Part shown: positions 1 through 64,000 of the stretch, in pieces
Position numbering within the stretch: position 1 is the stretch's first letter
Layout of the letters: every line of letters begins with the position of its first letter
DNA from: Verrucomicrobiota bacterium
GTDB lineage: Bacteria; Verrucomicrobiota; Verrucomicrobiia; Opitutales; UBA953
NCBI GenBank assembly: GCA_014193315.1
Contig: BJHS01000012.1
Span: 1 to 64,000, forward strand
Direction: 5' to 3'
Length of the DNA: 64,000 nucleotides
Made by a program: the position numbers and the translations under genes
Notes under the pieces: generated by a model
What the model saw: the letters and a program-made list of their open reading frames with translations, nothing else
The model's database searches: none
What the model was told of the DNA's origin: nothing

Positions 1-1
1 C

Positions 2-619
2 ACGCTCGCGGGCACACCTGTCTTCATCCATTCCCTCCGCGCGTTCCTCAATACCGGCTTGATCGGCCGCGTCATCATCACCTACCGCGACAGCGACCAA
101 TTCGCCCGGCTCCGGCTCCAGTTGGCTGAGCACCCGATGCCCCACCACCTGATCCAGTTCGTGGGTGGCGGTCAATCCCGCCAAGATTCCGTCAACGCCG
201 CCCTCCAGACTTGTGAAGGCCATACCGGCCTCGTGCACATCCATGATGGCGCTCGCCCCCTAGTGACCGACGAAGCGATCCGCAAAGTCCGCGCCAAAGC
301 CTGGATTACCGGCGCAGCCATCCTCGCTGGACGCTCCGCCGACACCGTCAAGATCGCCAAGGGCGACTCAGACTCCGTGGAGACGTCGCCCGACCGCGGC
401 CTGGTCTGGACCGCGGAGACTCCCCAGGTCTTCCGTACCGCGACGGTGCTCCGCGCCTACCGCAAGGTCGCGATGCTGGGCCGCAAAGTCACCGACGACA
501 GTTCCGCCGTCGAGTACGTCGGGCAGGATGTCTCCTTGGTCGAGAACACCACCGTCAACCTGAAGTTGACTCGTCCGGCCGACTTCGTCCTGGCCGAGGC
601 CATCCTCAAGTCACGCTAA
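2..619 (+). CDS. ispD: 2-C-methyl-D-erythritol 4-phosphate cytidylyltransferase IspD, 5' partial
   Basis: Cytosolic third enzyme of the MEP isoprenoid pathway; it transfers CMP from CTP to methylerythritol phosphate. The reading frame is open to the window edge, so the N-terminal glycine-rich CTP loop is missing. What remains reads from LAGTPVFIHSLRAF onward and includes FVGGGQSRQDSVNAAL, the HDGARPLVT motif and a DTVK segment, all characteristic of IspD. A TTG at 59 could be taken as a start, but the frame upstream of it is clearly IspD sequence, so the gene is cut by the window rather than truncated. The C-terminus is normal (LAEAILKSR). No IspF domain follows. The next gene on the other strand ends immediately after it (convergent). 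Confidence 0.9.
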   Translation, partial: TLAGTPVFIHSLRAFLNTGLIGRVIITYRDSDQFARLRLQLAEHPMPHHLIQFVGGGQSRQDSVNAALQTCEGHTGLVHIHDGARPLVTDEAIRKVRAKAWITGAAILAGRSADTVKIAKGDSDSVETSPDRGLVWTAETPQVFRTATVLRAYRKVAMLGRKVTDDSSAVEYVGQDVSLVENTTVNLKLTRPADFVLAEAILKSR

Positions 620-1084
620 TCAGTACCCTGCCTGGCGCAGGGCGGCGTCGAGCTTGGTCTGAAATTCGACGATATCCTCCTGCGTCGGGCGATAACCCGG
701 CAGGCGCACGGTCATCCCGGGACGGCCTTGGTGGTCGATGGACCAGTCCGCTTTCTGCCCATCGGAAAAAGTGACGTTACCGCTGACCATGGCATGAGGC
801 TGGGCGATGGTATCGACCTCCACGGTGACCGTACCGCCGGTCGCCGGAGGCGCCGCGGCGGGATCTTCGACGCCAACCGGCGCGGCGGCGACTTCGTCCG
901 GTTTCTTGGGTTCCTCTTTCTCGACCAAGGTGAGGTTCAAGTCATCCACCAGGAAGCGGACATCCATGAAAGTCATCGTGATGCCGAGCTCGGACGAGAG
1001 CCTGGCTTGGATTTGCGAGAGCGTTTCGCCGGCGGCGACCCAGGACGAGACCTGAGCGGATTGGGCGGGAGTAAGGCTGGCCAT
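620..1084 (-). CDS. small conserved protein of unknown function
   Basis: 154 residues if it starts at MASLTPAQ; an in-frame ATG 13 codons upstream (1123) is possible, but that extension is not protein-like. Residues 1-60 resemble a small helical domain ([21 protein letters not shown]) that could bind a partner. A linker rich in Ala, Pro and Glu follows, and then a C-terminal piece of about 70 residues ([19 protein letters not shown], then DHQGRPGM). There is no signal peptide or membrane segment. I do not recognise a named family; proteins of this layout seem typical of Verrucomicrobiota, but that is from memory. It is transcribed divergently from menB and convergently with ispD. Function unknown. 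Confidence 0.7.
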
Positions 1085-1173
1085 GGGACGAAAGTGTGGC
1101 GTTGCCGGGCGTTTTTCAAGCATCCCGTCGCTTAATCGTTGGAAATCGCAGGCCGCTCCTACAAGTTGTGCCC

Positions 1174-2019
1174 ATGCCGTCCGAAATCCAATGGGAACGA
1201 AGCGGGGACTTCCAGGACATCGTCTACGAAAAGTCCGCCGGAATCGCCCGCGTGACCATCAACCGCCCTCACCGGCGCAACGCGTTCACGCCCGACACCG
1301 TCGCAGAAATGCTCAAGGCCTTCGCCGACGCCCGCGATGACGCCCGCATCGGCGTGGTGCTCCTCCGCGGCGCCAACCCCCAGACCGACGGCAAGTTCGC
1401 GTTCTGCGCTGGCGGCGACCAGAAAATCCGCGGCGACCAACGGGGCGGCTATGTCGGCGCGGACGGCGTGCCCCGCCTCAACGTCCTCGACCTCCAACGC
1501 CTCATTCGTTCGATGCCCAAGGTCGTCATCGCCTTGGTCGCTGGCTATGCGATCGGCGGCGGCCACGTGCTCCACGTCATCTGCGACCTCACGATCGCCG
1601 CCGACAACGCGATTTTCGGGCAGACCGGCCCCAAGGTCGGCAGCTTTGACGGCGGCTTCGGCGCTTCCTACCTCGCCCGAGTCGTCGGCCAGAAAAAGGC
1701 CCGCGAAATCTGGTACCTTTGCCGCCAATACGACGCCCAACAGGCCCTCGAGATGGGGCTGGTCAACGCCGTCGTGCCTTACGAGCGACTCGATGCCGAG
1801 GGCGTGCAGTGGGCACAGGAAATCATGACGAAGAGCCCGCTGGCCATCCGCTGCCTGAAGTCGGCCTTCAACGCCGAGCTCGACGGCCAAGCGGGCATCC
1901 AAGAACTCTCCGGCAACGCCACCCTCCTCTACTACCTAACCGAGGAAGGCGACGAAGGGCGCAAGGCTTGGAACGAGAAGCGTCCGCCCAACTTTGGCTC
2001 CTTCCCTTGGCTCCCGTAA
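1174..2019 (+). CDS. menB: 1,4-dihydroxy-2-naphthoyl-CoA synthase MenB
   Basis: 281-residue crotonase-fold enzyme that closes the naphthoquinone ring of o-succinylbenzoyl-CoA in menaquinone synthesis. The diagnostic features are all present: [12 protein letters not shown] near the N-terminus, the [11 protein letters not shown] loop, [13 protein letters not shown] (oxyanion hole), [16 protein letters not shown] and the C-terminal [14 protein letters not shown] tail that separates MenB from ordinary enoyl-CoA hydratases. The start at MPSEIQW fits the family N-terminus; codons upstream of it in this frame do not look like protein. It overlaps the following methyltransferase gene by 13 bases, suggesting co-transcription. 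No other men gene is in the window. A menaquinone-based respiratory chain is inferred. Confidence 0.95.
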
Positions 2020-2585
2020 ACCCCACCCGCGTCACCGAACGGGCCCGCCACCTCGCCCAGGAGGTCCTCCGCCCCGGTGACATCGCGCTCGATGGGACCG
2101 CCGGCAAAGGCCGTGATACCGCGACGCTCGCCCAAGCCGTCGGCCCGACCGGGCACGTGCATGGCTTCGACATCCAGCCCCAGGCGATCGCGGCGACGCG
2201 CAACCTCCTCGAGCTCGCGGGCCTGGCCCCCCGCGCGACCCTCCACCACCGCAGCCACGCCGAACTCGGCGCCGCCCTACCACCCGCCCATCGCGGCCGC
2301 CTCGGTGCGGCCATCTTCAACCTCGGCTACCTGCCAGGCGGCGATGCCGGAATTATCACCAAACCGGAATCGACCGCCACGGCCTTGCGGGCCGCTTACC
2401 AAGAACTGCGCGCGGGCGGGCGCATCATCTGTGTGGCTTACACCGGCCATCCCGGCGGGGTGGAAGAATCCGACGTGGTCCGCGCCTTCGCCCTGGAGCG
2501 CGAAGCGGCGGGCGACCCCGTCGAGCGCCACGGCCTGGTCCCTAACCCCGGCAAGCCGTGGGTGCTCGTCGTGACGAAGCCCTGA
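2007..2585 (+). CDS. class I SAM methyltransferase, MnmM/YtqB (rRNA methylase PF06962) family
   Basis: 192 residues from a TTG start inside the 3' end of menB; no ATG or GTG gives a complete N-terminus. Motif I is [14 protein letters not shown], followed by [11 protein letters not shown], then [13 protein letters not shown] (a conserved block of this family) and [10 protein letters not shown]. In Bacillus and plants, members of this family (YtqB/MnmM) methylate the 5-aminomethyl group of wobble uridine 34 in tRNA; older annotation calls them putative rRNA methylases. Assignment to the family is firm. The tRNA role is by family only. It matters because another candidate wobble-uridine methyltransferase domain is fused to TGT at 30977-33016. 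Followed 2 bases later by the epimerase gene. Confidence 0.85.
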
Positions 2586-2587
2586 CC

Positions 2588-3514
2588 ATGAGCGCCGCGC
2601 GCCCACGCATCGTCCTCACCGGAGCCACCGGGCTCGTCGGCCGGGCCCTCACGAAAGCCTTGATCACGCGGGGCTACGAGGTCGCCCCGCTGCGCTCGCG
2701 CACGCAAGGCCCCGGCGGGATGGACGGAGCCAGTGGTTGGCTCGACACGAGCTTCCTTGAAGGCGCCCACGCCCTCATCCACCTGGCGGGTGAGCCAATT
2801 GCGCAGCGTTGGACCACCGCCGCCAAGGAGCGCATCCTTTCCAGCCGGGAAAAAAGCACGAGCCTGCTGGCGGTGGATCTGGCCTTTCCCGCCCCTGAAC
2901 TGCGCTACCCGCCTAAAGTCTTCCTCTCGATGTCGGGCATCAACCGCTACGGCATCCACCGACCGGGCGAAACGCTGACGGAGTCGTCCGCGGTATCCGA
3001 CGAGGGTTTCCTCGGACAGGTCTCCGCCGCCTGGGAAAAGGCCGCGACGCCGGAGGGTGCCGGCTCCGAAAGAGGCATCCGGACCGTCCACCTTAGAACC
3101 GGCATGGTGCTAGCGGCCTCCGGCGGCGCGCTCAAGGCGATGCTGCCGGCGTTCAGGGCAGGCCTAGGTGGCCGGGTGGGTTCCGGCTGTCAGCAAGTCA
3201 GCTGGATTCGGCTGGGAGATCTAGTCTCCATGATCATCTGGGCGCTCGAGTCGCCCTGGGTCGAGGGCCCGCTGAACGCCGTGGCGCCCCACCCCGTCAG
3301 CCAAGCCGACTTCGCCCGCGCCCTCGGCCGGGCCGTGCATCGTCCGGCGGTCATCCCCGCCCCGGCCTGGGCGGTTAAGTTACTCTTCGGCCAGATGGGC
3401 GCCGAGACCCTGCTGGCCGACCTCGCGGTCGTGCCGGTCAAGGCCCTCGAGGGTGGGTTCACGTGGTCGACGCCGACCCTGACGGAGGCCTTGCCCGTCG
3501 CGTTAGGTGAATGA
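2588..3514 (+). CDS. TIGR01777-family NAD-dependent epimerase/dehydratase (YfcH-like)
   Basis: 308-residue extended SDR protein. The Rossmann dinucleotide motif GATGLVGRAL starts near residue 11, LIHLAGEPIAQRW is the family's hallmark block, and SGINRYGIHRPGE contains the YG segment that replaces the usual SDR tyrosine region. The C-terminal part carries VSWIRLGDLV and the family block about NAVAPHPVSQADFA. These proteins are widespread, often annotated as sugar-nucleotide epimerases, but no substrate has been assigned to most. It starts 2 bases after the preceding methyltransferase and so is likely in one operon with menB. Function beyond NAD(P)-dependent sugar or lipid chemistry cannot be read from sequence. 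Confidence 0.9.
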   Translation: MSAARPRIVLTGATGLVGRALTKALITRGYEVAPLRSRTQGPGGMDGASGWLDTSFLEGAHALIHLAGEPIAQRWTTAAKERILSSREKSTSLLAVDLAFPAPELRYPPKVFLSMSGINRYGIHRPGETLTESSAVSDEGFLGQVSAAWEKAATPEGAGSERGIRTVHLRTGMVLAASGGALKAMLPAFRAGLGGRVGSGCQQVSWIRLGDLVSMIIWALESPWVEGPLNAVAPHPVSQADFARALGRAVHRPAVIPAPAWAVKLLFGQMGAETLLADLAVVPVKALEGGFTWSTPTLTEALPVALGE

Positions 3515-3556
3515 TTTTAGATTGAAGGGCGGTCGGCTCAGCAAGATTGTGCGGGC

Positions 3557-4297
3557 ATGGTTCGTACCGCTCTGACTTTCTTCGTTTTGCTCCTCGTCGG
3601 TTGCGACGATACCACGCCCGGCCTCCCGCGCTCCCTTGAGACGGAAGACCAAGACTTCAAACAGGGACAGCTGTTCCAAAAACAAGGCGAAAGCCGCAAG
3701 GCCTTGGAATGTTACCTCAAGGTGATCGACGCCCGCCGTGGCTCCGCCGAATCTCACCTCGAAGCGGGTCGGCTTTGCAGCGAGTTGAACGACCCGTTGC
3801 CGGCCATCTACCACTACAATCAGTACATCCGCCTCAAGCCGACCTCCGAGCAGCGAAAGATCGTCGAGCAGATGATCCGCACGGCCGAGAAGCAGTTCAT
3901 GCAGCAGCTCCCAGGGCGCCCGATGGAACCCGATGCGGTCGGTTCGGGAGACCTCCAAGACCAGTTACGTAAACTCCGCACGGAAAACGACCGGCTGAAG
4001 CTCGAGATTACCAACCTGACCCGCGGGCAAGCCCGGCCCAACGCCCCAAACCCGACCACCCCGGTCGCCACCGCCACTCCCGAGCGCCCCGTCGTCGCGA
4101 CCCCCGCCACCGTCCCGGGCGCTCCCGGTCGGGCCTTTGCCACTTATGTGGTCGGCAAGAACGACACGCTTTCAAGCATCTCGCGTAAAGCCTACGGCAC
4201 TTCGGCCCGCAGTAACGACCTCCTCAAGGCCAACGCCAACGTGATCTCGAGCCCGAACGCGCTGAAGCCTGGGATGACCTTGGTCATCCCGGAGTGA
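3557..4297 (+). CDS. LysM-domain lipoprotein with TPR-like helical region
   Basis: 246 residues. The N-terminus MVRTALTFFVLLLVGCDD is a lipoprotein signal with a lipobox ending at Cys16. Residues about 33-110 form helical repeats of TPR type (QGESRKALECYLKVIDARR and DPLPAIYHYNQYIRLKP). A short coiled-coil follows (LRKLRTENDRLKLEI), then a Pro/Ala/Thr linker. The last 50 residues are a LysM module (YVVGKNDTLSSISRKAYGT ... ALKPGMTLVIPE), which binds N-acetylglucosamine in peptidoglycan. Probably an envelope protein tethering the outer membrane to the wall or acting in septation. recF begins 3 bases downstream, so the two share a transcript; a functional link is not evident. Confidence 0.85.
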   Translation: MVRTALTFFVLLLVGCDDTTPGLPRSLETEDQDFKQGQLFQKQGESRKALECYLKVIDARRGSAESHLEAGRLCSELNDPLPAIYHYNQYIRLKPTSEQRKIVEQMIRTAEKQFMQQLPGRPMEPDAVGSGDLQDQLRKLRTENDRLKLEITNLTRGQARPNAPNPTTPVATATPERPVVATPATVPGAPGRAFATYVVGKNDTLSSISRKAYGTSARSNDLLKANANVISSPNALKPGMTLVIPE

Positions 4298-4300
4298 ACC

Positions 4301-5362
4301 ATGCGCCTGACGCGCATCCGGGCGGCTGACTTCCGCAACCTCACCTTCGCGGACGTCTCCACCGATGCGCCCCGCGTTTTCCTCCTCGGCGACAACGGCC
4401 ATGGTAAGACAAATTTACTGGAAGCGGCGGGCCTCGTTTCCGCCTTTCGCTCCTTTCGGACCACCGAGATCACGCCACTGATCCGGGCCGGGCAAGGCGA
4501 GGCGCGGCTAAGGCTCGACGTCGCCCTGCTCGGGTCGGATCGCGCCGAGGTGGAGGTCCGCCTCGCCAAGGGCTCGCGCAAGGCGCTGTTAAACGGGACG
4601 CCGGTGACCTCCGTGGCACAACACCTCGGGCAATTCCCCACCATCGTCTTCTGCTCCGATGACCTGCGCCTGGTGCGCGGTTCGCCCGGAAATCGGCGGC
4701 GCTGGCTCGACGCGGCGATTGGCGGCACGGACGGCGACTACCTGACCGCGGTGCGCAGCTACACCCGGGCGCTCGAAGGTCGCAACGCCTTGCTGAAGTC
4801 CGAGCAGCGCAGCGAGGAGGAACTCCGGGCCTTCGAACAGGCGATGCAAGCCCCGGGCCAATTGATCGTGCGTACCCGGGCGCAGGTTCTGCCCGAACTC
4901 GCCGCCACGTTGCGCGAAGCCTGCGCCCGCGCGGGCTTCCCTGACCGCGGGGCGGACCTTCGCTATCAACCCGACTGCGCGGCGGAACAACTGACGGAGA
5001 CGTGGCTCAAAATGCGACCCGCCGACCTCGCCGCCGGAACGACCTTGCGCGGGCCGCAGCGCGACGACTTCGGGATTCTTTTCGGCGACGAGGATGCCTC
5101 TGACTATGCCTCCGAGGGTCAGCAGCGTCTCCTGGTCCTGGCCCTGTCTCTGGCCCGCTTACAACGCGACACCCGGCGGGCCCCCACCCCGCCCGTCATC
5201 TTGGCCGATGACGTCCTCGGGGAACTGGACGATACCCGCCGCCTGGCTTTCTGGGACCAGGTCGGCGAGGCCCATCAGGTCATCGCTACCGGGACCGTCC
5301 CACCCCCTTCGGGCCAATGGCTCACCTACCGGGTAACCGACGGGGCCTACGCCCTGGTCTGA
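4301..5362 (+). CDS. recF: DNA replication and repair protein RecF
   Basis: 353-residue SMC-like ATPase that loads RecA with RecO and RecR at single-strand gaps. The Walker A loop GDNGHGKTN lies at residues 30-38, an N-terminal FRNL motif at 11-14, the ABC-type signature is in SEGQQRLLVLALSLA and the Walker B region is ILADDVLGELDDTRR. Length matches the family. The gene is not next to dnaA-dnaN-gyrB as in many bacteria; it sits between a LysM lipoprotein and secG. It lies 3 bases after the lipoprotein gene, with start at MRLTRIRAADFRN, typical for RecF. Confidence 0.95.
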   Translation: MRLTRIRAADFRNLTFADVSTDAPRVFLLGDNGHGKTNLLEAAGLVSAFRSFRTTEITPLIRAGQGEARLRLDVALLGSDRAEVEVRLAKGSRKALLNGTPVTSVAQHLGQFPTIVFCSDDLRLVRGSPGNRRRWLDAAIGGTDGDYLTAVRSYTRALEGRNALLKSEQRSEEELRAFEQAMQAPGQLIVRTRAQVLPELAATLREACARAGFPDRGADLRYQPDCAAEQLTETWLKMRPADLAAGTTLRGPQRDDFGILFGDEDASDYASEGQQRLLVLALSLARLQRDTRRAPTPPVILADDVLGELDDTRRLAFWDQVGEAHQVIATGTVPPPSGQWLTYRVTDGAYALV

Positions 5363-5405
5363 TTTTGACGTTGTTTTATGGGGCGGGGAGCCCTTGGATA
5401 ACGGG

Positions 5406-5840
5406 ATGAAGGACTTCCTGCTCTACGCCTCCGTCGTCATCCTCTTCCTGGTCTGCGTCCTCGTCGTCCTCATCATCCTGATGCAACGCCCCAGCGCCAA
5501 CGCGGGCATGGGTTCCGCCCTGGGCGGGGGTGCCGCCGAATCCGTCTTCGGCGGGGAGTCGGCCAATGTCCTCTCAAAGTTGACCACGACGTTAACGGTG
5601 CTCCTCTTCATCCTGAGTTTCGGTCTCTACTTGGGCTTCGTCGGTCGTGCGAGCAAGACGACTTCGGCTTTGACCGCCGCCCCGACCGCCGCCGCACCGG
5701 CCGCCGCGACCGCCGCCGCCAAGGTGACCCCGACCCCGGCCTCGACCCCAATCGTTCCGGCTTCTACCGCCCCGGTGGCCCCCGCCGCGCCGGCTACCAA
5801 GGTCCCGACTGCTCCGGCTGCCCCGGTTCCGGCCAAGTAA
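5406..5840 (+). CDS. secG: preprotein translocase subunit SecG
   Basis: 144 residues from ATG (an in-frame TTG at 5394 would add four residues and has a nearer G-rich Shine-Dalgarno-like stretch). SecG supports SecYEG-mediated export in the inner membrane. The first membrane segment is YASVVILFLVCVLVVLIIL followed by the family motif MQRPS, the cytoplasmic loop reads MGSALGGGAAESVFGG, and the second segment is TTTLTVLLFILSFGLYLGFV. The C-terminal 60 residues are a low-complexity Ala/Pro/Thr tail, longer than in E. coli SecG but common in this phylum. It precedes another exported-protein gene by 6 bases. Confidence 0.93.
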   Translation: MKDFLLYASVVILFLVCVLVVLIILMQRPSANAGMGSALGGGAAESVFGGESANVLSKLTTTLTVLLFILSFGLYLGFVGRASKTTSALTAAPTAAAPAAATAAAKVTPTPASTPIVPASTAPVAPAAPATKVPTAPAAPVPAK

Positions 5841-5846
5841 CCTGCA

Positions 5847-6677
5847 GTGCGCACACCTCGGCTCAGCTTGACCGTCCGCTGGGTGGCGCTGCTTTCGGCC
5901 GGCTTAGCCTTCGCCCTGCCTCCTGGCGTTGGAACCGATGACTATATCCAACTCACGGCACCCCAGGCGAAGGAAGTCCTGGGCGATTTCCGGTCGTCCC
6001 GCCTGAACGGTGACCTTTGCTTCAAGTTCGAGATGATCCACAAGCCCCGTCAGGGCGACTCGGCCCCCGCGGTCCCCGGGGTTCTCTGGGCTGGCTGGAC
6101 CAACGAAGGACCGCGCGTGCGCGTGGAATTGCGACCGACCGACGGCACCCGGCCGTTGGCGTTCATCGCCGCGAAGTCGGCCCAAGGCTCCCGCCTCTGG
6201 CTCCGCCGCGGTGCCACGACCGTCGAGAACCCGCGCCAAGACGAACCGCTGGCGGCGGGCCTCTTACTACTCCCTTCCGACCTCGCCCTGCCCTACACGC
6301 ATTGGGAGGACACCCGCTACGTGAAGACGGAACGGAGTCGGGGCCGCCCGGTGCACTTCTTTTTGGCGACCAACCCGGCGAAGGTCGCCCCCGCGAGCGT
6401 GGGCTTCGCACTCGACCGGACCTACGGCACACTGGTGCAGGCCACCTCCTTCGACGGCGCTGGCATCGCGCGCCGGACCTTGCAGGTGGAAGAATTCTCC
6501 AAGGTCGACGAGCAGTGGATCCTCGGATCCTGCAGTGTGCGGGATGAGGCGACCCGCGATGTCGACCTACTGAAGGTAACCGAGGCGGCGGTGCGGCGAC
6601 GCTTCGACGCCGCCACCTTCGACCCGGCGACCCTGGACCGTCCGGCGCCTTTACCCACCGGCTTCAAACCGCTTTGA
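5847..6677 (+). CDS. exported LolA-like (outer-membrane lipoprotein-sorting type) protein
   Basis: 276 residues from a GTG start 6 bases after secG. An N-terminal signal peptide (RWVALLSAGLAFALPPGVG) indicates export. The rest has the layout of the LolA/TP0789-type half-barrel lipoprotein-sorting family: a region after the signal about 40-90 (EVLGDFRSSRLNGDLCFKFE), an LWLRRG segment, PSDLALPYTHWED, a middle block with FFLATNPAKVAPA and a late VEEFSKVDEQWI. The block order (membrane-facing strands, SDLxxPYxxW, then later strands) resembles outer membrane lipoprotein-sorting proteins, but identity is low, so I hold the name loosely. Nearest neighbour is secG, consistent with a role in export. 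Confidence 0.6.
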   Translation: MRTPRLSLTVRWVALLSAGLAFALPPGVGTDDYIQLTAPQAKEVLGDFRSSRLNGDLCFKFEMIHKPRQGDSAPAVPGVLWAGWTNEGPRVRVELRPTDGTRPLAFIAAKSAQGSRLWLRRGATTVENPRQDEPLAAGLLLLPSDLALPYTHWEDTRYVKTERSRGRPVHFFLATNPAKVAPASVGFALDRTYGTLVQATSFDGAGIARRTLQVEEFSKVDEQWILGSCSVRDEATRDVDLLKVTEAAVRRRFDAATFDPATLDRPAPLPTGFKPL

Positions 6678-6680
6678 CCC

Positions 6681-7436
6681 ATGCCCGCCGACGCCCTTCG
6701 CATCGCCCGCTTCTGCGACCTCCTGACCAACCGTAAGGAGATCACCGATTTCCCCGGCGCAGATAACGGCCTACAGCACCGCGGCAAGGCCCGCGTCCGG
6801 AAAGTCGGCGCGGCGGTCGACGCCGGCGCCAAGGTCTTCGAACTCGCCGCCAAACGCGGCGTCGACTTCCTCATCGTGCATCACGGCATGCGCTGGCGGC
6901 CCATCTCGCCGGAACGCGAGGTACGCCGCCTCCGGCTCGCGGCGCTGAAGAAGGCCGGCCTCTCCCTTTACTCCAGCCACCTCCCGCTCGACGCGCACCC
7001 CGCCATCGGGAATAACGCGCTCATCGCCGCCGACCTCGGGCTCAAGGTCGTGGATTGGTTCGTGGTTCACGAAGGCCTGCCCATCGCCTGCCTTTGCCAG
7101 GGAATCCCGCGCGCGACCTTGCAGCGACGCTTGCGGCAAAGCTACCCGACGACCTTCAAGGGAATTGAGTTCGGCTCCGCCCGGCCGAAGAAAATCGCCA
7201 TCCTCAGCGGGAGTGGCCGCAGCGCGCTGGATCACCTGCGCGCCGAGGGCTGCGACACGCTCATCACCGGCGAGCTGCGCGAGGAACACTTCAATGAGGC
7301 CCACGAGCAGGGCTGGAATCTCTACCCCTGTGGGCATTACGCCACCGAGACCTGGGGCGTGAAGGCGCTCGCCGCGGCGGTCGCCGCCGAGTTCAGCGTG
7401 CCGTGGGAGTTCATCTCCACGGGCAACCCGCTCTGA
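6681..7436 (+). CDS. Nif3-like dinuclear metal centre hexameric protein (YbgI/YqfO family)
   Basis: 251 residues. Family motifs include DNGLQ near residue 29, the metal-binding FLIVHHGMRW, the SSHLPLDAHPAIGNN block with a His and an Asp ligand, and late GELREEHFNEAHEQG with the Glu and His ligands. NIF3 proteins bind two metals; some are described as GTP cyclohydrolase type 2 homologues, but the biological role is unsettled. It starts 3 bases after the LolA-like gene and its stop overlaps the start of gluQ (TGATG), so it is part of the same transcript. Confidence 0.9.
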   Translation: MPADALRIARFCDLLTNRKEITDFPGADNGLQHRGKARVRKVGAAVDAGAKVFELAAKRGVDFLIVHHGMRWRPISPEREVRRLRLAALKKAGLSLYSSHLPLDAHPAIGNNALIAADLGLKVVDWFVVHEGLPIACLCQGIPRATLQRRLRQSYPTTFKGIEFGSARPKKIAILSGSGRSALDHLRAEGCDTLITGELREEHFNEAHEQGWNLYPCGHYATETWGVKALAAAVAAEFSVPWEFISTGNPL

Positions 7437-8284
7437 TGGCGCGCGGACGATTAGCGCCCACCCCCACCGGCTTCCTGCACGTCGGTCATGCGCGCACCTT
7501 CGCCTTGGCCGCCGCCCGCGCCCGCCGCGACGGCGGGACCTTGGTCTACCGGACGGAGGATCTGGACGGCGCCCGTTGCCGCCCGGAGTTCGCCAGCGCG
7601 GCGATGGAAGACCTCCGCTGGCTCGGGCTCGAATGGCAGGAGGGTCCGGATGTCGGTGGCCCCGACGGTCCCTATGTGCAGTCGCAACGGCGGCCCTGGT
7701 TCGCGGAGGTCTGGCGGCGGTTGCAGGCCTCCGGAACGATCTACCCGTGCGACAAGTCCCGGCGCGACGTCGACCGGGCGCTCACCGCACCCCACGCGGA
7801 GGATGACGCCGAACCGATTTTCCCGCCGAGCCTGCGCCCGGCCCTCGGGTCCGGCCAAGCCGCCGCCGAACCAGGCTCGATGAACTGGCGCTTCCGCGTA
7901 CCCGACGGGGAGTCGATCACGTTCGTCGACGCTTTGCGCGGACCGCAGGCCTTCGTCGCGGGGCGGGATTTCGGCGATTTCCTGGTCTGGCGCAAAGATG
8001 GCCTTCCCTCCTATGAACTGGCCGTCGTTGCGGACGACCACGCCATGGGTATCACCGAGGTCGTGCGTGGGGCGGACCTACTGCTCTCGACGGCACGGCA
8101 ACTCCTCCTCTACCGGTCCTTGGACTGGACTGCCCCAGCCTGGGCCCACGCGCCGTTGATCCAGGATCCCCATGGTCGCCGCCTCGCCAAGCGATCGGCC
8201 GGCCTCTCGCTCCGCGAGCTACGGGCCCGCGGATGCCGCCCCGCCGAAGTCCTGAACGCGCCACTGGAAAGTCTCGTCGACTAA
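7436..8284 (+). CDS. gluQ: glutamyl-Q tRNA(Asp) synthetase
   Basis: 282 residues, about half the length of glutamyl-tRNA synthetase because the anticodon-binding domain is absent; this is the mark of GluQ (YadB). It charges glutamate and attaches it to queuosine at position 34 of tRNA-Asp. It carries the class I HIGH-type motif HVGH at about residues 16-19 and a KRSAGLSL motif in the KMSKS position, with the ATP-binding YELAVVADDHAMGITEVVRG. The zinc site of E. coli GluQ (three Cys and a Tyr) seems to keep a single Cys (IYPCDKSRRDV). The start overlaps the Nif3 gene stop. A queuosine transglycosylase is present at 30977, so its substrate should exist in the cell. Confidence 0.9.
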   Translation: MARGRLAPTPTGFLHVGHARTFALAAARARRDGGTLVYRTEDLDGARCRPEFASAAMEDLRWLGLEWQEGPDVGGPDGPYVQSQRRPWFAEVWRRLQASGTIYPCDKSRRDVDRALTAPHAEDDAEPIFPPSLRPALGSGQAAAEPGSMNWRFRVPDGESITFVDALRGPQAFVAGRDFGDFLVWRKDGLPSYELAVVADDHAMGITEVVRGADLLLSTARQLLLYRSLDWTAPAWAHAPLIQDPHGRRLAKRSAGLSLRELRARGCRPAEVLNAPLESLVD

Positions 8285-8326
8285 ACAAACCCGGCCGCGA
8301 CCCGACGGAACACCCGCCGCAAGCGC

Positions 8327-8944
8327 TTACCTGACGGGCGGGGGCTCGGCGCGCAAGGCCGGCAGCCAAAGCGGGTCGGGGCCGTTGCCCGGGATCGAAG
8401 CATCCGGCCGCCGGTGCAATCGGAAGACTTTGGCCAAGACCCATTCCAGCGCCGACCAAAAGCCAAGAAGGTCAAGGACGGGGTTCAACAGGTTGGTGAT
8501 GGGGCAATACCGGACGTCCTTAGGATTCGTGTGGTGCACGCCATGGTGGGCAGAGGTCTGCAGCACCCGCAGATCCTGGAAGAAATTGATGCAGGCGCCA
8601 TTCTCGGCGCGGGTGCGGTGCGACCACTTATGGACCTGGTTGGCGTTCATGCCGATGGCGACGAAAAGCCACACCTGCCAAGTCAGGCGACCGAGCCCCC
8701 AGGCGGTGAGCACCACCACGACGGCGATAAGCAGGAGGTCCCACGAACTCTGCCACCAGTTGTGACGCGTCATGTAACGGGGGAGGAAGTGGTGGATGGT
8801 GTTGGCCTTACCGATGGAGGCACCAATCCAAGGGGTGTCCTCGCGGATATAGGCATCTTCCAGCCAATGGATGACGCCGGCGACGAAATCAGCCAGCAGC
8901 GCCACGGCAACCACTTGCAGGAGAGTAAAAAATAGGGCCTGCAT
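8327..8944 (-). CDS. plasmanylethanolamine desaturase-like membrane protein (CarF/PEDS1, Lipid_desat PF10520)
   Basis: 205 residues. An N-terminal membrane segment holds DFVAGVIHWLED (His26); a His pair lies at 51-52 (IHHFLPRYMTR), His61 follows, a second hydrophobic stretch spans 69-85, then HKWSHR (His105, His109) and SAHHGVHHTNP (His133, 134, 137, 138). This histidine set is the di-iron desaturase pattern of CarF from Myxococcus and animal PEDS1, which makes the vinyl-ether bond of plasmalogens aerobically. Family placement is strong; enzymatic activity is by homology. It is convergent with gluQ and shows no partner gene for ether-lipid synthesis nearby. A role in oxidative or light stress is possible, as for CarF. 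Confidence 0.85.
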   Translation of the reverse strand: MQALFFTLLQVVAVALLADFVAGVIHWLEDAYIREDTPWIGASIGKANTIHHFLPRYMTRHNWWQSSWDLLLIAVVVVLTAWGLGRLTWQVWLFVAIGMNANQVHKWSHRTRAENGACINFFQDLRVLQTSAHHGVHHTNPKDVRYCPITNLLNPVLDLLGFWSALEWVLAKVFRLHRRPDASIPGNGPDPLWLPALRAEPPPVR

Positions 8945-9041
8945 GGGGGTGAGGAAGTGGGCTTCCCGTGTTAAGGGATAGGGTGCCCCACTCTATTAGC
9001 AACCGACTAATAACCGCGTCGCCGGCAAGGGCTTGCCCAAC

Positions 9042-9068
9042 AAAAACGCCGAAGATGGCCTCCGGCGT
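9042..9068 (-). terminator. intrinsic terminator of the thioredoxin pair
   Basis: On the minus strand a 10-bp stem with two G-U pairs closes a 3-base loop (CCA) and is followed by TTTTT. It sits about 20 bases past the stop of the distal thioredoxin gene. Confidence 0.7.
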
Positions 9069-9090
9069 TCGGCGTGGATGGCGAGAGCGA

Positions 9091-9960
9091 TCAGGCGCCC
9101 GCGGCGGGCTTCTTGGCCGCCGTCCCGGCCTTCGTCGCCGGAGCCGCCCCGGACTTGGGCTCGACGGCCTTCGGGGCGAAGGGATTCTCCCCCGCGGCGA
9201 CCTTGTCGCGATCGGCTTGGATCCGAGTGACCAAGGATTCGTTGCCGGCGGCGTCGACGAGGGCGGCGTCGATCAGCTTGAGCGCGCGCTCCTTGTTGTC
9301 GGCGTCGATCCGCAGGGAGAGGATGGCCTTGTTCATGTTAAGCATCGCCTTCTGCGGACCCGACACGGCCCCGAACATCTCGTCATAGGCGACACTGCCC
9401 GCGGCGAAGTCCTTCGCCTCGATGGCGGCCTTGACCTTAGCGGAGGCGGCGGCGCGCTTCGCGCCAGCCTCGGAGGCGACTTTCGCTTCGGCGGCGAGGG
9501 CCTTCTTGCCTTCCGGGGTGTTCTGCTTCGTGAGTTCCTGGAGGTGGGCCACATACTTCTCCGGACCACCCGCCTGGTAACCGGTGCGGGCGTAGACTTC
9601 GCCTTGGGCATCCATCAGGAGGATGGACGGGAAACCCTTGATGCCGTACATCTGCTGGGCGGCGCGATTCTTCGCCTTCACTTCGTCGGACTGCGGCTTC
9701 TTGTTAGGAAAATCCAGTTCCACGAGCACGAACTTCTTGGTCGCGACCTCGAAGGCCGGGAGGTCGAAGACTTCCTTCTTCAGCTTGATGCACCAGCCGC
9801 ACCAGTCGCTACCGGTGAAGTCGACGAGGATGTCCTTCTTTTCCTTGGCGGCCACCTTCTTGGCTTCGTCAAGGTCGGTCAGCCAGGTCGGGGCGGCGGC
9901 GGCGGGGAGGATGGCCAGCAGCGCGAAGGCGAGCGTGGCGAGGGTCGTGGATTTACGCAT
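9091..9960 (-). CDS. exported thioredoxin-fold protein, distal paralogue of the pair
   Basis: 289 residues. A signal peptide (LATLAFALLAILPAAAA) is followed by a thioredoxin domain with CGWC at residues 54-57 in the context TGSDWCGWCIKLKKEVF, the cis-proline region GIKGFPSILLMDAQG, and a C-terminal helical region of about 140 residues rich in Ala and Lys (KVASEAGAKRAAASAKVKAA). The domain is like thioredoxin_7 / DUF255-type exported reductases, so a periplasmic disulfide or peroxide reduction role is likely. Start at MRKSTTLA fits the signal; upstream codons are not protein-like. The upstream neighbour (9980-10804) is a paralogue in the same operon, 19 bases away. The lysine/alanine-rich tail ends KKPAAGA. 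Confidence 0.85.
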   Translation of the reverse strand: MRKSTTLATLAFALLAILPAAAAPTWLTDLDEAKKVAAKEKKDILVDFTGSDWCGWCIKLKKEVFDLPAFEVATKKFVLVELDFPNKKPQSDEVKAKNRAAQQMYGIKGFPSILLMDAQGEVYARTGYQAGGPEKYVAHLQELTKQNTPEGKKALAAEAKVASEAGAKRAAASAKVKAAIEAKDFAAGSVAYDEMFGAVSGPQKAMLNMNKAILSLRIDADNKERALKLIDAALVDAAGNESLVTRIQADRDKVAAGENPFAPKAVEPKSGAAPATKAGTAAKKPAAGA

Positions 9961-9979
9961 GGTCGTTAGGTGGAAGGGG

Positions 9980-10804
9980 TTACTTGGCGGTGGTCTTCTT
10001 GCGCTCGGCGTCCTGGTCGCGGACTTTGACGACGCGCTCGCGGAGGCTGGCAATCTCGGCGAGGACTTCCTTGCTCTGGGTCATGCTGGCGATCTCATCG
10101 ACGACCTTGAGCACGGCGTCGTGGTCGCCGGGCTTGCACTCGGCCGTGATGCCGACGCGGACATTGAGGGTCATGCGGACCAGGAGGTCGCCCTCGAGGC
10201 CCTTGGCTTTAAAGAACTGTTTCATCGCGGCCTCGGCCCCGGCTAGGTCCTTCTTCGAAAGCGTGGGCTCGAGCACGGGCCCCAGCTGCTCCTCAATCTC
10301 ATGCTCGAGGGCATCCTGCTTGAGGCGGGCGGCGAGGGACTGCTTACCCTCCGGGGTATTCTGCTTGGAGAGCGTGTCGAGGTGTGCGAGGTACTGCTTC
10401 GCTCCCCCCTCTTGGTAGCCGGTCTGAGCATAGACCTGCCCCTGCGCATCCAAGAGCAGGATGGTAGGGAAACCAGCGATCGCGAACTGCTTCGAAAGGG
10501 CTTCGTTCTTGGCCTTCAGTTCCGGCGACTGCTTCTTGCCACGCGGGAAGTCGAGTTCGACGAGGACGAACTTCTTGGAAGCCTCGGCGAATTCCGGCTG
10601 GTCGAAGACTTCCTTCTTCAGCCGGATGCACCAGCCGCACCAATCGCTACCGGTGAAGTCGACGAGGATATCCTTCTTCTCCGCGGCCGCCTGCTTTTTC
10701 GCGGCTTCGAGGTCGGTGAGCCAGGCGTCGGCCGCGAAGAGCGACGGCAGCGAGGCAAGGAGGATTAGGGCCGACAGGCCGAGGCGGGCGAGGTTACGGG
10801 GCAT
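9980..10804 (-). CDS. exported thioredoxin-fold protein, proximal paralogue of the pair
   Basis: 274 residues. The signal peptide is MPRNLARLGLSALILLASLPSLFAA in layout; the thioredoxin motif CGWC is at residues 56-59 within KKDILVDFTGSDWCGWCI, identical over 18 residues to the next gene. The cis-proline block is AIAGFPTILLLDAQG. After about residue 150 a helical domain follows with conserved LxKQNTPEGKQSL, also shared. The C-terminus is basic (AERKKTTAK). The two genes are a tandem duplication and probably co-transcribed; the leading one has the divergent spacer (10805-10895) with an inverted repeat. Redox role in the periplasm is inferred from fold only. Confidence 0.85.
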   Translation of the reverse strand: MPRNLARLGLSALILLASLPSLFAADAWLTDLEAAKKQAAAEKKDILVDFTGSDWCGWCIRLKKEVFDQPEFAEASKKFVLVELDFPRGKKQSPELKAKNEALSKQFAIAGFPTILLLDAQGQVYAQTGYQEGGAKQYLAHLDTLSKQNTPEGKQSLAARLKQDALEHEIEEQLGPVLEPTLSKKDLAGAEAAMKQFFKAKGLEGDLLVRMTLNVRVGITAECKPGDHDAVLKVVDEIASMTQSKEVLAEIASLRERVVKVRDQDAERKKTTAK

Positions 10805-10895
10805 ACGCCAATTTCCTTCGATATTCCCAAGGTTGGCAAACCACAAAACCAACCAGGCGTTGCCAAAACTACCCCAACCCCCATACCTGCGGCCC
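10805..10895. promoter_or_regulatory. divergent intergenic region with 7-bp inverted repeat
   Basis: This 91-bp spacer separates the thioredoxin pair (minus) from the chelatase gene (plus). Arms TTGGCAA (10833-10839) and TTGCCAA (10860-10866) are perfect reverse complements separated by 20 bp. The arrangement could bind a dimeric regulator between two promoters, but no clear -35/-10 pair was recognised. Confidence 0.4.
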
Positions 10896-11882
10896 ATGGC
10901 GGCGACCCGTATCCTTCTCGTGGACAATGGCTCCCTGCGCCCGGAAGCCACCCTCGCCCTGCGTCGGCTATCGGAGGAAGTCGGTCAATTGCTTAGTCAG
11001 CCAGTGCTACCTATTTCCGTCCTGCACTCGCACAAAATTGACCCTACCCTACTCGGCGGGGAACCGGCGATCATCTTTGAACAGGCCGTGCAAACCGCCA
11101 AGCAAGATGGCATCGAAGAACTCGTCGTGCTGCCGCTCTTCATCGGGCACAGCCTCGCGCTCACCGAATACTTACCCAAAGTTTTCGCCGAAGCCCGGGC
11201 CGGCAAGATGCAGCTGCGCATCCGCGAGCCGCTCTTCGACCCGCGCGACCTCGCCGAGCTGCCCGGCATGCTGATCGACAACTTGCAGTCGACCGGCTGG
11301 ACTAAGGGGAGCGGCACGGTCTTCCTCTGCGACCACGGTTCGCCCACCCCGAAGGTGACGATGTGCCGCAACACGCTTGCCGCGGTGCTGCGCAAGGAAC
11401 TCGGCCTGAAGGCCGACGAGCTCATCCCCTGCTCGATGGAACGTCGCGAAGGTCCGGAGTACGACTTCAATCAACCCTTGCTCGCGGATGCTTTGAAACA
11501 AGCCAAGGGCGAAGTCGTCATCCTGATGCTCTTCCTTCTGCCGGGGCGACATGCGGGACCGGACGGCGACGTCGCGACCATCGCCAAGGAACATGCGCCC
11601 GCCGGTGTGCCTTGCAAACTCAGCCCCCTGCTCGGCACGCACCCTCACCTACCCGCCCTGCTGGAACAAAGGTACCGCTTCGTCCCGCGCGTCCAAACCG
11701 CAAAACTCGTCGGCATCGCCGCATTACTCCTCAGCTTCGCCCTGGCGATCGTCATGAAAAGCCACCTTCCGCCGAGCCTGCAAAACCTCTTCGGGTTTCT
11801 ACTCGTCCAGGTCGGTGTGATCGCCGGGGTCGTGGCCCTGGCCTTCCGCTACCTCCGCTCAAAGCACCGGAATAAGTCCTGA
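10896..11882 (+). CDS. sirohydrochlorin chelatase-like protein (CbiX/SirB) with C-terminal membrane segments
   Basis: 328 residues. Two CbiX-type halves are visible: residues 1-130 (RILLVDNGSLRPEA ... PLFIGHSLALTEYLP) and 130-265 (LCDHGSPTP ... LMLFLLPGRHAGPDGD). In the first half the usual catalytic His of GHGS is Asn; the second half keeps it. These enzymes insert Fe or Co into sirohydrochlorin. Next to cobA and a sirohaem sulfite reductase, Fe insertion for sirohaem is most likely. The last 60 residues contain two hydrophobic helices (LVGIAALLLSFALAIVM and LLVQVGVIAGVVALAF), unusual for this soluble family. The stop is 2 bases from the stop of cobA on the other strand. Confidence 0.8.
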   Translation: MAATRILLVDNGSLRPEATLALRRLSEEVGQLLSQPVLPISVLHSHKIDPTLLGGEPAIIFEQAVQTAKQDGIEELVVLPLFIGHSLALTEYLPKVFAEARAGKMQLRIREPLFDPRDLAELPGMLIDNLQSTGWTKGSGTVFLCDHGSPTPKVTMCRNTLAAVLRKELGLKADELIPCSMERREGPEYDFNQPLLADALKQAKGEVVILMLFLLPGRHAGPDGDVATIAKEHAPAGVPCKLSPLLGTHPHLPALLEQRYRFVPRVQTAKLVGIAALLLSFALAIVMKSHLPPSLQNLFGFLLVQVGVIAGVVALAFRYLRSKHRNKS

Positions 11883-11884
11883 AA

Positions 11885-12652
11885 TCAGGCGAACGCCGCG
11901 ATGCGGCCCATCAGGCCGGCATGACGGGGCGGAGCAACGACCGCGCCGACGACCGCGATGAGCGGGGTCGGTAGCACGGAGACATCGACCTTGCCTGATG
12001 CCAGGTCGGTCAACGTCGTGAGCACGTCGGACGAGCCCTCCTGCGAGACCTTTGAAAGCAGCCGAATCGGCAAATCAGCCTGGGCCCCGGCGGCGATGAG
12101 TTTGGTCGCGACCGACGGTAATGCCTTCGCTCCCATGTAGAGGCAAAGCGTCGCCCCGGTTTCCACGTGGGCTTTCCAGTTCTGATCGCTGCCATCCGCG
12201 CAATGGCCGGTTAGAAAAGTCACGGAGGCGGCCTTGCCCCGATGGGTCAGCGGAAACGCCGCATCGGCGCCCGCCGCGGTCGCAGCGGTGACGCCCGGCA
12301 CGACTTCAAAAGGAATGCCGTGGGCCGCGAGGTGATCCATCTCCTCGCCCAGACGACCGAAGACGCCAGGGTCACCGCCCTTGAGCCGGACGATCAAGCC
12401 ACCTTGGCGCACTTCGCGCACGAGCACCGCATTGATCTCGTCCTGCGTCATCGAGTGGACGCCGCAGCGCTTACCGACCGGCACAATCTTCGTCGTCGCC
12501 GGAATCTCCGCCAGCAAAGCATCACCCGGGAGGGCGTCATGGATGACGACATCGGCTTGCTGAAGCAGGCACAGCCCTCGGACGGTGATCAGATCGGGAG
12601 CCCCCGGTCCGGCACCAACAAAGACCACTCGGCCGATGTCACAATTTACCAT
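11885..12652 (-). CDS. cobA: uroporphyrinogen-III C-methyltransferase
   Basis: 255 residues. SUMT makes precorrin-2 from uroporphyrinogen III, the first step to sirohaem or B12. Motifs: VGAGPGAPDLITVRG at the N-terminus, DALPGDALL, the VRLKGGDPGVFGR block, PGVTAATAAGA and the C-terminal PTPLIAVVGAVV. There is no CysG dehydrogenase/ferrochelatase half, consistent with the separate chelatase next door; the precorrin-2 dehydrogenase was not found in the window. Divergent from cysI across a 58-bp AT-rich spacer that carries an inverted repeat and a plausible minus-strand promoter. Confidence 0.93.
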   Translation of the reverse strand: MVNCDIGRVVFVGAGPGAPDLITVRGLCLLQQADVVIHDALPGDALLAEIPATTKIVPVGKRCGVHSMTQDEINAVLVREVRQGGLIVRLKGGDPGVFGRLGEEMDHLAAHGIPFEVVPGVTAATAAGADAAFPLTHRGKAASVTFLTGHCADGSDQNWKAHVETGATLCLYMGAKALPSVATKLIAAGAQADLPIRLLSKVSQEGSSDVLTTLTDLASGKVDVSVLPTPLIAVVGAVVAPPRHAGLMGRIAAFA

Positions 12653-12710
12653 TTATTTAAACTTGACCCTATTTATGTAATCATCAGTCATCTTATCAAG
12701 TTAAAACACC
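12653..12710. promoter_or_regulatory. cobA-cysI divergent promoter region with operator-like inverted repeat
   Basis: An AT-rich island in GC-rich DNA. Arms at 12656-12666 (TTTAAACTTGA) and 12696-12706 (TCAAGTTAAAA) are reverse complements at 10 of 11 positions, with a 29-bp spacer. On the minus strand a TTGATA hexamer lies 16 bp before CATAAA, a near-consensus sigma-70 promoter for cobA. No comparable clear promoter was found for cysI. The symmetric position between two sulfur genes suggests one regulator controlling both. The regulator is unknown. Confidence 0.55.
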
Positions 12711-14462
12711 ATGGATAAACCCCCTGAAAAGCCGTTCACCAAGAGCGAGGTCATGAAGGCCGAGAAGCCCGACCTCTCCGGCACGATCCGCGAAACCCTC
12801 GCCAACCCGACCGCCGACCGCTTCAGCGGCGACGATGAGCAGTTCATCAAGTTCCACGGTATCTACCAGCAGGACGACCGCGACAAGCGCAAGGTCTCCA
12901 AGGTGTACTCGGTGATGGTCCGCACCCGCCAGACTGGCGGCATCGTCCCGGCCGCTCAATACTTGGTCTACGACGAGCTCTCCGGTCGTTTCGCCAACGG
13001 CACCCTCCGCATCACCTCGCGCCAGACTTTCCAGTTTCACGGGGTCGCTCAGCCAGGTATCGGTGCCCTCATCAAGTCGATCAACGAAGCCCTCTCCTCC
13101 ACCCTCGCCACCTGCGGCGACGTCAACCGCAACGTCACGGCGCCCTCCAACCCCGCCATCGACGAGGTGACCCAACAAATCGAGGACGATGCCTTCACGC
13201 TGACCCGCGCCTTACTGCCGAAGACTACCGCCTACCACTCCATCTGGGTGGACGGCGTGCAGCTCGACCTCGGCCTCGGCGAGAAGATCGCCAAGGCCCG
13301 CGCGTCGGTCGACCAAACAAACCCTTACCTGCCGCCGCCCGCCGACCACGATGACAGCGGCGCGCCGATCGACCTCCTCTACGGCAAGACCTACCTACCC
13401 CGCAAGTTTAAGACCGGCTTCGCCCTCCCGCCCAACAACGACGTGGACATCTTCACCAACGACATGGGCTACGTGGCCATCATCGAAGGCGGCAAACTCG
13501 TCGGGTACAACCTGCTCGTCGGGGGTGGTCTCGGCACCTCCCACGGCAACAAGGCGACCTACCCGCGCCTAGCCGACGTCATCGGCTACCTCTCCCGCGA
13601 ACAAGTCGTCACCGTCGGCGAGGCCGTGATCAAGATCCACCGCGACTGGGGCGACCGAACCGACCGCAAGCACGCCCGCATCAAGTACGTGCTGCAAGAG
13701 AAGGGCGTCGAGTGGTTCCGCGCCGAGCTCGCCAAGCAATTGGGCGCCCCGCTGCCGGCCGCCAAGCCCTTCCAATTCAAGGGCCAGGGCGACTCCTTCG
13801 GTTGGTCGAAGCAGCGCGACGGCAACTGGTTCCTCGGCCTCTTCATCGAGACCGGCCGCGTCAAGGACGCCGGCGAGTACCGCCTCAAGACCGCCTTGCG
13901 CACCATCGCCGAGCGTTTCCACCCGACCTTCCGCCTGACTGCCACGCAAAACCTAATCCTCTCCGACGTGAAGGAAGCCGACAAGGCCGCCCTCGAGCAG
14001 GTGCTACGCGACCACGGTTGCGCCATCGTCTTCAACCCCGGCCTCGTCAAGGGACGCGGCATGGCCTGCCCCGCCCTCCCGACTTGCGGTCTGTCGCTCG
14101 CCGAGTCCGAGCGCGTCTTCCCGGCCATCCTCGGCAAGATCGAGGACGCCCAAGCCGCCGCCGGTTTCGGTGGCGAGGAACTCGTCGTCCGCATGACGGG
14201 CTGCCCCAACGGTTGCGCCCGTCCCTACAACGCTGAGATCGGTTTCGTCGGCAAGGCCCCGGGTAAGTACAACCTCATGCTCGGCGGCAACCGCGAAGGC
14301 ACGCGCCTCGCGCGCCTCTTCAAGGAATCCGTCCTCGCCGACGACATCCCGGTCGTGGTCGGCTCCCTTTTCCAACAGTACGCCCAGGAGCGCAAGTCCG
14401 GTCAGGCCTTCGGCGATTGGGTCGACCAGGCCGCGGTCTGGCCCGCCGCCCCGTCCGCCTAA
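12711..14462 (+). CDS. cysI: assimilatory sulfite reductase, sirohaem/4Fe-4S hemoprotein (CysI)
   Basis: 583 residues; reduces sulfite to sulfide with six electrons. The four cluster and sirohaem cysteines are in CPALPTCGLSLAE (Cys453, Cys459) and MTGCPNGCARPYN (Cys498, Cys502). Substrate-side motifs include KFHGIYQQDDRDKRK and RITSRQTFQFHGV. Typical CysI length is about 570. No cysJ flavoprotein gene is in the window, so the electron donor (a NADPH flavoprotein elsewhere, or ferredoxin) is unclear. It is the first gene of the cysI-cysH-cysD-cysNC run and is divergent from cobA, so control with sirohaem synthesis is plausible. Confidence 0.93.
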   Translation: MDKPPEKPFTKSEVMKAEKPDLSGTIRETLANPTADRFSGDDEQFIKFHGIYQQDDRDKRKVSKVYSVMVRTRQTGGIVPAAQYLVYDELSGRFANGTLRITSRQTFQFHGVAQPGIGALIKSINEALSSTLATCGDVNRNVTAPSNPAIDEVTQQIEDDAFTLTRALLPKTTAYHSIWVDGVQLDLGLGEKIAKARASVDQTNPYLPPPADHDDSGAPIDLLYGKTYLPRKFKTGFALPPNNDVDIFTNDMGYVAIIEGGKLVGYNLLVGGGLGTSHGNKATYPRLADVIGYLSREQVVTVGEAVIKIHRDWGDRTDRKHARIKYVLQEKGVEWFRAELAKQLGAPLPAAKPFQFKGQGDSFGWSKQRDGNWFLGLFIETGRVKDAGEYRLKTALRTIAERFHPTFRLTATQNLILSDVKEADKAALEQVLRDHGCAIVFNPGLVKGRGMACPALPTCGLSLAESERVFPAILGKIEDAQAAAGFGGEELVVRMTGCPNGCARPYNAEIGFVGKAPGKYNLMLGGNREGTRLARLFKESVLADDIPVVVGSLFQQYAQERKSGQAFGDWVDQAAVWPAAPSA

Positions 14463-14470
14463 GCCCGCTG

Positions 14471-15181
14471 ATGGCCGAGCTCGACCCAGCCCGTATCCCG
14501 GAACTCGACGCGCATCTCACGACGCTGGCGCCGGTGGCTCGTCTGCGCTGGGCCTACGAGACGTTCGGCGCGCGCGCCGGCATCGGCACGAGTTTCCAGC
14601 CCGCCGGCGTGGTCATCCTGCACCTCGCCAAGACCGCGGGCCTCCCGCTCCAAGCCTTCACGCTCAACACCGGCCTGCTCTTCCCGGAGACCCTTGAATT
14701 CAAGGCGAAGCTCGAGGCGCACCTCGGCATCACGGTCGCGGAGGTACTCCCCGCGCAGACCGTCGAACAACAGGCCGCCCAGTACGGCGCCGAACTCTGG
14801 AAGCGCGACCCGGAGAAGTGCTGCGAACTCCGCAAGGTCGACTCGCTCGGCCAGAAGCTCTTCGAACTCGACCTCTGGATCACCGGCATGCGCCGCGACC
14901 AGTCCGGCGAACGTGCCGCGACCCCCTTGCTCAGCCTCGCCGCCCGGCCCGATAATTCCGACGTCTGGAAGCTCAACCCGCTCGTCGACTGGAGCCGCGA
15001 CCAGGTCTGGGCCTACCTCAAGGAACACGGCCTGCCGCACAACGTCCTGCATGACCGTGGCTACCGCTCGATCGGTTGCGCCCCCTGCACCCTGCCCACC
15101 TCCGGCGGCGATGAACGCGGTGGCCGCTGGCCCGGCTTCGACAAGAAGGAATGCGGCCTCCACACCCGCACCAAGAAGTAA
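14471..15181 (+). CDS. cysH: adenylyl-sulfate reductase (assimilatory, CysH family with iron-sulfur motifs)
   Basis: 236 residues. The catalytic Cys is in the C-terminal ECGLH motif (Cys228), and the cluster ligands Cys117-Cys118 (EKCCELRK) with Cys203 and Cys206 (GCAPCT) are the CC-CxxC pattern of APS-type reductases that carry a [4Fe-4S] cluster; PAPS-type enzymes lack them. Other family blocks: LNTGLLFPET, ITGMRRDQSGER. It reduces activated sulfate to sulfite with thioredoxin. Some Bacillus enzymes of this type use both APS and PAPS, which matters because an APS kinase domain lies in cysNC. Starts 8 bases after cysI; start at MAELDPARIP follows the spacing. Confidence 0.9.
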   Translation: MAELDPARIPELDAHLTTLAPVARLRWAYETFGARAGIGTSFQPAGVVILHLAKTAGLPLQAFTLNTGLLFPETLEFKAKLEAHLGITVAEVLPAQTVEQQAAQYGAELWKRDPEKCCELRKVDSLGQKLFELDLWITGMRRDQSGERAATPLLSLAARPDNSDVWKLNPLVDWSRDQVWAYLKEHGLPHNVLHDRGYRSIGCAPCTLPTSGGDERGGRWPGFDKKECGLHTRTKK

Positions 15182-15194
15182 TCGCTTGCATCCA

Positions 15195-15222
15195 CCTAGC
15201 CCTAGCCCTGCCCCTAGCCCTT
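15195..15222. repeat. C-rich intergenic tract with four CCC runs (cysH-cysD spacer)
   Basis: CCC runs lie at 15200-15202, 15206-15208, 15211-15214 and 15218-15220 with 2-3 base spacers (CTAG or TG types). On the minus strand this is a G3+N2-3 pattern that could form a G-quadruplex. It belongs with the degenerate G-rich/C-rich intergenic tracts listed at 17960, 19534, 20361 and 55141. Confidence 0.6.
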
Positions 15223-15230
15223 TATACCCA

Positions 15231-16052
15231 ATGTCCCGCAACGCCCAAAACGACCACCTGACCCGCCTCGAGCAGACGTCGATCCACGTCTTCCGCGAGG
15301 CCTTCGCCAACTTCCGCTCCGTCTGCATGCCTTGGTCCATGGGCAAGGACTCCAACGTCCTCATCTGGCTCGCGCGCAAGGCGTTCTGCGGCAAGATCCC
15401 CTTCCCGCTCCTGCACATCGACACGACGTACGAGTTCCCGGAGATGTACGAGTTCCGCGAGAAGGCCAAGGTCATCCACGACATCGACCTCATCGTCCGC
15501 GTCAACGAGGACGCGATCCGGCGCGGCATCGGCTACGCCACGCACGACCCGGTCACCGTGACCCACGAGCTCAAGACCGTGCCGTTCAAAGCCGCAATCG
15601 ATGAGTTCAAGTGGGATGCGCTGGTCACCGGCATCCGCCGCGACGAAGACCCGACCCGGGCGAAGGAACGGTGGTTCTCGCCCCGCTCCGCCGAAGGCAA
15701 CTGGGACTACAAGGACCAGCCGCCAGAATTCTGGGGCCAGTTCGCCAGTTCCGCCCCCGAAGGTGGCCACGTGCGCGTCCAGCCGCTCCTGGAATGGACC
15801 GAACTCGACATCTGGGAATACCTCCGCCGCGAGAACATCCCGAACCCGACCCTCTACTTCGCCCGCAACGGCAAGCGCTTCCGTTCCTTGGGCTGCCACC
15901 CCATCACCCACCCGGTCGACAGCCCGGCCAGCAATATCGACGAAGTCATCGAGGAGTTGAAACTCACCAAGACCAGCGAGCGGGCCGGCCGCGCCCAGGA
16001 CCACGTCGGCCGTAATTCCATGCAGGAACTCCGCGCCAAGGGCTTCATGTAA
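15231..16052 (+). CDS. cysD: sulfate adenylyltransferase subunit 2 (CysD)
   Basis: 273 residues. CysD, with the GTPase CysN, makes APS from ATP and sulfate. It is an N-type ATP pyrophosphatase with the PP-loop [19 protein letters not shown], followed by [17 protein letters not shown], a [14 protein letters not shown] motif and FGSL-type [15 protein letters not shown]. Length is normal. It is preceded by a short C-rich spacer and followed after 14 bases by the fused cysNC gene, so it is the third gene of the sulfate-assimilation operon. Confidence 0.95.
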
Positions 16053-16066
16053 GCCCGACCCAGACC

Positions 16067-17959
16067 ATGCGCACCTCCTCCCTTTCCCAACCTGTGAGCA
16101 CCTCCCTTCCCTCCGTCGAAGACCATCGCAAGATGCACGTCGTCGTCGTCGGCCACGTCGACCACGGCAAGTCGACCTTCGTCGGCCGCCTCCTGCATGA
16201 CACCGACTCCCTGCCCAACGGCAAGATGGAGCAGGTCCGTAAGAACTGCGCCATCGAAGGCATGGAGTTCGAGTACGCCTTCCTCCTCGATGCGCTGATC
16301 GAAGAGCAGGAACAGAACATCACCATCGACACGACGCGCATCTTCTTCCGCACGAAGCAGCGCGCCTACGCCATCATCGACGCTCCGGGCCACAAGGAGT
16401 TCCTGAAGAACATGGTCACCGGCGCCGCCTCCGCCTCCGCCGCGCTCCTGCTCATCGACGCCAAGGAAGGCGTGATGGACCAGTCCCGCCGCCACGCCTT
16501 CCTCCTCTCCCTCCTGGGCGTGAAGCAGCTCGTCGTCCTGGTGAACAAGATGGACCTCGTCGACCATGCGGAGGCCACCTACCGCAAGATCGTCGTCGAA
16601 TACTCGGCCTTCCTGAAGACCCTCGGCCTGCATGCCGTCCACTTCATCCCCATCGCCGCCAAACACGGCGAGAACGTCGTCGAACGTGCGACCAAGATGC
16701 CCTGGTGGCAGGGCCCGACCGTCACCGAGGCCCTCGATGCGTTCGCCCACGAGGACGACCTCACGGGCCTACCCTTGCGCCTGCCGGTCTCGGACATCTA
16801 CCGCTTTGACCACCGCCGCATCGTGGCCGGACGCGTCGAAGCCGGCGCCATCCGCCCGGGCGACGACCTCATCTTCCAGCCCGGTGGTCGGCGCAGCACC
16901 GTCCGCACGTTCGAAGACTGGCCGGGGCCCGAGTCCCGCTCGGTCGTCGGCACCGGCGGCTCCGCCAGCGTCACGCTTGCCGAGCAGATCTTCGTGGAAC
17001 GCGGCCAGGTCGCGTCCCATCCCTCCAGTCAACCCCGGGTCGGCCGTGAATTCCGCGCCCGCATCTTCTGGTTGGGCAAGGAACCGCTGGTCCCGAACAA
17101 GACCTACCGGTTGCGCCTCCTGACCCAGAACGTCGAAGCGGTCATCGCCAAGATCGAGAAGATCACCGATGCCTCGACGCTCGAATCCATCCAGGCCGAC
17201 AGCGTGCCGCGCGACTCCATCTGCGAGGTCGTCGTCCGCACGACCCGCCCGGTCGCCTTCGATCTCCACCACGAGTGCGCCATCACCGGCCGCTTCGCGC
17301 TCGAGGAATCGGGCCGCATCCATGGCGGCGGCATCATCCTCGAGGCCCGCAGCGAGCACGCCCAGCGCTCCGGCAAGGTCACCTCCGCCGAACGCGCGGC
17401 GCGGTCCGGCCATGCCCCCGCTGTCCTGTGGTTCACCGGTCTCTCGGGTTCCGGGAAGTCGACCATCGCCGAGGCGGTCGAACGTCGCCTCTTCGACGCC
17501 GGGCGTCAGGTCGTCCGCGTCGACGGAGATGACCTCCGCGTCTCGCTCAACCGCGACCTTGGGTTCTCGCAAGCCGATCGCGCCGAAAGCGTCCGCCGGG
17601 CCTCGGGCGTCGCCGGACTCTTCGCCAACGCCGGCAACATCGCGCTCGTCACGCTCATCGCGCCGCTCGCCGCCGACCGCGCCAAGGCTCGGGCCGCCCT
17701 GGCCAACCATGCCTTCGTCGAAGTCTTCGTCGACGCCCCGCTGGACGTCTGCGAGCAACGCGACGTCAAGGGACTCTACGCCAAGGCCCGCCGAGGGGAG
17801 ATCGCCGAATTCACGGGCATCTCCTCCCCGTACGAGGCCCCGGAATCACCGGAAGTGCACATCCGCACCGACCAGGTCAGCACCGAGCAGGCCGTGGAAC
17901 TGGTGCTGAAGGCCCTCGATAAGATCCTCGCCGGTAAGGGCGAAGACTGGGAAGTGTAA
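16067..17959 (+). CDS. cysNC: bifunctional sulfate adenylyltransferase subunit 1 / adenylyl-sulfate kinase (CysN-CysC fusion)
   Basis: 630 residues. The N-terminal GTPase has GHVDHGKS (residues 29-36), [18 protein letters not shown] as switch region, DAPGHKEF (G3) and NKMD (G4), then two beta-barrel domains. The C-terminal domain of about 175 residues is APS kinase with P-loop [15 protein letters not shown] near 455, [16 protein letters not shown] and a late [12 protein letters not shown]. It couples GTP hydrolysis to APS formation and then makes PAPS. PAPS is not needed if CysH uses APS, so PAPS may feed sulfotransferases or a dual-substrate CysH. The GTG 24 bases into the gene is an alternative start. 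Confidence 0.95.
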
Positions 17960-18114
17960 GCGCGCAGGCAGGGGGTATGTGGGCAAGGTGACAGGTGGGC
18001 AAGGAAGCGCAGCCAATTCTCGTGAGTCTTGGTTGCCTATCCCTCCCCTGACCTAACCCCTACCCCTAATCTTGCCCCCTTGCCCCAGTGCGCACTTGTC
18101 CCCTATATGGGCGC
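17960..18114. repeat. mirrored G-rich/C-rich intergenic tract (cysNC-sulfatase spacer)
   Basis: The left half (about 17968-18005) is G-rich with runs of GGG/GGGGG separated by short A/T-bearing segments; the right half (about 18040-18110) is C-rich with the reverse pattern (CCTAACCCCTACCCC type). The two halves are imperfect reverse complements, giving a large inverted arrangement. No ORF, RNA gene or clean hairpin explains it. The sulfatase start lies at the right edge. Confidence 0.65.
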
Positions 18115-19533
18115 ATGCGCCTCCCCGCCGCCGCCCTGCTCCTCGCCTGTGTCTCGACCTTCGCCGCCGAGGCCAAGCGCCTGAATGTCCTGCTGCTGGT
18201 GTCCGACGATTGCCGCGCATCGATGGGTTGCTACGGGGGTCCGGCGCTGACGCCCAACCTCGATAAGCTCGCCGCCCAGGGCGTGCGCTTCGACCGCACC
18301 TACTGTCAGTATGCGCTGTGCAACCCGAGTCGGGCGTCCTTTCTCACCGGCCTGCGGCCCGACACGACCAAGGTCCTGGACAACGCGGTGCAGTTCCGGG
18401 CGAACGTGCCCGACGCGGTGACTTTGCCTGAGTTATTCAAGCACCAGGGCTACTCGGTTGCGCGCATCGGCAAACTCTACCACTACGGCGTACCGAAGGA
18501 GATCGGCACCAACGGGCTCGACGACCCGCGCTCCTGGGAGAAGGTCTGGAACCCGCGGGGGCGGGATTGCGATGACGAGGATAAGATCTTCGCGGTCATC
18601 GCGGGCCAAGGGGCCGACGCACCGGCCAGCGTCAAGGTCGGCACCAATAACTACGGGGCGACGCTTTCCTGGTTGGCCGCCGAGGGTACCGACGCCGAGC
18701 AGACGGATGGCAAGATCGCCGCGCAGGCGCAGGCCTTCCTCCGCGAGAAGCGCGCGCAACCCTTCTTCCTCGCCGTGGGATTCTTCCGCCCGCACACGCC
18801 CTACGTCTCACCGAAGGCCTACTTCGACCTCTACCCGAAGGATAAGCTGAGCCTACCCGGCTCGCCCGATCGCGCAGGGCGTCCGACCCAAGCCTACTTC
18901 AGCACCGCGAAAGCCGACTATGGCATGAACGAGCCGCAGAAGCGCTCGGTGATCCAAGCCTACTATGCGGCGCAGAGCTTCATGGATGCGCAGTTAGGAC
19001 TGGTCCTGGCGGAGCTCGAGCAACAGGGCCTAGCCGAGAACACGGTCGTGGTTTTCCTAAGCGACCACGGCTACAACCTAGGCGAACACGGCCTCTGGCA
19101 GAAACGCGCCCTCTTCGACCCGTCGACGCGGGTGCCTTTCATCATCCGGGCCCCTGGTCTCAAAGGCGCGGGCAAGCCTTCACCCGCGGTGACTGAACTC
19201 ATCGATCTCTACCCCACGGTCGCCGACCTGTGCGGCCTCACGCCCCCCAAGACGCTCGAAGGCCGGAGCCTCCGCCCCCTTCTCGATAACCCGTCCGCCC
19301 CTTGGCCGTATGCGGCGTTCACCCAAGTAACCACGGGCGGCAAGAAAGATGCGGGCGGCGGCCGCTCGATTCGCACCGATCGCTTCCGCTACACCGAATG
19401 GAATGAGGGTAAAGGCGGCGCCGAACTCTACGACCACACCAACGATCCGGGCGAGAACCACAACCTCGCCACCGATCCTGCGCAGGCCAAGGTCATCGCG
19501 GAGCTGAGGAAGCGGCTGAGGGAGATGAAATAG
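18115..19533 (+). CDS. exported sulfatase (type I, cysteine-type), iduronate-sulfatase-like
   Basis: 472 residues. A signal peptide (LPAAALLLACVSTFAAEA) precedes LNVLLLVSDDCRASMGCYG with the metal-binding Asp pair. The formylglycine site is CNPSRASFLTG with Cys69, matching the CxPSR consensus. The C-terminal metal site is FLSDHGYNLGEHGLWQKR, and LYDHTNDPGENHNLA ends the domain. Sequence order resembles S1_7-like iduronate-2-sulfatase relatives. The maturation enzyme (FGE or anSME) is not in the window. Start at MRLPAAALL was chosen because the nine upstream codons (from 18088) precede a normal signal. Likely periplasmic, desulfating glycans. Confidence 0.9.
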   Translation: MRLPAAALLLACVSTFAAEAKRLNVLLLVSDDCRASMGCYGGPALTPNLDKLAAQGVRFDRTYCQYALCNPSRASFLTGLRPDTTKVLDNAVQFRANVPDAVTLPELFKHQGYSVARIGKLYHYGVPKEIGTNGLDDPRSWEKVWNPRGRDCDDEDKIFAVIAGQGADAPASVKVGTNNYGATLSWLAAEGTDAEQTDGKIAAQAQAFLREKRAQPFFLAVGFFRPHTPYVSPKAYFDLYPKDKLSLPGSPDRAGRPTQAYFSTAKADYGMNEPQKRSVIQAYYAAQSFMDAQLGLVLAELEQQGLAENTVVVFLSDHGYNLGEHGLWQKRALFDPSTRVPFIIRAPGLKGAGKPSPAVTELIDLYPTVADLCGLTPPKTLEGRSLRPLLDNPSAPWPYAAFTQVTTGGKKDAGGGRSIRTDRFRYTEWNEGKGGAELYDHTNDPGENHNLATDPAQAKVIAELRKRLREMK

Positions 19534-19754
19534 GGAATAGGGACTAGGCTTTAAGGAATAGGTATTGGGTGTTGGGTGTTGGGTGTTGGGTCGGCGCCGA
19601 AGCGCCGGTTCTCCGCGACCATCAATCCCATCTCCAATCCCACTCCCTACTTACTAATACCCGCCCCTACTCCCTTAAACCTATTCCCTATCACCGACTC
19701 CCTATCCGCGCCCTGTCCCTTGCCTTTCCCCTCCGCGTCGGTAACCTCGCACCT
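19534..19754. repeat. mirrored G-rich/C-rich intergenic tract with (GGGTGTT)3GGG
   Basis: A 221-bp spacer. From 19534 to 19590 runs of GG/GGG alternate with 2-6 A/T-rich bases, ending in four GGG tracts with 4-base loops (GGG at 19567, 19574, 19581, 19588), a canonical G-quadruplex pattern. A GC-rich palindromic centre (about 19591-19610, GGCGCCGAAGCGCC) follows, then from 19620 to 19735 the complementary C-rich pattern (CCCTA, CCCAT, CCTAT units). Overall a degenerate inverted array. It separates the sulfatase from azoR. Confidence 0.7.
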
Positions 19755-20360
19755 ATGAAGCTCCTGCACATCGATGCCTCCTCTCGCACGATCCGCTCGG
19801 TGACGCGTAAGCTTTCGGCGGGCTTCATCAACACGCTCCGACTGACCCACCCCAACCTGAAAGTCACGCATCACGACGTGGGGCACCACCCGCCTCCCTT
19901 CATCTCCGACGCCTGGGTCGGTGCCGCCTTCTCCCCGGCGGACCAACATGACCCGGCGATGAAGGGCGTGCTGCACCATTCGGATGAACTGACCGCCGAA
20001 CTCCTCGCCTGCGACCGCCTCTTGATTGCCTCCCCGATGCACAACTTCACCGTCTCGGCCTCCCTCAAGGCCTGGATCGACCAAGTGGTGCGCGCTGACA
20101 TGACCTTCAAGGTGACCGAGGAAGGCGTCGTCCCGCTCCTGCACGGCAAGAAGGCGCTCATCATCACCGCCCGCGGCGGCTTCGTGGCTGGCACCGAGTA
20201 TGACTTTCAAGAACCCTACCTCCGCAAGATCCTCGACTTCATCGGGATCACCGACGTCACGTTCATCCACGCCGAAGGCGTTAATAACGGCGAAGACGCG
20301 CGGGTTGCGGCCATGACCAAGGCGGTGGCCGACCTCACCGGCCTCGCCCCGACGTGGTAG
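19755..20360 (+). CDS. FMN-dependent NADH-azoreductase (AzoR/AcpD family)
   Basis: 201-residue flavodoxin-fold oxidoreductase. Family blocks: MKLLHIDASSRTIRSVTRKLS at the N-terminus (phosphate loop), PMHNFTVSASLKAWIDQVVRA (the family block PMYNF...K.WID), and LHGKKALIITARGGF. These enzymes reduce quinones and azo compounds with NADH; protection against electrophilic quinones is a common role. The ATG at 19755 fits the family start. It is bounded on both sides by the G/C-rich arrays and is convergent with the oxidoreductase gene to its right. Confidence 0.9.
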   Translation: MKLLHIDASSRTIRSVTRKLSAGFINTLRLTHPNLKVTHHDVGHHPPPFISDAWVGAAFSPADQHDPAMKGVLHHSDELTAELLACDRLLIASPMHNFTVSASLKAWIDQVVRADMTFKVTEEGVVPLLHGKKALIITARGGFVAGTEYDFQEPYLRKILDFIGITDVTFIHAEGVNNGEDARVAAMTKAVADLTGLAPTW

Positions 20361-20557
20361 GCAGGATTAGGTGTTAGGGAGTAGGTAACAGGGACTGGGG
20401 AGAACTCGGCGTGAGAGGACAGCGATCAGGGAGTGGGAGACGTGACGAGAGAACAAGGGCCCACCCCTCGTGCCACCGCATACACCCCACCTTCCATCAC
20501 CTACTCCCCATTCCCTACTACCTAAAACCTACCCCCTATTTCCTAATCCCTCCTCCC
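20361..20557. repeat. mirrored G-rich/C-rich intergenic tract between convergent genes
   Basis: G-rich half about 20362-20400 (GGATTAGGTGTTAGGGAGTAGG type), a less ordered centre, and C-rich half about 20480-20556 (CACCTACTCCCCATTCCCTACTACC type). No ORF or terminator-like hairpin with a T-run was found, although the spacer lies between two convergent genes. Same class as the arrays at 17960 and 19534. Confidence 0.65.
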
Positions 20558-21655
20558 TTACGCGTACTTCAGTTCCACCTTCTTACCCGTCTTGATCGAC
20601 TCGTAGATTCCCGCGATGACCACCATGTCGCGGCGACCGAGTTCGCCGGTCACGGTCAGCGGCTGGTCGTCGCGGAAGGCCGCCGCCACACCATCCATGT
20701 GGCGCTGTTGCTGACGGAAAACGCCAAAGTCCAGTTTTCCCTTGGTGGACGTGGAGATATTGAGGTTGCGGTAACTGAAGACCGGGCGCTCGCCCTTAAA
20801 CCAACCCTTGGGGGCCTCGGCGAGGAACTCCGCCCGGTTGGCATTATAACCGGTCCAGACATTGGCCACGGCACCGTTGGCGAAATCGAGGCGGAACTCC
20901 AGCGCCTCTTCGACCTCGGTGAAGAACTCGGGCTGGGTCTTGGGCAGTTCCTTAGCCGTGACGGCCACCGGGTTGGCGTCCGCCGCCATGCAGCACGCAT
21001 GCAAAGAGTAGATGCCCATATCCAGCAACGACCCCCCGCCGGCCAGCTTCTTGTCAATACGCCAAACCTTCCGCCTGAGCGTGAAGCCGTTCGCCGAAGT
21101 CATCTTCATGAACGGGCCGAACTCCTGCGACCGGGCCAGCCGGATGAGCTCCTGATGGTAGGGGTCGTAATGGAGGCGGTACCCGATGGCCAGGCGCTTG
21201 CCGGCCTTCTTGCCGGCGGCGATCATGGCGTCGCATTCGGCGACGGAGGTCGCCATCGGCTTCTCGCAGATGACGTGCTTGCCGGCGCCGAAGGCGGCGA
21301 TGACGTTCTGGGCGTGGATGCCGGGCGGCGTGACCACATAGACCACGTCGATCGCCTTGTTCGCGGCGACCTGATCCCACTGGTCATACGAATAGATATT
21401 GGTTTCGGGGAAGCCGTGCAGCTTGGCGAGCTTCTCGCCCTTGGCGCGCGTGCCGGTGATCGCGGCGACAAGCTTCACGTGCTTGGTCTCGAGCAACGCG
21501 GGCGACAGCTCGCCGTTCGAATAACCGCCCAGGCCGCAGAGGGCGAGCCCGAGAGGCTTGCCGCCGGCTTCGGCCGCGCGTAGCGCGGGGGCGAGGGCAT
21601 AACCGGCGGCGAGGCCGCCGAGGGAACCGAGGAAAGCGCGACGTGTAGGGCTCAT
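20558..21655 (-). CDS. Gfo/Idh/MocA family oxidoreductase with Tat-type signal
   Basis: 365 residues. The N-terminus MSPTRRAFLGSLGGLAAGY has the twin-arginine motif RRAFLG, so folded export is likely. The Rossmann start is LGLALCGLGGYSNGEL, the catalytic-lysine block is HVICEKPMATSVAECD (EKP), and a later GGGSLLDMGIYSLHACC contains the family's structural region. These enzymes oxidise or epimerise sugars and inositol. Start was set at this ATG because the upstream 118 codons are a frame artefact. It is convergent with azoR and is followed (on the same strand, upstream) by the esterase. Confidence 0.88.
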   Translation of the reverse strand: MSPTRRAFLGSLGGLAAGYALAPALRAAEAGGKPLGLALCGLGGYSNGELSPALLETKHVKLVAAITGTRAKGEKLAKLHGFPETNIYSYDQWDQVAANKAIDVVYVVTPPGIHAQNVIAAFGAGKHVICEKPMATSVAECDAMIAAGKKAGKRLAIGYRLHYDPYHQELIRLARSQEFGPFMKMTSANGFTLRRKVWRIDKKLAGGGSLLDMGIYSLHACCMAADANPVAVTAKELPKTQPEFFTEVEEALEFRLDFANGAVANVWTGYNANRAEFLAEAPKGWFKGERPVFSYRNLNISTSTKGKLDFGVFRQQQRHMDGVAAAFRDDQPLTVTGELGRRDMVVIAGIYESIKTGKKVELKYA

Positions 21656-21722
21656 GGGGGTGCCATCGTTTGTATGCCCACGGTCGGAGCGGGCAAGCCC
21701 GATGACACCCCGAGGCCACCGG

Positions 21723-22685
21723 TCACTTGCCGCCATGGACGCCAAACGCCTTGCGATAGAACTCCCAGTTGGCATCACCCAAGGCCTCGAAAACCCTTTC
21801 GGGCTCGTGGCCGACTCCGGGGACGATGGTCCAACCGTGCGGGATCCCGAGGGCTTCGAGATGCCGGTGGAAGGCCTCGTTATTCCCGAAGGTCTCGTCC
21901 TGCTCGCCGATGACCATGCGGACCAGCGATTCCTGCGCGACCTTCTTGGCGTTACGCTCGGCAAGCTTCCGCGGACTGACCTCCAGGAAAGCGGCCTGAT
22001 CACCCCCATAGACGCGCTTCAGGAGTTCCTCGGCCTGCAGCCGGCTCGCCCGCGGCGTGCTGCGGAGTTCGGACTGCAAGGGGCCGGCGCCGGCGAGCGA
22101 GACCGCGCGGAAGAGCTCGGGATACTTGAAGCCCAGCCGGGCGGCTCCGTAACCGCCCATGCTGAAGCCATCGAGCAGCCGGCCCTCCCGCTGCGCGATC
22201 GTCCGGTAAGTCGCGTCCACATGCGGCAGGAGGTCGCGGATGATCATCGATTCGACCGGGGCCGAGCCGTCGGCCCAGTCGACATACATGCCCATTTCGA
22301 GCCCGTTGACGAGGACCACCAGGCAGGGCGGCAGTTTCCCCGCCGCGATGGCCGCGTCAAAACGCCCGGCCACGACGGGGATGCCGGGCAAGCCTCCGCC
22401 CGATCCGTGGAGCCAGTAGACGACGGGGAAGCGGCGGGTCTCGTCGGCATAGGCGGCCGGGCGGTAGAGATGGTAGCTGACGTTTCCTTTCGTCGCGGCG
22501 CTGGCGAAGACATGGTGGGTGACCCGGGGCGCCGGGACGGCGCGGGTCACCCATGCGGGCGCACTTGTCGCCGGCGGCGGCTGACCCGGGACCGACGAGG
22601 TCTCGGGAGGAGGGGTGGGCGCCGCGCACTCGAGCGAGAGGAACGCGGAAAGCAACCTCAGCGGCGCCGGGAAACGCAGGCTCAT
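21723..22685 (-). CDS. exported alpha/beta hydrolase, esterase-D/tributyrin-esterase type
   Basis: 320 residues with an N-terminal hydrophobic segment and a Pro-rich linker (APTPPPETSSVPG). The alpha/beta hydrolase core shows VVYWLHGSGGGLP (oxyanion HG), nucleophile elbow GFSMGGYGAARLG, and the late GVGHEPERVFEAL with the catalytic His. The family (PF00756) includes esterase D, feruloyl esterases and mycolyltransferases. An acyl or feruloyl esterase acting on cell-wall or glycan material is plausible; substrate unknown. It sits 67 bases upstream of the oxidoreductase start on the same strand. Confidence 0.85.
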   Translation of the reverse strand: MSLRFPAPLRLLSAFLSLECAAPTPPPETSSVPGQPPPATSAPAWVTRAVPAPRVTHHVFASAATKGNVSYHLYRPAAYADETRRFPVVYWLHGSGGGLPGIPVVAGRFDAAIAAGKLPPCLVVLVNGLEMGMYVDWADGSAPVESMIIRDLLPHVDATYRTIAQREGRLLDGFSMGGYGAARLGFKYPELFRAVSLAGAGPLQSELRSTPRASRLQAEELLKRVYGGDQAAFLEVSPRKLAERNAKKVAQESLVRMVIGEQDETFGNNEAFHRHLEALGIPHGWTIVPGVGHEPERVFEALGDANWEFYRKAFGVHGGK

Positions 22686-22732
22686 CCTAGGATTAAAACC
22701 GCCCCGACACGAAAGTTGCCGGACCAGCCCTC

Positions 22733-23629
22733 CTACCGCCGGACGAGGAAGACCGCGCCCAGCAGGATTGCCGCGCCCAGCAGGCGACGGGTCATGACCG
22801 CAGGGCCGACCGAGCGCTCGGCGTTGCCGAACCAGTGGCCGACGACCCAGACGAGGGCGACGCTCCAGATGCCCCGAGTGTTGTAAAGAATATTGGTCCG
22901 CGTGACCTCATGGGCGAGCGAGATCGCCAGCACCATGCCGGTGCACTGCAACCAGAGCAGGATACCGCCCGCCAGGGTCCAGAGCAGGACCCGCGGCGGC
23001 AACGCGAGCAACGGTTGCGAGAACTTCGGCACCAGCAGCCAGGAGTAGAACAGCATGGCGCCGAAGGCCAGCGGCGCGAAATGGGGCATCCCCAGCTCGC
23101 CGACCCAGGTCTGCGTGAGGATGTCGGAGGTCGCGAAGAGACCGGCGGCGAGACCGCCGTAGAGCAGGCTGGAGAGCATCCGGGCCCGGTCGGCGCGCCA
23201 CTCGCCGCCCAGCAAGGCCATCGCGACGCAGGTCATGAGGGTGGCGACCCAGAGCGAGGCGGTGAGGGGCTCGCCCAGCACCAGGACGGCGAGGAACGCG
23301 ACGAACAGGACCTTGGCGCCGAGCACCGGGGTCGCCACGGAGACATCGCCGCGGCTGAGCGCCAGGAAGGTGAAGTACTGGCCGGCAAAGAAGACGGCCC
23401 CCACGATCAGGGCGTGCAGCACCGCGACCACGGTGAAGGGACCGCCCTGCCCGTCGTCGAACCACCAGAACAGCTGGAACAGCGCGCCCATGGTCAGGTT
23501 CACCACGAAACCGATCCGCCACGGACCGGCGCCGCCTTCGGTCGCGCGCTTGAGTATGATGGCCGCGACGGCGTAGCCGAAGGCGGACAGCAAGGGCAAG
23601 GCGGTGGCGACGGCGGGCGAAAGGGTCAC
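22733..23629 (-). CDS. EamA/DMT-family transporter
   Basis: 298 residues. About ten hydrophobic helices are visible, starting ALPLLSAFGYAVAAIILKRAT; the second half repeats the EamA unit (ATSDILTQTWVGELG ... LLVPKFSQPLLAL). These permeases export or import small metabolites; the substrate cannot be read. The GTG at 23629 is chosen because a strong GGAGG (complement of 23637-23641) lies 7 bases upstream; a TTG at 23653 would add eight residues but has no comparable signal. Confidence 0.85.
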   Translation of the reverse strand: MTLSPAVATALPLLSAFGYAVAAIILKRATEGGAGPWRIGFVVNLTMGALFQLFWWFDDGQGGPFTVVAVLHALIVGAVFFAGQYFTFLALSRGDVSVATPVLGAKVLFVAFLAVLVLGEPLTASLWVATLMTCVAMALLGGEWRADRARMLSSLLYGGLAAGLFATSDILTQTWVGELGMPHFAPLAFGAMLFYSWLLVPKFSQPLLALPPRVLLWTLAGGILLWLQCTGMVLAISLAHEVTRTNILYNTRGIWSVALVWVVGHWFGNAERSVGPAVMTRRLLGAAILLGAVFLVRR

Positions 23630-23636
23630 GGGAAAG

Positions 23637-23641
23637 CCTCC
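23637..23641 (-). promoter_or_regulatory. Shine-Dalgarno site GGAGG of the EamA transporter
   Basis: GGAGG on the minus strand, 7 bases before the GTG at 23629. One of the few clear ribosome-binding sites in the window; it fixes the start over the upstream TTG. Confidence 0.75.
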
Positions 23642-23677
23642 AGCGGGGAGCAAATCGCCCGGTTTCGCAACCGCGGA

Positions 23678-24982
23678 CTACTCGTGGAAACGGATCCGCG
23701 GCTTCGGGCCGTCCTTGGCCTTGGGCAGGCGCTCCGGGTCCGTCAGGGAAGGCGTCGATTGCAGGTCCGACTTCCCCTTCCACTTGCGCTCGAAGCCGGT
23801 ACTGGCGAGCCGCACCGCGTCGCGACCGAGACGGTGATTGAGGGCGTCGACGGCCTTCATCAAGCGGTCGCGCTGCGGGTCGATCGGCGCGCCGAGGCCC
23901 GGCAGGCCGGGCTGCACGACGGCCGCGGAGGACAACCCCTGCAACAGCACGCCGGCCTTCTTGTACAGGTAGCCGTCGCGGCGGATGCGGGCGAACGCCC
24001 GGCCGGCCGCGGCGCAGATCGCGCGGGCGTCGTCCGTCGGCGGATCGAGCGGCTCCGCCTCGTCGGCGAAATACTGCTCCTGGTCGAGCCGGTGCCGGTT
24101 GGTGCGCAGCATCACTACGACCGTCGCGGCGACCAGGCCGTCCTCGCGTAGTTTCTCGGCGCCACGGGCGGCATGGGCGGCCACGGCCTCCGCGAGCTCG
24201 GCGGCATCGCTCACCGGCCGGCCGAAGGAACGCGAGACCATCACGCTCTGGCGGGGGCCGGCATCCTCGACGATGTCATGACAGGAGATACCGCGGAGTT
24301 CGAGGGCGAGACGTTCGCCGACCACGCCGGCGACACGGCGCACGAAGGCGGGGTCGGCCTGGGCGAGGTCGAGGGCGCTGACGATGCGGTGCGCCCGCAG
24401 GCGCGCGGCGAGACCGGGCCCGACGCCCCAGACGTCCTCGCTGTCGACGCCCCGCAGGAACTCCTCGCGCCCGGCGTCGTCGTACGGGACGACGAGGACG
24501 CCGCCGGAGGCCCGGTCGGACTTCGCGCGCTCGTTGGCGAGCTTGCAGAGGACCTTCGTGGCGCCCATGCCGAGCGAGACCGGGATGCCGGTGGCGCGGA
24601 GCACGGCCTCCTTGATCCGCAGGCCCAAGGCACGGGCCTCGGCCGCCGGCATGTCAGGGAAACCCAGGAAGGCCTCGTCGACGGAGTAGACCTCGATGTC
24701 GCGGGCCTGCTCCGTCAGGGCAGCCATGACGCGCTCCGAGAACTCCCCGTAAACGGCGAAGTTGGAGGAGAAGATGCGCACGCCGTGGGCCTCGCAGGTG
24801 CGGCGCACCTCGAAGTAGGGCGCGCCCATCGCGATGCCGAGGGCCTTCGCCTCCGCGGAGCGCGCGATCACGCAGCCGTCGTTGTTCGAGAGCACCACGA
24901 TCGGCACGTCGCGCAACGACGGGTCCAGCACGCGCTCGCACGAGGCGTAGAAGTTATTGCAGTCGGCGAGCGCGCGGAGCAT
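23678..24982 (-). CDS. umuC: translesion DNA polymerase UmuC
   Basis: 434 residues, Y-family polymerase V catalytic subunit. Motifs: [17 protein letters not shown]-like start ([11 protein letters not shown]), [24 protein letters not shown] (the two carboxylates), and [17 protein letters not shown]. The little-finger region follows, ending IRFHE, with the helix-hairpin-helix block [14 protein letters not shown]. It works with UmuD in SOS mutagenesis. The start is 4 bases after the umuD stop, confirming the operon. Transcription is probably controlled by the LexA-like box before umuD. Confidence 0.93.
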
Positions 24983-24986
24983 CGGG

Positions 24987-25418
24987 TCAGCAGCGGCGGA
25001 CCACCGCCACCACGGTGCCCCAGATTCGGAATTCGCCGGCGAAAGGCAACGGTCCCTTGGGCCAGCCGGGCCCGTCGGCGCGCAGGCACCAGGCACCGTC
25101 GGCGCCGCGCTCGAGCCGCTTCACGGTGAACTCGCCCTCGAGCTCCGCCACGACCACCGCGCCCGGCCGCGCCGGCGCCGCCTTATCGACCACGATCAGG
25201 TCGCCCGACAGTATGCCCGCGCCCGCCATCGAATCGCCCTCCACCCGCAGGAAGAAGGTCGAGACCGGGTTACGGATGAGGTGCTCGTTCAGGTCGAGCC
25301 GCCGCTCCATATGATCGTCGGCCGGCGAGGGGAAACCCGCCATCGCCCGGCTCTCCAGGAGGGGGAGCGGACGGAAGAGGCGGACTTCGCATCCGATCGA
25401 CTGGGTCACATCCAGCAT
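24987..25418 (-). CDS. umuD: UmuD-type SOS mutagenesis protein (S24 peptidase fold)
   Basis: 143 residues. Self-cleavage site AMAGFPSP (Ala27-Gly28), catalytic Ser63 in [10 protein letters not shown] and Lys100 in EFTVKRLER match E. coli UmuD (24/25, 60 and 97) with a constant offset of three. There is no DNA-binding domain, so it is UmuD, not LexA. The start is fixed because the in-frame stop TGA lies only a few codons upstream of ATG. The start codon abuts the LexA-like palindrome at 25420-25433, so the transcript has little or no leader. Confidence 0.93.
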
Positions 25419-25419
25419 A

Positions 25420-25433
25420 TGAACATATGTTCA
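25420..25433 (-). promoter_or_regulatory. LexA-like SOS operator TGAACATATGTTCA
   Basis: A perfect 14-bp palindrome of the GAAC-N4-GTTC type, ending 1 base from the umuD start codon. The inner 12 bases match the Gram-positive LexA consensus GAACRNRYGTTY exactly. Its place before umuDC makes it the likely SOS operator. A LexA gene is not in the window. Confidence 0.8.
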
Positions 25434-25502
25434 CTCATCAGGGGGAGGCTTCAAGGAGAAAGCATCATTCCCTAGGGCAGCACGCGTTGCTGCCCTGCCA
25501 AG

Positions 25503-25531
25503 AAAAAGGCCCGCGTCGGGGGACGCGGGCC
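25503..25531 (-). terminator. intrinsic terminator of cysK
   Basis: On the minus strand a perfect 10-bp GC-rich stem (GGCCCGCGTC with its complement, loop CCCC) is followed by TTTTT (25503-25507). It lies between the cysK stop and the umuD promoter. Confidence 0.85.
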
Positions 25532-25556
25532 GATCGGGCCGGAGGCCGGCCGATTT

Positions 25557-26534
<978 letters not shown>

Positions 26535-26593
26535 GGGGGTTAATGATTAGTAGTTGAGTAATGATTAATAGATTAAGACTGCAAGCTGGCAAG

Positions 26594-26615
26594 AAAAAAC
26601 CCGGGGGTACCGGGC
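26594..26615 (-). terminator. intrinsic terminator of infA
   Basis: On the minus strand the stem CCCGG/CCGGG (26600-26604 and 26610-26614) with a 5-base loop is followed by TTTTTT (26594-26599). It lies just past the infA stop. A short stem, so lower strength. Confidence 0.65.
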
Positions 26616-26624
26616 TCGTAGGTC

Positions 26625-26885
26625 TTAGCGGCGCCGGGGAGGCGGCGAAGAGGTCCGCGGGGCGGTGTCGCGGAGGCGGAAGACGATCAAGGCCTGGGTC
26701 AGGTCGGAGGGCATCATCTCGACCTTCACGCGGTCGCCAGGGTTGATGCGGATGAAGTTCTTGCGCAGGCGGCCGGAGATGCGTCCCAGCACGACGTGCT
26801 TATTGGGGAGCTCGATCCGGAACATTGTGCCAGGGAGCACTTGCAGGATTTTGCCTTCGAGTTCGATAACGGGATCTTCAGCCAT
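26625..26885 (-). CDS. infA: translation initiation factor IF-1
   Basis: 86 residues of S1/OB fold. IF-1 hallmarks are present: the VIELEGKILQVLPGTMFRIEL strand, HVVLGRISGRLRKNFIRI, and GDRVKVEMMPSDLTQALIVFR. The normal length is about 72; here an extra C-terminal tail (PRTSSPPPRRR) adds about 12 residues. The ATG at MAEDPVIELEG is the family start; 35 upstream codons are not protein. It assists the 30S initiation complex. Divergent from tadA. Confidence 0.93.
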   Translation of the reverse strand: MAEDPVIELEGKILQVLPGTMFRIELPNKHVVLGRISGRLRKNFIRINPGDRVKVEMMPSDLTQALIVFRLRDTAPRTSSPPPRRR

Positions 26886-26992
26886 GCCTTGTAGGGCTTG
26901 AGTCGTGCCCGAACCCTCGAGGGAGTCAATCCCCGTATCCCGCCCTCCCCGCTTGCCTAAAAGCCGGGCTTGGGCTGTCCTGCTGGTCACCG

Positions 26993-27538
26993 ATGGAAGG
27001 CGACATTCCCACCCCCCGCCCCGGGCTGACCTGCCCGTTCGATAAGCTGCGCCCGTCGCAGCTGGTCCGGGATGACGCGTTCTACATGTCGCTCGCCTTC
27101 AACCTGGCCGTAGACGCCTGGCGCCTCGACGAGGTGCCCATCGGGGCGGTCATCGAGCGAGGGGGCGAGATCCTCGCGGCGGCCCATAACGAGGTGGAAC
27201 GCGCCGGCGACCCGACGGCCCATGCCGAGATGCTCGCGATCACGCAGGCGGCCCGCAAGATCGGGGACTGGCGATTGAACGACTGCACGCTGTACGTGAC
27301 CAAGGAGCCGTGCCCGATGTGCGCCGGTGCGACGATCATGAGCCGCCTTGGTCGGGTGGTCTTCGGATGGGGCGACCCCAAGATGGGTTGCCTAGGCGGA
27401 GCCACCGCCCTCCATTCCCTGCCGAAGCTCAACCACCGCGTTAACGCGCTCGGCGGGGTGCTCGAAGCCCCCTGCAAGGAGATCCTCCAGGCCTATTTCA
27501 ACCTGAAGCGTGGCCGGGATTCCTCCGCCCCGGCTTGA
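26993..27538 (+). CDS. tadA: tRNA-specific adenosine deaminase TadA
   Basis: 181 residues. Zinc and catalytic motifs are HAE (His77, Glu79) and PCPMC (Cys107, Cys110), with the surrounding TLYVTKEPCPMCAGAT typical of TadA rather than cytosine deaminases. It converts A34 to inosine in tRNA-Arg(ACG). About 28 residues precede the conserved MSLAFNLA start of the domain; the N-terminal extension is atypical but in frame. A later ATG at the MSLAFNL methionine would give a normal-length enzyme. Divergent from infA. Confidence 0.9.
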   Translation: MEGDIPTPRPGLTCPFDKLRPSQLVRDDAFYMSLAFNLAVDAWRLDEVPIGAVIERGGEILAAAHNEVERAGDPTAHAEMLAITQAARKIGDWRLNDCTLYVTKEPCPMCAGATIMSRLGRVVFGWGDPKMGCLGGATALHSLPKLNHRVNALGGVLEAPCKEILQAYFNLKRGRDSSAPA

Positions 27539-27568
27539 CCCCGGCCGGGTTTCGTCATCGTTCACCGC

Positions 27569-28306
<738 letters not shown>

Positions 28307-28352
28307 GTCGCCCGGGGGCGACGCTCCGGCCGCCCTCCCGGGCGGCCTTTTT
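28307..28352 (+). terminator. tandem hairpins with T-run, sod terminator
   Basis: A first hairpin (GTCGCCC/GGGCGAC, 28307-28322) is followed by the better terminator GGCCGCCC/GGGCGGCC (28328-28335 and 28340-28347, loop TCCC) with TTTTT at 28348-28352. It directly follows the dismutase stop. Confidence 0.85.
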
Positions 28353-28395
28353 GTTGGCACCGAAGGCCGGCAGCGTTGTCCTAAAGGGTAACCCC

Positions 28396-29277
28396 ATGAC
28401 CCTCCGCCCCTGCGTCCTCCTCCTGGCCACCGCCCTCGCCGGCGCCGCCGAAACGCCTCCGCCTATCAAGCTCTTCGAGACCGCCGAACTCGGACCGCGC
28501 GTCGCGCCCTCCGAGGCGACGCTCCAACGCATCGGTCCGAAGGGCAGCACGCCCGGGCGCGAGACGCACATCACCGAGCCGACGATCACGGTCTACCCCG
28601 CGGAAAAACCCAACGGCGCGGCCGTCATCGTCTGCCCCGGCGGCGGCTACTGGTTCCTCTCCACCCACAACGAAGGTACCGGCGTCTGCGATTGGCTGAA
28701 CAAACTCGGCGTCACCGCGGTGCTCCTGCGCTACCGCACGCCGACCTCCGACGAGGCCGTCCCCTACCAATACCCGCTGCAGGACCTGCAACGTGCGCTG
28801 GGCGTCGTCCGTCATCGCGCCGCGTACTGGCGGATCGACCCGAGGCGCGTCGGCGTGCTCGGCTTCTCCGCCGGCGCGAATCTCGTCGGTCATGCGTCCT
28901 GGGATCGCGCCGCGCGCACCTACCCGCAGAAGCCCGGCGTCGACGACCCGCGCGGCCCCGACTTCACGCTCTTCGTCTACGGCGGCGGCTTCCTCGATAA
29001 GGAAGATAAGACCAAGTTCCGCGCCGGCTTCGCGGTACCGGCCGACGCCCCGCCTTGCTTCTTCGTGGTGGCGCACAACGATGGCCAGAACCCGCTCGAG
29101 GCCGGCGAACTCTACCTGGCCTACAAGCGCCTGAACTTGCCGGCGGAGCTCCACGTCTACGCGCAGGGTGGCCACGGTTTCGGCACCCGGGTGACCGGAT
29201 TCCCCGTCGACGGCTGGACCCGCAACGCGGGAGAATGGATGGCATCAACCGGTTGGTTCAAACCCGCCGCCAAGTAA
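28396..29277 (+). CDS. exported alpha/beta hydrolase (acetyl esterase/lipase-like)
   Basis: 293 residues with signal peptide MTLRPCVLLLATALAGAA. The core has AVIVCPGGGYWFL (oxyanion region with GGG), nucleophile elbow VLGFSAGANLVG, and the late GGHGFGTR carrying the catalytic His. Close relatives are BD-FAE/Axe-type esterases that deacetylate xylan or other plant polysaccharides. Substrate is not determined. Start chosen at the ATG that precedes the signal. The following phosphatase is 63 bases on. Confidence 0.85.
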   Translation: MTLRPCVLLLATALAGAAETPPPIKLFETAELGPRVAPSEATLQRIGPKGSTPGRETHITEPTITVYPAEKPNGAAVIVCPGGGYWFLSTHNEGTGVCDWLNKLGVTAVLLRYRTPTSDEAVPYQYPLQDLQRALGVVRHRAAYWRIDPRRVGVLGFSAGANLVGHASWDRAARTYPQKPGVDDPRGPDFTLFVYGGGFLDKEDKTKFRAGFAVPADAPPCFFVVAHNDGQNPLEAGELYLAYKRLNLPAELHVYAQGGHGFGTRVTGFPVDGWTRNAGEWMASTGWFKPAAK

Positions 29278-29340
29278 GCCGAGGCCCCCGCGGAAATACG
29301 ATTGAGGCCCCCGTCGGCGGCGCTAGAAACACTCCACCCC

Positions 29341-30840
29341 ATGGCCTTCCTCCCCTCCTTGTTGCTCGGCGTCGTCGCGGCCGTCGCCCCCGAGCCGACC
29401 CTGCTCGTGCAGCCCTACGTCCAACCAGGCCCGCAGGGCAACCTCGGGGCCACCGACGAGGTCAAGGTCGTCTGGATCGCGGAACCGACGAATGCGAACT
29501 TCACCCTCGAGTATGCGCCCAAGGGCCTGCCGCCAGCGGCCGCGAAGATCGCCCGGACCGAGTTCGAATTCACCCCGCCACCCGCCAAGGCGCTGACGCC
29601 GGCGGAGAAGCCCCAGCAGTACGTGCGCTTCGTCGCCTCCCTGCCCGGCCTGACGCCCAACGCCGAATACACCTACGTGCTCCGCTCCGGAGGCAAAATC
29701 CTCGCCGAACGCACCGCACGCGCGCGAAAAACCCCGGATCAGCCGACGCGGCTGCTCCTGGTGGGTGACCTCGCCGACGGCAAGACGGGCCAGAACGCCA
29801 TCGCCTACCGAATCGCGCAGGAGAAACCGGATGCCTTGGTGGCGCTGGGCGATATCGTCTACCCCAGCGGCCGGAGCTTCCATTACTTCAAGCATTACTG
29901 GCCCACTTACGTGAACGCCGCCGAGGCCTCCGAGAAGGCCGGTGCGCCCCTGATGGCCACGATTCCCTTCTACGCGGTGCTCGGCAACCACGACGCCTAT
30001 GTCGGCAAACTGAGCCCGACGCTCACGGACGCCTTCGCGGCCTACTACTTCTTCACCGCGCCGCAGAACGGCCCCGGGGAAGGCGCCTGGACCACCCAGC
30101 TCCCAAAATCGGACGAAGGCGCGAAGTTCCGCCGCCTCGCCGGCGCCACCTACCCGGCGCTTGATTTCTATTCCTTCGACTACGGCCCGGCGCACGTCGT
30201 CGTGCTGAGCAACGCGAGCAACGGCAAGGGCGACGACCCCAAGGTGGCGGCCTGGGTCGAGCAAGACCTCAAGGCCTCCCGGCAACCTTGGAAAATCGTC
30301 TGCCTGCACGCCCCGCCCTTCCAGATCACCACGAGCCACTTCGGCGACCAGCGCTCCCGCAAACTGGCGCCCATCTTCGAGGCGCAAGGGGTCGACGTGG
30401 TCTTCGCGGGACACGTCCACAACTACCAGCGGAGCAAGCCGCTGAAGTTCAGCCCAAGCGCGGCGATCGTTCCGGTGAAGCCAGAGGACCCCAAGGAGGC
30501 CGCAAAGACCGAGCCCTCCGGCGCCCCGAAGATCCCGCCGTCCTACGTCAACGGCGCCTTCACGATCGACGACGCCTACGATCCCTCCGGCCAGACCCGC
30601 CCCAAGGGCGTGATCTACATCGTGGCCGGCGGCGGCGGCGCCAAGCTCTACACCGGGACGGTCGAGAAGAACCTGGCCAAACTGCCGAACGGAGGGAAGG
30701 ACAACTACGCACCCTTCAACGCCAAACTCTACGACGCTCAGCACTCCTTCGCCGTCCTCGACCTGACGCCGAAGCGTTTCGAGCTCCGCGCCGTCAACGT
30801 CAAGGGCGAGGAGATCGATCGCTTCGCGCTCCAGAAGTGA
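29341..30840 (+). CDS. exported metallophosphoesterase of the purple acid phosphatase type
   Basis: 499 residues. After a signal (MAFLPSLLLGVVAAVAP) lies an N-terminal Ig/FN3-like domain (QPYVQPGPQGNLG ... YTYVLRSGG), then the dimetal core: LLLVGDLADGKTG, ALGDIVYPSGR, VLGNHDAY, CLHAPPFQI and FAGHVHNYQR. These correspond to the GD, GDxxY, GNHD/E, H and GHVH motifs of purple acid phosphatases. It removes phosphate from phosphomonoesters in the periplasm. The C-terminus (ELRAVNVKGEEIDRF) is normal. Confidence 0.9.
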   Translation: MAFLPSLLLGVVAAVAPEPTLLVQPYVQPGPQGNLGATDEVKVVWIAEPTNANFTLEYAPKGLPPAAAKIARTEFEFTPPPAKALTPAEKPQQYVRFVASLPGLTPNAEYTYVLRSGGKILAERTARARKTPDQPTRLLLVGDLADGKTGQNAIAYRIAQEKPDALVALGDIVYPSGRSFHYFKHYWPTYVNAAEASEKAGAPLMATIPFYAVLGNHDAYVGKLSPTLTDAFAAYYFFTAPQNGPGEGAWTTQLPKSDEGAKFRRLAGATYPALDFYSFDYGPAHVVVLSNASNGKGDDPKVAAWVEQDLKASRQPWKIVCLHAPPFQITTSHFGDQRSRKLAPIFEAQGVDVVFAGHVHNYQRSKPLKFSPSAAIVPVKPEDPKEAAKTEPSGAPKIPPSYVNGAFTIDDAYDPSGQTRPKGVIYIVAGGGGAKLYTGTVEKNLAKLPNGGKDNYAPFNAKLYDAQHSFAVLDLTPKRFELRAVNVKGEEIDRFALQK

Positions 30841-30976
30841 CGGGGTGGACGGGCCGTCAACCCGAACAGGCGCCCTCGCGCAGAGCGACCCGGGGCGACC
30901 GCGATTCCGTTGCCAAGCCCGTGGGACGCCATCCGCCTTGCCTTGGGCGGGCCCAACGCCTAGCCCTTCGGCGTAC

Positions 30977-33016
30977 ATGCTCCCTTCGCGGCTCAACTTC
31001 AAGCTGGAGGCCGTGGCCACCGGTTCCCGGGCCCGCGCCGCGACCTTCCGCACCTTGCACAACGAGGTGAAGACGCCCCTCTTCATGCCCGTGGGTACCC
31101 AGGCGACGGTGAAGGCCCAGACGTTCGACACCCTGCTCGCGTCCGGCTCGCAGATTCTGCTGGCGAACACCTACCACCTGCTCCTGCGTCCCGGCCCCGA
31201 GGTCTTCCGCAAGTTCGGGGACATTCACCGCTTCACGGGCTGGGAGAAATCCTTCCTGACGGATTCCGGCGGCTTCCAGATCTTCTCCCTGCCCCATGCC
31301 CGCTCGATGGGCGAGGAAGGCGCGGAGTTCCGCAGCTATGTCGACGGCCAGAAGCTCCTGCTCAGCCCCGAGGTGAGCATCGCGACGCAGCTGGCGATCG
31401 GCAGCGATATCATGATGGTGCTCGATCAGTGCATCCCCTCCACCGCTGATAAGAACACGGCCCGCGCGGCGCTGGAGATCACCCAGCGCTGGGCGGTACG
31501 CAGCCTCGCGGCCCGCGGCGACTCGCCGCAGTCGATGTTCGCGATCGTGCAGGGCGCCCTGTACCCGGATCTCCGCCAGGAGAGCGCCGACGGCCTGACG
31601 CAGCTGCCGTTCGACGGCTTCGCCATCGGCGGCCTGGCCGTGGGCGAGGAGAAGCACCAGCGCGAGGATATGTGCGAGGTGGCCGCGGCGATGCTGCCGG
31701 CCGACCGCCCCCGCTACCTGATGGGCGTCGGCACGCCGCTCGACCTGCTCGAGGCCGTCCATCGAGGCGTCGACATGTTCGACTGCATCATCCCGAACAA
31801 GGTCGCGCAGTTCGGCACGGCCTTCACCTCCCGCGGGATCCTCCAGCTTCGCCGCTCGGTCTACAAGTTCTCCGAGGAGAAGATCGACCCGGCCTGCGGT
31901 TGCCCGGTCTGCCGCAAGTACTCCCGCGGCTACCTGCATCACCTGACCAAGACGCAGGAGCCGCTGGGCTGGACCTTGCTCGGGCAGCATAACATCTGGT
32001 TCTACCACCAGCTAATGCGGGAGATCCGCCAGAGCATCCTCGAGGACCGCTTCCTCGCTCTCTACCGCGAAAAGAGACAGTTCCTGCAGGTCGAGGACAT
32101 GGACCACCCCGCGGTCCCGCCGAAGGTCGGCAAGGAGCGCCGCCCGCGCACCCTGGGCGACTACGAGGTGCACCTCGCGGCGGAGGGCTTCGCGAGCATC
32201 CGCCAGATTTCTTCGGGCGAGATCATGCATTCGCACACCCCGCCGATGACCGAGGCCCAGGCGCTGTACGTCGACCAATCGGGACTCGCGGAGCGCCTGC
32301 GGCTGACCGCGGACGCCGACGCCGCCACGGCCGAGCCGCTCGTCATCTGGGATCTCGGCCTGGGCGCGGCCGCCAACGCGATGGCCGCGATCCGCTGCTA
32401 CGAAACCGAGGCCGTCAAGGGCCCGGTGCGACCGCTGCGGGTCATCAGCTTCGAGTCCGACCTCGATTCGCTGCGGCTGGCGATGACCCACAAGAACCGC
32501 TTCGAGTACCTGCGCCATTCGGGCCCCGACGCGCTGCTCGCCCGCGGGAACTGGAAATCCCGCCAGTTCGCCGGCTTGAAATGGGAACTGCACGTCGGCG
32601 ATTTCTGGACCAAGGCGACGGAAGCCTCGGCGCGCCCCGACCTCGTGTACTTCGACTTCTTCTCGCACAAGACCGACGTCGCCTGCTGGCGGCCCGCGGC
32701 CTTCGTCGAATTACGCCGGCTCCTCGGCGACGACCGCCCGGTCGAGCTTTTCACGTACTCCGCCTCCACCGCGGTCCGCGTGTCCCTGCTCAACGCCGGC
32801 TTCCACGTCGCGATCGGCACCGGTACGGGCGTGAAAAAGGAGACCATCGTCGCCCTGACGCCCGGTTACGCGACCCCTTGCCGTTACGACCTGCTGGGCA
32901 AGGCCTGGCTCGACCGCTGGCGCCGTTCCTCGGCGAAGTTTCCCGAGGGACTGGACGAGGCGGATCGCGCGGCCCTCGAAGCTCGCATCGAAGGCCACCC
33001 GCAGTTCGGCGCCTGA
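30977..33016 (+). CDS. tRNA-guanine(34) transglycosylase fused to an MnmC-like SAM methyltransferase domain
   Basis: 679 residues. Residues 1-375 are a full bacterial TGT: TDSGGFQ (Asp96), AIGGLAVGE, DMFDCIIPNK (nucleophile Asp269) and the zinc site CGCPVC with His338 (Cys307, 309, 312). It swaps guanine 34 for preQ1 on GUN tRNAs. Residues about 395-635 resemble the MnmC methyltransferase domain (DUF752/PF05430): GEIMHSHTPPMTEAQ, SAM loop IWDLGLGAAANAMA, FESDLDSLRLA, DLVYFDFFSHK, TYSASTAVRVSLLNAGF and GTGVKKETI. The FAD-oxidase half of MnmC is absent. No frame breaks or stop separate the parts, so the fusion is read directly. Whether both halves act on wobble bases is inference. Confidence 0.88.
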   Translation: MLPSRLNFKLEAVATGSRARAATFRTLHNEVKTPLFMPVGTQATVKAQTFDTLLASGSQILLANTYHLLLRPGPEVFRKFGDIHRFTGWEKSFLTDSGGFQIFSLPHARSMGEEGAEFRSYVDGQKLLLSPEVSIATQLAIGSDIMMVLDQCIPSTADKNTARAALEITQRWAVRSLAARGDSPQSMFAIVQGALYPDLRQESADGLTQLPFDGFAIGGLAVGEEKHQREDMCEVAAAMLPADRPRYLMGVGTPLDLLEAVHRGVDMFDCIIPNKVAQFGTAFTSRGILQLRRSVYKFSEEKIDPACGCPVCRKYSRGYLHHLTKTQEPLGWTLLGQHNIWFYHQLMREIRQSILEDRFLALYREKRQFLQVEDMDHPAVPPKVGKERRPRTLGDYEVHLAAEGFASIRQISSGEIMHSHTPPMTEAQALYVDQSGLAERLRLTADADAATAEPLVIWDLGLGAAANAMAAIRCYETEAVKGPVRPLRVISFESDLDSLRLAMTHKNRFEYLRHSGPDALLARGNWKSRQFAGLKWELHVGDFWTKATEASARPDLVYFDFFSHKTDVACWRPAAFVELRRLLGDDRPVELFTYSASTAVRVSLLNAGFHVAIGTGTGVKKETIVALTPGYATPCRYDLLGKAWLDRWRRSSAKFPEGLDEADRAALEARIEGHPQFGA

Positions 33017-33065
33017 CCATTAGCGGTTACAGGGAACGCCCGGACCGCCAGCGTGTCTTAACCTA

Positions 33066-34445
33066 ATGAGCCTCTCCCGCCGTCGCTTCCTCACGACCGC
33101 CGCGGTCGCCACCCTCGGCTTCCCCGCCCTGCTCCGCGCCCGCAACCTCAATTCCCGCCTCCAGGTCGTGGCGGTCGGTTGCGACGGCAAGGGCTTCGAT
33201 GACATCAAAGAGATCGGCTCCCATGCCGCCGTGAAATACGTCGGGTTCTGCGACGTCGACGCCGGGCGCTTCCGCCACGCCGACGCGGCTTTCCCGGGCG
33301 TGCCGCACCACGCGGACTTCCGCGCGATGTTCGCGCAGCTGGCCGACGGGTTCGATGCGGCAATCGTCTCGACGCCCGACCACATGCACGCCCTGCCGGC
33401 GCTGCTTGCGATGCGGATGAAGAAGCACGTCTACCTGCAGAAGCCGCTGGCCCACTCGATCGAAGAGGCCCGCCGGCTCCGGCTTGAGGCGGCCCGGTAC
33501 GGGGTCCGCACGCAGATGGGCAACCAGATCCATTCCCGCTCGGAATACCGGTCGGCCGTGCGGCTGATCCAGGAAGGCCGTATCGGCAAGGTGCGTGCGA
33601 CGCATTCCTGGCTGACCAACAAGGGCAACGGCTACACGAAACTCGCGACGCGCCCACCGGCGGGCCCGGTGCCCCCGGGGCTGGCCTGGGACCTCTGGCT
33701 GGGCACGGCGGCGGCCCGACCCTACGCGCCCGCGGTCTACCACCCGTTCAACTGGCGAGATTGGCTGGACTTCGGCAGCGGCACGCTGGGCGACTTCGGC
33801 TGCCACTTGCTCGACCCGATCTTCACGGCGTTGAAGTTGGGTGCCCCCACCCACGTGCAGGCGGAAAGCACCGGGTTGAACCCCGAGACTTGGTGCGAAC
33901 AGGAAACCGTGCACTGGACCTTCCCGGCGACGCCGTTCACCGCCGCCGAGGGCGTGACCGTGCACTGGTATGATGGTGGCCGTCTGCCGGACCCCGCCTT
34001 AGCCCACCTCCCCCCAGGCCGCAGTTTGCCCACCAACGGCTCGATCTTTGTCGGCGAGCAGGGCTCGCTGGTGCTGCCTCACGTGGGCATGCCCGCGCTC
34101 TACCCGGAGGAAACGTTCGGCTTGAACCTCAGCCCGGGTGAACTCTCGCGCCGCCAGCGGCGCCTCGACGCCGGCGAGAAGGACGACCGCGCGGTCGCCG
34201 CGATCAAGCCAGCGGACCACCGCAACCATTACCACGACTGGGTCGACGCGGCGATGCAAGGGCACGAGACCACCGCCAACTTCGCTTACGCCGGGCCCTT
34301 GACCGAAGCGGTCCTCCTCGGGACGGTCGCCGCCCGTTTGAGCGGGCAACGACTGAAGTGGGATGCCCCCGGGCTCCGCATCGCCAACCACGCCGGCGCC
34401 GACGCCTTTGTTCGCAAGGCCTACCGCGACGGCTGGAAGCCTTGA
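33066..34445 (+). CDS. Gfo/Idh/MocA family oxidoreductase with Tat-type signal
   Basis: 459 residues. The N-terminal MSLSRRRFLTTAAVATLG is a twin-arginine signal. The nucleotide-binding and EKP-type region is QVVAVGCDGKGFDDI, then HADFRAMFAQ, DAAIVSTPDHMHALPA and HVYLQKPLAHSIEEARRL, where the usual EKP lysine is in QKP. The C-terminal region contains HWTFPATPFTAAEGV and GDFGCHLLDPIF. Probably an exported sugar dehydrogenase or glycan-processing enzyme; substrate unknown. A second such gene lies at 20558. Convergent with the transporter. Confidence 0.88.
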   Translation: MSLSRRRFLTTAAVATLGFPALLRARNLNSRLQVVAVGCDGKGFDDIKEIGSHAAVKYVGFCDVDAGRFRHADAAFPGVPHHADFRAMFAQLADGFDAAIVSTPDHMHALPALLAMRMKKHVYLQKPLAHSIEEARRLRLEAARYGVRTQMGNQIHSRSEYRSAVRLIQEGRIGKVRATHSWLTNKGNGYTKLATRPPAGPVPPGLAWDLWLGTAAARPYAPAVYHPFNWRDWLDFGSGTLGDFGCHLLDPIFTALKLGAPTHVQAESTGLNPETWCEQETVHWTFPATPFTAAEGVTVHWYDGGRLPDPALAHLPPGRSLPTNGSIFVGEQGSLVLPHVGMPALYPEETFGLNLSPGELSRRQRRLDAGEKDDRAVAAIKPADHRNHYHDWVDAAMQGHETTANFAYAGPLTEAVLLGTVAARLSGQRLKWDAPGLRIANHAGADAFVRKAYRDGWKP

Positions 34446-34449
34446 GCCG

Positions 34450-35691
34450 TTAGCGCAGCACTTCCGCACCCTTGGAGGCATCGTAATCACCGTTCCACCG
34501 GGACACCACCAAGGTGCCGACGGCGTTGCCGATGAAGTTCGTGACGGCGCGAGCTTCCGAAAGGAATCGATCAACCCCGAGGATGAGCGCAATCCCGGCG
34601 ACCGGAATACTCCCCGTGGTGGCGAGCGTGGCGGCCAGAGTGATGAAGCCGCTCCCGGTGACCCCGGCGGCCCCCTTGGAGGTGATCAACAGGACCGCCA
34701 GCAAGCCGAGTTGCTGCCCGAGCGACATCGGGGTGTCCGTCGCCTGGGCGAGGAAGAGCGCCGCCAGGGTCAGGTAGATGCAAGTGCCGTCGAGGTTAAA
34801 GGAATAGCCAGCGGGCACGACGAGCCCGACGGTCGGACGGGCGCAGCCGACTTGCTCCATCTTGGTCATGAGCCCGGGCAAAGCGGTCTCCGAGGAAGAG
34901 GTGCCCACCACAAGCAAGAGCTCCTCCTTGATCAGACGCAGGATCTTCCGAAGACTGAAACCAGCGAGGTGTGCGATGGCCCCCAACACCACGAAGATGA
35001 AAACGCCGCAAGTCAGGTAGACGCAGAGCATCAAGTTGGCGAGTTGGGCGAGGGCCCCGACGCCGAATTTGCCCAAGGTGTACGCCATCGCGCCCGCCGC
35101 GGCGACCGGCGCGAAGGCCGTGACCAGCGAGACCATCCCGAAAAAGACCCGCGAGACGTCATTGAGCAGGTTGCTGACGGGCCGGCCGTGCTCACCGAGT
35201 CGGTTGAGCGCGAGGCCGAAGAGCAACGAGATCAGCAGGACCTGCAGGATATCGCCTTCGACAAACGCCGAGACAAAGGTGCGGGGGATGAGGTGCAACA
35301 GGGTGTCGACGACCCCGGCGGACTGCGCGGCGGTCGCGTAGGCGGCCACGGACTTGGCGTCGAGGGTAGCGGCCGTGGCGTGAAGCCCCGCGCCCGGGTG
35401 GAAGGCATTGGCCACGACGAGCCCGATGACCAGAGCCAGGGTGGTGACGACTTCAAAATAGACCAAAGCGCGAAGGCCGACCTTCCCGGCGCGACGGAGG
35501 TCGCCCATGCCGGCGAGGCCCACGACCACGGTGGCGAAAATAATGGGCCCGATGAGCATCTTGATGAGAGCGACGAAGGCGTCGCCGAGGGGCTTGAGCT
35601 GGGCGCCGAGCGCGGGCTGAAAATAGCCGAGGAGACCGCCCAGCACGATGCCGAGGAGGACTTGAAAATAAAGGGTACGAAGGAGTCGCAT
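34450..35691 (-). CDS. dicarboxylate/amino acid:cation symporter (DAACS, GltP/DctA family)
   Basis: 413 residues of the SDF fold. Family signatures: the KxxLGxxx-like KMLIGPIIFATVVVG, serine-rich hairpin TSSSETALPGLM, PAGYSFNLDGTCIYL, ITSKGAAGVTGSGF (HP2) and RAVTNFIGNAVGTLVVSRW with the substrate Asp/Arg region. It takes up C4-dicarboxylates, glutamate or aspartate with Na+ or H+. Convergent with the oxidoreductase; no other transport gene sits beside it. Confidence 0.93.
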   Translation of the reverse strand: MRLLRTLYFQVLLGIVLGGLLGYFQPALGAQLKPLGDAFVALIKMLIGPIIFATVVVGLAGMGDLRRAGKVGLRALVYFEVVTTLALVIGLVVANAFHPGAGLHATAATLDAKSVAAYATAAQSAGVVDTLLHLIPRTFVSAFVEGDILQVLLISLLFGLALNRLGEHGRPVSNLLNDVSRVFFGMVSLVTAFAPVAAAGAMAYTLGKFGVGALAQLANLMLCVYLTCGVFIFVVLGAIAHLAGFSLRKILRLIKEELLLVVGTSSSETALPGLMTKMEQVGCARPTVGLVVPAGYSFNLDGTCIYLTLAALFLAQATDTPMSLGQQLGLLAVLLITSKGAAGVTGSGFITLAATLATTGSIPVAGIALILGVDRFLSEARAVTNFIGNAVGTLVVSRWNGDYDASKGAEVLR

Positions 35692-35787
35692 GGCGAGGTA
35701 AGGCCTTCATAGCCCTCGCCAGCGGTCAGGCAACCGCCACTTCCGTTGACTCCGGCCGGCGACCGACCCAAGGTCGACTCAGCCCCG

Positions 35788-37005
35788 ATGCGCCCGCTCC
35801 TCCCCGCCCTCCTCGCCCTCGCCCTGGTCGCGGGGTGTTCGTCGGATCAAAGCCCCGAAGCCGGCCCGAAGGTCGACCTCCACGAGCAGAACGCGGTCTT
35901 CAGCTACGCCCTGCAGGAATTACAGGAGCAGGGGCAATTCGCCGGGGCCGTGACCTTGGTCGTGGCGCCGCGCGGCGCGATCGCCTTGGAGGGCTTCGGC
36001 CTTGCGGACATCGCGAGCAAGCGTCCGATGCGCCGAGATTCGGTCTTCTGGATCGCCTCGATGACGAAGCCGATCACCTCCCTGGGCATCCTCATGCTCG
36101 TCGAGGAAGGGAAACTCGGGCTCGACGACCCCGTCGGTAAATTCCTGCCTGCTTTCCGGGACCAGACGCTCACCTCATCGAAGGGACCGACGAAACCGCG
36201 GCGCGCCGTCACGGTGCGCGACCTGCTCACTCACTCGAGCGGCTTGACCTCGGCTTCACCGACTCCCGCCGGCCAACCGGTCGATGCCATCAGCCTAGCG
36301 GCGATGACCGACTTCTATGCCCGCCAGCCCTTGGTCAGCGAACCGGGGGCGACATGGGCCTACAGCAATGCCGGCATGAATACCTTGGGCCGGATCATCG
36401 AGGTCGTGAGCGGCCAAGCCTACGGCGATTTCGTGCAACACCGCTTCCTCGACCCACTCGGCATGGACAGCACGTCGTTCTGGCCGACGACGGAGATGGT
36501 CGGCCGGATGGCCACGCCTTACCGCAAGGACAAGGACACAGGGGAACTCGTCGCGGTCGGCAACAGCCGCTTCAGCTCCCCGCTCAACGATCGTCGGCGC
36601 ACCCCTCTCCCGGCGGGCGGCCTCTTCTCCACCGCCGAGGACCTCACGCAACTCTACCAGATGCTTCTCCGCGGAGGCGAACTGGATGGCCATCGCTACC
36701 TCCAGACCGAGACGCTCCGCCTCATGACGTCGAACCAACTGGGCGACCTGCCCAAGGTGAGTTTTGCGCCGGGCATGCACATGGGGCTGGGCTTTCATCT
36801 TGTGCACAGTCCCCAAGGGGTCACCGAGAGCCTCAGCCCCGGGACCTACGGGCATGGGGGCGCTTATGGCACCCAGGCGTGGCTCGACCCCGTGCGCCAG
36901 CGCGCCTACATCCTGCTGATCCAACGGACCGACCTGCCGAACTCCGACGGGAGCGAAATCCGCCGCGTCTTCCAACAGACGGCACGGGAATTCTTCGGAC
37001 GCTAA
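35788..37005 (+). CDS. serine hydrolase lipoprotein, beta-lactamase/esterase class C family
   Basis: 405 residues. The signal peptide ends in a lipobox (LVAGCSSD), so it is membrane-anchored. Catalytic motif SMTK (Ser91, Lys94), YSNAGMN (Tyr192) and GHGG (in YGHGGAYGTQAW) match the class C beta-lactamase/DD-peptidase fold. Family members include esterases, PBP4-like peptidases and true AmpC; the sequence does not decide. Start at MRPLLPALLA follows the lipobox layout. Its end is 10 bases from the porin stop (convergent). Confidence 0.85.
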   Translation: MRPLLPALLALALVAGCSSDQSPEAGPKVDLHEQNAVFSYALQELQEQGQFAGAVTLVVAPRGAIALEGFGLADIASKRPMRRDSVFWIASMTKPITSLGILMLVEEGKLGLDDPVGKFLPAFRDQTLTSSKGPTKPRRAVTVRDLLTHSSGLTSASPTPAGQPVDAISLAAMTDFYARQPLVSEPGATWAYSNAGMNTLGRIIEVVSGQAYGDFVQHRFLDPLGMDSTSFWPTTEMVGRMATPYRKDKDTGELVAVGNSRFSSPLNDRRRTPLPAGGLFSTAEDLTQLYQMLLRGGELDGHRYLQTETLRLMTSNQLGDLPKVSFAPGMHMGLGFHLVHSPQGVTESLSPGTYGHGGAYGTQAWLDPVRQRAYILLIQRTDLPNSDGSEIRRVFQQTAREFFGR

Positions 37006-37015
37006 GCCCGCGGAA

Positions 37016-38143
37016 CTACCACCAAACGCGGAAACCGCTCGAGAGCCCCCACCCATGGTAGGCGCCGCCGTTCGCGGCGACGTCCTGCATGGAGGTGTGC
37101 TGGCAACCGAACATCCACTTGAGCTTATGACCGTAGAAGTAGCGGTTTAGGCCGAAATAGCATTCCTCGTAACGGTCGCCGTGGCCGGCGTTGACCATGT
37201 TCTCGTAGCGCGTGAAACGTAGCCCATCCGGGTCGGCGCTCGCCATCAGGGTGTAGCGGAAAACCACCTGCCAATTTTCGTCGAACGCGTAGCTCGGCAT
37301 GACCTGTAAGCCCCGGAGGTCGGACTGCGCCCCGCGACCATCCGAGGCCGCCAGATCAAGGCCGAGCGCCCACGGCCCACGTTCATAATGGTAGTTCAGC
37401 GACCAAACCTGGGCATGGTCGCGCGTAAAGGCCGCGGGCTTACCGGTCGCATTCTGGGGGTCGGCACCCTGCAACATGTAGTCGAGGCGCAGCAACGAAT
37501 GACCCGCGGAACCGACCGCGGCGAACTCGTGCCCAACCGAGAACACCCCGAAGAGGGCGGCATTGAAATCGCCGAAGCCGGGCGTGGAAGCGCCGGCGCT
37601 GTAGAGGCCGGCACGCAAGTACCAAGGGCCCTGGGTCCGCTCTAAACAAATCCCCGGCACCGAATCCTCCGGAACGCCGATATTCCAAGCGATGGCCGAG
37701 CGCTCGATGGTCAACAGAACATTGGCGGGAGTCGCCCCGTCGAGCGTGATGCGGGTCGATTGCTTGCCGATAGTGAGGGCATAGCCTTCGCCCCATTCCT
37801 GCTTGAGAAAGCAATCCGTCAACTTGTTGTAATGGAAGGCGCCGGCGCGCGCCGCCCAGTCGACCTCGAGCTTGAAGCTCAAGCCAGCGCGGAACAGCAG
37901 GTCGGCGCCCAGTCGGGTCCGGCGATTGGAGAACCCCTCGTCCCGATGGCTGCCATCATGGAAATCATACCAGTCCACCTGTTCGCGGCCGAGCAACCTG
38001 GCCTCCTTCAGCCAGCCACCGGCGCTCCCGCGGTAAAGGACAGCCTTCGACCAGAGACGGTCGTAATCCTCGGTCGAAGCGGCCAGCGTCATGCTTCCGA
38101 GCAATAAGGCGACGCCTTGGGCGATGACAGGACGGGAGGACAC
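37016..38143 (-). CDS. outer-membrane porin, phosphate-selective O/P-like
   Basis: 375 residues from a GTG start. After a signal peptide (GVALLLGSMTLA) the sequence shows alternating beta strands with aromatic belts, such as LGADLLFRAGLSFKLEVDWAA, YALTIGKQSTRITLDG, YLRAGLYSAGAS, VWSLNYHYERGPWALGLDLAAS and QVVFRYTLMASAD, ending at Trp-Trp, like outer-membrane barrels. The family call OprO/OprP-like is by pattern, not detailed identity. Two 11-bp-phased direct repeats lie 37-56 bp upstream. A phosphate role would fit but is unproven. Confidence 0.6.
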   Translation of the reverse strand: MSSRPVIAQGVALLLGSMTLAASTEDYDRLWSKAVLYRGSAGGWLKEARLLGREQVDWYDFHDGSHRDEGFSNRRTRLGADLLFRAGLSFKLEVDWAARAGAFHYNKLTDCFLKQEWGEGYALTIGKQSTRITLDGATPANVLLTIERSAIAWNIGVPEDSVPGICLERTQGPWYLRAGLYSAGASTPGFGDFNAALFGVFSVGHEFAAVGSAGHSLLRLDYMLQGADPQNATGKPAAFTRDHAQVWSLNYHYERGPWALGLDLAASDGRGAQSDLRGLQVMPSYAFDENWQVVFRYTLMASADPDGLRFTRYENMVNAGHGDRYEECYFGLNRYFYGHKLKWMFGCQHTSMQDVAANGGAYHGWGLSSGFRVWW

Positions 38144-38261
38144 GCCCCGTCAGACCAAAGGTTTCACTTCTTTCCTGCAAACCTTAAGCGAACCTTAAGG
38201 GCCGCAACCCAGTTCGGCTTGCAACCACGTTGTGTTTATGGGGTTGTAAGACCAAACCACC
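38144..38261. promoter_or_regulatory. porin-sulfatase divergent region with 11-bp-period direct repeats
   Basis: AACCTTAAG occurs at 38180-38188 and 38191-38199, starts 11 bp apart. Two half-sites with an 11-bp period are the layout bound by OmpR-family regulators such as PhoB. No clear -10 was recognised. It lies between the porin (minus, start 38143) and the sulfatase (plus, start 38262), and could serve either. Confidence 0.5.
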
Positions 38262-40028
38262 ATGCGTCTCGCCACGACCCTCGCCTTGCTCGCCACCCTC
38301 CTCGCCCCAGGTGCCGAGACGAAGCCGCCCAATGTGCTCTTCATCGCGGTCGATGACCTCCGGCCGGAACTCGGCTGCTACGGTAACGCGGTGATCAAGA
38401 CGCCGAACTTCGACCGACTGGCCGCGCGTGGCATGGTCTTCAACCGCGCCTATTGCCAACAGGCCGTGTGCAGCCCCTCGCGGGCCTCCATCATGACCGG
38501 CAAGCGCCCGGACGCGACCCGGGTCTGGGACCTCGAGACGCATTTCCGCGTGGCCCTGCCCAACGTCAAGACCGTCGGGCAGTACTTCAAGGAGCATGGC
38601 TACTTCTCCCAAGGCATGGGGAAGATCTTCCACGGCGGCTTCGATGACGAGCCGACTTGGTCCACGCCGTGGATGACCCCCAAGGCTCCGACCTATGCCA
38701 GGGAGGCGACGGCCGGTGACATCGTGAAGAAAGACCCGAAGAACAAGGGCAAGGGCGTAGCCTTCGAGGCCGGTGACGTCCCGGATGATTTCTACACCGA
38801 CGGTAAGACCGCCCGGCTGGCCGCTCAGACGATCGCGGACCTGAAGAAGAAGAACCAGCCCTTCTTCCTCGCCGTCGGTCTCTCCAAGCCGCACTTACCC
38901 TTCGTCTCCCCCAAGAAGTACTGGGACCTCTACGACCCGGCTCAAATTCCGGACACCGCTAGCGCCTTCCCGGTCAGCGCCCCCGCTTACGTCGGGGATA
39001 GCGACAGCGGTGAATTCCGCGCCTACACCAACGTCCCGCCCAAGGACAAGGCACTCGCCCGCACCCCGCTGCCGGCTGCCTTCGCCTCACAGGTGCGTCA
39101 CGGCTACTACGCCGCAGTCAGCTATACCGACGCCAACCTCGGCATCCTCCTCGATGCCCTCGAGAAGGAAGGTATCGCCGACAACACGGTGATCGTCCTC
39201 TGGGGCGACCACGGCTGGAAACTCGGCGACCATGAGGAATGGGGCAAGCACACCAACTTCGAGGTCGATGCCCGCGTCCCCCTCATCTTCAGCTACCCCG
39301 GCCAGAAGACCGCCGGCCAAAAGAGCAATTCGTTGGTCGAGTTCGTGGACGTGTACCCGACGCTCACCGAGCTCTGCGGCCTGCCCAAGCCCGACGTCGA
39401 CGGCGTCAGCCTGAAGCCGGTCCTGGAGAACCCCACGGTGACCGTGAAGGCCGTCGCCATCAGCCAATACCCGAAGGCCGCGGGCATCGCGAAGAAGGAA
39501 GGCGCGAAAGTCACGGCCAAGCGCGACGTCATGGGCTACAGCATCCGCGATGATCGCTGGCGCCTCACGCTCTGGCGCAGCCTGGAGGACAACCGCATCG
39601 TCGACACCGAGTTGTACGACGAGGTCAACGCGCCGAAGGAGCCGGAAAACCTCGCCAAGAAGCCCGAGAACCAGGAAGTGATCGCCCGCCTGTCGAAGTT
39701 CCTGCCTCCGCCCATCCCGGCCGCCGACCCGAACGCGAAGAAGATCACGAAGGGGAAAAAGAACGTCGTCGACATCACCGCCAAGAACACCGACGTGACC
39801 GCCCCCAAGCTCACGCCCCCGACGGCCAAGCCCGCGACCGACGACGTCGAGAAGGACCGGACCGCGATGTTCGAGCGACGAGACGCCAACAAGGACGGCA
39901 AACTGTCCAAGGAAGAATACCTGTCCAAACAGAAGGACCCGGCGCATGCCGCCGAGAACTTCGTGAAATTCGACCGCGACAAGAGCGGCGAGCTCACGAA
40001 GGACGAGTTCGTGAAGATGGGCAAGTGA
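38262..40028 (+). CDS. exported sulfatase with C-terminal EF-hand pair
   Basis: 588 residues. The signal peptide is followed by NVLFIAVDDLRPELGCYG (metal Asp) and the formylglycine site CSPSRASIMTG at Cys70. The C-terminal metal site is VLWGDHGWKLGDHEEWGKH. The last 60 residues hold two EF-hand loops, DANKDGKLSKEE and DRDKSGELTKDE, after a Lys/Pro/Thr linker. A calcium-binding tail on a sulfatase is uncommon. The sulfatase core resembles iduronate-type enzymes. It is divergent from the porin. Confidence 0.92.
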   Translation: MRLATTLALLATLLAPGAETKPPNVLFIAVDDLRPELGCYGNAVIKTPNFDRLAARGMVFNRAYCQQAVCSPSRASIMTGKRPDATRVWDLETHFRVALPNVKTVGQYFKEHGYFSQGMGKIFHGGFDDEPTWSTPWMTPKAPTYAREATAGDIVKKDPKNKGKGVAFEAGDVPDDFYTDGKTARLAAQTIADLKKKNQPFFLAVGLSKPHLPFVSPKKYWDLYDPAQIPDTASAFPVSAPAYVGDSDSGEFRAYTNVPPKDKALARTPLPAAFASQVRHGYYAAVSYTDANLGILLDALEKEGIADNTVIVLWGDHGWKLGDHEEWGKHTNFEVDARVPLIFSYPGQKTAGQKSNSLVEFVDVYPTLTELCGLPKPDVDGVSLKPVLENPTVTVKAVAISQYPKAAGIAKKEGAKVTAKRDVMGYSIRDDRWRLTLWRSLEDNRIVDTELYDEVNAPKEPENLAKKPENQEVIARLSKFLPPPIPAADPNAKKITKGKKNVVDITAKNTDVTAPKLTPPTAKPATDDVEKDRTAMFERRDANKDGKLSKEEYLSKQKDPAHAAENFVKFDRDKSGELTKDEFVKMGK

Positions 40029-40070
40029 CGCCCCCTTGACCTCCTCGCCCGGCCGCCCCACCTTGTCGCG

Positions 40071-40274
40071 ATGCAAGGCCTCCTGATCGTCCTCCTCGCC
40101 TTCCGCGCCCTCTTCCTCCTCGCCGCAGCGGGGCTGTGCATCTACGGCTTCCTCGCGGCCGGCGAACCGGGAGTACCCGCCTATTGGCGGGTGGCCTACG
40201 GCGCCGGCTTCGCACTCTCCCTCGGGATGCTCTGGGCCCTTTGGCGTTCGTTCCAAGCGCTTCGCAAGGGTTAA
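40071..40274 (+). CDS. small two-helix membrane protein of unknown function
   Basis: 67 residues with two hydrophobic helices, LLIVLLAFRALFLLAAAGLC and AYGAGFALSLGMLWALW, joined by a short loop (AAGEPGVPAYWR). No family recognised. Its frame is intact and the gap to the following glycosidase gene is 4 bases, which argues for a real, co-transcribed gene. Nothing links it to a function. Confidence 0.5.
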   Translation: MQGLLIVLLAFRALFLLAAAGLCIYGFLAAGEPGVPAYWRVAYGAGFALSLGMLWALWRSFQALRKG

Positions 40275-40278
40275 CCCG

Positions 40279-41676
40279 ATGCGCCTCACCGCCTTCCTCC
40301 TGACCTGCTGCGCAGCGGCGTGCGGGGCTGAGCTCCCTACGGTCACCGTTGACTTCGACCACCCGGGAGTCCGCCTCCCTGCCGACTTCCTCGGCATTAG
40401 TTACGAGAAGAACGCCCTCGTGGAGCCGCACTTCAAGCCCACCAATACCGTCCTCGTCAACCTGCACCGCAACCTCGGTCCCGGCACGTTACGTCTCGGC
40501 GGCAACAAGGTTGAACTCACGCGCTGGCAGGCGGACGCGACCGCCGCGCTCGATAAAACCACCGGCCTCGCCGTCATCGGGCGCGCCACCATCGACGACC
40601 TCTACGGCTTCCTTAAGGCGATTGACTGGAAATGCCTGCATGGCATCAACCTCGCCAGCAACCAACCTGCCGCCTCGGCCGAGGAAGCCGCCTACGCGCT
40701 CAAGGTCGGCGCAGCCTCCGTCCTGGCATTCGAAGTGGGCAACGAGCCCAACCTCTACCCCAACCACGACCTGCGAAAAAAAGGCTACGACTGCCCGACC
40801 TACCTGCCGGAGGCCGTCGCGGCCATCCAGGTCATCCGGACCCGCAACCCCGGCGTCACCCTCGCCGGACCCGCGACCGCCCGCCGCACCGACCACTGGT
40901 TTGAAGACGCTGTCGCCGGCCTCAAAGGCCAACTCGCCATCGGCACGTCACACCTTTACGCGCTCTCCGGTGGCTCGACCAACCCCAAGTCGGCCAATTT
41001 CCCCTCCGTCGATAACCTGCTATTAGCAGCGACGATGGCCAAAGACTTAGCCATGGTGGACGAGCACCTCGCCGCCGCGAAGTCCGCGGGCATGCGCTAT
41101 CGCCTCGCCGAATGCAACTCGGTCTCCAACGGTGGCCGCACGGGCGTGAGCGACACCTTTATCTCCGCGCTCTGGGCGACCGACTTCCTGTTCTCGGTCG
41201 CCGCGCACGGCGCCGATGGCATCAACTTCCACTGCAACCTCAAGCCCGGCAGCTATTCGCCGATCTCGCGCGGAACGATGCCCGGCGCCTACTCGCTCCA
41301 CCCGCTCTATTACGCGATGCTCGTCTTCCGCGACGCCGGTCACGGACGCATCCTAACCACCCAGGTCAAGGCGGGGATGAACCTCGTCGCCCATGCGACC
41401 CTCGGCGATGACGGCAAGGCCCGGGTGATTCTCGTGAATAAATCACTAACGGAACCAATCAGCCTGACGCTGCAGACCGCCCGATACCGGACCGCCGGAG
41501 TCGCCCGATTGGTCGCCCCCTCACCTTCGGCGAAGGAGGGCGTGACCTTTGCCGGTGCCTCCGTGGCGCCCGACGGTTCTTGGCCGGCCCAACCCGTTCC
41601 CCGCAGACCGCTGCCCGGCGGCCAGCTGACACTGGACCTCCCGGCGGCCTCGGCGGCCGTCGTGACCTTGGAATAA
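40279..41676 (+). CDS. GH79-like exported glycosidase (beta-glucuronidase/heparanase type)
   Basis: 465 residues with signal peptide (LTAFLLTCCAAACGAE). The family's clan GH-A glutamates are visible: acid/base Glu156 in AFEVGNEPNLYP and nucleophile Glu278 in RLAECNSVSNGG. N-terminal DFLGISYEKNAL and GTLRLGGNKVELTRW, and the C-terminal beta domain VNKSLTEPISLTLQTARYR fit GH79 enzymes that cut glucuronic-acid-bearing glycans. In a sulfatase-rich region, action on a sulfated uronic glycan is plausible. Substrate not proven. Confidence 0.85.
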   Translation: MRLTAFLLTCCAAACGAELPTVTVDFDHPGVRLPADFLGISYEKNALVEPHFKPTNTVLVNLHRNLGPGTLRLGGNKVELTRWQADATAALDKTTGLAVIGRATIDDLYGFLKAIDWKCLHGINLASNQPAASAEEAAYALKVGAASVLAFEVGNEPNLYPNHDLRKKGYDCPTYLPEAVAAIQVIRTRNPGVTLAGPATARRTDHWFEDAVAGLKGQLAIGTSHLYALSGGSTNPKSANFPSVDNLLLAATMAKDLAMVDEHLAAAKSAGMRYRLAECNSVSNGGRTGVSDTFISALWATDFLFSVAAHGADGINFHCNLKPGSYSPISRGTMPGAYSLHPLYYAMLVFRDAGHGRILTTQVKAGMNLVAHATLGDDGKARVILVNKSLTEPISLTLQTARYRTAGVARLVAPSPSAKEGVTFAGASVAPDGSWPAQPVPRRPLPGGQLTLDLPAASAAVVTLE

Positions 41677-41740
41677 CCCTTGGCGGCGGCGGAGTCCGAT
41701 TGACGGACCGAGGGGATTCCTCCGATGCTGGGCCACCCCC

Positions 41741-44413
41741 ATGCGCCTCCTTCTGTCCTACCTGGCTCTCTTGCTGGTCCAGCTGCCGACCAGCCAAGCC
41801 GCCGACGCCCCGAAGGCCCCCGCCAAAACCAAGGCGCCCGCCAAGAAAGCGGGCGACGCCAACGCCGGCAAGGCGGTCGGCGAGAACAAGGCCACGCCGG
41901 TCGACCGCATCAAGGCTCCCGCCGGCTTCAAGGTCGAACTGCTCTACTCCGTCCCGGGTAGCGAGCAAGGTTCGTGGGTCTCGCTCTGCGCCGACGACAA
42001 AGGGCGCATCTACGCGTGCGACCAGTACGGCGACCTCTACCGCTTCCCCGCCCCCGCGCCGGGCCAGCCGCTCCAGGCCGCCGACATCCGCAAGATGCCG
42101 GTCAAAGTCCGCGCGATCAACGGGATGACCTGGGCGTTCGGCGCGCTCTACGCCGGCGTCAATGACTATGAACGCAAGTTCCCCAGCGGTTTCTACCGGA
42201 TCGTCGACACGGACGGCGACGACCTGCTGGACAAGGCCGAGCTCCTGCGCGAGTTCCAGGCCGGCAGCGACCACGGCGTCCACAAGGTCGTCGTGACGCC
42301 CGACCGGCAGGGCTTCTACCTGATCACCGGCAACAACGCCGTGAAGACGGAGACCGCGGCCACCTCCTCGGTCGCGCCGCTCTGGGGCGACGATCACCTG
42401 CTGCCCCGCCTGCCCGACGGCCGCGGGCATAACCGCCACGTGCTCGCCCCGGGCGGCATCGTCTACCGCATCAGCAAGGACGGCAAGACGTTCGAGACCT
42501 TCGCCAGCGGCTTCCGCAACATCTACGGCGGCGCACTCAATCGCGCCGGCGACCTGTTCACCTACGACGCCGACATGGAGTACGATTTCAACACGCCCTG
42601 GTATCGCCCGACCCGCGTGAACCATGTCGTCAGCGGCGGCGAGTACGGCTGGCGTAACGGCGCCGGCAAGTACCCCGAGTTCTATCCCGACAACCTCCCC
42701 GCCACCGTCAACATCGGCCCGGGCTCGCCGACCGGCGTGGCCTTCGGCTACGGCGCCAAGTTCCCGGCCAAGTACCAGGAGGCGCTCTACATCATGGACT
42801 GGAGCTGGGGCAAGATCTACGCCGTACACCTCAAGGCGCAGGGCGCGAGCTACGTCGGCACCAAGGAGGACTTCATCCTCGGCGCGCCGCTGCCCGTGGC
42901 CGACCTGCTCATCCATCCCGGCGACGGCGCGATGTACTTCGCCATCGGCGGGCGCAAGGTCCAGTCCGGCCTCTACCGCGTCACCTACGCCGGGACCGAA
43001 TCGACCGCCCCGGCCCGGCAGGACGCCCCGGCGCCGACCGCCGAGGCCGTCGCCCGTCAGTCCCTCGATCGCTTCCACGGCAAGCAGGATCCGGCCGCCG
43101 TCGAGGCCGCCTGGCCGCACCTCGCCTCCCCGGACCGCTGGCTGCGTTTCGCGGCGCGGGTCGTGCTCGAGCACCAGCCTTCCCGCGGCTGGGCGGACCG
43201 CGCCTTCGCCGAACCCGGCGCCACCGCCCGGCTCGAGGCGCTGCTCGCCCTGACCCGCCAGAACGCCGAATGTCCCTACCATACCGCCAAGGCGGCCAAA
43301 CCGGATCCGCGGACCGGGGTGGCGCCGACGACGGCCGAACCGAACGCCGAACAGGTGCGGCTACGCACGCGACTCCTCTCGGCCTTGCGCGCGATGGATT
43401 TCGCGACGCTGACGAAGGAACAGAAGCTACTCCACGTACGGCTGGCCGAACTGGTGCTGCATCGCTACGGCTCACCCGACGCCGCCGGCGTGGCCGCCCT
43501 GGTCGCCCAATACGATGCGGCCTACCCGGCCGCCGAGTTCGAGCTCAACTGGCTGCTGACCGAGACGCTGGCCTACCTGCAGGCGCCGACCTTGGCCGGT
43601 AAGGCGATGGCCATGGTCGCCGCGGCGGGCAGTCAGGAGCCGGAGATGGAACTCATGCGCAGCCTGCGCCTCCTCAAGACCGGCTGGACGCCGGCGCTGC
43701 GCGAACAGCAGCTCCGCTGGTTCGTCCGGGCGGCCAGCTACCGCGGGGGTTCCAGTTTCACCAAGTTCATCGAGTTCATCCGCAACGACTCGCTCACGAC
43801 CTTCACGCCGGAGGAGACCGCCCGCCACGCCGAGCTCATCGCCACCGCCAAGAACCCGCCGGTCAAGTCCGCCTACGAGAACGTCGGCGCGATCTTCGCC
43901 GGTCGCACGCCCACCGCATGGACGCTCGATGAGCTGGCCACGGCCGCCGAGATCGGCCTCAAGGGGCGCGACTTCGCGAACGGCCGCAAGATGTTCGGCG
44001 CCGCCGCCTGCTTCGCGTGCCACCGCTACGGCAACGCCGGCGGCATGAACGGCCCCGACCTGACGGGCGCCGGCGGCCGCTACAGCCCGCGCGACCTCCT
44101 CGACCAGATCATCCACCCGAGCAAGGAGATCAACGAGCAGTTCGCCCCGGTGATTGTGACCCGCCAGGACGGGTCGACGGTCAGCGGCGTCATCGTGAAC
44201 CTCAACGGCGATACGGTGCAGATCAACACCGACCTCTCCGACCCCGACCAGCGGGTGGGCGTCGACCGCAAGCAGGTCCGGAGCATCGAGGTTTCCAAAG
44301 TCTCCCCCATGCCCCCGATGCTGCTGAACATGCTGACCAAGGAGGAGATCCTCGACCTCGCGGCCTTCGTCCTCAGCGGCGGCGACAAGGAATACCGCTA
44401 TTTCAAGAAGTAG
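41741..44413 (+). CDS. PVC-type haem-binding dehydrogenase-like protein (beta-propeller plus cytochrome c domain)
   Basis: 890 residues. After a signal and Lys/Ala linker, residues about 60-420 form a sorbosone/glucose-dehydrogenase-like propeller (GSWVSLCADDKGRIYACDQYG, GITGN-like YLITGNNAVKTE, LAPGGIVYRI, EYGWRNGAGKYPEF). The middle is helical. The end carries a c-type haem site CFACH near 757-761 with HRYGNAGGMNGPDLTGAGGRY and a conserved terminal block DGSTVSGVIVNLNGDTVQINT (TIGR02603 type). Domains of this kind are common in Verrucomicrobia/Planctomycetes polysaccharide loci. Probably periplasmic oxidation of sugars. Confidence 0.88.
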   Translation: MRLLLSYLALLLVQLPTSQAADAPKAPAKTKAPAKKAGDANAGKAVGENKATPVDRIKAPAGFKVELLYSVPGSEQGSWVSLCADDKGRIYACDQYGDLYRFPAPAPGQPLQAADIRKMPVKVRAINGMTWAFGALYAGVNDYERKFPSGFYRIVDTDGDDLLDKAELLREFQAGSDHGVHKVVVTPDRQGFYLITGNNAVKTETAATSSVAPLWGDDHLLPRLPDGRGHNRHVLAPGGIVYRISKDGKTFETFASGFRNIYGGALNRAGDLFTYDADMEYDFNTPWYRPTRVNHVVSGGEYGWRNGAGKYPEFYPDNLPATVNIGPGSPTGVAFGYGAKFPAKYQEALYIMDWSWGKIYAVHLKAQGASYVGTKEDFILGAPLPVADLLIHPGDGAMYFAIGGRKVQSGLYRVTYAGTESTAPARQDAPAPTAEAVARQSLDRFHGKQDPAAVEAAWPHLASPDRWLRFAARVVLEHQPSRGWADRAFAEPGATARLEALLALTRQNAECPYHTAKAAKPDPRTGVAPTTAEPNAEQVRLRTRLLSALRAMDFATLTKEQKLLHVRLAELVLHRYGSPDAAGVAALVAQYDAAYPAAEFELNWLLTETLAYLQAPTLAGKAMAMVAAAGSQEPEMELMRSLRLLKTGWTPALREQQLRWFVRAASYRGGSSFTKFIEFIRNDSLTTFTPEETARHAELIATAKNPPVKSAYENVGAIFAGRTPTAWTLDELATAAEIGLKGRDFANGRKMFGAAACFACHRYGNAGGMNGPDLTGAGGRYSPRDLLDQIIHPSKEINEQFAPVIVTRQDGSTVSGVIVNLNGDTVQINTDLSDPDQRVGVDRKQVRSIEVSKVSPMPPMLLNMLTKEEILDLAAFVLSGGDKEYRYFKK

Positions 44414-44472
44414 GTCGGAGCCGGTTTTTCCGGTGGTAAACCGGCGCGGAACGGCAATCTTGGGGTCACCCC

Positions 44473-46989
44473 ATGAGCTCCCGCCCCGCCCTCGTCTGCC
44501 TAGGTCTTTGCGCCGCCCTGTGCGCGGTCGCGGAGCCGGTGGAATTCAACCGGGACATTCGTCCGATCCTCTCCGACAACTGCTTCGCCTGCCACGGCCA
44601 CGACGCCAGCCACCGCAAGGCCAAGCTGCGTCTCGATGTCCGCGCCGACGCCCTGGCCAAGGAGGCGTTCGTGCCCGGCAAGCCGGAGGCGAGCGAACTC
44701 GTGAAACGGCTCTTCCTGACCGATCCGGACGAGGTCATGCCTCCGCCGGAATCGCACAAGACGCTCACCCCGGAGCAGAAGGAACTCTTGCGTCGTTGGG
44801 TCGCCGAGGGCGCCACCTACCAGAATCATTGGTCTTATGACCGTCCGATCAAGGCCGCCGCGCCGAACTCGGCCACGGCCATCGACACGCTGGTCGAGAC
44901 CCGGCTGCGCGCGAAGGGTCTCCGACCCGTCGGAGAGGCCGACCGCCGCACGCTCGCCCGCCGCCTTCACCTCGACCTCCTCGGCCTGCCGCCCACGCCG
45001 GAAGAAGTGGATGCCTTCGTCGCCGATCGCGCGCCCGACGCCTACGCCCGGCTGGTGGAACGCCTGCTGGCCAGCCCGCACTACGGCGAGCGCATGGCCC
45101 AGGGCTGGCTCGACGTAGTACGGTACGCTGACACCATCGGCTACCACAGCGACACGCCGCGCAATGTCTGGCCCTATCGCGATTACGTCATCCGGAGCTT
45201 CAACCAGAACAAGCGCTTCGACCGATTCACGTTGGAGCAAGTGGCGGGCGACCTGCTGCCGGACGCCGATGTCGAGGCCAAGGTGGGCTCCGGCTTCAAC
45301 CGCCTGCTCCTGACCACCGAGGAAGGCGGGGCCCAGGCCAAGGACTACCAGCAGCGGATGCTGACGGACCGCGTCCGCGCGATCGGCGCGGCCTGGCTGG
45401 GCCAGACGACCGGGTGCGCCCAATGCCACGACCATAAGTTCGACCCGTTGACGCAGCGGGACTTCTATGCCCTCGGGGCGTTCTTCGCCGACATCCATGA
45501 ACCCGATATCGGCCGCCGCGAGGAGGGCATGCTCGTGGTCACGCCGGCCGACGAGCGCCGGCTCGCCGAGCTGGCCACCGCCGTGACCCGCGCCCGGCAG
45601 ACGCACGAGACCGCCCTGGGCGGGCTCGGCGCGGAACTCGCCGCCTGGGAGAAGGAGGCGACCGACGACCTCGTCCCGGCCGCGACCCCCGAGGCGAAGG
45701 CCAAGGGCAAGGCCAAGTCGCCCGACGCGGCGTTGGCGGCCAAAGCTCCGGCGATCCTCCAGAAACCGGCCGCCCAGCGCTCCGACGCGGAGCGGTCGAC
45801 CTTGCGGGACTACCTGCTCTCGTTGCACCCCGAGGCGCTCAAGAGCCAGCGGGATGCCGTCGCCGCGGCCCAGCGCGAACACGACGCCTTCCGCGCCGGC
45901 CTGCCGAAGTCGCTGGTGACCACCAAGGTCGCCGTCGTCCGCACCGTCCGCATCCTCCCCCGCGGCAACTGGATGGACGAGTCCGGCGAGGTCGTGAAGG
46001 CGGCCTTCCCCCATTACCTCCCCCAGCCGAAGCTCGACGGGCGCACGCCGAACCGGCTCGACCTCGCCCGCTGGCTGGTGTCGCGAGAGAACCCGCTGAC
46101 CGCGCGCGTCACGATGAACCGTCTCTGGATGCAATTCTTCGGTACCGCGCTCAGCAAGAACCCGGGCGATCTCGGGGCGCAGGGCGAACTCCCGCCCAAC
46201 CAAGCCTTGCTCGACTGGCTCGCCGTGGAGTTCATGGACTCCGGCTGGGACGTGAAGCACATGGTGCGCCTCATCGTCTCCAGCCGCGCCTACCGCCGCG
46301 CTTCGGCCACCCCAGCGGAGCTGGCGACGTCGGACCCCTTCAACCGCGAACTGTCGCGGCAAAGCTCCTACCGGCTCGAAGCCGAGCTGATCCGCGACAA
46401 TGCGCTCGCGATCGCCGGACTGCTCGTCCCGAAGGTCGGCGGACCCAGCGTGAAACCCTACCAGCCGGATCGATATTGGGAAAACCTGAACTTCCCCGTC
46501 CGCACGTATGCGGCGGACCAGGGCGAGTCGCAATACCGCCGCGGCCTCTATGTGTGGTGGCAGCGCACCTTCCTTCACCCCAGCTTGCTGGCGTTCGACG
46601 CGCCCAGCCGCGAGGAAGCCTGCACCGACCGCACCCGCTCGAATATCCCCCAGCAAGCTTTGGTGCTGCTGAACGACCCGACCTACGTCGAGGCCGCGCG
46701 GGCGTTCGCGGCCCGCACCCTCGCGACCGCGGGCGACGACGAGCAGCGGCTGACTTGGGCTTGGCGCCGGGCCTTGCAACGCGCGCCCGAAGCCAGCGAG
46801 CTGGCCACGCTCCGCCGGGTGCTGGCCGAGCGTCGCAAGAGTTACTTGGCCGACCCCACCGCGGCCCAGGCCTTCCTGAAGGTCGGGCTGACGCCCCCGC
46901 CGACCACGGTCGCGCCGGCCGAGCTGGCCGCCTGGACGCACGTGAACCGCGTCCTGCTTAACCTGCACGAAACCATCACCCGCGAATGA
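44473..46989 (+). CDS. PSCyt1-DUF1549-DUF1553 protein
   Basis: 838 residues. The signal is followed by a cytochrome-c-like PSCyt1 domain with CFACHG (37-42) in NRDIRPILSDNCFACHG, then DUF1549 (RRLHLDLLGLPPTPEEVDA, HYGERMAQGWLDVVRYADT) and the C-terminal DUF1553/PSD1 region (LARWLVSRENPLTARVTMNR, then RRGLYVWWQRTFLHPSLLAFDAPSRE). Internal CAQCHDHK gives a second CxxCH. Function unsettled; family is known from PVC bacteria and is tied to polysaccharide use. The stop overlaps the start of the DUF1501 gene by 4 bases (ATGA), so the two are coupled. Confidence 0.9.
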   Translation: MSSRPALVCLGLCAALCAVAEPVEFNRDIRPILSDNCFACHGHDASHRKAKLRLDVRADALAKEAFVPGKPEASELVKRLFLTDPDEVMPPPESHKTLTPEQKELLRRWVAEGATYQNHWSYDRPIKAAAPNSATAIDTLVETRLRAKGLRPVGEADRRTLARRLHLDLLGLPPTPEEVDAFVADRAPDAYARLVERLLASPHYGERMAQGWLDVVRYADTIGYHSDTPRNVWPYRDYVIRSFNQNKRFDRFTLEQVAGDLLPDADVEAKVGSGFNRLLLTTEEGGAQAKDYQQRMLTDRVRAIGAAWLGQTTGCAQCHDHKFDPLTQRDFYALGAFFADIHEPDIGRREEGMLVVTPADERRLAELATAVTRARQTHETALGGLGAELAAWEKEATDDLVPAATPEAKAKGKAKSPDAALAAKAPAILQKPAAQRSDAERSTLRDYLLSLHPEALKSQRDAVAAAQREHDAFRAGLPKSLVTTKVAVVRTVRILPRGNWMDESGEVVKAAFPHYLPQPKLDGRTPNRLDLARWLVSRENPLTARVTMNRLWMQFFGTALSKNPGDLGAQGELPPNQALLDWLAVEFMDSGWDVKHMVRLIVSSRAYRRASATPAELATSDPFNRELSRQSSYRLEAELIRDNALAIAGLLVPKVGGPSVKPYQPDRYWENLNFPVRTYAADQGESQYRRGLYVWWQRTFLHPSLLAFDAPSREEACTDRTRSNIPQQALVLLNDPTYVEAARAFAARTLATAGDDEQRLTWAWRRALQRAPEASELATLRRVLAERRKSYLADPTAAQAFLKVGLTPPPTTVAPAELAAWTHVNRVLLNLHETITRE

Positions 46990-48407
46990 GCCTGCCTCCC
47001 GAACTCCAGTCAGCCCTCACGCGCCGGGCCTTCCTCGGCCGCACGACCCAAGGCGTCGGCGGCCTCGCGCTGGCCTCGCTGCTCGGCCCCGCCGCGCTCG
47101 CCACCCCGGGCGCTTCTGGTGCCCTCTCGCGGCTGCCCCTACCCCAGAAAGCCAAGCGCGTCATCTGGCTGAGCATGGCGGGCGGGCCGTCACACCTCGA
47201 GACTTTCGACCCCAAGCCCAAGCTGGCCGCGATGCACGGCCAGCCGATGCCCGAGAGCTTCACCAAGGGCCAGCAGCTCGCCCAGCTGCAGGGCCAGAAG
47301 CTCACGTGTTTCGGTCCGCAGCATAAGTTCGCCAAGTTCGGCCGCGACCAGACCGAGATCTGCGAACTCTTCCCGCAGATCGGCTCGGTGCTCGACGAGA
47401 TCTGCCTGATCCGCTCGATGACGACGGACGCGATCAATCACGACCCGGCGCACATGTTCATGAACACCGGTTCGCAGATCGCGGGCCGTCCGAGCATGGG
47501 TTCCTGGGTCACCTACGGCCTCGGCACCGAGGCCGCGGACCTCCCGGGCTTCGTCGTCCTGACCTCGCTGGGCAAGGGCGGGCAGAACCAGCCGATCGCG
47601 GCCCGCCAATGGAGCAGCGGTTTCCTACCCTCCAAGCACCAGGGCGTCCAGCTGCGCTCCAAGGGCGATCCGGTGCTCTACCTGTCGAACCCGCCCGGCG
47701 TCTCCCGCGACGCCCAGGGGGGCGACGTCGACGCCATCGCCAAGCTCAACCTGCACCGGGAGCGTTTCGTGGCCGACCCCGAGGTCGCCACGCGCGTCGC
47801 GCAGTACGAGATGGCCTTCAAGATGCAGGCGAGCGTGCCGCAACTGATGGACGTCAAGGACGAAGACCCGAAGACGCTCGCGCTGTACGGCTGCCAGCCG
47901 GGCGACGGCTCCTTCGCCGCGAACTGCCTGCTTGCGCGCCGCCTCGCCGAACGCGGCGTCCGCTTCATCCAGCTCTACCATAAGGACTGGGACCACCATG
48001 GCGACGTGAAGGACGGCGTGGCGCTCAAGGCCGCCGAGATCGACCGCGCCTGCATGGCCCTGATCACCGACCTCAAGCGGCGCGGCCTGCTCGAGTCGAC
48101 GCTCATCGTCTGGGCGGGCGAGTTCGGCCGCACCCCGATGTCGCAAGGCAACGGGCGCGACCACCACAACAAGGCGATGACCGTCTGGATGGCGGGCGGG
48201 GGCGTCCGCGGCGGCCTCGTCCACGGCTCGACCGACGAGCTCGGCTACGCCGCCGTCGACAAGGTGGCGACGGTGCACGACCTGCACGCGACCATGCTGC
48301 GCCAGCTGGGCATCGATCATGAGGCTTTTCGCTTCAAGTTCCAGGGACTGGACGCCAAACTGACCGGCGTCGAACCTTGCAAGGTCATGTCGGACATCCT
48401 AACCTAA
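46986..48407 (+). CDS. DUF1501 protein, Tat-exported
   Basis: 473 residues starting in the stop of the previous gene. N-terminal TRRAFLGRTTQGVGGLALA is a twin-arginine signal. The DUF1501 core (PF07394), an alkaline-phosphatase-superfamily relative, shows WLSMAGGPSHLETFDPKP, the HDPAHMFMNTGS block, NCLLARRLAERGVRF and WAGEFGRTPMSQGNGRDHH. Members are usually paired with DUF1553 proteins, as here, suggesting a joint system in the envelope. Enzymatic activity is not known. Confidence 0.9.
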   Translation: MSLPPELQSALTRRAFLGRTTQGVGGLALASLLGPAALATPGASGALSRLPLPQKAKRVIWLSMAGGPSHLETFDPKPKLAAMHGQPMPESFTKGQQLAQLQGQKLTCFGPQHKFAKFGRDQTEICELFPQIGSVLDEICLIRSMTTDAINHDPAHMFMNTGSQIAGRPSMGSWVTYGLGTEAADLPGFVVLTSLGKGGQNQPIAARQWSSGFLPSKHQGVQLRSKGDPVLYLSNPPGVSRDAQGGDVDAIAKLNLHRERFVADPEVATRVAQYEMAFKMQASVPQLMDVKDEDPKTLALYGCQPGDGSFAANCLLARRLAERGVRFIQLYHKDWDHHGDVKDGVALKAAEIDRACMALITDLKRRGLLESTLIVWAGEFGRTPMSQGNGRDHHNKAMTVWMAGGGVRGGLVHGSTDELGYAAVDKVATVHDLHATMLRQLGIDHEAFRFKFQGLDAKLTGVEPCKVMSDILT

Positions 48408-48415
48408 ATTTCCCC

Positions 48416-49468
48416 ATGAAAACCGCCCTGACCGCCCTCCTCCTCGCCGTCGGCCTGACCGTCCCCCGGTTGACCGCCGCCGACCAACCCGCCGACCTGA
48501 GCAAGCCCGTGCAGGTCTTCATCCTGCTCGGCCAGTCCAACATGGTCGGGCTAGGCAAGGTGACGGGCCCCACCGGCTCCTTGGAGTTCGCCGTGAAGAC
48601 GAAGAAACTTTACCCCCACCTGGTCGACGCCAGCGGCAATTGGTCCGAGCGCCCCGACGTGCGCTTCGTGCGCGTGATGACCGGCCGAGGCGACATGCAG
48701 CTTTTCAATAACGAGTTCCTCAAGGTGTCCGGCAAGACGATGGGACCGGAATACGGCATGGGCCACCCACTGGGCGACGCCGTGGAAGCGCCGGTGATGC
48801 TGCTCAAGAGCTGCATCGGCAACCGTAGCCTCGGCTGGGACTTGCTGCCGCCCGGCAGCGAACGCCACGTCTTCGAAGGCAAGGTCTACGCGGCCTACAA
48901 GGACCGCCCCGATAGCTGGCCGGTCGATGCCGCCAAAGGCACCGCGACGCCGCCCCCGCCCTGGCTCGACAAGGCCGGCAAGCCGATCGAGTGGTACGCC
49001 GGTAAACAATACGACGACGATACCGCCAACGCCAAGAAGGTCCTGGCCGACCTCGCGAAATACTACCCAGGGGCCAAGGGTTACGAGGTCGCGGGTTTCT
49101 TTTTCTGGCAGGGCGAGAAGGACGGCGGTAACGCCGGCCACGCCGCCAAGTATGAGGAAAATCTCGTGCGCTTCATCAAACAGCTCCGCAAGGATTTCGC
49201 GGCCCCGGACGCCAAATTCGTCCTGGCGACGCTCGGCGAGGCCGAAAAAGGCTCGAGCGGTAACGGCGGCAAAATCCTCGAGGCCCAGCTGGCGGTGGAT
49301 GGTACCAGCGGCAAATACCCCGAATTCAAGGGCAACGTGGCCACGGTCTATGCCCACCCGCTCTCCAAGGGCGGCAGCGGCAACAGCCACTACAACGGCA
49401 ATGCCGAGACCTACATGGAAGTCGGCACGGCCATGGGCCAGGCGATGGTGACCCTCCTTCGGAAATAG
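48416..49468 (+). CDS. SASA-type carbohydrate esterase (sialate O-acetylesterase family)
   Basis: 350 residues, signal peptide MKTALTALLLAVGLTVPRL. The nucleophile block is ILLGQSNMVGLG (Ser in GQSNM), followed by GWDLLPPGSERHVF and the FFFWQGEKDGGNAG region. The catalytic His is expected in the late part (SHYNGNAETYMEVG). These enzymes deacetylate sialic acids or xylan/other glycans. It starts 8 bases after the DUF1501 gene and belongs to the same block. Confidence 0.85.
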   Translation: MKTALTALLLAVGLTVPRLTAADQPADLSKPVQVFILLGQSNMVGLGKVTGPTGSLEFAVKTKKLYPHLVDASGNWSERPDVRFVRVMTGRGDMQLFNNEFLKVSGKTMGPEYGMGHPLGDAVEAPVMLLKSCIGNRSLGWDLLPPGSERHVFEGKVYAAYKDRPDSWPVDAAKGTATPPPPWLDKAGKPIEWYAGKQYDDDTANAKKVLADLAKYYPGAKGYEVAGFFFWQGEKDGGNAGHAAKYEENLVRFIKQLRKDFAAPDAKFVLATLGEAEKGSSGNGGKILEAQLAVDGTSGKYPEFKGNVATVYAHPLSKGGSGNSHYNGNAETYMEVGTAMGQAMVTLLRK

Positions 49469-49475
49469 ACTCATC

Positions 49476-50672
49476 GTGCGCTGCCTCCTCCCGTGCCTCG
49501 TCTTCCTCGGCTGCCTCGCGGCGGAGGCAGCCGACCTCCCGGTGATCCACCTCGAAGCCAAGGACCCCATCAAGTCCGACGTCCGCACGGCGTGCTCCGC
49601 CCGCTTGACCTGGCCCGCCGGGCAAGGCGTCGACGACCCGGCCCCACGCAGCGCCCAGATTAAATTTCGCGGGGCTTCCTCCCAGGCCTACGACAAGAAA
49701 TCGTTCGCCGTGAAGCTCGACGAGGCCACGGGCTGGCTAGGTCTGGCCAGGAATCGCGAATGGGTGCTCAACGCGGCGTTCGTCGATTGCTCGCTGATGC
49801 GCCATAAGCTTTCCTACGACCTGTTCCGCTCCCTCGGTACCACCGCCGCCCCGCGCTTCGCCGCGGCAAGCCGTTTCGTCGAGGTCGAGCTCAACAGCAA
49901 ATACCACGGGGTCTACCTGCTCATGCAGCCGGTCGACGACCTGCTGGTCGGCTTCCCGCCCACGGCCAAGTCGGAGACCATACCCGGCGTCATCTTCAAA
50001 GCGGTGGACCATGCGGCCAACTTCGGCCAGCCGGGACACGAGGGCTTCGAGCAACGCGCCCCGGACCCGGCCACCAAGGAGGTCTGGGCGCCGCTCGATG
50101 ACCTGAACCGCTTCGTCAGCCAAGCCTCCGACCACGACTTCTTCGACCCGGTCAACGGCATCGCCCGACGACTGGACATGGACAATGCGATCGATTTCCA
50201 CCTGCTGGTACTCGTGACCAGCAACCTGGACGGCATCACCAAGAACTATAACTTGGTGCGCCCGCCGGCGACGCCCGCCCAGACCGAACCCAAGTTCAGC
50301 TTCGTCCCCTGGGACTACGACGCCACTTTCGGACGCAATTGGGATGGCACGCGCGTCGACGCCAAGTCCTGGCTATCGAACCGGCTCTTTGACCGGCTGC
50401 TGGGCCATGCCGAGTACCAGGCTCGATACGCGAAGCGCTGGCAGGAACTGCGCGCCCGCCAGTTGACCGTGGCGAACGTGACTCGCCTGATCGATGAGAA
50501 CATCGCGGCCTTAGGCGAGGCGACGCTGCGCAACGAGCGACGCTGGAAACGGATCGACTACGCCCACCCGGGGGAACTGACCTTCACCCGCGACACCCTC
50601 GAGATGAAGCGCTGGGTGCCCGAACGCCTTGCCTGGCTCGACGCCGAATTATCCCGCCGGACTAAACATTAA
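49476..50672 (+). CDS. CotH-family spore-coat-kinase-like protein
   Basis: 398 residues from GTG, 7 bases after the SASA gene. Signal MRCLLPCLVFLGCLAAEA. CotH block order: IKFRGASSQAYDKKSFAVKL, SLMRHKLSYDLFRSLG, NLDGITKNYNLVRPP and FVPWDYDATFGRNWDG. CotH is a protein kinase in Bacillus spore coats, but most bacterial relatives are exported proteins of unknown role. The metal and ATP motif DYDATFGRNWDG is kept. The role here is unknown. Confidence 0.85.
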   Translation: MRCLLPCLVFLGCLAAEAADLPVIHLEAKDPIKSDVRTACSARLTWPAGQGVDDPAPRSAQIKFRGASSQAYDKKSFAVKLDEATGWLGLARNREWVLNAAFVDCSLMRHKLSYDLFRSLGTTAAPRFAAASRFVEVELNSKYHGVYLLMQPVDDLLVGFPPTAKSETIPGVIFKAVDHAANFGQPGHEGFEQRAPDPATKEVWAPLDDLNRFVSQASDHDFFDPVNGIARRLDMDNAIDFHLLVLVTSNLDGITKNYNLVRPPATPAQTEPKFSFVPWDYDATFGRNWDGTRVDAKSWLSNRLFDRLLGHAEYQARYAKRWQELRARQLTVANVTRLIDENIAALGEATLRNERRWKRIDYAHPGELTFTRDTLEMKRWVPERLAWLDAELSRRTKH

Positions 50673-50692
50673 AAGCCGCCCGCCCCCTCCCC

Positions 50693-51580
50693 ATGCGCAC
50701 CGCCCTGCTCCTCCTTACCGCGTTCTGCGGCCTATCCGCTTCGGCCCAACCCCAACCTAGCGCCAAGAAGGCCAGCGGCTACCCGCCCGTCCTCTCCGGA
50801 ACGAAAGCGGCGACCTACCTCAAGGTCGGCGAGACCGACCTCAAAGTCTGGATCTTCGAACCGACCGCCCCGCACCCGAAACCCTTGCCGGCCATCGTCT
50901 TCTTCTTCGGCGGCGGCTGGAGCTCCGGCTCCCCGACCCAATTCGAACCGCAGAGCCGATACCTCGCCGCCCGGGGGATGATCGCCATCGTCGCCGACTA
51001 TCGCGTGAAGAGCCGCCAAGGGGCCAAACCCGCCGACTGCGTGGCCGACGCGAAGGCCTGCGTTCGCTGGGTCCGCGCCAACGCCGCTCGCCTCGGCATC
51101 GACCCGGAGCGCCTCGCCGTCGGCGGTGGCTCGGCCGGGGGCCACCTCGCCGCGTCCGTGGCGACCCTTCCCGGCCTCGACGTCGCGAAGGACGACAAAA
51201 CCATCTCCTGCCTACCCAACGCCCTCGTGCTCTTCAACCCTGCCACCGTCCTCGCACCCTTTCCCGGGCTCGACCTCAAGGGCTTCGGCGCCGGCCTGGA
51301 CAAGGATATGTTCGGTTGCGAACCCACGGCGATCTCCCCGCTTCATCACGTCCGCCAAGGCCTGCCCCCGACGATCATCTTCCATGGCAAGGCCGACACG
51401 ACCGTACCCTATTCCACCGTCGCCAAGTTCGCCGAAGTCATGCAAGCCGCCGGCAACCGCTGCGAGCTGGTCGGTTACGAAGGCGAGAGGCATGGCTTTT
51501 TCAATCAATCGAAGTACGCCGAGACCCTCGCCGCCACCGACGACTTCCTAGTCTCCCTCGGCTACCTCCCGAAAAAATAA
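50693..51580 (+). CDS. exported alpha/beta hydrolase (acetyl-esterase/lipase-like)
   Basis: 295 residues; signal MRTALLLLTAFCGLSASA. Oxyanion block AIVFFFGGGWSSGSP, nucleophile elbow AVGGGSAGGHLAA, Asp in FHGKADTTVP and His in ERHGFFNQ (late) form the triad region. The BD-FAE/HSL family is the nearest match. With the SASA and sulfatase genes it may remove acyl groups from the same glycan. Confidence 0.87.
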   Translation: MRTALLLLTAFCGLSASAQPQPSAKKASGYPPVLSGTKAATYLKVGETDLKVWIFEPTAPHPKPLPAIVFFFGGGWSSGSPTQFEPQSRYLAARGMIAIVADYRVKSRQGAKPADCVADAKACVRWVRANAARLGIDPERLAVGGGSAGGHLAASVATLPGLDVAKDDKTISCLPNALVLFNPATVLAPFPGLDLKGFGAGLDKDMFGCEPTAISPLHHVRQGLPPTIIFHGKADTTVPYSTVAKFAEVMQAAGNRCELVGYEGERHGFFNQSKYAETLAATDDFLVSLGYLPKK

Positions 51581-51581
51581 G

Positions 51582-53351
51582 ATGCGCCCGCTCCTCGCCT
51601 GGTTCGCGGTCACCTGCGCGTGGGCCGCGGATCGCCCTAACGTGGTGATCTTACTGGCGGACGACGCCGGCTGGGGCGATACCTCCTTCAGCGGCAATCG
51701 CCAGCTCGCCACCCCGAACATCGACTCGCTCGCCCGGACAGGTGCGCACTTCGACCGTTTCTTCGTGCAGCCGGTCTGCTCCCCCACCCGGGCTGAATTC
51801 CTGACCGGCCGCTACCACCCACGCCTCGGGGTGCGCGGCGTCTCCACGGGACAGGAGCGAATGAACCTCGACGAGAAGACCTTCGCCGACTCCTTCAAGG
51901 CCGCGGGGTATGTGACCGGTATCTTCGGCAAATGGCACAATGGCAGCCAATGGCCCTACCACCCACTCGCCCGCGGCTTCGACACCTTCTGGGGCTACAC
52001 ATCGGGCCACTGGGGGGAGTATTTCGACGCCCCCCTCGAGCACAACGGGGTCATGCAGCCGTCCCAGGGCTACATTGTTGACGTCCTTACCGACAAGGCC
52101 CTGCAGTTCATCGAGCGCAACCAGCGCAAGCCGTTCCTCTGCTATGTCCCGTTCACGACGCCGCACTCCCCTTTCTCCGTGCCCCCGACAGACTGGGCGC
52201 GTTTCAAGGACCTACCCATCACGCAACCGGCCACCGTAGCCAAGGACGAGGAACCCGACGCCACCCGCTGCGTGCTGGCGATGCTCGAGAACCAGGACCG
52301 CAACGTCGGGCGGATCCTTGCGAAACTCAAAGCCCTTAACCTAGAGAACGACACTCTGGTCATCTACTTCTCCGACAACGGGCCCAACACCTCCCGCTGG
52401 AACGGCGGGATGAAGGGCAAGAAAGGCATGACCGACGAAGGGGGCGTCCGCTCGCCGCTCTTCGTCCGCTGGCCGGGCCGGATCGCCGCCGGCACGTTGG
52501 TCAAGCCCATCGCCGGGGCCATTGACCTCAGCCCGACGCTGCACGCCCTCGCCGGCGTGAAGCGGGTCGGCGAAAAGCCCCTCGACGGCCGCGACCTATC
52601 GCCCCTCCTCCTTAAGGGCGTCGACGCCGATTGGGCACCGCGGCGGCTCTTCAACTCCTGGGCCAACAGCGTCAGCGTCCGCACGCAGACCCACCGACTC
52701 GACAACGTCGGCAACCTCTTCGACCTGGTCACCGACCCGGGCCAAACCACCCCCATCCAAGCCCAGCAGCCGGAACTTGCCCGGCAACTGAGCGAGGCGG
52801 TCGCAGCTTGGCGCCAAGAGATGAGCCTCGGCGGGCCGAACCAACGAAAGGGCGATGGCAGCCAGGTCGACCCGCGCCCCTTGGCGATTGGCTACCGCGA
52901 ATTCCCATCGACGATGTTGCCCGCGCGCGATGGCACCCCCCTCGGCGAGATGCGCCGGAGCGCTAAGGCGCCTAACTCCTCCTACTTCGTCCACTGGACC
53001 AAACCCACGGATGCCGCCGTCTGGAACATCGAAGTGATGACGGCAGGGACCTACACCGTGACCTTGGATTACACCTGCCCCATCGCTGACGTGGGCTCGA
53101 CCCTAGAACTCGGCATCGGCCAGACGAAGATCACGGGAAAGGTGACCGCCGGCTGGGACCCTCCCCTGCTCACCGAGCAAGATGTCGTCCCGCGGAGACT
53201 GCACGGCGAATCGCTCATGAAACCCTTCCACACGATGACGCTGGGCGAAATCAAACTCGAGCCGGGCCTCGCCGCGCTAAAACTGCGCGCCCTTGCGATT
53301 CCTGGCCAAAGCGTGATGGACCTCCGCCGGGTGACAATCACCCTGAAATAG
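51582..53351 (+). CDS. exported sulfatase with C-terminal beta domain
   Basis: 589 residues, 1 base after the previous gene. Signal then VVILLADDAGWGDTSFSG, formylglycine site CSPTRAEFLTGRY at Cys66, and FSDNGPNTSRWNGGMKGKKG as the late metal block. After about residue 450 a beta-rich tail (NIEVMTAGTYTVTLDYTCP, then GIGQTKITGKV) of about 140 residues follows, like domains that bind glycans. Sulfatase class S1; substrate unknown. Confidence 0.9.
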   Translation: MRPLLAWFAVTCAWAADRPNVVILLADDAGWGDTSFSGNRQLATPNIDSLARTGAHFDRFFVQPVCSPTRAEFLTGRYHPRLGVRGVSTGQERMNLDEKTFADSFKAAGYVTGIFGKWHNGSQWPYHPLARGFDTFWGYTSGHWGEYFDAPLEHNGVMQPSQGYIVDVLTDKALQFIERNQRKPFLCYVPFTTPHSPFSVPPTDWARFKDLPITQPATVAKDEEPDATRCVLAMLENQDRNVGRILAKLKALNLENDTLVIYFSDNGPNTSRWNGGMKGKKGMTDEGGVRSPLFVRWPGRIAAGTLVKPIAGAIDLSPTLHALAGVKRVGEKPLDGRDLSPLLLKGVDADWAPRRLFNSWANSVSVRTQTHRLDNVGNLFDLVTDPGQTTPIQAQQPELARQLSEAVAAWRQEMSLGGPNQRKGDGSQVDPRPLAIGYREFPSTMLPARDGTPLGEMRRSAKAPNSSYFVHWTKPTDAAVWNIEVMTAGTYTVTLDYTCPIADVGSTLELGIGQTKITGKVTAGWDPPLLTEQDVVPRRLHGESLMKPFHTMTLGEIKLEPGLAALKLRALAIPGQSVMDLRRVTITLK

Positions 53352-53379
53352 GGCGCGGTGCTACCTTCACCTTCCCTGC

Positions 53380-54054
53380 ATGCGCCTACCCACCTACCTT
53401 CTTCTGTTCGGCAGCTTGCTCGCCGGCACCCACCCGCTCTTCGGCCAGGCCAAGCCGCAAAAAGTACTCTTCGTCGGGAACAGCCTCACGAGCCACGGCC
53501 CTAAGGCCGACATCGACTGGCAGGGCAACTGGGGCATGGCCGCGACGTCCTTGGACAAGGATTACGTCCACGTCGTGACGAAGGCCCTCACCGCCAAGCA
53601 AGGCGTGACGCCGGTGATCATGGTCAAGAACGTCGCCGACTTTGAACGCCACCACGTCGGTTACGATATCGCCGGCAAGTTTGCCGACGCCGCCGCCTTC
53701 AAAGCCGACCTCGTCATCCTGTGCATCGGCGAGAATGTCGCCGCGCTGCCTACGCCGGAAGCCCAGGCCAAGTACCAGGAACAGGTCGCCGCCTTACTGA
53801 GGACCCTCCAGTCCAACCCGAAGGTCACCCTCATCGTCCGCAGCAGCTTCTGGCCGAGCCAGACGATCGACACCGCGCTGCGCAAGGCCTGCGAAACCGT
53901 CGGCGGTACGTTTGTCGACATCAGCGCCCTTTCCCAGGACGAACGGAATTTCGCCCGCTCCGAAAGGCTTTTCAAGCATGCCGGCGTGGCCAATCACCCC
54001 GGGGACCGCGGCATGGCCGCGATTGCCGAGGCGATCGTGAAAGCGGTGAAGTAA
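53380..54054 (+). CDS. exported SGNH/GDSL-type hydrolase
   Basis: 224 residues. Signal MRLPTYLLLFGSLLAGTHPL. Block I VLFVGNSLTSHGP (nucleophile Ser in GNSLT), block III ILCIGENVAAL, and C-terminal VANHPGDRGMAAIAE with the catalytic Asp/His-like HPGD. These are acyl esterases of the SGNH fold, commonly acting on glycan acyl groups. It ends the gene block before the 54.1 kb gap. Confidence 0.87.
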   Translation: MRLPTYLLLFGSLLAGTHPLFGQAKPQKVLFVGNSLTSHGPKADIDWQGNWGMAATSLDKDYVHVVTKALTAKQGVTPVIMVKNVADFERHHVGYDIAGKFADAAAFKADLVILCIGENVAALPTPEAQAKYQEQVAALLRTLQSNPKVTLIVRSSFWPSQTIDTALRKACETVGGTFVDISALSQDERNFARSERLFKHAGVANHPGDRGMAAIAEAIVKAVK

Positions 54055-54334
54055 GCAGGCAGAAAAAAGTGAGGCACGGAGGCCCGGTGGCTCGGTTGAC
54101 CAGATAGATACCTAGCCCAAGGGGAGAACCGGGGTAGATGCCTTGGTCTTGGGTGGGGACGCGGCGGCGACGCATCCTTCCTTCCCCGAACCCCCCGGTC
54201 GCGAAGGCGTCGCGCCCCTTCTTCATGATGCCCCCAGCCAGTCATCCGGTCTCGGGTTTTCCGATGAGCAATTCACTTCCCGCCTCCTGCCACCCGCGGT
54301 CGTCCCCCCTCACCCGAAGCGGTGTCGTACCCAC
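54055..54334. other. intergenic region with no recognisable gene
   Basis: 280 bases between the SGNH hydrolase and the DoxX terminator. Small ORFs (for example the minus-strand 84-residue frame) have no protein-like character. No tRNA, SRP or RNase P signature was recognised. G-rich and C-rich patches are present but without the regular period of the arrays elsewhere. Could hold an unlisted RNA; nothing certain is seen. Confidence 0.5.
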
Positions 54335-54361
54335 AAAAAAGCCCCCGAGAGCGGGGGCTTT
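54335..54361 (-). terminator. intrinsic terminator of the DoxX gene
   Basis: Stem AGCCCCCG/CGGGGGCT (54340-54347 and 54352-54359) with loop of four bases; on the minus strand it is followed by TTTTT, the downstream A-run at 54335-54339. Strong GC stem and a clear T-run. Confidence 0.85.
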
Positions 54362-54382
54362 CGAAAGACCGACGCGGCAGGC

Positions 54383-54853
54383 TTACTTGCCGCCGCAGCA
54401 ACCGGTCGAAGCAGGCTTATCGGAAGAGCTGCAACCGCAACCTCCCGTGGTACCGCAACCGCAACCACTGGAACAACCACAGGTGTTCACGCAGCAGAGG
54501 GCGCAGCGCTTGGAGTAAGCCACGATGAGGGCGAGGATTGTCAGCACAATGACCAGGCCGTCCGTCTTACCATCAAGAAAGAAGCCGATGCAAAGGAGGT
54601 TGACGAGAATCGGCCCAATGATGAACAGACCCCAGACGCGGGTGCGCGGGAGAATCAACAGGATGCCGCCGAGTATCTCCAGAACCTTGACGAACCGCAG
54701 GTAGCCAGAAGCGTACATGGTAGCGATCATCTCGCCGGCCTCCTTGGAGTGCTCGGGCTTCGGCACAAAGCCGAAACGCGCCCAGAAATGGACGCCGAAG
54801 AAGATGAAAGCGGCGCCGAGGAGGAGCGCCGCGATACAGGGGATATTTTTCAT
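54383..54853 (-). CDS. DoxX-like membrane protein with cysteine-rich C-terminal tail
   Basis: 156 residues. Four hydrophobic helices are visible: ALLLGAAFIFFGVHFW, FVKVLEILGGILLILP, LFIIGPILVNLLCIGF and VIVLTILALIVAYS, the DoxX layout. From residue about 117 the C-terminus is unlike DoxX: 11 Cys in 40 residues with CxC, CC and GC spacing (CGCSSGCGCG, then GCCGGK). Such a tail could bind metal ions or a cluster, or hold disulfides. The CDGSH gene lies just upstream on the same strand (40 bases), so a joint redox role is possible. Not a named family. Confidence 0.8.
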   Translation of the reverse strand: MKNIPCIAALLLGAAFIFFGVHFWARFGFVPKPEHSKEAGEMIATMYASGYLRFVKVLEILGGILLILPRTRVWGLFIIGPILVNLLCIGFFLDGKTDGLVIVLTILALIVAYSKRCALCCVNTCGCSSGCGCGTTGGCGCSSSDKPASTGCCGGK

Positions 54854-54893
54854 AGTAAAGGCAGGTTACCTGAAAGGACGGGGGTTGAAAGGG

Positions 54894-55139
54894 CTAATTC
54901 CAGAGGGCCTTGTGCGAACCATCGCAGAGCGCACCCTGCTTAGCATGCTTACAGCCGCAGAAGTACACGATGCCACTGGCCTCGGCCTTGTATGGCACGG
55001 GCGTGAAGGCGCTCCCCTTGTGGGCGCCGTCGCAGAACGGCTGCGACCGACTGTGGCCGCAAGAGCACCAGTAGTAAGTTTTGCCGGCCTCGACGAGGAT
55101 CGGGAGCGGGGATTTTTGCGGGATGTTCGGGGTGGGCAT
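54894..55139 (-). CDS. double CDGSH iron-sulfur domain protein
   Basis: 81 residues with two CDGSH-type motifs, CSCGHSRSQPFCDGAHKG and CGCKHAKQGALCDGSHK, each three Cys and one His, so two [2Fe-2S] clusters are predicted. Family PF09360; the double arrangement is like CISD3/Miner2 and other bacterial tandem CDGSH proteins. Role in redox or iron-sulfur transfer. No membrane anchor is seen. In the same direction as the DoxX gene and probably co-transcribed. Confidence 0.9.
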   Translation of the reverse strand: MPTPNIPQKSPLPILVEAGKTYYWCSCGHSRSQPFCDGAHKGSAFTPVPYKAEASGIVYFCGCKHAKQGALCDGSHKALWN

Positions 55140-55140
55140 G

Positions 55141-55199
55141 GGAAGATGTGGGATTAGGAATCAGGGATTAGGTGTTAGGAAGTGGGTAGAAGGGAAAGT
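55141..55199. repeat. G-rich intergenic tract (CDGSH-pirin spacer)
   Basis: Repeats of GGG/GG with TTA or AAT-type spacers (GGGATTAGG, CAGGGATTAGG, GTTAGGAAGTGGG). Only the G-rich half of the pattern is present here, unlike the mirrored arrays near 18-20 kb. No ORF or hairpin. Confidence 0.6.
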
Positions 55200-55901
55200 T
55201 CAGACGAGGTCGAAGAGGAGGGCTTCAACCGGGCCGTCAGACTTAAACTCCAAGGCACCCGCTTCCTCGGAGCTCACGGCATCACCGGGGCCAAGCTTCA
55301 CATCGCCAACCTGGACCTGGCCTTCGATCAATTGAAACCAGAGCCCGCGGCCCACCGCGAGATTGTGGGCGACGGTGGTGGCGGCGGCCGACTTGATGCG
55401 GTAGACGGAGGCGTCCTGGCTGATGTGCGCGGAACCGGCGCGGCCATCCTGGGAAATAATCAAGACTTTGGTCGCGGCCCGCTGTTCCTCCGTGGGCGTC
55501 CACTCGGCGTAGCGCGGTGGGAGGCCCCCGCGGTCCGGCAGAATCCAGACTTGCAGGAGGTGGAGTGGCTCGGTGGCGGAGGGGTTGAACTCGCTGTGCC
55601 GGACCCCTGTGCCGGCGCTCATGACTTGGATCTGACCTGGCCGGACCTGCGCATGGGTACCGAGGCTGTCGCGGTGCTCGATCGCCCCCTTGAGCACATA
55701 ACTGAAGATTTCCATATCCCGGTGCGGGTGCATCGGGAAACCGACCTCGGGCGCGATGATATCCTGATTGATGACCCGTAAGGAACGGAAGCCCTGATGG
55801 GCCGGATCCTGGTAGTCAGCAAAACTGAAGGAATGCCAAGTGCGTAGCCAGCCGTGGTCGGCATGGCCGCGGTCTTGGGAACGACGAAGGGTCAGCGACA
55901 C
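55200..55901 (-). CDS. pirin family protein (YhhW-like cupin)
   Basis: 233 residues from the GTG at 55901 (SLTLRRSQDRGHADHGWLRTWHSFSFADY), chosen because the bacterial pirin start aligns with it; a TTG start 12 codons upstream is also open. Metal ligands are in MHPHRDMEIFSYVLKGAIEH and GVRHSEFNPS. Bacterial pirins of this type bind Fe or Cu and some have quercetin dioxygenase activity. Two cupin halves. The physiological role is uncertain. Confidence 0.88.
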   Translation of the reverse strand: MSLTLRRSQDRGHADHGWLRTWHSFSFADYQDPAHQGFRSLRVINQDIIAPEVGFPMHPHRDMEIFSYVLKGAIEHRDSLGTHAQVRPGQIQVMSAGTGVRHSEFNPSATEPLHLLQVWILPDRGGLPPRYAEWTPTEEQRAATKVLIISQDGRAGSAHISQDASVYRIKSAAATTVAHNLAVGRGLWFQLIEGQVQVGDVKLGPGDAVSSEEAGALEFKSDGPVEALLFDLV

Positions 55902-56021
55902 CCCCCAGAGCGTGGTCAACTTTGCCGGAAAGTCCAATAAACCGATATGAAATCGACGCCCCTGCCTCCGGCGAATTTGGGTTGAACTCCGCCCGGGGAT
56001 GGTTTCTGTTCAATCCTTCGT

Positions 56022-56098
56022 CGGGCTGTGGCTCAATCTGGTAGAGCGCTGCTTTCGGGTAGCAGAGGCTGAGAGTTCAAATCTCTCCAGCCCGACCA
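56022..56098 (+). tRNA. tRNA-Pro (anticodon CGG)
   Basis: Cloverleaf fits: acceptor CGGGCTG/CAGCCCG, D-stem GCTC/GAGC, anticodon stem CTGCT/AGCAG with loop TTCGGGT (anticodon CGG), T-stem GAGAG/CTCTC with TTCAAAT loop, discriminator A and an encoded CCA. The first pair C1-G72 with A73 is the bacterial proline identity set. The tRNA has no wobble target of TGT. Confidence 0.95.
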
Positions 56099-56110
56099 AT
56101 TTAAAGACCT

Positions 56111-56128
56111 CGGGGGGAGATCCCCCCG
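56111..56128 (+). terminator. possible terminator after tRNA-Pro
   Basis: CGGGGGG/CCCCCCG stem (7 bp) with loop AGAT; the following sequence has only a short CTTTG run, so termination strength is doubtful. Confidence 0.4.
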
Positions 56129-56213
56129 GGATCCTTTGCTTAGGTAATTGCGCCCAGTCGACCTAAAATCGGTTTGTCTCCTCCGCCCGACAGTTCGCTA
56201 ATCCCCTACCCCT

Positions 56214-58673
56214 ATGCGACTGCTTCTCTGGCTCTGTACCCTAAGCTGCCTGCGGGCGGGCAACCCTGACATCGAGTTCGCGGGTCCACCGCCCGGACGG
56301 GCCCAAGCCGGGGGCAAGGCCGGGGTCTTTCGACTGGAGAACGCGGTGCTCTCGGCGACTTGGGAGGTCCGCAATGGCCACCTCCTCCCTCGGGACGTCA
56401 CCGATCAATTAACCAAGCGTCGCATCGATCAGGGCGGGGCGGAACTTTTTCGCCTGACCACGACCCCGACGGCACCCAGCGACGGGACCTACCAAGTGGA
56501 CATCCAACTGGGCACCGATCGGGTGATCGTCCGAGCCGGCCAAAGCGGCAAGGGCCTGCAGGAAATCGCCTCCTACCCCCGGACGGACTTCCCCGGCGAG
56601 CCTCGGCTCATCCGCGTCGGCAAGATGAACCTCAAGGCCCAAGCCAAAGATCACTCCGGTGAGGCCGGCCCCGTCGGCGAAGGAAGCATCTTGGAAATCA
56701 ACCCCGCCCCGGCCGGCAAGACGAGTTACGGCTTCAAGCGCCCGGCGAATCGAACCGCCGTGAGCGAGTTCCCCTGGGCCCAAGGCTCGAGTTCTTTCTC
56801 GGCACGCATCGACCGCGGCACCGACGCCGCGCTCTCTTGGTCGCCGGCCGTGGCGTTGGTCTGGGAAGACGGTGAACGCTTCCTCCTGGTCGGGGTTCGC
56901 GACAAGCGCGGCACCTTCAACCTCACCACCGCCAAAGGCGAGAGCGTCATCAGCCCGAAACTGACGCCTTTCCCGGGCGGCGAACTCGCCGCCTCCAGCT
57001 TCGACCTGGTTGGCGACGTCCGCGTCTCGCGCCTCGCGGACGGCCAAGCCCTCGAAGCTGAACTGCGCTCCCGGCGTGGGGTCAAAGCCCGCTGGCGGGC
57101 CGAACTGCGCGATGACTCGCACTATTTCCGCCAAACCCTGGAACTGAGCGCCGACGGCAAGCCGTTCGAGCTCTACGGCGTGGAGTTCACCGACCTGCGA
57201 CTCCCTTCCTTGCGCACGGTGGGTTCAAGTCCGGGTAGCCCGTTGGCCGGGGACGGCTTCTTCGCCGGGGTCGAGATGCCCGGCTCCACCAACGTCGTGA
57301 CTGCCCAGGGCGGCCGCACCGCCTTCGCGTGCACGTTGACGCTTTCCCCGGAGCAGTCCTACGCCTTCGGCGCCGTGACCGGCCTGGCGCCCGCGGGCCA
57401 GCTCCGCCGCTCCTTCCTCCGCTACATCGAGCGCGAACGGGCGCGCCCCAGCAGCCCATTCCTCCACTACAACTGCTGGTACGACCTCGGGTTCGGGGTC
57501 GATGAACCGAAGATGCTCGAGGTGGTGAAAGCCTTCGACACGGAACTCGTGAAAAAGCGCGGCGTGCCGGTACTCTCGTACCTCGTCGACGACGGCTGGG
57601 ATCAACCGTCCAAGGGCCTATGGATCGAACACGAACGCAAGTTCCCCGGGGGCTTCACGGCGACCAAGACGAAGATGGACGCGTTCGGCGCGCACCTGGG
57701 CATCTGGATCTCACCGCTCGGCGGCTATGGCGGCGACAAAGAACGGACCGCCCAAGCCCAGAAGATGGGGATCATCCCCGCGGACGCGAAACTCGACCTC
57801 TCCTACCCGAAGTACAAGCAGTGGTTCGTCGAACGATGCCGCCAGCTGATGCGCGAGGGTGGCGTCAACGCCTTCAAGTGGGATCGCGCCGGCGACGGCG
57901 TGAGCCCGCACTTCATGGCCCTCCTCGACGTCGCCAAGCAGTTGCGCAAGGAAAACGCGGCGGTGTTCATCAACGTCACCGTCGGCACCTGGCCTTCGCC
58001 GTTCTGGCTTAACCACGTCGACTCCACCTGGCGGATGAACAGCAGCGACGTCGGCTGGACCGGCAAGGGCGACGACCGCGAGAAGTGGCTGACGTTCCGC
58101 GACGGCTACTGCCTTAAGTTATTCGTGCAGGCCGCCCCGCTCTACCCCCTCAACTCGGCGATGCACCACGGCGTGGTGCACGGCAGCGCGTTCCAAGGCG
58201 ACAAGGTGGGCAAGGCGGGCAACGACCTGAAGAACGAGGTGCGCTCCTACTTCGCCAACGGCGCCTCGCTCCAGGAGCTCTACCTCACCCCGTCGATGAT
58301 GACGGCGACGGCCTGGGACCACGTGGCGGCCGCCGCAAAGTGGGCGCACGCCCACGCCGACGTGCTCCGCGACGCCCACTGGGTCGGCGGCGACCCGCTT
58401 AAGCTCGAGCCCTACGGCTACGCGGCCTGGAACCCCCGCCAGGCGACGCTGATGGTACGCAACCCGGACGACCAGCCACGGACGATCGAGCTCGACGCGG
58501 ACGAAGTGTTTGACTTGCCGCAGTCGCCCCGCACCGCGACGCCGGCGTTCGACCTCCGCTCCCCCTACGCTGACCAGCGGGTGCGCACTCTCAAGCTCGC
58601 CGCGGGCACCAAGGTCACGGTGACGCTGGAACCGTTTGAAGTCCTCGTCTTCGACACGGATTCCGAGCGCTGA
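56214..58673 (+). CDS. GH36-like exported glycosidase (alpha-galactosidase clan)
   Basis: 819 residues, signal MRLLLWLCTLSCLRAG. The N-terminal beta domain (VFRLENAVLSATWEVRNG) precedes a catalytic barrel with HYNCWYDLGFG, VDDGWDQPSKG, FKWDRAGDG (predicted nucleophile Asp557) and TWRMNSSDVGW (acid/base region). C-terminal beta domain has TKVTVTLEPFEVLVFDT. Clan GH-D/GH36 enzymes cut alpha-galactosides; the blocks are variant, so substrate is open. Located in the glycan block, followed by a small gap to the next gene (3 bases). Confidence 0.82.
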   Translation: MRLLLWLCTLSCLRAGNPDIEFAGPPPGRAQAGGKAGVFRLENAVLSATWEVRNGHLLPRDVTDQLTKRRIDQGGAELFRLTTTPTAPSDGTYQVDIQLGTDRVIVRAGQSGKGLQEIASYPRTDFPGEPRLIRVGKMNLKAQAKDHSGEAGPVGEGSILEINPAPAGKTSYGFKRPANRTAVSEFPWAQGSSSFSARIDRGTDAALSWSPAVALVWEDGERFLLVGVRDKRGTFNLTTAKGESVISPKLTPFPGGELAASSFDLVGDVRVSRLADGQALEAELRSRRGVKARWRAELRDDSHYFRQTLELSADGKPFELYGVEFTDLRLPSLRTVGSSPGSPLAGDGFFAGVEMPGSTNVVTAQGGRTAFACTLTLSPEQSYAFGAVTGLAPAGQLRRSFLRYIERERARPSSPFLHYNCWYDLGFGVDEPKMLEVVKAFDTELVKKRGVPVLSYLVDDGWDQPSKGLWIEHERKFPGGFTATKTKMDAFGAHLGIWISPLGGYGGDKERTAQAQKMGIIPADAKLDLSYPKYKQWFVERCRQLMREGGVNAFKWDRAGDGVSPHFMALLDVAKQLRKENAAVFINVTVGTWPSPFWLNHVDSTWRMNSSDVGWTGKGDDREKWLTFRDGYCLKLFVQAAPLYPLNSAMHHGVVHGSAFQGDKVGKAGNDLKNEVRSYFANGASLQELYLTPSMMTATAWDHVAAAAKWAHAHADVLRDAHWVGGDPLKLEPYGYAAWNPRQATLMVRNPDDQPRTIELDADEVFDLPQSPRTATPAFDLRSPYADQRVRTLKLAAGTKVTVTLEPFEVLVFDTDSER

Positions 58674-58676
58674 GCC

Positions 58677-59690
58677 ATGCGCACCCTGCTGTCGTTGCTG
58701 GTGCTGGCCAACCCGCTCTGGGCCGCCCCACCCCCCACCGTCGAACCGGCCGAGGGCCGTCGCATCGTCTTCAGTCCCGAGAAATGGGAGGCCGCCCAAG
58801 TTGAACCCCGCTTCGAAGCCTGGACCGGCCGGCATCTTTCGCTTCTGACCTTACCAGGCAAGGTCACGCCGGCCATGGCCGAGCACTACCTACGTCAACT
58901 CGACCTCGGCTGGGAAACCTACGCCGACCTCACCGGGCGGAAACCCGCCACGTTCAAGCAGTACGCCGGCATGCCCACCGTGACCGCTGTCCCTTCGCCC
59001 AGTTTCACCTGCGGGGCAGGTTGCGGCTTCGTCGGCTCCTCGGGCGTCGAGCTGGCGCTCTTCTATGACCGGGATACCCGGGACTGGGTGCGCAACCCCC
59101 AGGCCTTCCCGCACTACGGCTTCTACGAGCTCGGGCGAAACTTCTACACGTTCGGCCGACGCCATGACGCCTTCACCACCGGCTTCGCGGTATTCATGCG
59201 CTACGTCTGCATGGATCGGACCGGAGCCGTCGACCTCGAGTTGGCGCAGCGCCACCATATCGAGCGGATGATCGACGTCTTCGCGACTTCCCCTGAACCC
59301 TTCGTGCGTACCTTCACCGCCTACGATGGGCTGAGCGAGAAGCAACCGCGGCTCCGCGACGCACAGGGCAAGGCCTTGCCGACCTGCGACCAGCCAGTGA
59401 TGTATGCGTCGGCGATGCTGCGCCTGCGCCGGGACCTCGGCGGCGATGACTGGGTTCGCCGGTTCTTCGCGGCGCTGGCTCTGTGCCCCGAAACGAAGGC
59501 GGTCGATCGGCCCACCGCCCGACGGCAATGCCTGGCTTGGTATGCCTGCGCTTCCGCCGCCGCGGGACGCGACCTCGCGGACCGCTTCGTTACTGGCTGG
59601 CGATTGGACCTCACCCCCGAGGAGCGGGCCCGCTTCGCGAGCGCCCCCTGGGGCCGCCCGGAACTCGACCTGACGGCGTTGCTGAAATAA
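58677..59690 (+). CDS. exported protein of unknown function with a degenerate metallopeptidase-like motif
   Basis: 337 residues with a signal (LLSLLVLANPLWAA). Near residue 157 is GFYELGRNFYTFGRR, shaped like the HExGHN-type zinc site of M60/gluzincin-like peptidases but with Tyr and Arg for the two His, then FTTGFAVFMRYVCMD. Cys-containing FTCGAGCGF precedes it. The helical C-terminus holds YASAMLRLRRDLGGDDWVRRFF. Probably a fold relative that lost zinc binding, perhaps a glycan-binding or structural protein. I do not recognise a named family. Coupled by 3 bases to the GH36-like gene and 4 to the TauE gene. Confidence 0.7.
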   Translation: MRTLLSLLVLANPLWAAPPPTVEPAEGRRIVFSPEKWEAAQVEPRFEAWTGRHLSLLTLPGKVTPAMAEHYLRQLDLGWETYADLTGRKPATFKQYAGMPTVTAVPSPSFTCGAGCGFVGSSGVELALFYDRDTRDWVRNPQAFPHYGFYELGRNFYTFGRRHDAFTTGFAVFMRYVCMDRTGAVDLELAQRHHIERMIDVFATSPEPFVRTFTAYDGLSEKQPRLRDAQGKALPTCDQPVMYASAMLRLRRDLGGDDWVRRFFAALALCPETKAVDRPTARRQCLAWYACASAAAGRDLADRFVTGWRLDLTPEERARFASAPWGRPELDLTALLK

Positions 59691-59694
59691 AACG

Positions 59695-60462
59695 ATGGAC
59701 TGGATCGCGGGCCACACGCTCCTCCCAGCCGATGGCTGGATTCTCCTGCTGGCGCTCTTCGGCGCCGTCTGCATCGGCCTGTCCAAGGCGGGTCTGGCTG
59801 GCACGGCCACCCTCAACGTCGTGCTGATGGCGAAAATCTTCGGGGCCAAGCCGTCGGTCGGGATCGTGCTGCCGATGCTGATCGTGGCCGATTTCCTTGG
59901 CTACCTGCTTAACCGCAAGGGCGGGAGCTGGCGGCAGATCCTCCCGATGATCCCTCCGGCCATCGCGGGGGTCGTGCTCGGCTGGTGGTTGCTGGATCGC
60001 ATCGATAACAGCGTCGCGCGCGTGACCATCGGCTGGATCATCCTCGCCCTGCTCGGCTTCAACCTCGTCCTGCGGGCCAAGCGCGCCGAACTCCTGGAAC
60101 TCACCCGGCATCGCACCTTCTCCTGGGGCATGGGCTTCCTCTCAGGGACGGTCACGATGCTGGCCAATGCCGCGGGCCCGGTGATGACCGTCTTCCTACT
60201 CTCGCAGCGACTCGAGAAAAGGGAGCACCTTGGGGTGTTCTGCCGCTTCTTCCTCTTCATCAACCTCTTCAAGCTCCCCTTCAGCAAAAGCGCCGGCATC
60301 ATCACCGCGCCCTCACTGTGGACCAACCTCGTGCTCTTGCCCGGCGTCCTACTCGGCATCGCGCTTGGCTGGCAAATCCTCAAGCGCATCCAGCAAGACG
60401 CCTTCGAGGGCGTCCTGGCGTGGCTCACAGGGTTCGCCGCGGTCTGGCTCATCATCAGCTAA
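59695..60462 (+). CDS. TauE/SafE-family sulfite or organosulfonate exporter
   Basis: 255 residues, about eight hydrophobic helices (SKAGLAGTATLNVVLM, VGIVLPMLIVADFLGYLL, PPAIAGVVLGWWLLDR, GMGFLSGTVTMLANAAGPVM). The SKAGLAG and NAAGPVM motifs are typical of TauE/SafE. It may export sulfite or sulfonates; in a sulfatase-rich region, disposal of released sulfur compounds fits. Substrate not proven. It precedes the DUF1080 gene by 48 bases. Confidence 0.9.
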   Translation: MDWIAGHTLLPADGWILLLALFGAVCIGLSKAGLAGTATLNVVLMAKIFGAKPSVGIVLPMLIVADFLGYLLNRKGGSWRQILPMIPPAIAGVVLGWWLLDRIDNSVARVTIGWIILALLGFNLVLRAKRAELLELTRHRTFSWGMGFLSGTVTMLANAAGPVMTVFLLSQRLEKREHLGVFCRFFLFINLFKLPFSKSAGIITAPSLWTNLVLLPGVLLGIALGWQILKRIQQDAFEGVLAWLTGFAAVWLIIS

Positions 60463-60510
60463 GCCCAAAATTGAGGTGGAAGGCCCGGGCGGAGTCATTA
60501 TCCCCCAAGT

Positions 60511-61494
60511 ATGCCCCTGCCCCATGCTTGTCTCCTGTTGCTTACCGCCTGCACCCTGCTCGGAGCCGCTGAACCGACCCCTCCCAAGGCCAAGCCCGCC
60601 GCGCCCACCGCTTTCCTGACGGTCGAGGCCGCCGGCCCTGACTTCCTCCTCCAGGGAGAATTTGAGACCAAGGGTCTGGGGGCCGACATCATCGCGCTGG
60701 GAGGCGACCAGTACCGCCTTGTTCTTTTCAAAGGGGGCCTACCCGGTGCCGGCTGGGATGGCTCGGCCAAGACCGAGATGGAGGGCAACCGCAAGGGTAC
60801 CCAAGTCACGTTCGCGACCAAGGCGGGTGATGGGCACGCCACGCTGGCCGACGGCCAACTCCGCCTCGAGCAAACGGGGAATCCGCCCGCCACCCTCCTT
60901 CGGGTAATCCGGCATAGCCCGACCGAAGGCGTGCCCCCGCCCGCTGGCGCGAAGGTGCTGTTTGACGGCAAAAACGCCGACGCTTGGAAGGACGGCAAGG
61001 TCGACGAACGTGGCTTCTTGCGCTGCGGCACGACCTCCAAGGAGCTCTTCAAGGACTACACCCTCCACCTCGAGTTCTTGCTCCCCTTCAAGCCCTTTGC
61101 CCGCGGCCAAGGCCGGGCCAACAGCGGCGTCTACCATCAAGACCGCTACGAGGTGCAGGTCCTCGACAGTTTCGGCCTCAAGGGCGAGAATAACGAATGC
61201 GGCGGCATCTACACGATCTCCGCCCCGAAGGTCAACCTGTGCTACCCGCCCTTGCAGTGGCAGACCTACGACGTCGAGTTCACCGCGGCGCGTTTCGACG
61301 CTCAGGGCCAACGGACCGCCCCGGCGCGCATCACCGTACGACACAACGGCATCCTCATCCAGGATAACGTCGACCTCCCGCACACGACCACCAGCAGCGG
61401 GATCAAGACAATCACCGACACCCCGGGCCCCTTCCAACTGCAGGAGCACGGCAACCCGGTCTACTACCGCAATATCTGGGTCGTCGTGAAGTGA
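60511..61494 (+). CDS. DUF1080 protein (3-keto-disaccharide hydrolase family)
   Basis: 327 residues; signal HACLLLLTACTLLGAAE. The N-terminal part (about 35-140) is a variable domain; the C-terminal 180 residues are DUF1080 (PF06439): VLFDGKNADAWKDG, LEFLLPFKPFARGQGRANSGVYHQDRYEVQVLDSFG region, then QWQTYDVEFTAARFDA and GPFQLQEHGNPVYYRNIWV. DUF1080 proteins are linked to hydrolysis of 3-ketoglycosides. The stop overlaps the next gene start by 4 bases (GTGA), so it is coupled to the sulfatase. Confidence 0.88.
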   Translation: MPLPHACLLLLTACTLLGAAEPTPPKAKPAAPTAFLTVEAAGPDFLLQGEFETKGLGADIIALGGDQYRLVLFKGGLPGAGWDGSAKTEMEGNRKGTQVTFATKAGDGHATLADGQLRLEQTGNPPATLLRVIRHSPTEGVPPPAGAKVLFDGKNADAWKDGKVDERGFLRCGTTSKELFKDYTLHLEFLLPFKPFARGQGRANSGVYHQDRYEVQVLDSFGLKGENNECGGIYTISAPKVNLCYPPLQWQTYDVEFTAARFDAQGQRTAPARITVRHNGILIQDNVDLPHTTTSSGIKTITDTPGPFQLQEHGNPVYYRNIWVVVK

Positions 61495-63044
61495 GCCGCC
61501 GTCTGACCTTCCTCGGAGGCCTGCTCGTCGCTTCGCTGACGGCGGCGGCGGAACTGCGCCGACCTAATATCGTCGTCATCCTCGCCGATGACCTCGGGTA
61601 CGGCGACGTGGGCTGCTACAATCCCGAGTCCAAAATCCCGACGCCGAACCTCGACCGCCTGGCGAAATCAGGGGTGCGCTTCACGGATGCTCACTCGCCG
61701 TCGACCGTCTGCACGCCGTCGCGTTACAGCCTGCTGACCGGCCGCATGGCGTTTCGGACGGGGTATCGCGGCGGCGTCTTCACCGGGGTCGGCGGGCCAA
61801 GCCTGATCGAGGCCGACCGACTCACACTCCCGGGCATGCTGCGCCAACAAGGCTACGCGACCGCCGCCGTGGGCAAGTGGCATGTCGGCCTGACTTTCCA
61901 GACCGCCGACGGCACCCCGGTCCACCACGTCAAGATCCCGGGCGACGACACCGGACCAGCCAAAGAACTGGCCCGGATTCGACTCGTAGACTTCACCCGA
62001 CCGATCACCGACGGCCCCGTCCACCGAGGGTTTGATTATTTCTTCGGCACGGCCTGCTGCCCGACCACGGACTGGCTCTACGCCTACATCGAGAACGACC
62101 GGGTGCCGACCCCGCCGACCACCCTGCTCGATGTCGCCAAGCTACCGAAGCACCCCTACGCGAACGACTGCCGCCGCGGCTTGGTCGCCCCGGGCTTCGC
62201 ACACGACCAGGTCGACCTAGTCTTCCTCGAAAAGAGCCAGGCCTGGCTGACGGCGCAGGTGAAGCGCGCGCCCGACCAACCATTCTTCCTCTACCACGCG
62301 ACACAGGCCGCGCACCTGCCTTCCTTCGCGGCGCCAAGCTTCCAAGGGGCATCCCAGGCCGGACCGCACGGCGACTTCATCACGGAACTGGATTTTGTCG
62401 TCGGCGAGTTGCTCGCGACGCTCGAACGACTCGGCGTCGCCGACAATACCTTGATCGTCTTCAGCAGCGACAACGGCCCCGAAACCACCGCCGTCGTCCA
62501 CATGCGCGCCGACCAAGGCCACGACCCGGCACGTCCGTGGCGCGGGATGAAACGCGACGACTGGGAGGGCGGGCACCGGGTGCCGCTGATCGTCCGCTGG
62601 CCCGGCCGGGCGGCGCCAGGCGTCAACGATCAGACGGTCTGCCTCACCGACTTGCTGGCGACCTGCGCCGCCGTCACCGGGACTAGTTTGCCGCGCAACG
62701 CCGGCGAGGATAGTTTCAGTTTTCTCCCGGCCCTGACCGGGGTGGACGACGGTCGCCCTCGCCGGGCATTCACACTCCACCAGACGATCAAATCCGACCT
62801 CGCCCTCCGCCGCGGGGACTGGAAATTCCTCGATCATCGCGGCTCCGGGGGCAACCGCTACGAAACCGGCGAGCTCGTACCCTTCGCATTACCCGACACC
62901 GCGCCCACCGCCCCGGGCCAACTCTACGACCTGAAGAGCGACCCCGGCGAACGGCATAACCTCTACTTCGAGCGGCCCGAAATCGTCAAGGAACTCAAAA
63001 CCCTGCTCGACCAAAGCAAGGCGAGTGGGCGGAGCGCACCGTAA
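61491..63044 (+). CDS. exported sulfatase (cysteine-type)
   Basis: 517 residues from GTG overlapping the DUF1080 stop. Signal LTFLGGLLVASLTAAAE; NIVVILADDLGYGDVGCY with the metal Asp pair; formylglycine site CTPSRYSLLTGRM at Cys74; late FSSDNGPETTAVVHM and WRGMKRDDWEGGHRVP. Class S1 arylsulfatase-like. Coupling to a ketoglycoside-type gene suggests joint use on one glycan. Confidence 0.92.
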   Translation: MSRRLTFLGGLLVASLTAAAELRRPNIVVILADDLGYGDVGCYNPESKIPTPNLDRLAKSGVRFTDAHSPSTVCTPSRYSLLTGRMAFRTGYRGGVFTGVGGPSLIEADRLTLPGMLRQQGYATAAVGKWHVGLTFQTADGTPVHHVKIPGDDTGPAKELARIRLVDFTRPITDGPVHRGFDYFFGTACCPTTDWLYAYIENDRVPTPPTTLLDVAKLPKHPYANDCRRGLVAPGFAHDQVDLVFLEKSQAWLTAQVKRAPDQPFFLYHATQAAHLPSFAAPSFQGASQAGPHGDFITELDFVVGELLATLERLGVADNTLIVFSSDNGPETTAVVHMRADQGHDPARPWRGMKRDDWEGGHRVPLIVRWPGRAAPGVNDQTVCLTDLLATCAAVTGTSLPRNAGEDSFSFLPALTGVDDGRPRRAFTLHQTIKSDLALRRGDWKFLDHRGSGGNRYETGELVPFALPDTAPTAPGQLYDLKSDPGERHNLYFERPEIVKELKTLLDQSKASGRSAP

Positions 63045-63099
63045 ACCCTTCGACAATCGGCTCGGAATGGGCCGCGGACCGCCTTTAATGGCGCCACCC

Positions 63100-64000
63100 A
63101 TGGCTCGCCCCGCCAGCATCACCTGTTGCCTTTGGCTCAGCGCCGCGGGTGCTTGGGCGGCCATCGACTTCGAGACGGAGATCCGCCCACTCTTCCAAGA
63201 TCGTTGTATCGAATGCCACGGGGCCAAGAAGGTGAAGGCTAACCTCCGCCTTGATGCCAAACCCTATGCCTTGAAGGGCGGCGAATCCGGCCCGGCCTTC
63301 GTCGTCGGCGACCCTGCGAAATCCCCCCTCCTCGACCGGATCAGCAGTTCCGACGCGGACCAACGGATGCCGCCCAAGGGCGCGCCACTCACGCCCACGC
63401 AGGTCGCGAAGTTCCGTCAGTGGATCGCAGAGGGCGCGAGCTGGCCCGAGAACGCCACCGACCGCGCCGCGCAGCGCGACCCGCGCCTCGACCACTGGTC
63501 CTACCAACCCGTGCGGAGGCCGACAAGCGGTCGCACGATCGACGACTTCATCGAGGCGGGACTCCAGCCGCAGGGCCTCAGGATGTCCGGCCCGGCCGAC
63601 GCCCGCGCGCTGATCCGGCGGACCTATTTCGACGTCATCGGGCTCCCGCCGACACCGGAGGAGGTAGCCGCCTTCGTCGCCGACCCTTCCGATCGCGCCT
63701 ACGAGGCGATGGTTGACCGGCTGCTCGCCTCCCCGCGCTTTGGCGAGAAGTGGGCGCGACACTGGCTCGACGTGGCTCGCTTCGCGGAGTCCGACGGCTT
63801 TGAGACCAACCTCGCTCGCCCCAACGCCTGGCCGTACCGCGACTACGTGATCCAAGCGCTCAATGCGGACCTGCCGTACGACCGCTTCATCCGCGAACAA
63901 CTGGCGGGCGAACAACTCGGCGCCGATGCCGCCACCGGCTTCCTCGTGGCCGGACCGTGGGACCGCGTGAAGTCACCCGACCCCGTGCTGACCGCCAACC
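63100..64000 (+). CDS. PSCyt1-DUF1549 protein, 3' partial
   Basis: The frame runs off the window. After a signal (CCLWLSAAGAWAA) comes CIECHG in PLFQDRCIECHGAKKVKANLRLD (PSCyt1), then MPPKGAPLTPTQVAKFRQW and DUF1549 blocks: RRTYFDVIGLPPTPEEVAA, FGEKWARHWLDVARFAES and YDRFIREQLAGEQLG. It looks like the first half of a protein like the one at 44473-46989, and a DUF1501 partner may follow beyond the edge. In-frame ATGs at 63067 and 63088 also exist; 63100 is chosen as it gives the shortest signal. Confidence 0.85.
   Translation, partial: MARPASITCCLWLSAAGAWAAIDFETEIRPLFQDRCIECHGAKKVKANLRLDAKPYALKGGESGPAFVVGDPAKSPLLDRISSSDADQRMPPKGAPLTPTQVAKFRQWIAEGASWPENATDRAAQRDPRLDHWSYQPVRRPTSGRTIDDFIEAGLQPQGLRMSGPADARALIRRTYFDVIGLPPTPEEVAAFVADPSDRAYEAMVDRLLASPRFGEKWARHWLDVARFAESDGFETNLARPNAWPYRDYVIQALNADLPYDRFIREQLAGEQLGADAATGFLVAGPWDRVKSPDPVLTAN

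Follow-up and report, generated by a model that had tools for sequence, protein, structure and literature searches.

Small membrane proteins of the DoxX type, which have about four membrane helices, are common and poorly understood. In M. tuberculosis, according to passages of two papers, DoxX joins SodA and SseA in an oxidoreductase complex with a function in thiol homeostasis (PMC8289223, PMC7907618, citing Nambi et al., 2015). In E. coli K-12 the DoxX gene yqjF shares its neighborhood with yqjG (glutathionyl-hydroquinone reductase), yhaH, yhaI, the LysR gene yhaJ and the bicupin gene yhaK; YhaJ is described in passages of a further paper as an activator of yqjF that also binds the promoters of yhaK and yhhW, the response being connected with quinol-like compounds (PMC5031710). 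The type 6 CISD proteins, among them MmCISD (PDB 3tbn) and human CISD3/Miner2, are defined by two CDGSH motifs about 20 residues apart (passages of PMC3174974). Within the open-licence literature we found no paper that treats DoxX together with CDGSH, or DoxX together with persulfide; the papers that combine DoxX with cysteine-rich, pirin or metallothionein do not, as far as their titles and the openings of their abstracts show, concern the arrangement reported here, and those joining CDGSH and pirin concern eukaryotes, to judge from the same parts.

Our study concerns a locus in which a DoxX-like membrane protein with a cysteine-rich tail, a tandem-CDGSH protein and a pirin are encoded side by side. 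It lies on the minus strand of the window, by which we mean the whole stretch of 64,000 nucleotides that was analyzed, in the genome of a freshwater bacterium, designated G000 in our comparisons, and comprises the following features:

54383-54853, minus strand: gene for a DoxX-like membrane protein of 156 aa, an ATG-started open reading frame with 29 same-genus homologues
54386-54505, minus strand: Cys-rich tail of that protein, residues 117-156, with 11 Cys and no His, predicted to be disordered and cytoplasmic
54894-55139, minus strand: tandem-CDGSH (type 6 CISD) gene, 81 aa, with two predicted [2Fe-2S] motifs
55200-55937, minus strand: pirin gene of the YhhW (quercetinase) type, from Pfam and PDB matches
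54335-54363, minus strand: hairpin and T run resembling an intrinsic terminator, 20 nt 3' of the tailed gene's stop codon

The genes run in the order pirin, tandem CDGSH, membrane protein, the whole cluster spanning 54383-55937, with gaps of 60 bp between pirin and CDGSH and of 40 bp between CDGSH and the tailed gene. Because both flanking genes lie on the plus strand (53380-54054, Pfam Lipase_GDSL_2; 56214-58673, a melibiase match below the cut-off), the three genes form a separate unit, and we propose that they make up a putative operon closed by the terminator-like hairpin. The folding energy of this hairpin (54363-54335) is unexceptional (MFE -24.1, z -1.38) and the element is missing from the list produced by a simple terminator scan; a promoter scan found no promoter, and a plasmid search gave no match. 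The homologue at locus L183 suggests that the pirin starts at a GTG near 55901 rather than at 55937. The preliminary description of this DNA took in only 54383-55139, where both of its genes are indeed present, but left out the third, the pirin gene from 55200 to about 55901.

The cysteines of the tail are C117, C120, C121, C125, C127, C131, C133, C139, C141, C152 and C153, and the 11 Cys in 40 residues that had first drawn attention to the protein are found in its last 40 residues. Across the 342 six-frame ORFs of the window (at least 60 codons, stop included), the tailed protein has the highest Cys count per 42 residues, 11 against 8 for the runner-up, a density with a binomial P of ~1e-11 at the Cys frequency of the same ORFs. 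The second densest stretch of the window, with 8 Cys in 42 residues, belongs to a 99-aa ORF at position 49326 on the minus strand, which may be a chance frame. His is absent from the last 46 residues in all 24 tailed sequences compared, every one of which has at least two CC pairs, and CxC and CxxC motifs occur too. AlphaFold2 predicts helices at residues 3-25, 51-67, 69-94 and 99-114, with an extra helix at 37-49 within a loop; the pLDDT of the core is mostly 68-90 (blocks of ten residues) and that of residues 121-156 is below 50, and we therefore claim no structure for the tail. Over 64 aligned rows, the mean K+R against D+E is 1.38 vs 0 at the N-terminus, 0.84 vs 1.53 in loop 1, 1.94 vs 0 in loop 2 and 0.53 vs 0.83 in loop 3, and the region after the last helix has a net charge of +1.4 (24 tailed sequences). 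The N-terminus, the TM2-TM3 loop and the post-TM4 region are thus positive and the other two loops net negative, a pattern that, through the positive-inside rule, argues for cytoplasmic placement of both termini. We infer an N-in, C-in topology with the arm in the cytoplasm, and the question of whether the tail faces that side, posed at the outset, would on this charge pattern be answered in the affirmative.

The tailed protein was found in 24 of 57 relatives searched (23 of 37 from the same genus and 1 of 20 others); when a profile was run against 372 genomes of the order, the genus count rose to 29, and six genomes of a sister genus in the same family, g23, were added. In each of the 29 same-genus genomes with the protein there are 9-13 Cys in its last 60 residues, and the absence of the tail from relatives, which the preliminary description had named as fatal to its proposal, was not borne out. 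Most of the genomes compared are incomplete MAGs. The named records are largely the same assemblies as the 29 genomes and were left out of these counts for that reason; the closest records come from Opitutae/Verrucomicrobiota MAGs, and most of them carry isolate names of the lake type (e.g. UBA953, UBA957). Among 245 of the 276 pairs of 24 sequences (core identity 0.40-0.97; L067 was excluded for its mis-set start), aligned tail Cys were kept in 3942 of 4947 cases (0.797) vs 0.516 for other tail residues, in an alignment that itself favors the matching of Cys; Cys of the membrane part were kept in 278 of 852. The tail-less sequence L024 was excluded from the 23-sequence model. Tail dN/dS in 13 close pairs was 0.03-0.26 in ten and 0.62-0.77 in three. 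The length and spacing of the tail vary and indels are present, the number of Cys is kept, and the terminal GCC is invariant in 25 of 25. On these comparisons we take the tail to be real, and it looks selected; chance Cys richness or a wrong reading frame was ruled out by the 29 homologues and the conservation.

The name DoxX, applied to the membrane protein from the outset, is a weak label. The AlphaFold2 model is that of a small protein with about four membrane helices, as expected of DoxX, but the best Pfam score, to DoxX_2, is 11.6 bits against a cut-off of 26.3, and the protein falls below gathering for DoxX/DoxX_2 (PF07681, PF13564). None of the 22 members of homologue set A1 matched DoxX at E 0.01, and set A3 (25 members) gave one DoxX match at 22.9 vs 23.6 bits and one DoxX_2 match at 17.3 vs 26.3; we refer to the protein and its relatives as DoxX-like only, given scores below the Pfam cut-offs. 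Foldseek returned no PDB match at E 0.001 (best E 0.39, with weak VKOR-like/gamma-carboxylase chains at E >4), a profile search of the PDB with the membrane protein returned none at E 1, and NCBIfam returned none for the pirin, CDGSH or tailed protein. Weak matches to JDVT-CTERM in 4 of the 25 members of set A3 (best E 0.0049) were judged to be chance. YqjF was the best of nine E. coli proteins (E 8.4e-4 in this tiny set, best domain 5.6 bits), with an hhalign probability of 2.5%; the sequence relation of the window protein to YqjF is only suggestive.

The pirin has both the Pirin domain (PF02678, 4.8e-36) and the quercetinase C-terminal cupin domain (Pirin_C_2, PF17954, 1.9e-21) of the YhhW/quercetinase type, and its PDB matches 6uts and 1tq5 (E ~1e-68) place YhhW closest. 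It lies upstream of the tailed gene in 28 of the 29 same-genus genomes. Among the 83 loci outside the family, the tail-less gene has pirin next to it in 8 and CDGSH in one (L194), and a divergent LysR gene lies within 1 kb in 13. Of the two neighbors pirin is the older, and a LysR gene pointing the other way often accompanies it, as it does near yqjF/yhaK in E. coli. The E. coli neighborhood is similar in bringing together a small membrane protein of the DoxX type, a bicupin of the pirin type and a LysR regulator, and the YhaJ regulon, as given in the passages of PMC5031710, includes YhhW, the type to which the window pirin belongs. The differences are that E. coli YqjF has no Cys tail, that the E. 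coli neighborhood lacks a CDGSH gene and that the window operon lacks a LysR gene.

In g23 the tailed genes that are whole encode 12 tail Cys, and one gene is split over two contigs. Pirin precedes the tailed gene in L181 and L183, and an ArsR-type gene lies near it in L181, L182, L183 and L186. A fusion of Pyr_redox (pyridine-nucleotide-disulfide-oxidoreductase), rhodanese and YgaP-TM domains adjoins the tailed gene in five of the six g23 loci that hold that side (L181, L182, L183, L184 and L186, not L180); the genes are convergent in L182, L184 and L186, so that a shared transcript is possible in L181 and L183 only. The combination of ArsR with a CoA-disulfide-reductase-like/rhodanese/YgaP-TM fusion is reminiscent of E. 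coli ygaVP. No reductase gene flanks the operon of the window genus in L055-L082.

These data suggest a model, to which we give a probability of roughly 0.4, in which the densely packed thiols of the arm accept electrophiles, oxidants or sulfane sulfur at the membrane, and cytoplasmic enzymes re-reduce them. Anchored in the inner membrane, the Cys arm would hang into the cytoplasm, where its thiols would take up thiol-reactive species formed at the membrane, such as quinones, other electrophiles, oxidants and sulfane sulfur. The pirin of what would be a redox-stress operon may handle quinol-type compounds, and the CDGSH protein may, in one genus, contribute [2Fe-2S] redox chemistry or sensing. 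Cytoplasmic disulfide or persulfide reductases would reset the arm, and in g23 the gene for such an enzyme lies next to it. The M. tuberculosis complex resembles this scheme, in the passages describing it, as a case of a DoxX protein in thiol homeostasis, and the g23 loci carry a rhodanese-domain fusion; it differs in that SodA and SseA genes are absent among the ORFs flanking the window cluster and that those passages do not mention a Cys tail for the M. tuberculosis protein. As the membrane core scores below Pfam's DoxX thresholds, the DoxX precedents may not apply to the thiol-arm model. A conserved Cys arm that is predicted to be cytoplasmic would provide a handle on the working side and the chemistry of DoxX-type proteins, and the same arm with and without an adjacent CDGSH gene offers a natural comparison from which to learn what CDGSH proteins do in bacteria.

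For a Cys-only arm of variable spacing, metal binding fits the composition almost as well as thiol chemistry. The arm might, in the manner of a metallothionein, bind Zn, Cu(I), Cd, Hg or As(III) in metal-thiolate clusters at the membrane, buffering the metal or handing it over for transport, which we regard as possible and somewhat less probable than the thiol acceptor. Cys as the sole ligand, the CC, CxC and CxxC motifs and a Cys count that is kept while spacing drifts all suit soft metals, as does the ArsR-type regulator of the four g23 loci, the ArsR family being one that includes metal sensors. Against this, no metal transporter, metallochaperone or resistance gene was recognized beside the gene in the loci read, under an annotation that was not exhaustive, and the constant neighbors are pirin and the DoxX-like core. 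The high Cys content and CC/CxC motifs of the arm are what we take to be its likeness to metallothioneins; these are small and soluble, however, and the window arm is a tail on a membrane protein whose metal binding is putative.

The preliminary description saw in the tailed protein and its CDGSH neighbor a pair for redox or metal handling. The CDGSH protein itself is as described, with two complete motifs (C25/C27/C36/H40 and C61/C63/C72/H76, all eight ligands present, 20 residues between) in the 81-aa product of 54894-55139 on the minus strand; it matches Pfam zf-CDGSH at E 4.5e-15 and, as its best PDB match, the type 6 protein 3tbn at E 2e-30 over 76 aligned residues. By these two motifs and eight ligands it fits the definition of the type 6 CISD proteins, with which it shares, going by the passages of PMC3174974, tandem motifs separated by some 20 residues; those passages do not speak of an operon that also includes pirin and a DoxX-like gene, as found here in one genus. 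A direct pair would have CDGSH protein and arm exchange electrons, iron or [2Fe-2S] clusters. The two genes are co-located, contrary to the second ground on which the proposal was to fall: CDGSH lies 28-53 bp upstream of the tailed gene in 26 of 29 same-genus genomes, and the tailed gene is 3' of CDGSH in 24 of the 28 closest records (L055-L082). Of the 37 genomes of the genus, 22 carry both genes, 3 CDGSH only, 1 the tailed gene only and 11 neither (Fisher P 4.6e-6, uncorrected for relatedness), counts in which contig breaks overstate absence: two of the "neither" genomes (G029 and G032; L287, L288) have contigs that stop within the pirin gene, so that the apparent absence of the other two genes there is an assembly break, and in G024, counted as CDGSH only, a contig end cuts the cluster within the first codons of the tailed gene (L058).

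Against a direct pair, the tailed gene occurs without a linked CDGSH gene in g23, G019, G163 and G270. CDGSH genes are present elsewhere in the genome in g23 and G163, and no CDGSH match was found anywhere in G019 (99% complete) or G270 (88%); the tail thus does not need a linked CDGSH gene, and at least one near-complete genome, G019, which retains pirin and a 9-Cys tail, apparently has the tail without any CDGSH. In L194, from another family of the order, a CDGSH gene lies 22 bp upstream of a DoxX-like gene without a tail, an arrangement that lends the pair some support and equally means that CDGSH beside a DoxX-like protein arose or persisted without the tail. At L194:2219-3915 a LysR gene is divergent from these two genes. 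Across Verrucomicrobiota, where co-occurrence had been proposed as a check, none of 52 distant CDGSH loci (L083-L134) has a relative of the tailed protein. With pirin as the steadier partner, the notion of a special two-gene pair is not supported, and direct exchange between CDGSH protein and arm seems to us improbable. A further reading, which we consider rather unlikely, is a membrane-tethered thiol or persulfide arm that would be the DoxX-like protein's own cytoplasmic multi-Cys acceptor of electrons or sulfur, coupled to membrane quinone chemistry, with the CDGSH protein joining as a [2Fe-2S] partner in one genus. In L074, L078 and L081 the CDGSH gene has neither pirin nor the tailed gene beside it (L078 is from G163, whose tailed gene sits on another contig); it is followed by another gene, conserved across the three loci, that would encode a small membrane protein.

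Least probable of all is drift, in which an extension of low complexity would have been acquired a single time and retained with no particular task, its Cys maintained through slippage of a G/C-rich, repeat-like sequence. The simple composition, the indels and the lack of a sequence match to protein families beyond the bacterial family would suit it, but the tail Cys are better kept than other tail residues, dN/dS is low in 10 of 13 pairs and the tail is kept across two genera (29 plus 6 genomes).

All 83 loci outside the family encode three Cys or fewer in the final 55 residues, and the tail as a widespread Verrucomicrobiota trait was ruled out on this count. In a tree of the membrane part (64 rows, 117 columns), one branch divides the 35 tailed rows, which include some assemblies twice under two names, from 29 tail-less rows chosen for closeness from the 83 outside loci (support 99/95, 100% of 200 bootstraps); the long rows L216, L194, L265 and L210 are of unsure placement. 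The simplest reading would be a single gain of the tail within the family, from an unrooted tree that cannot tell gain from loss. When the tail by itself was searched against 57 genomes, matches came from five, all at the tailed gene; the search, weakened by low-complexity masking and divergence, missed most known tails. In family f11, L187:2894-3328 and L188:4015-4452 encode short tails with 2-3 Cys that end in SCSI, which may be an intermediate or unrelated.
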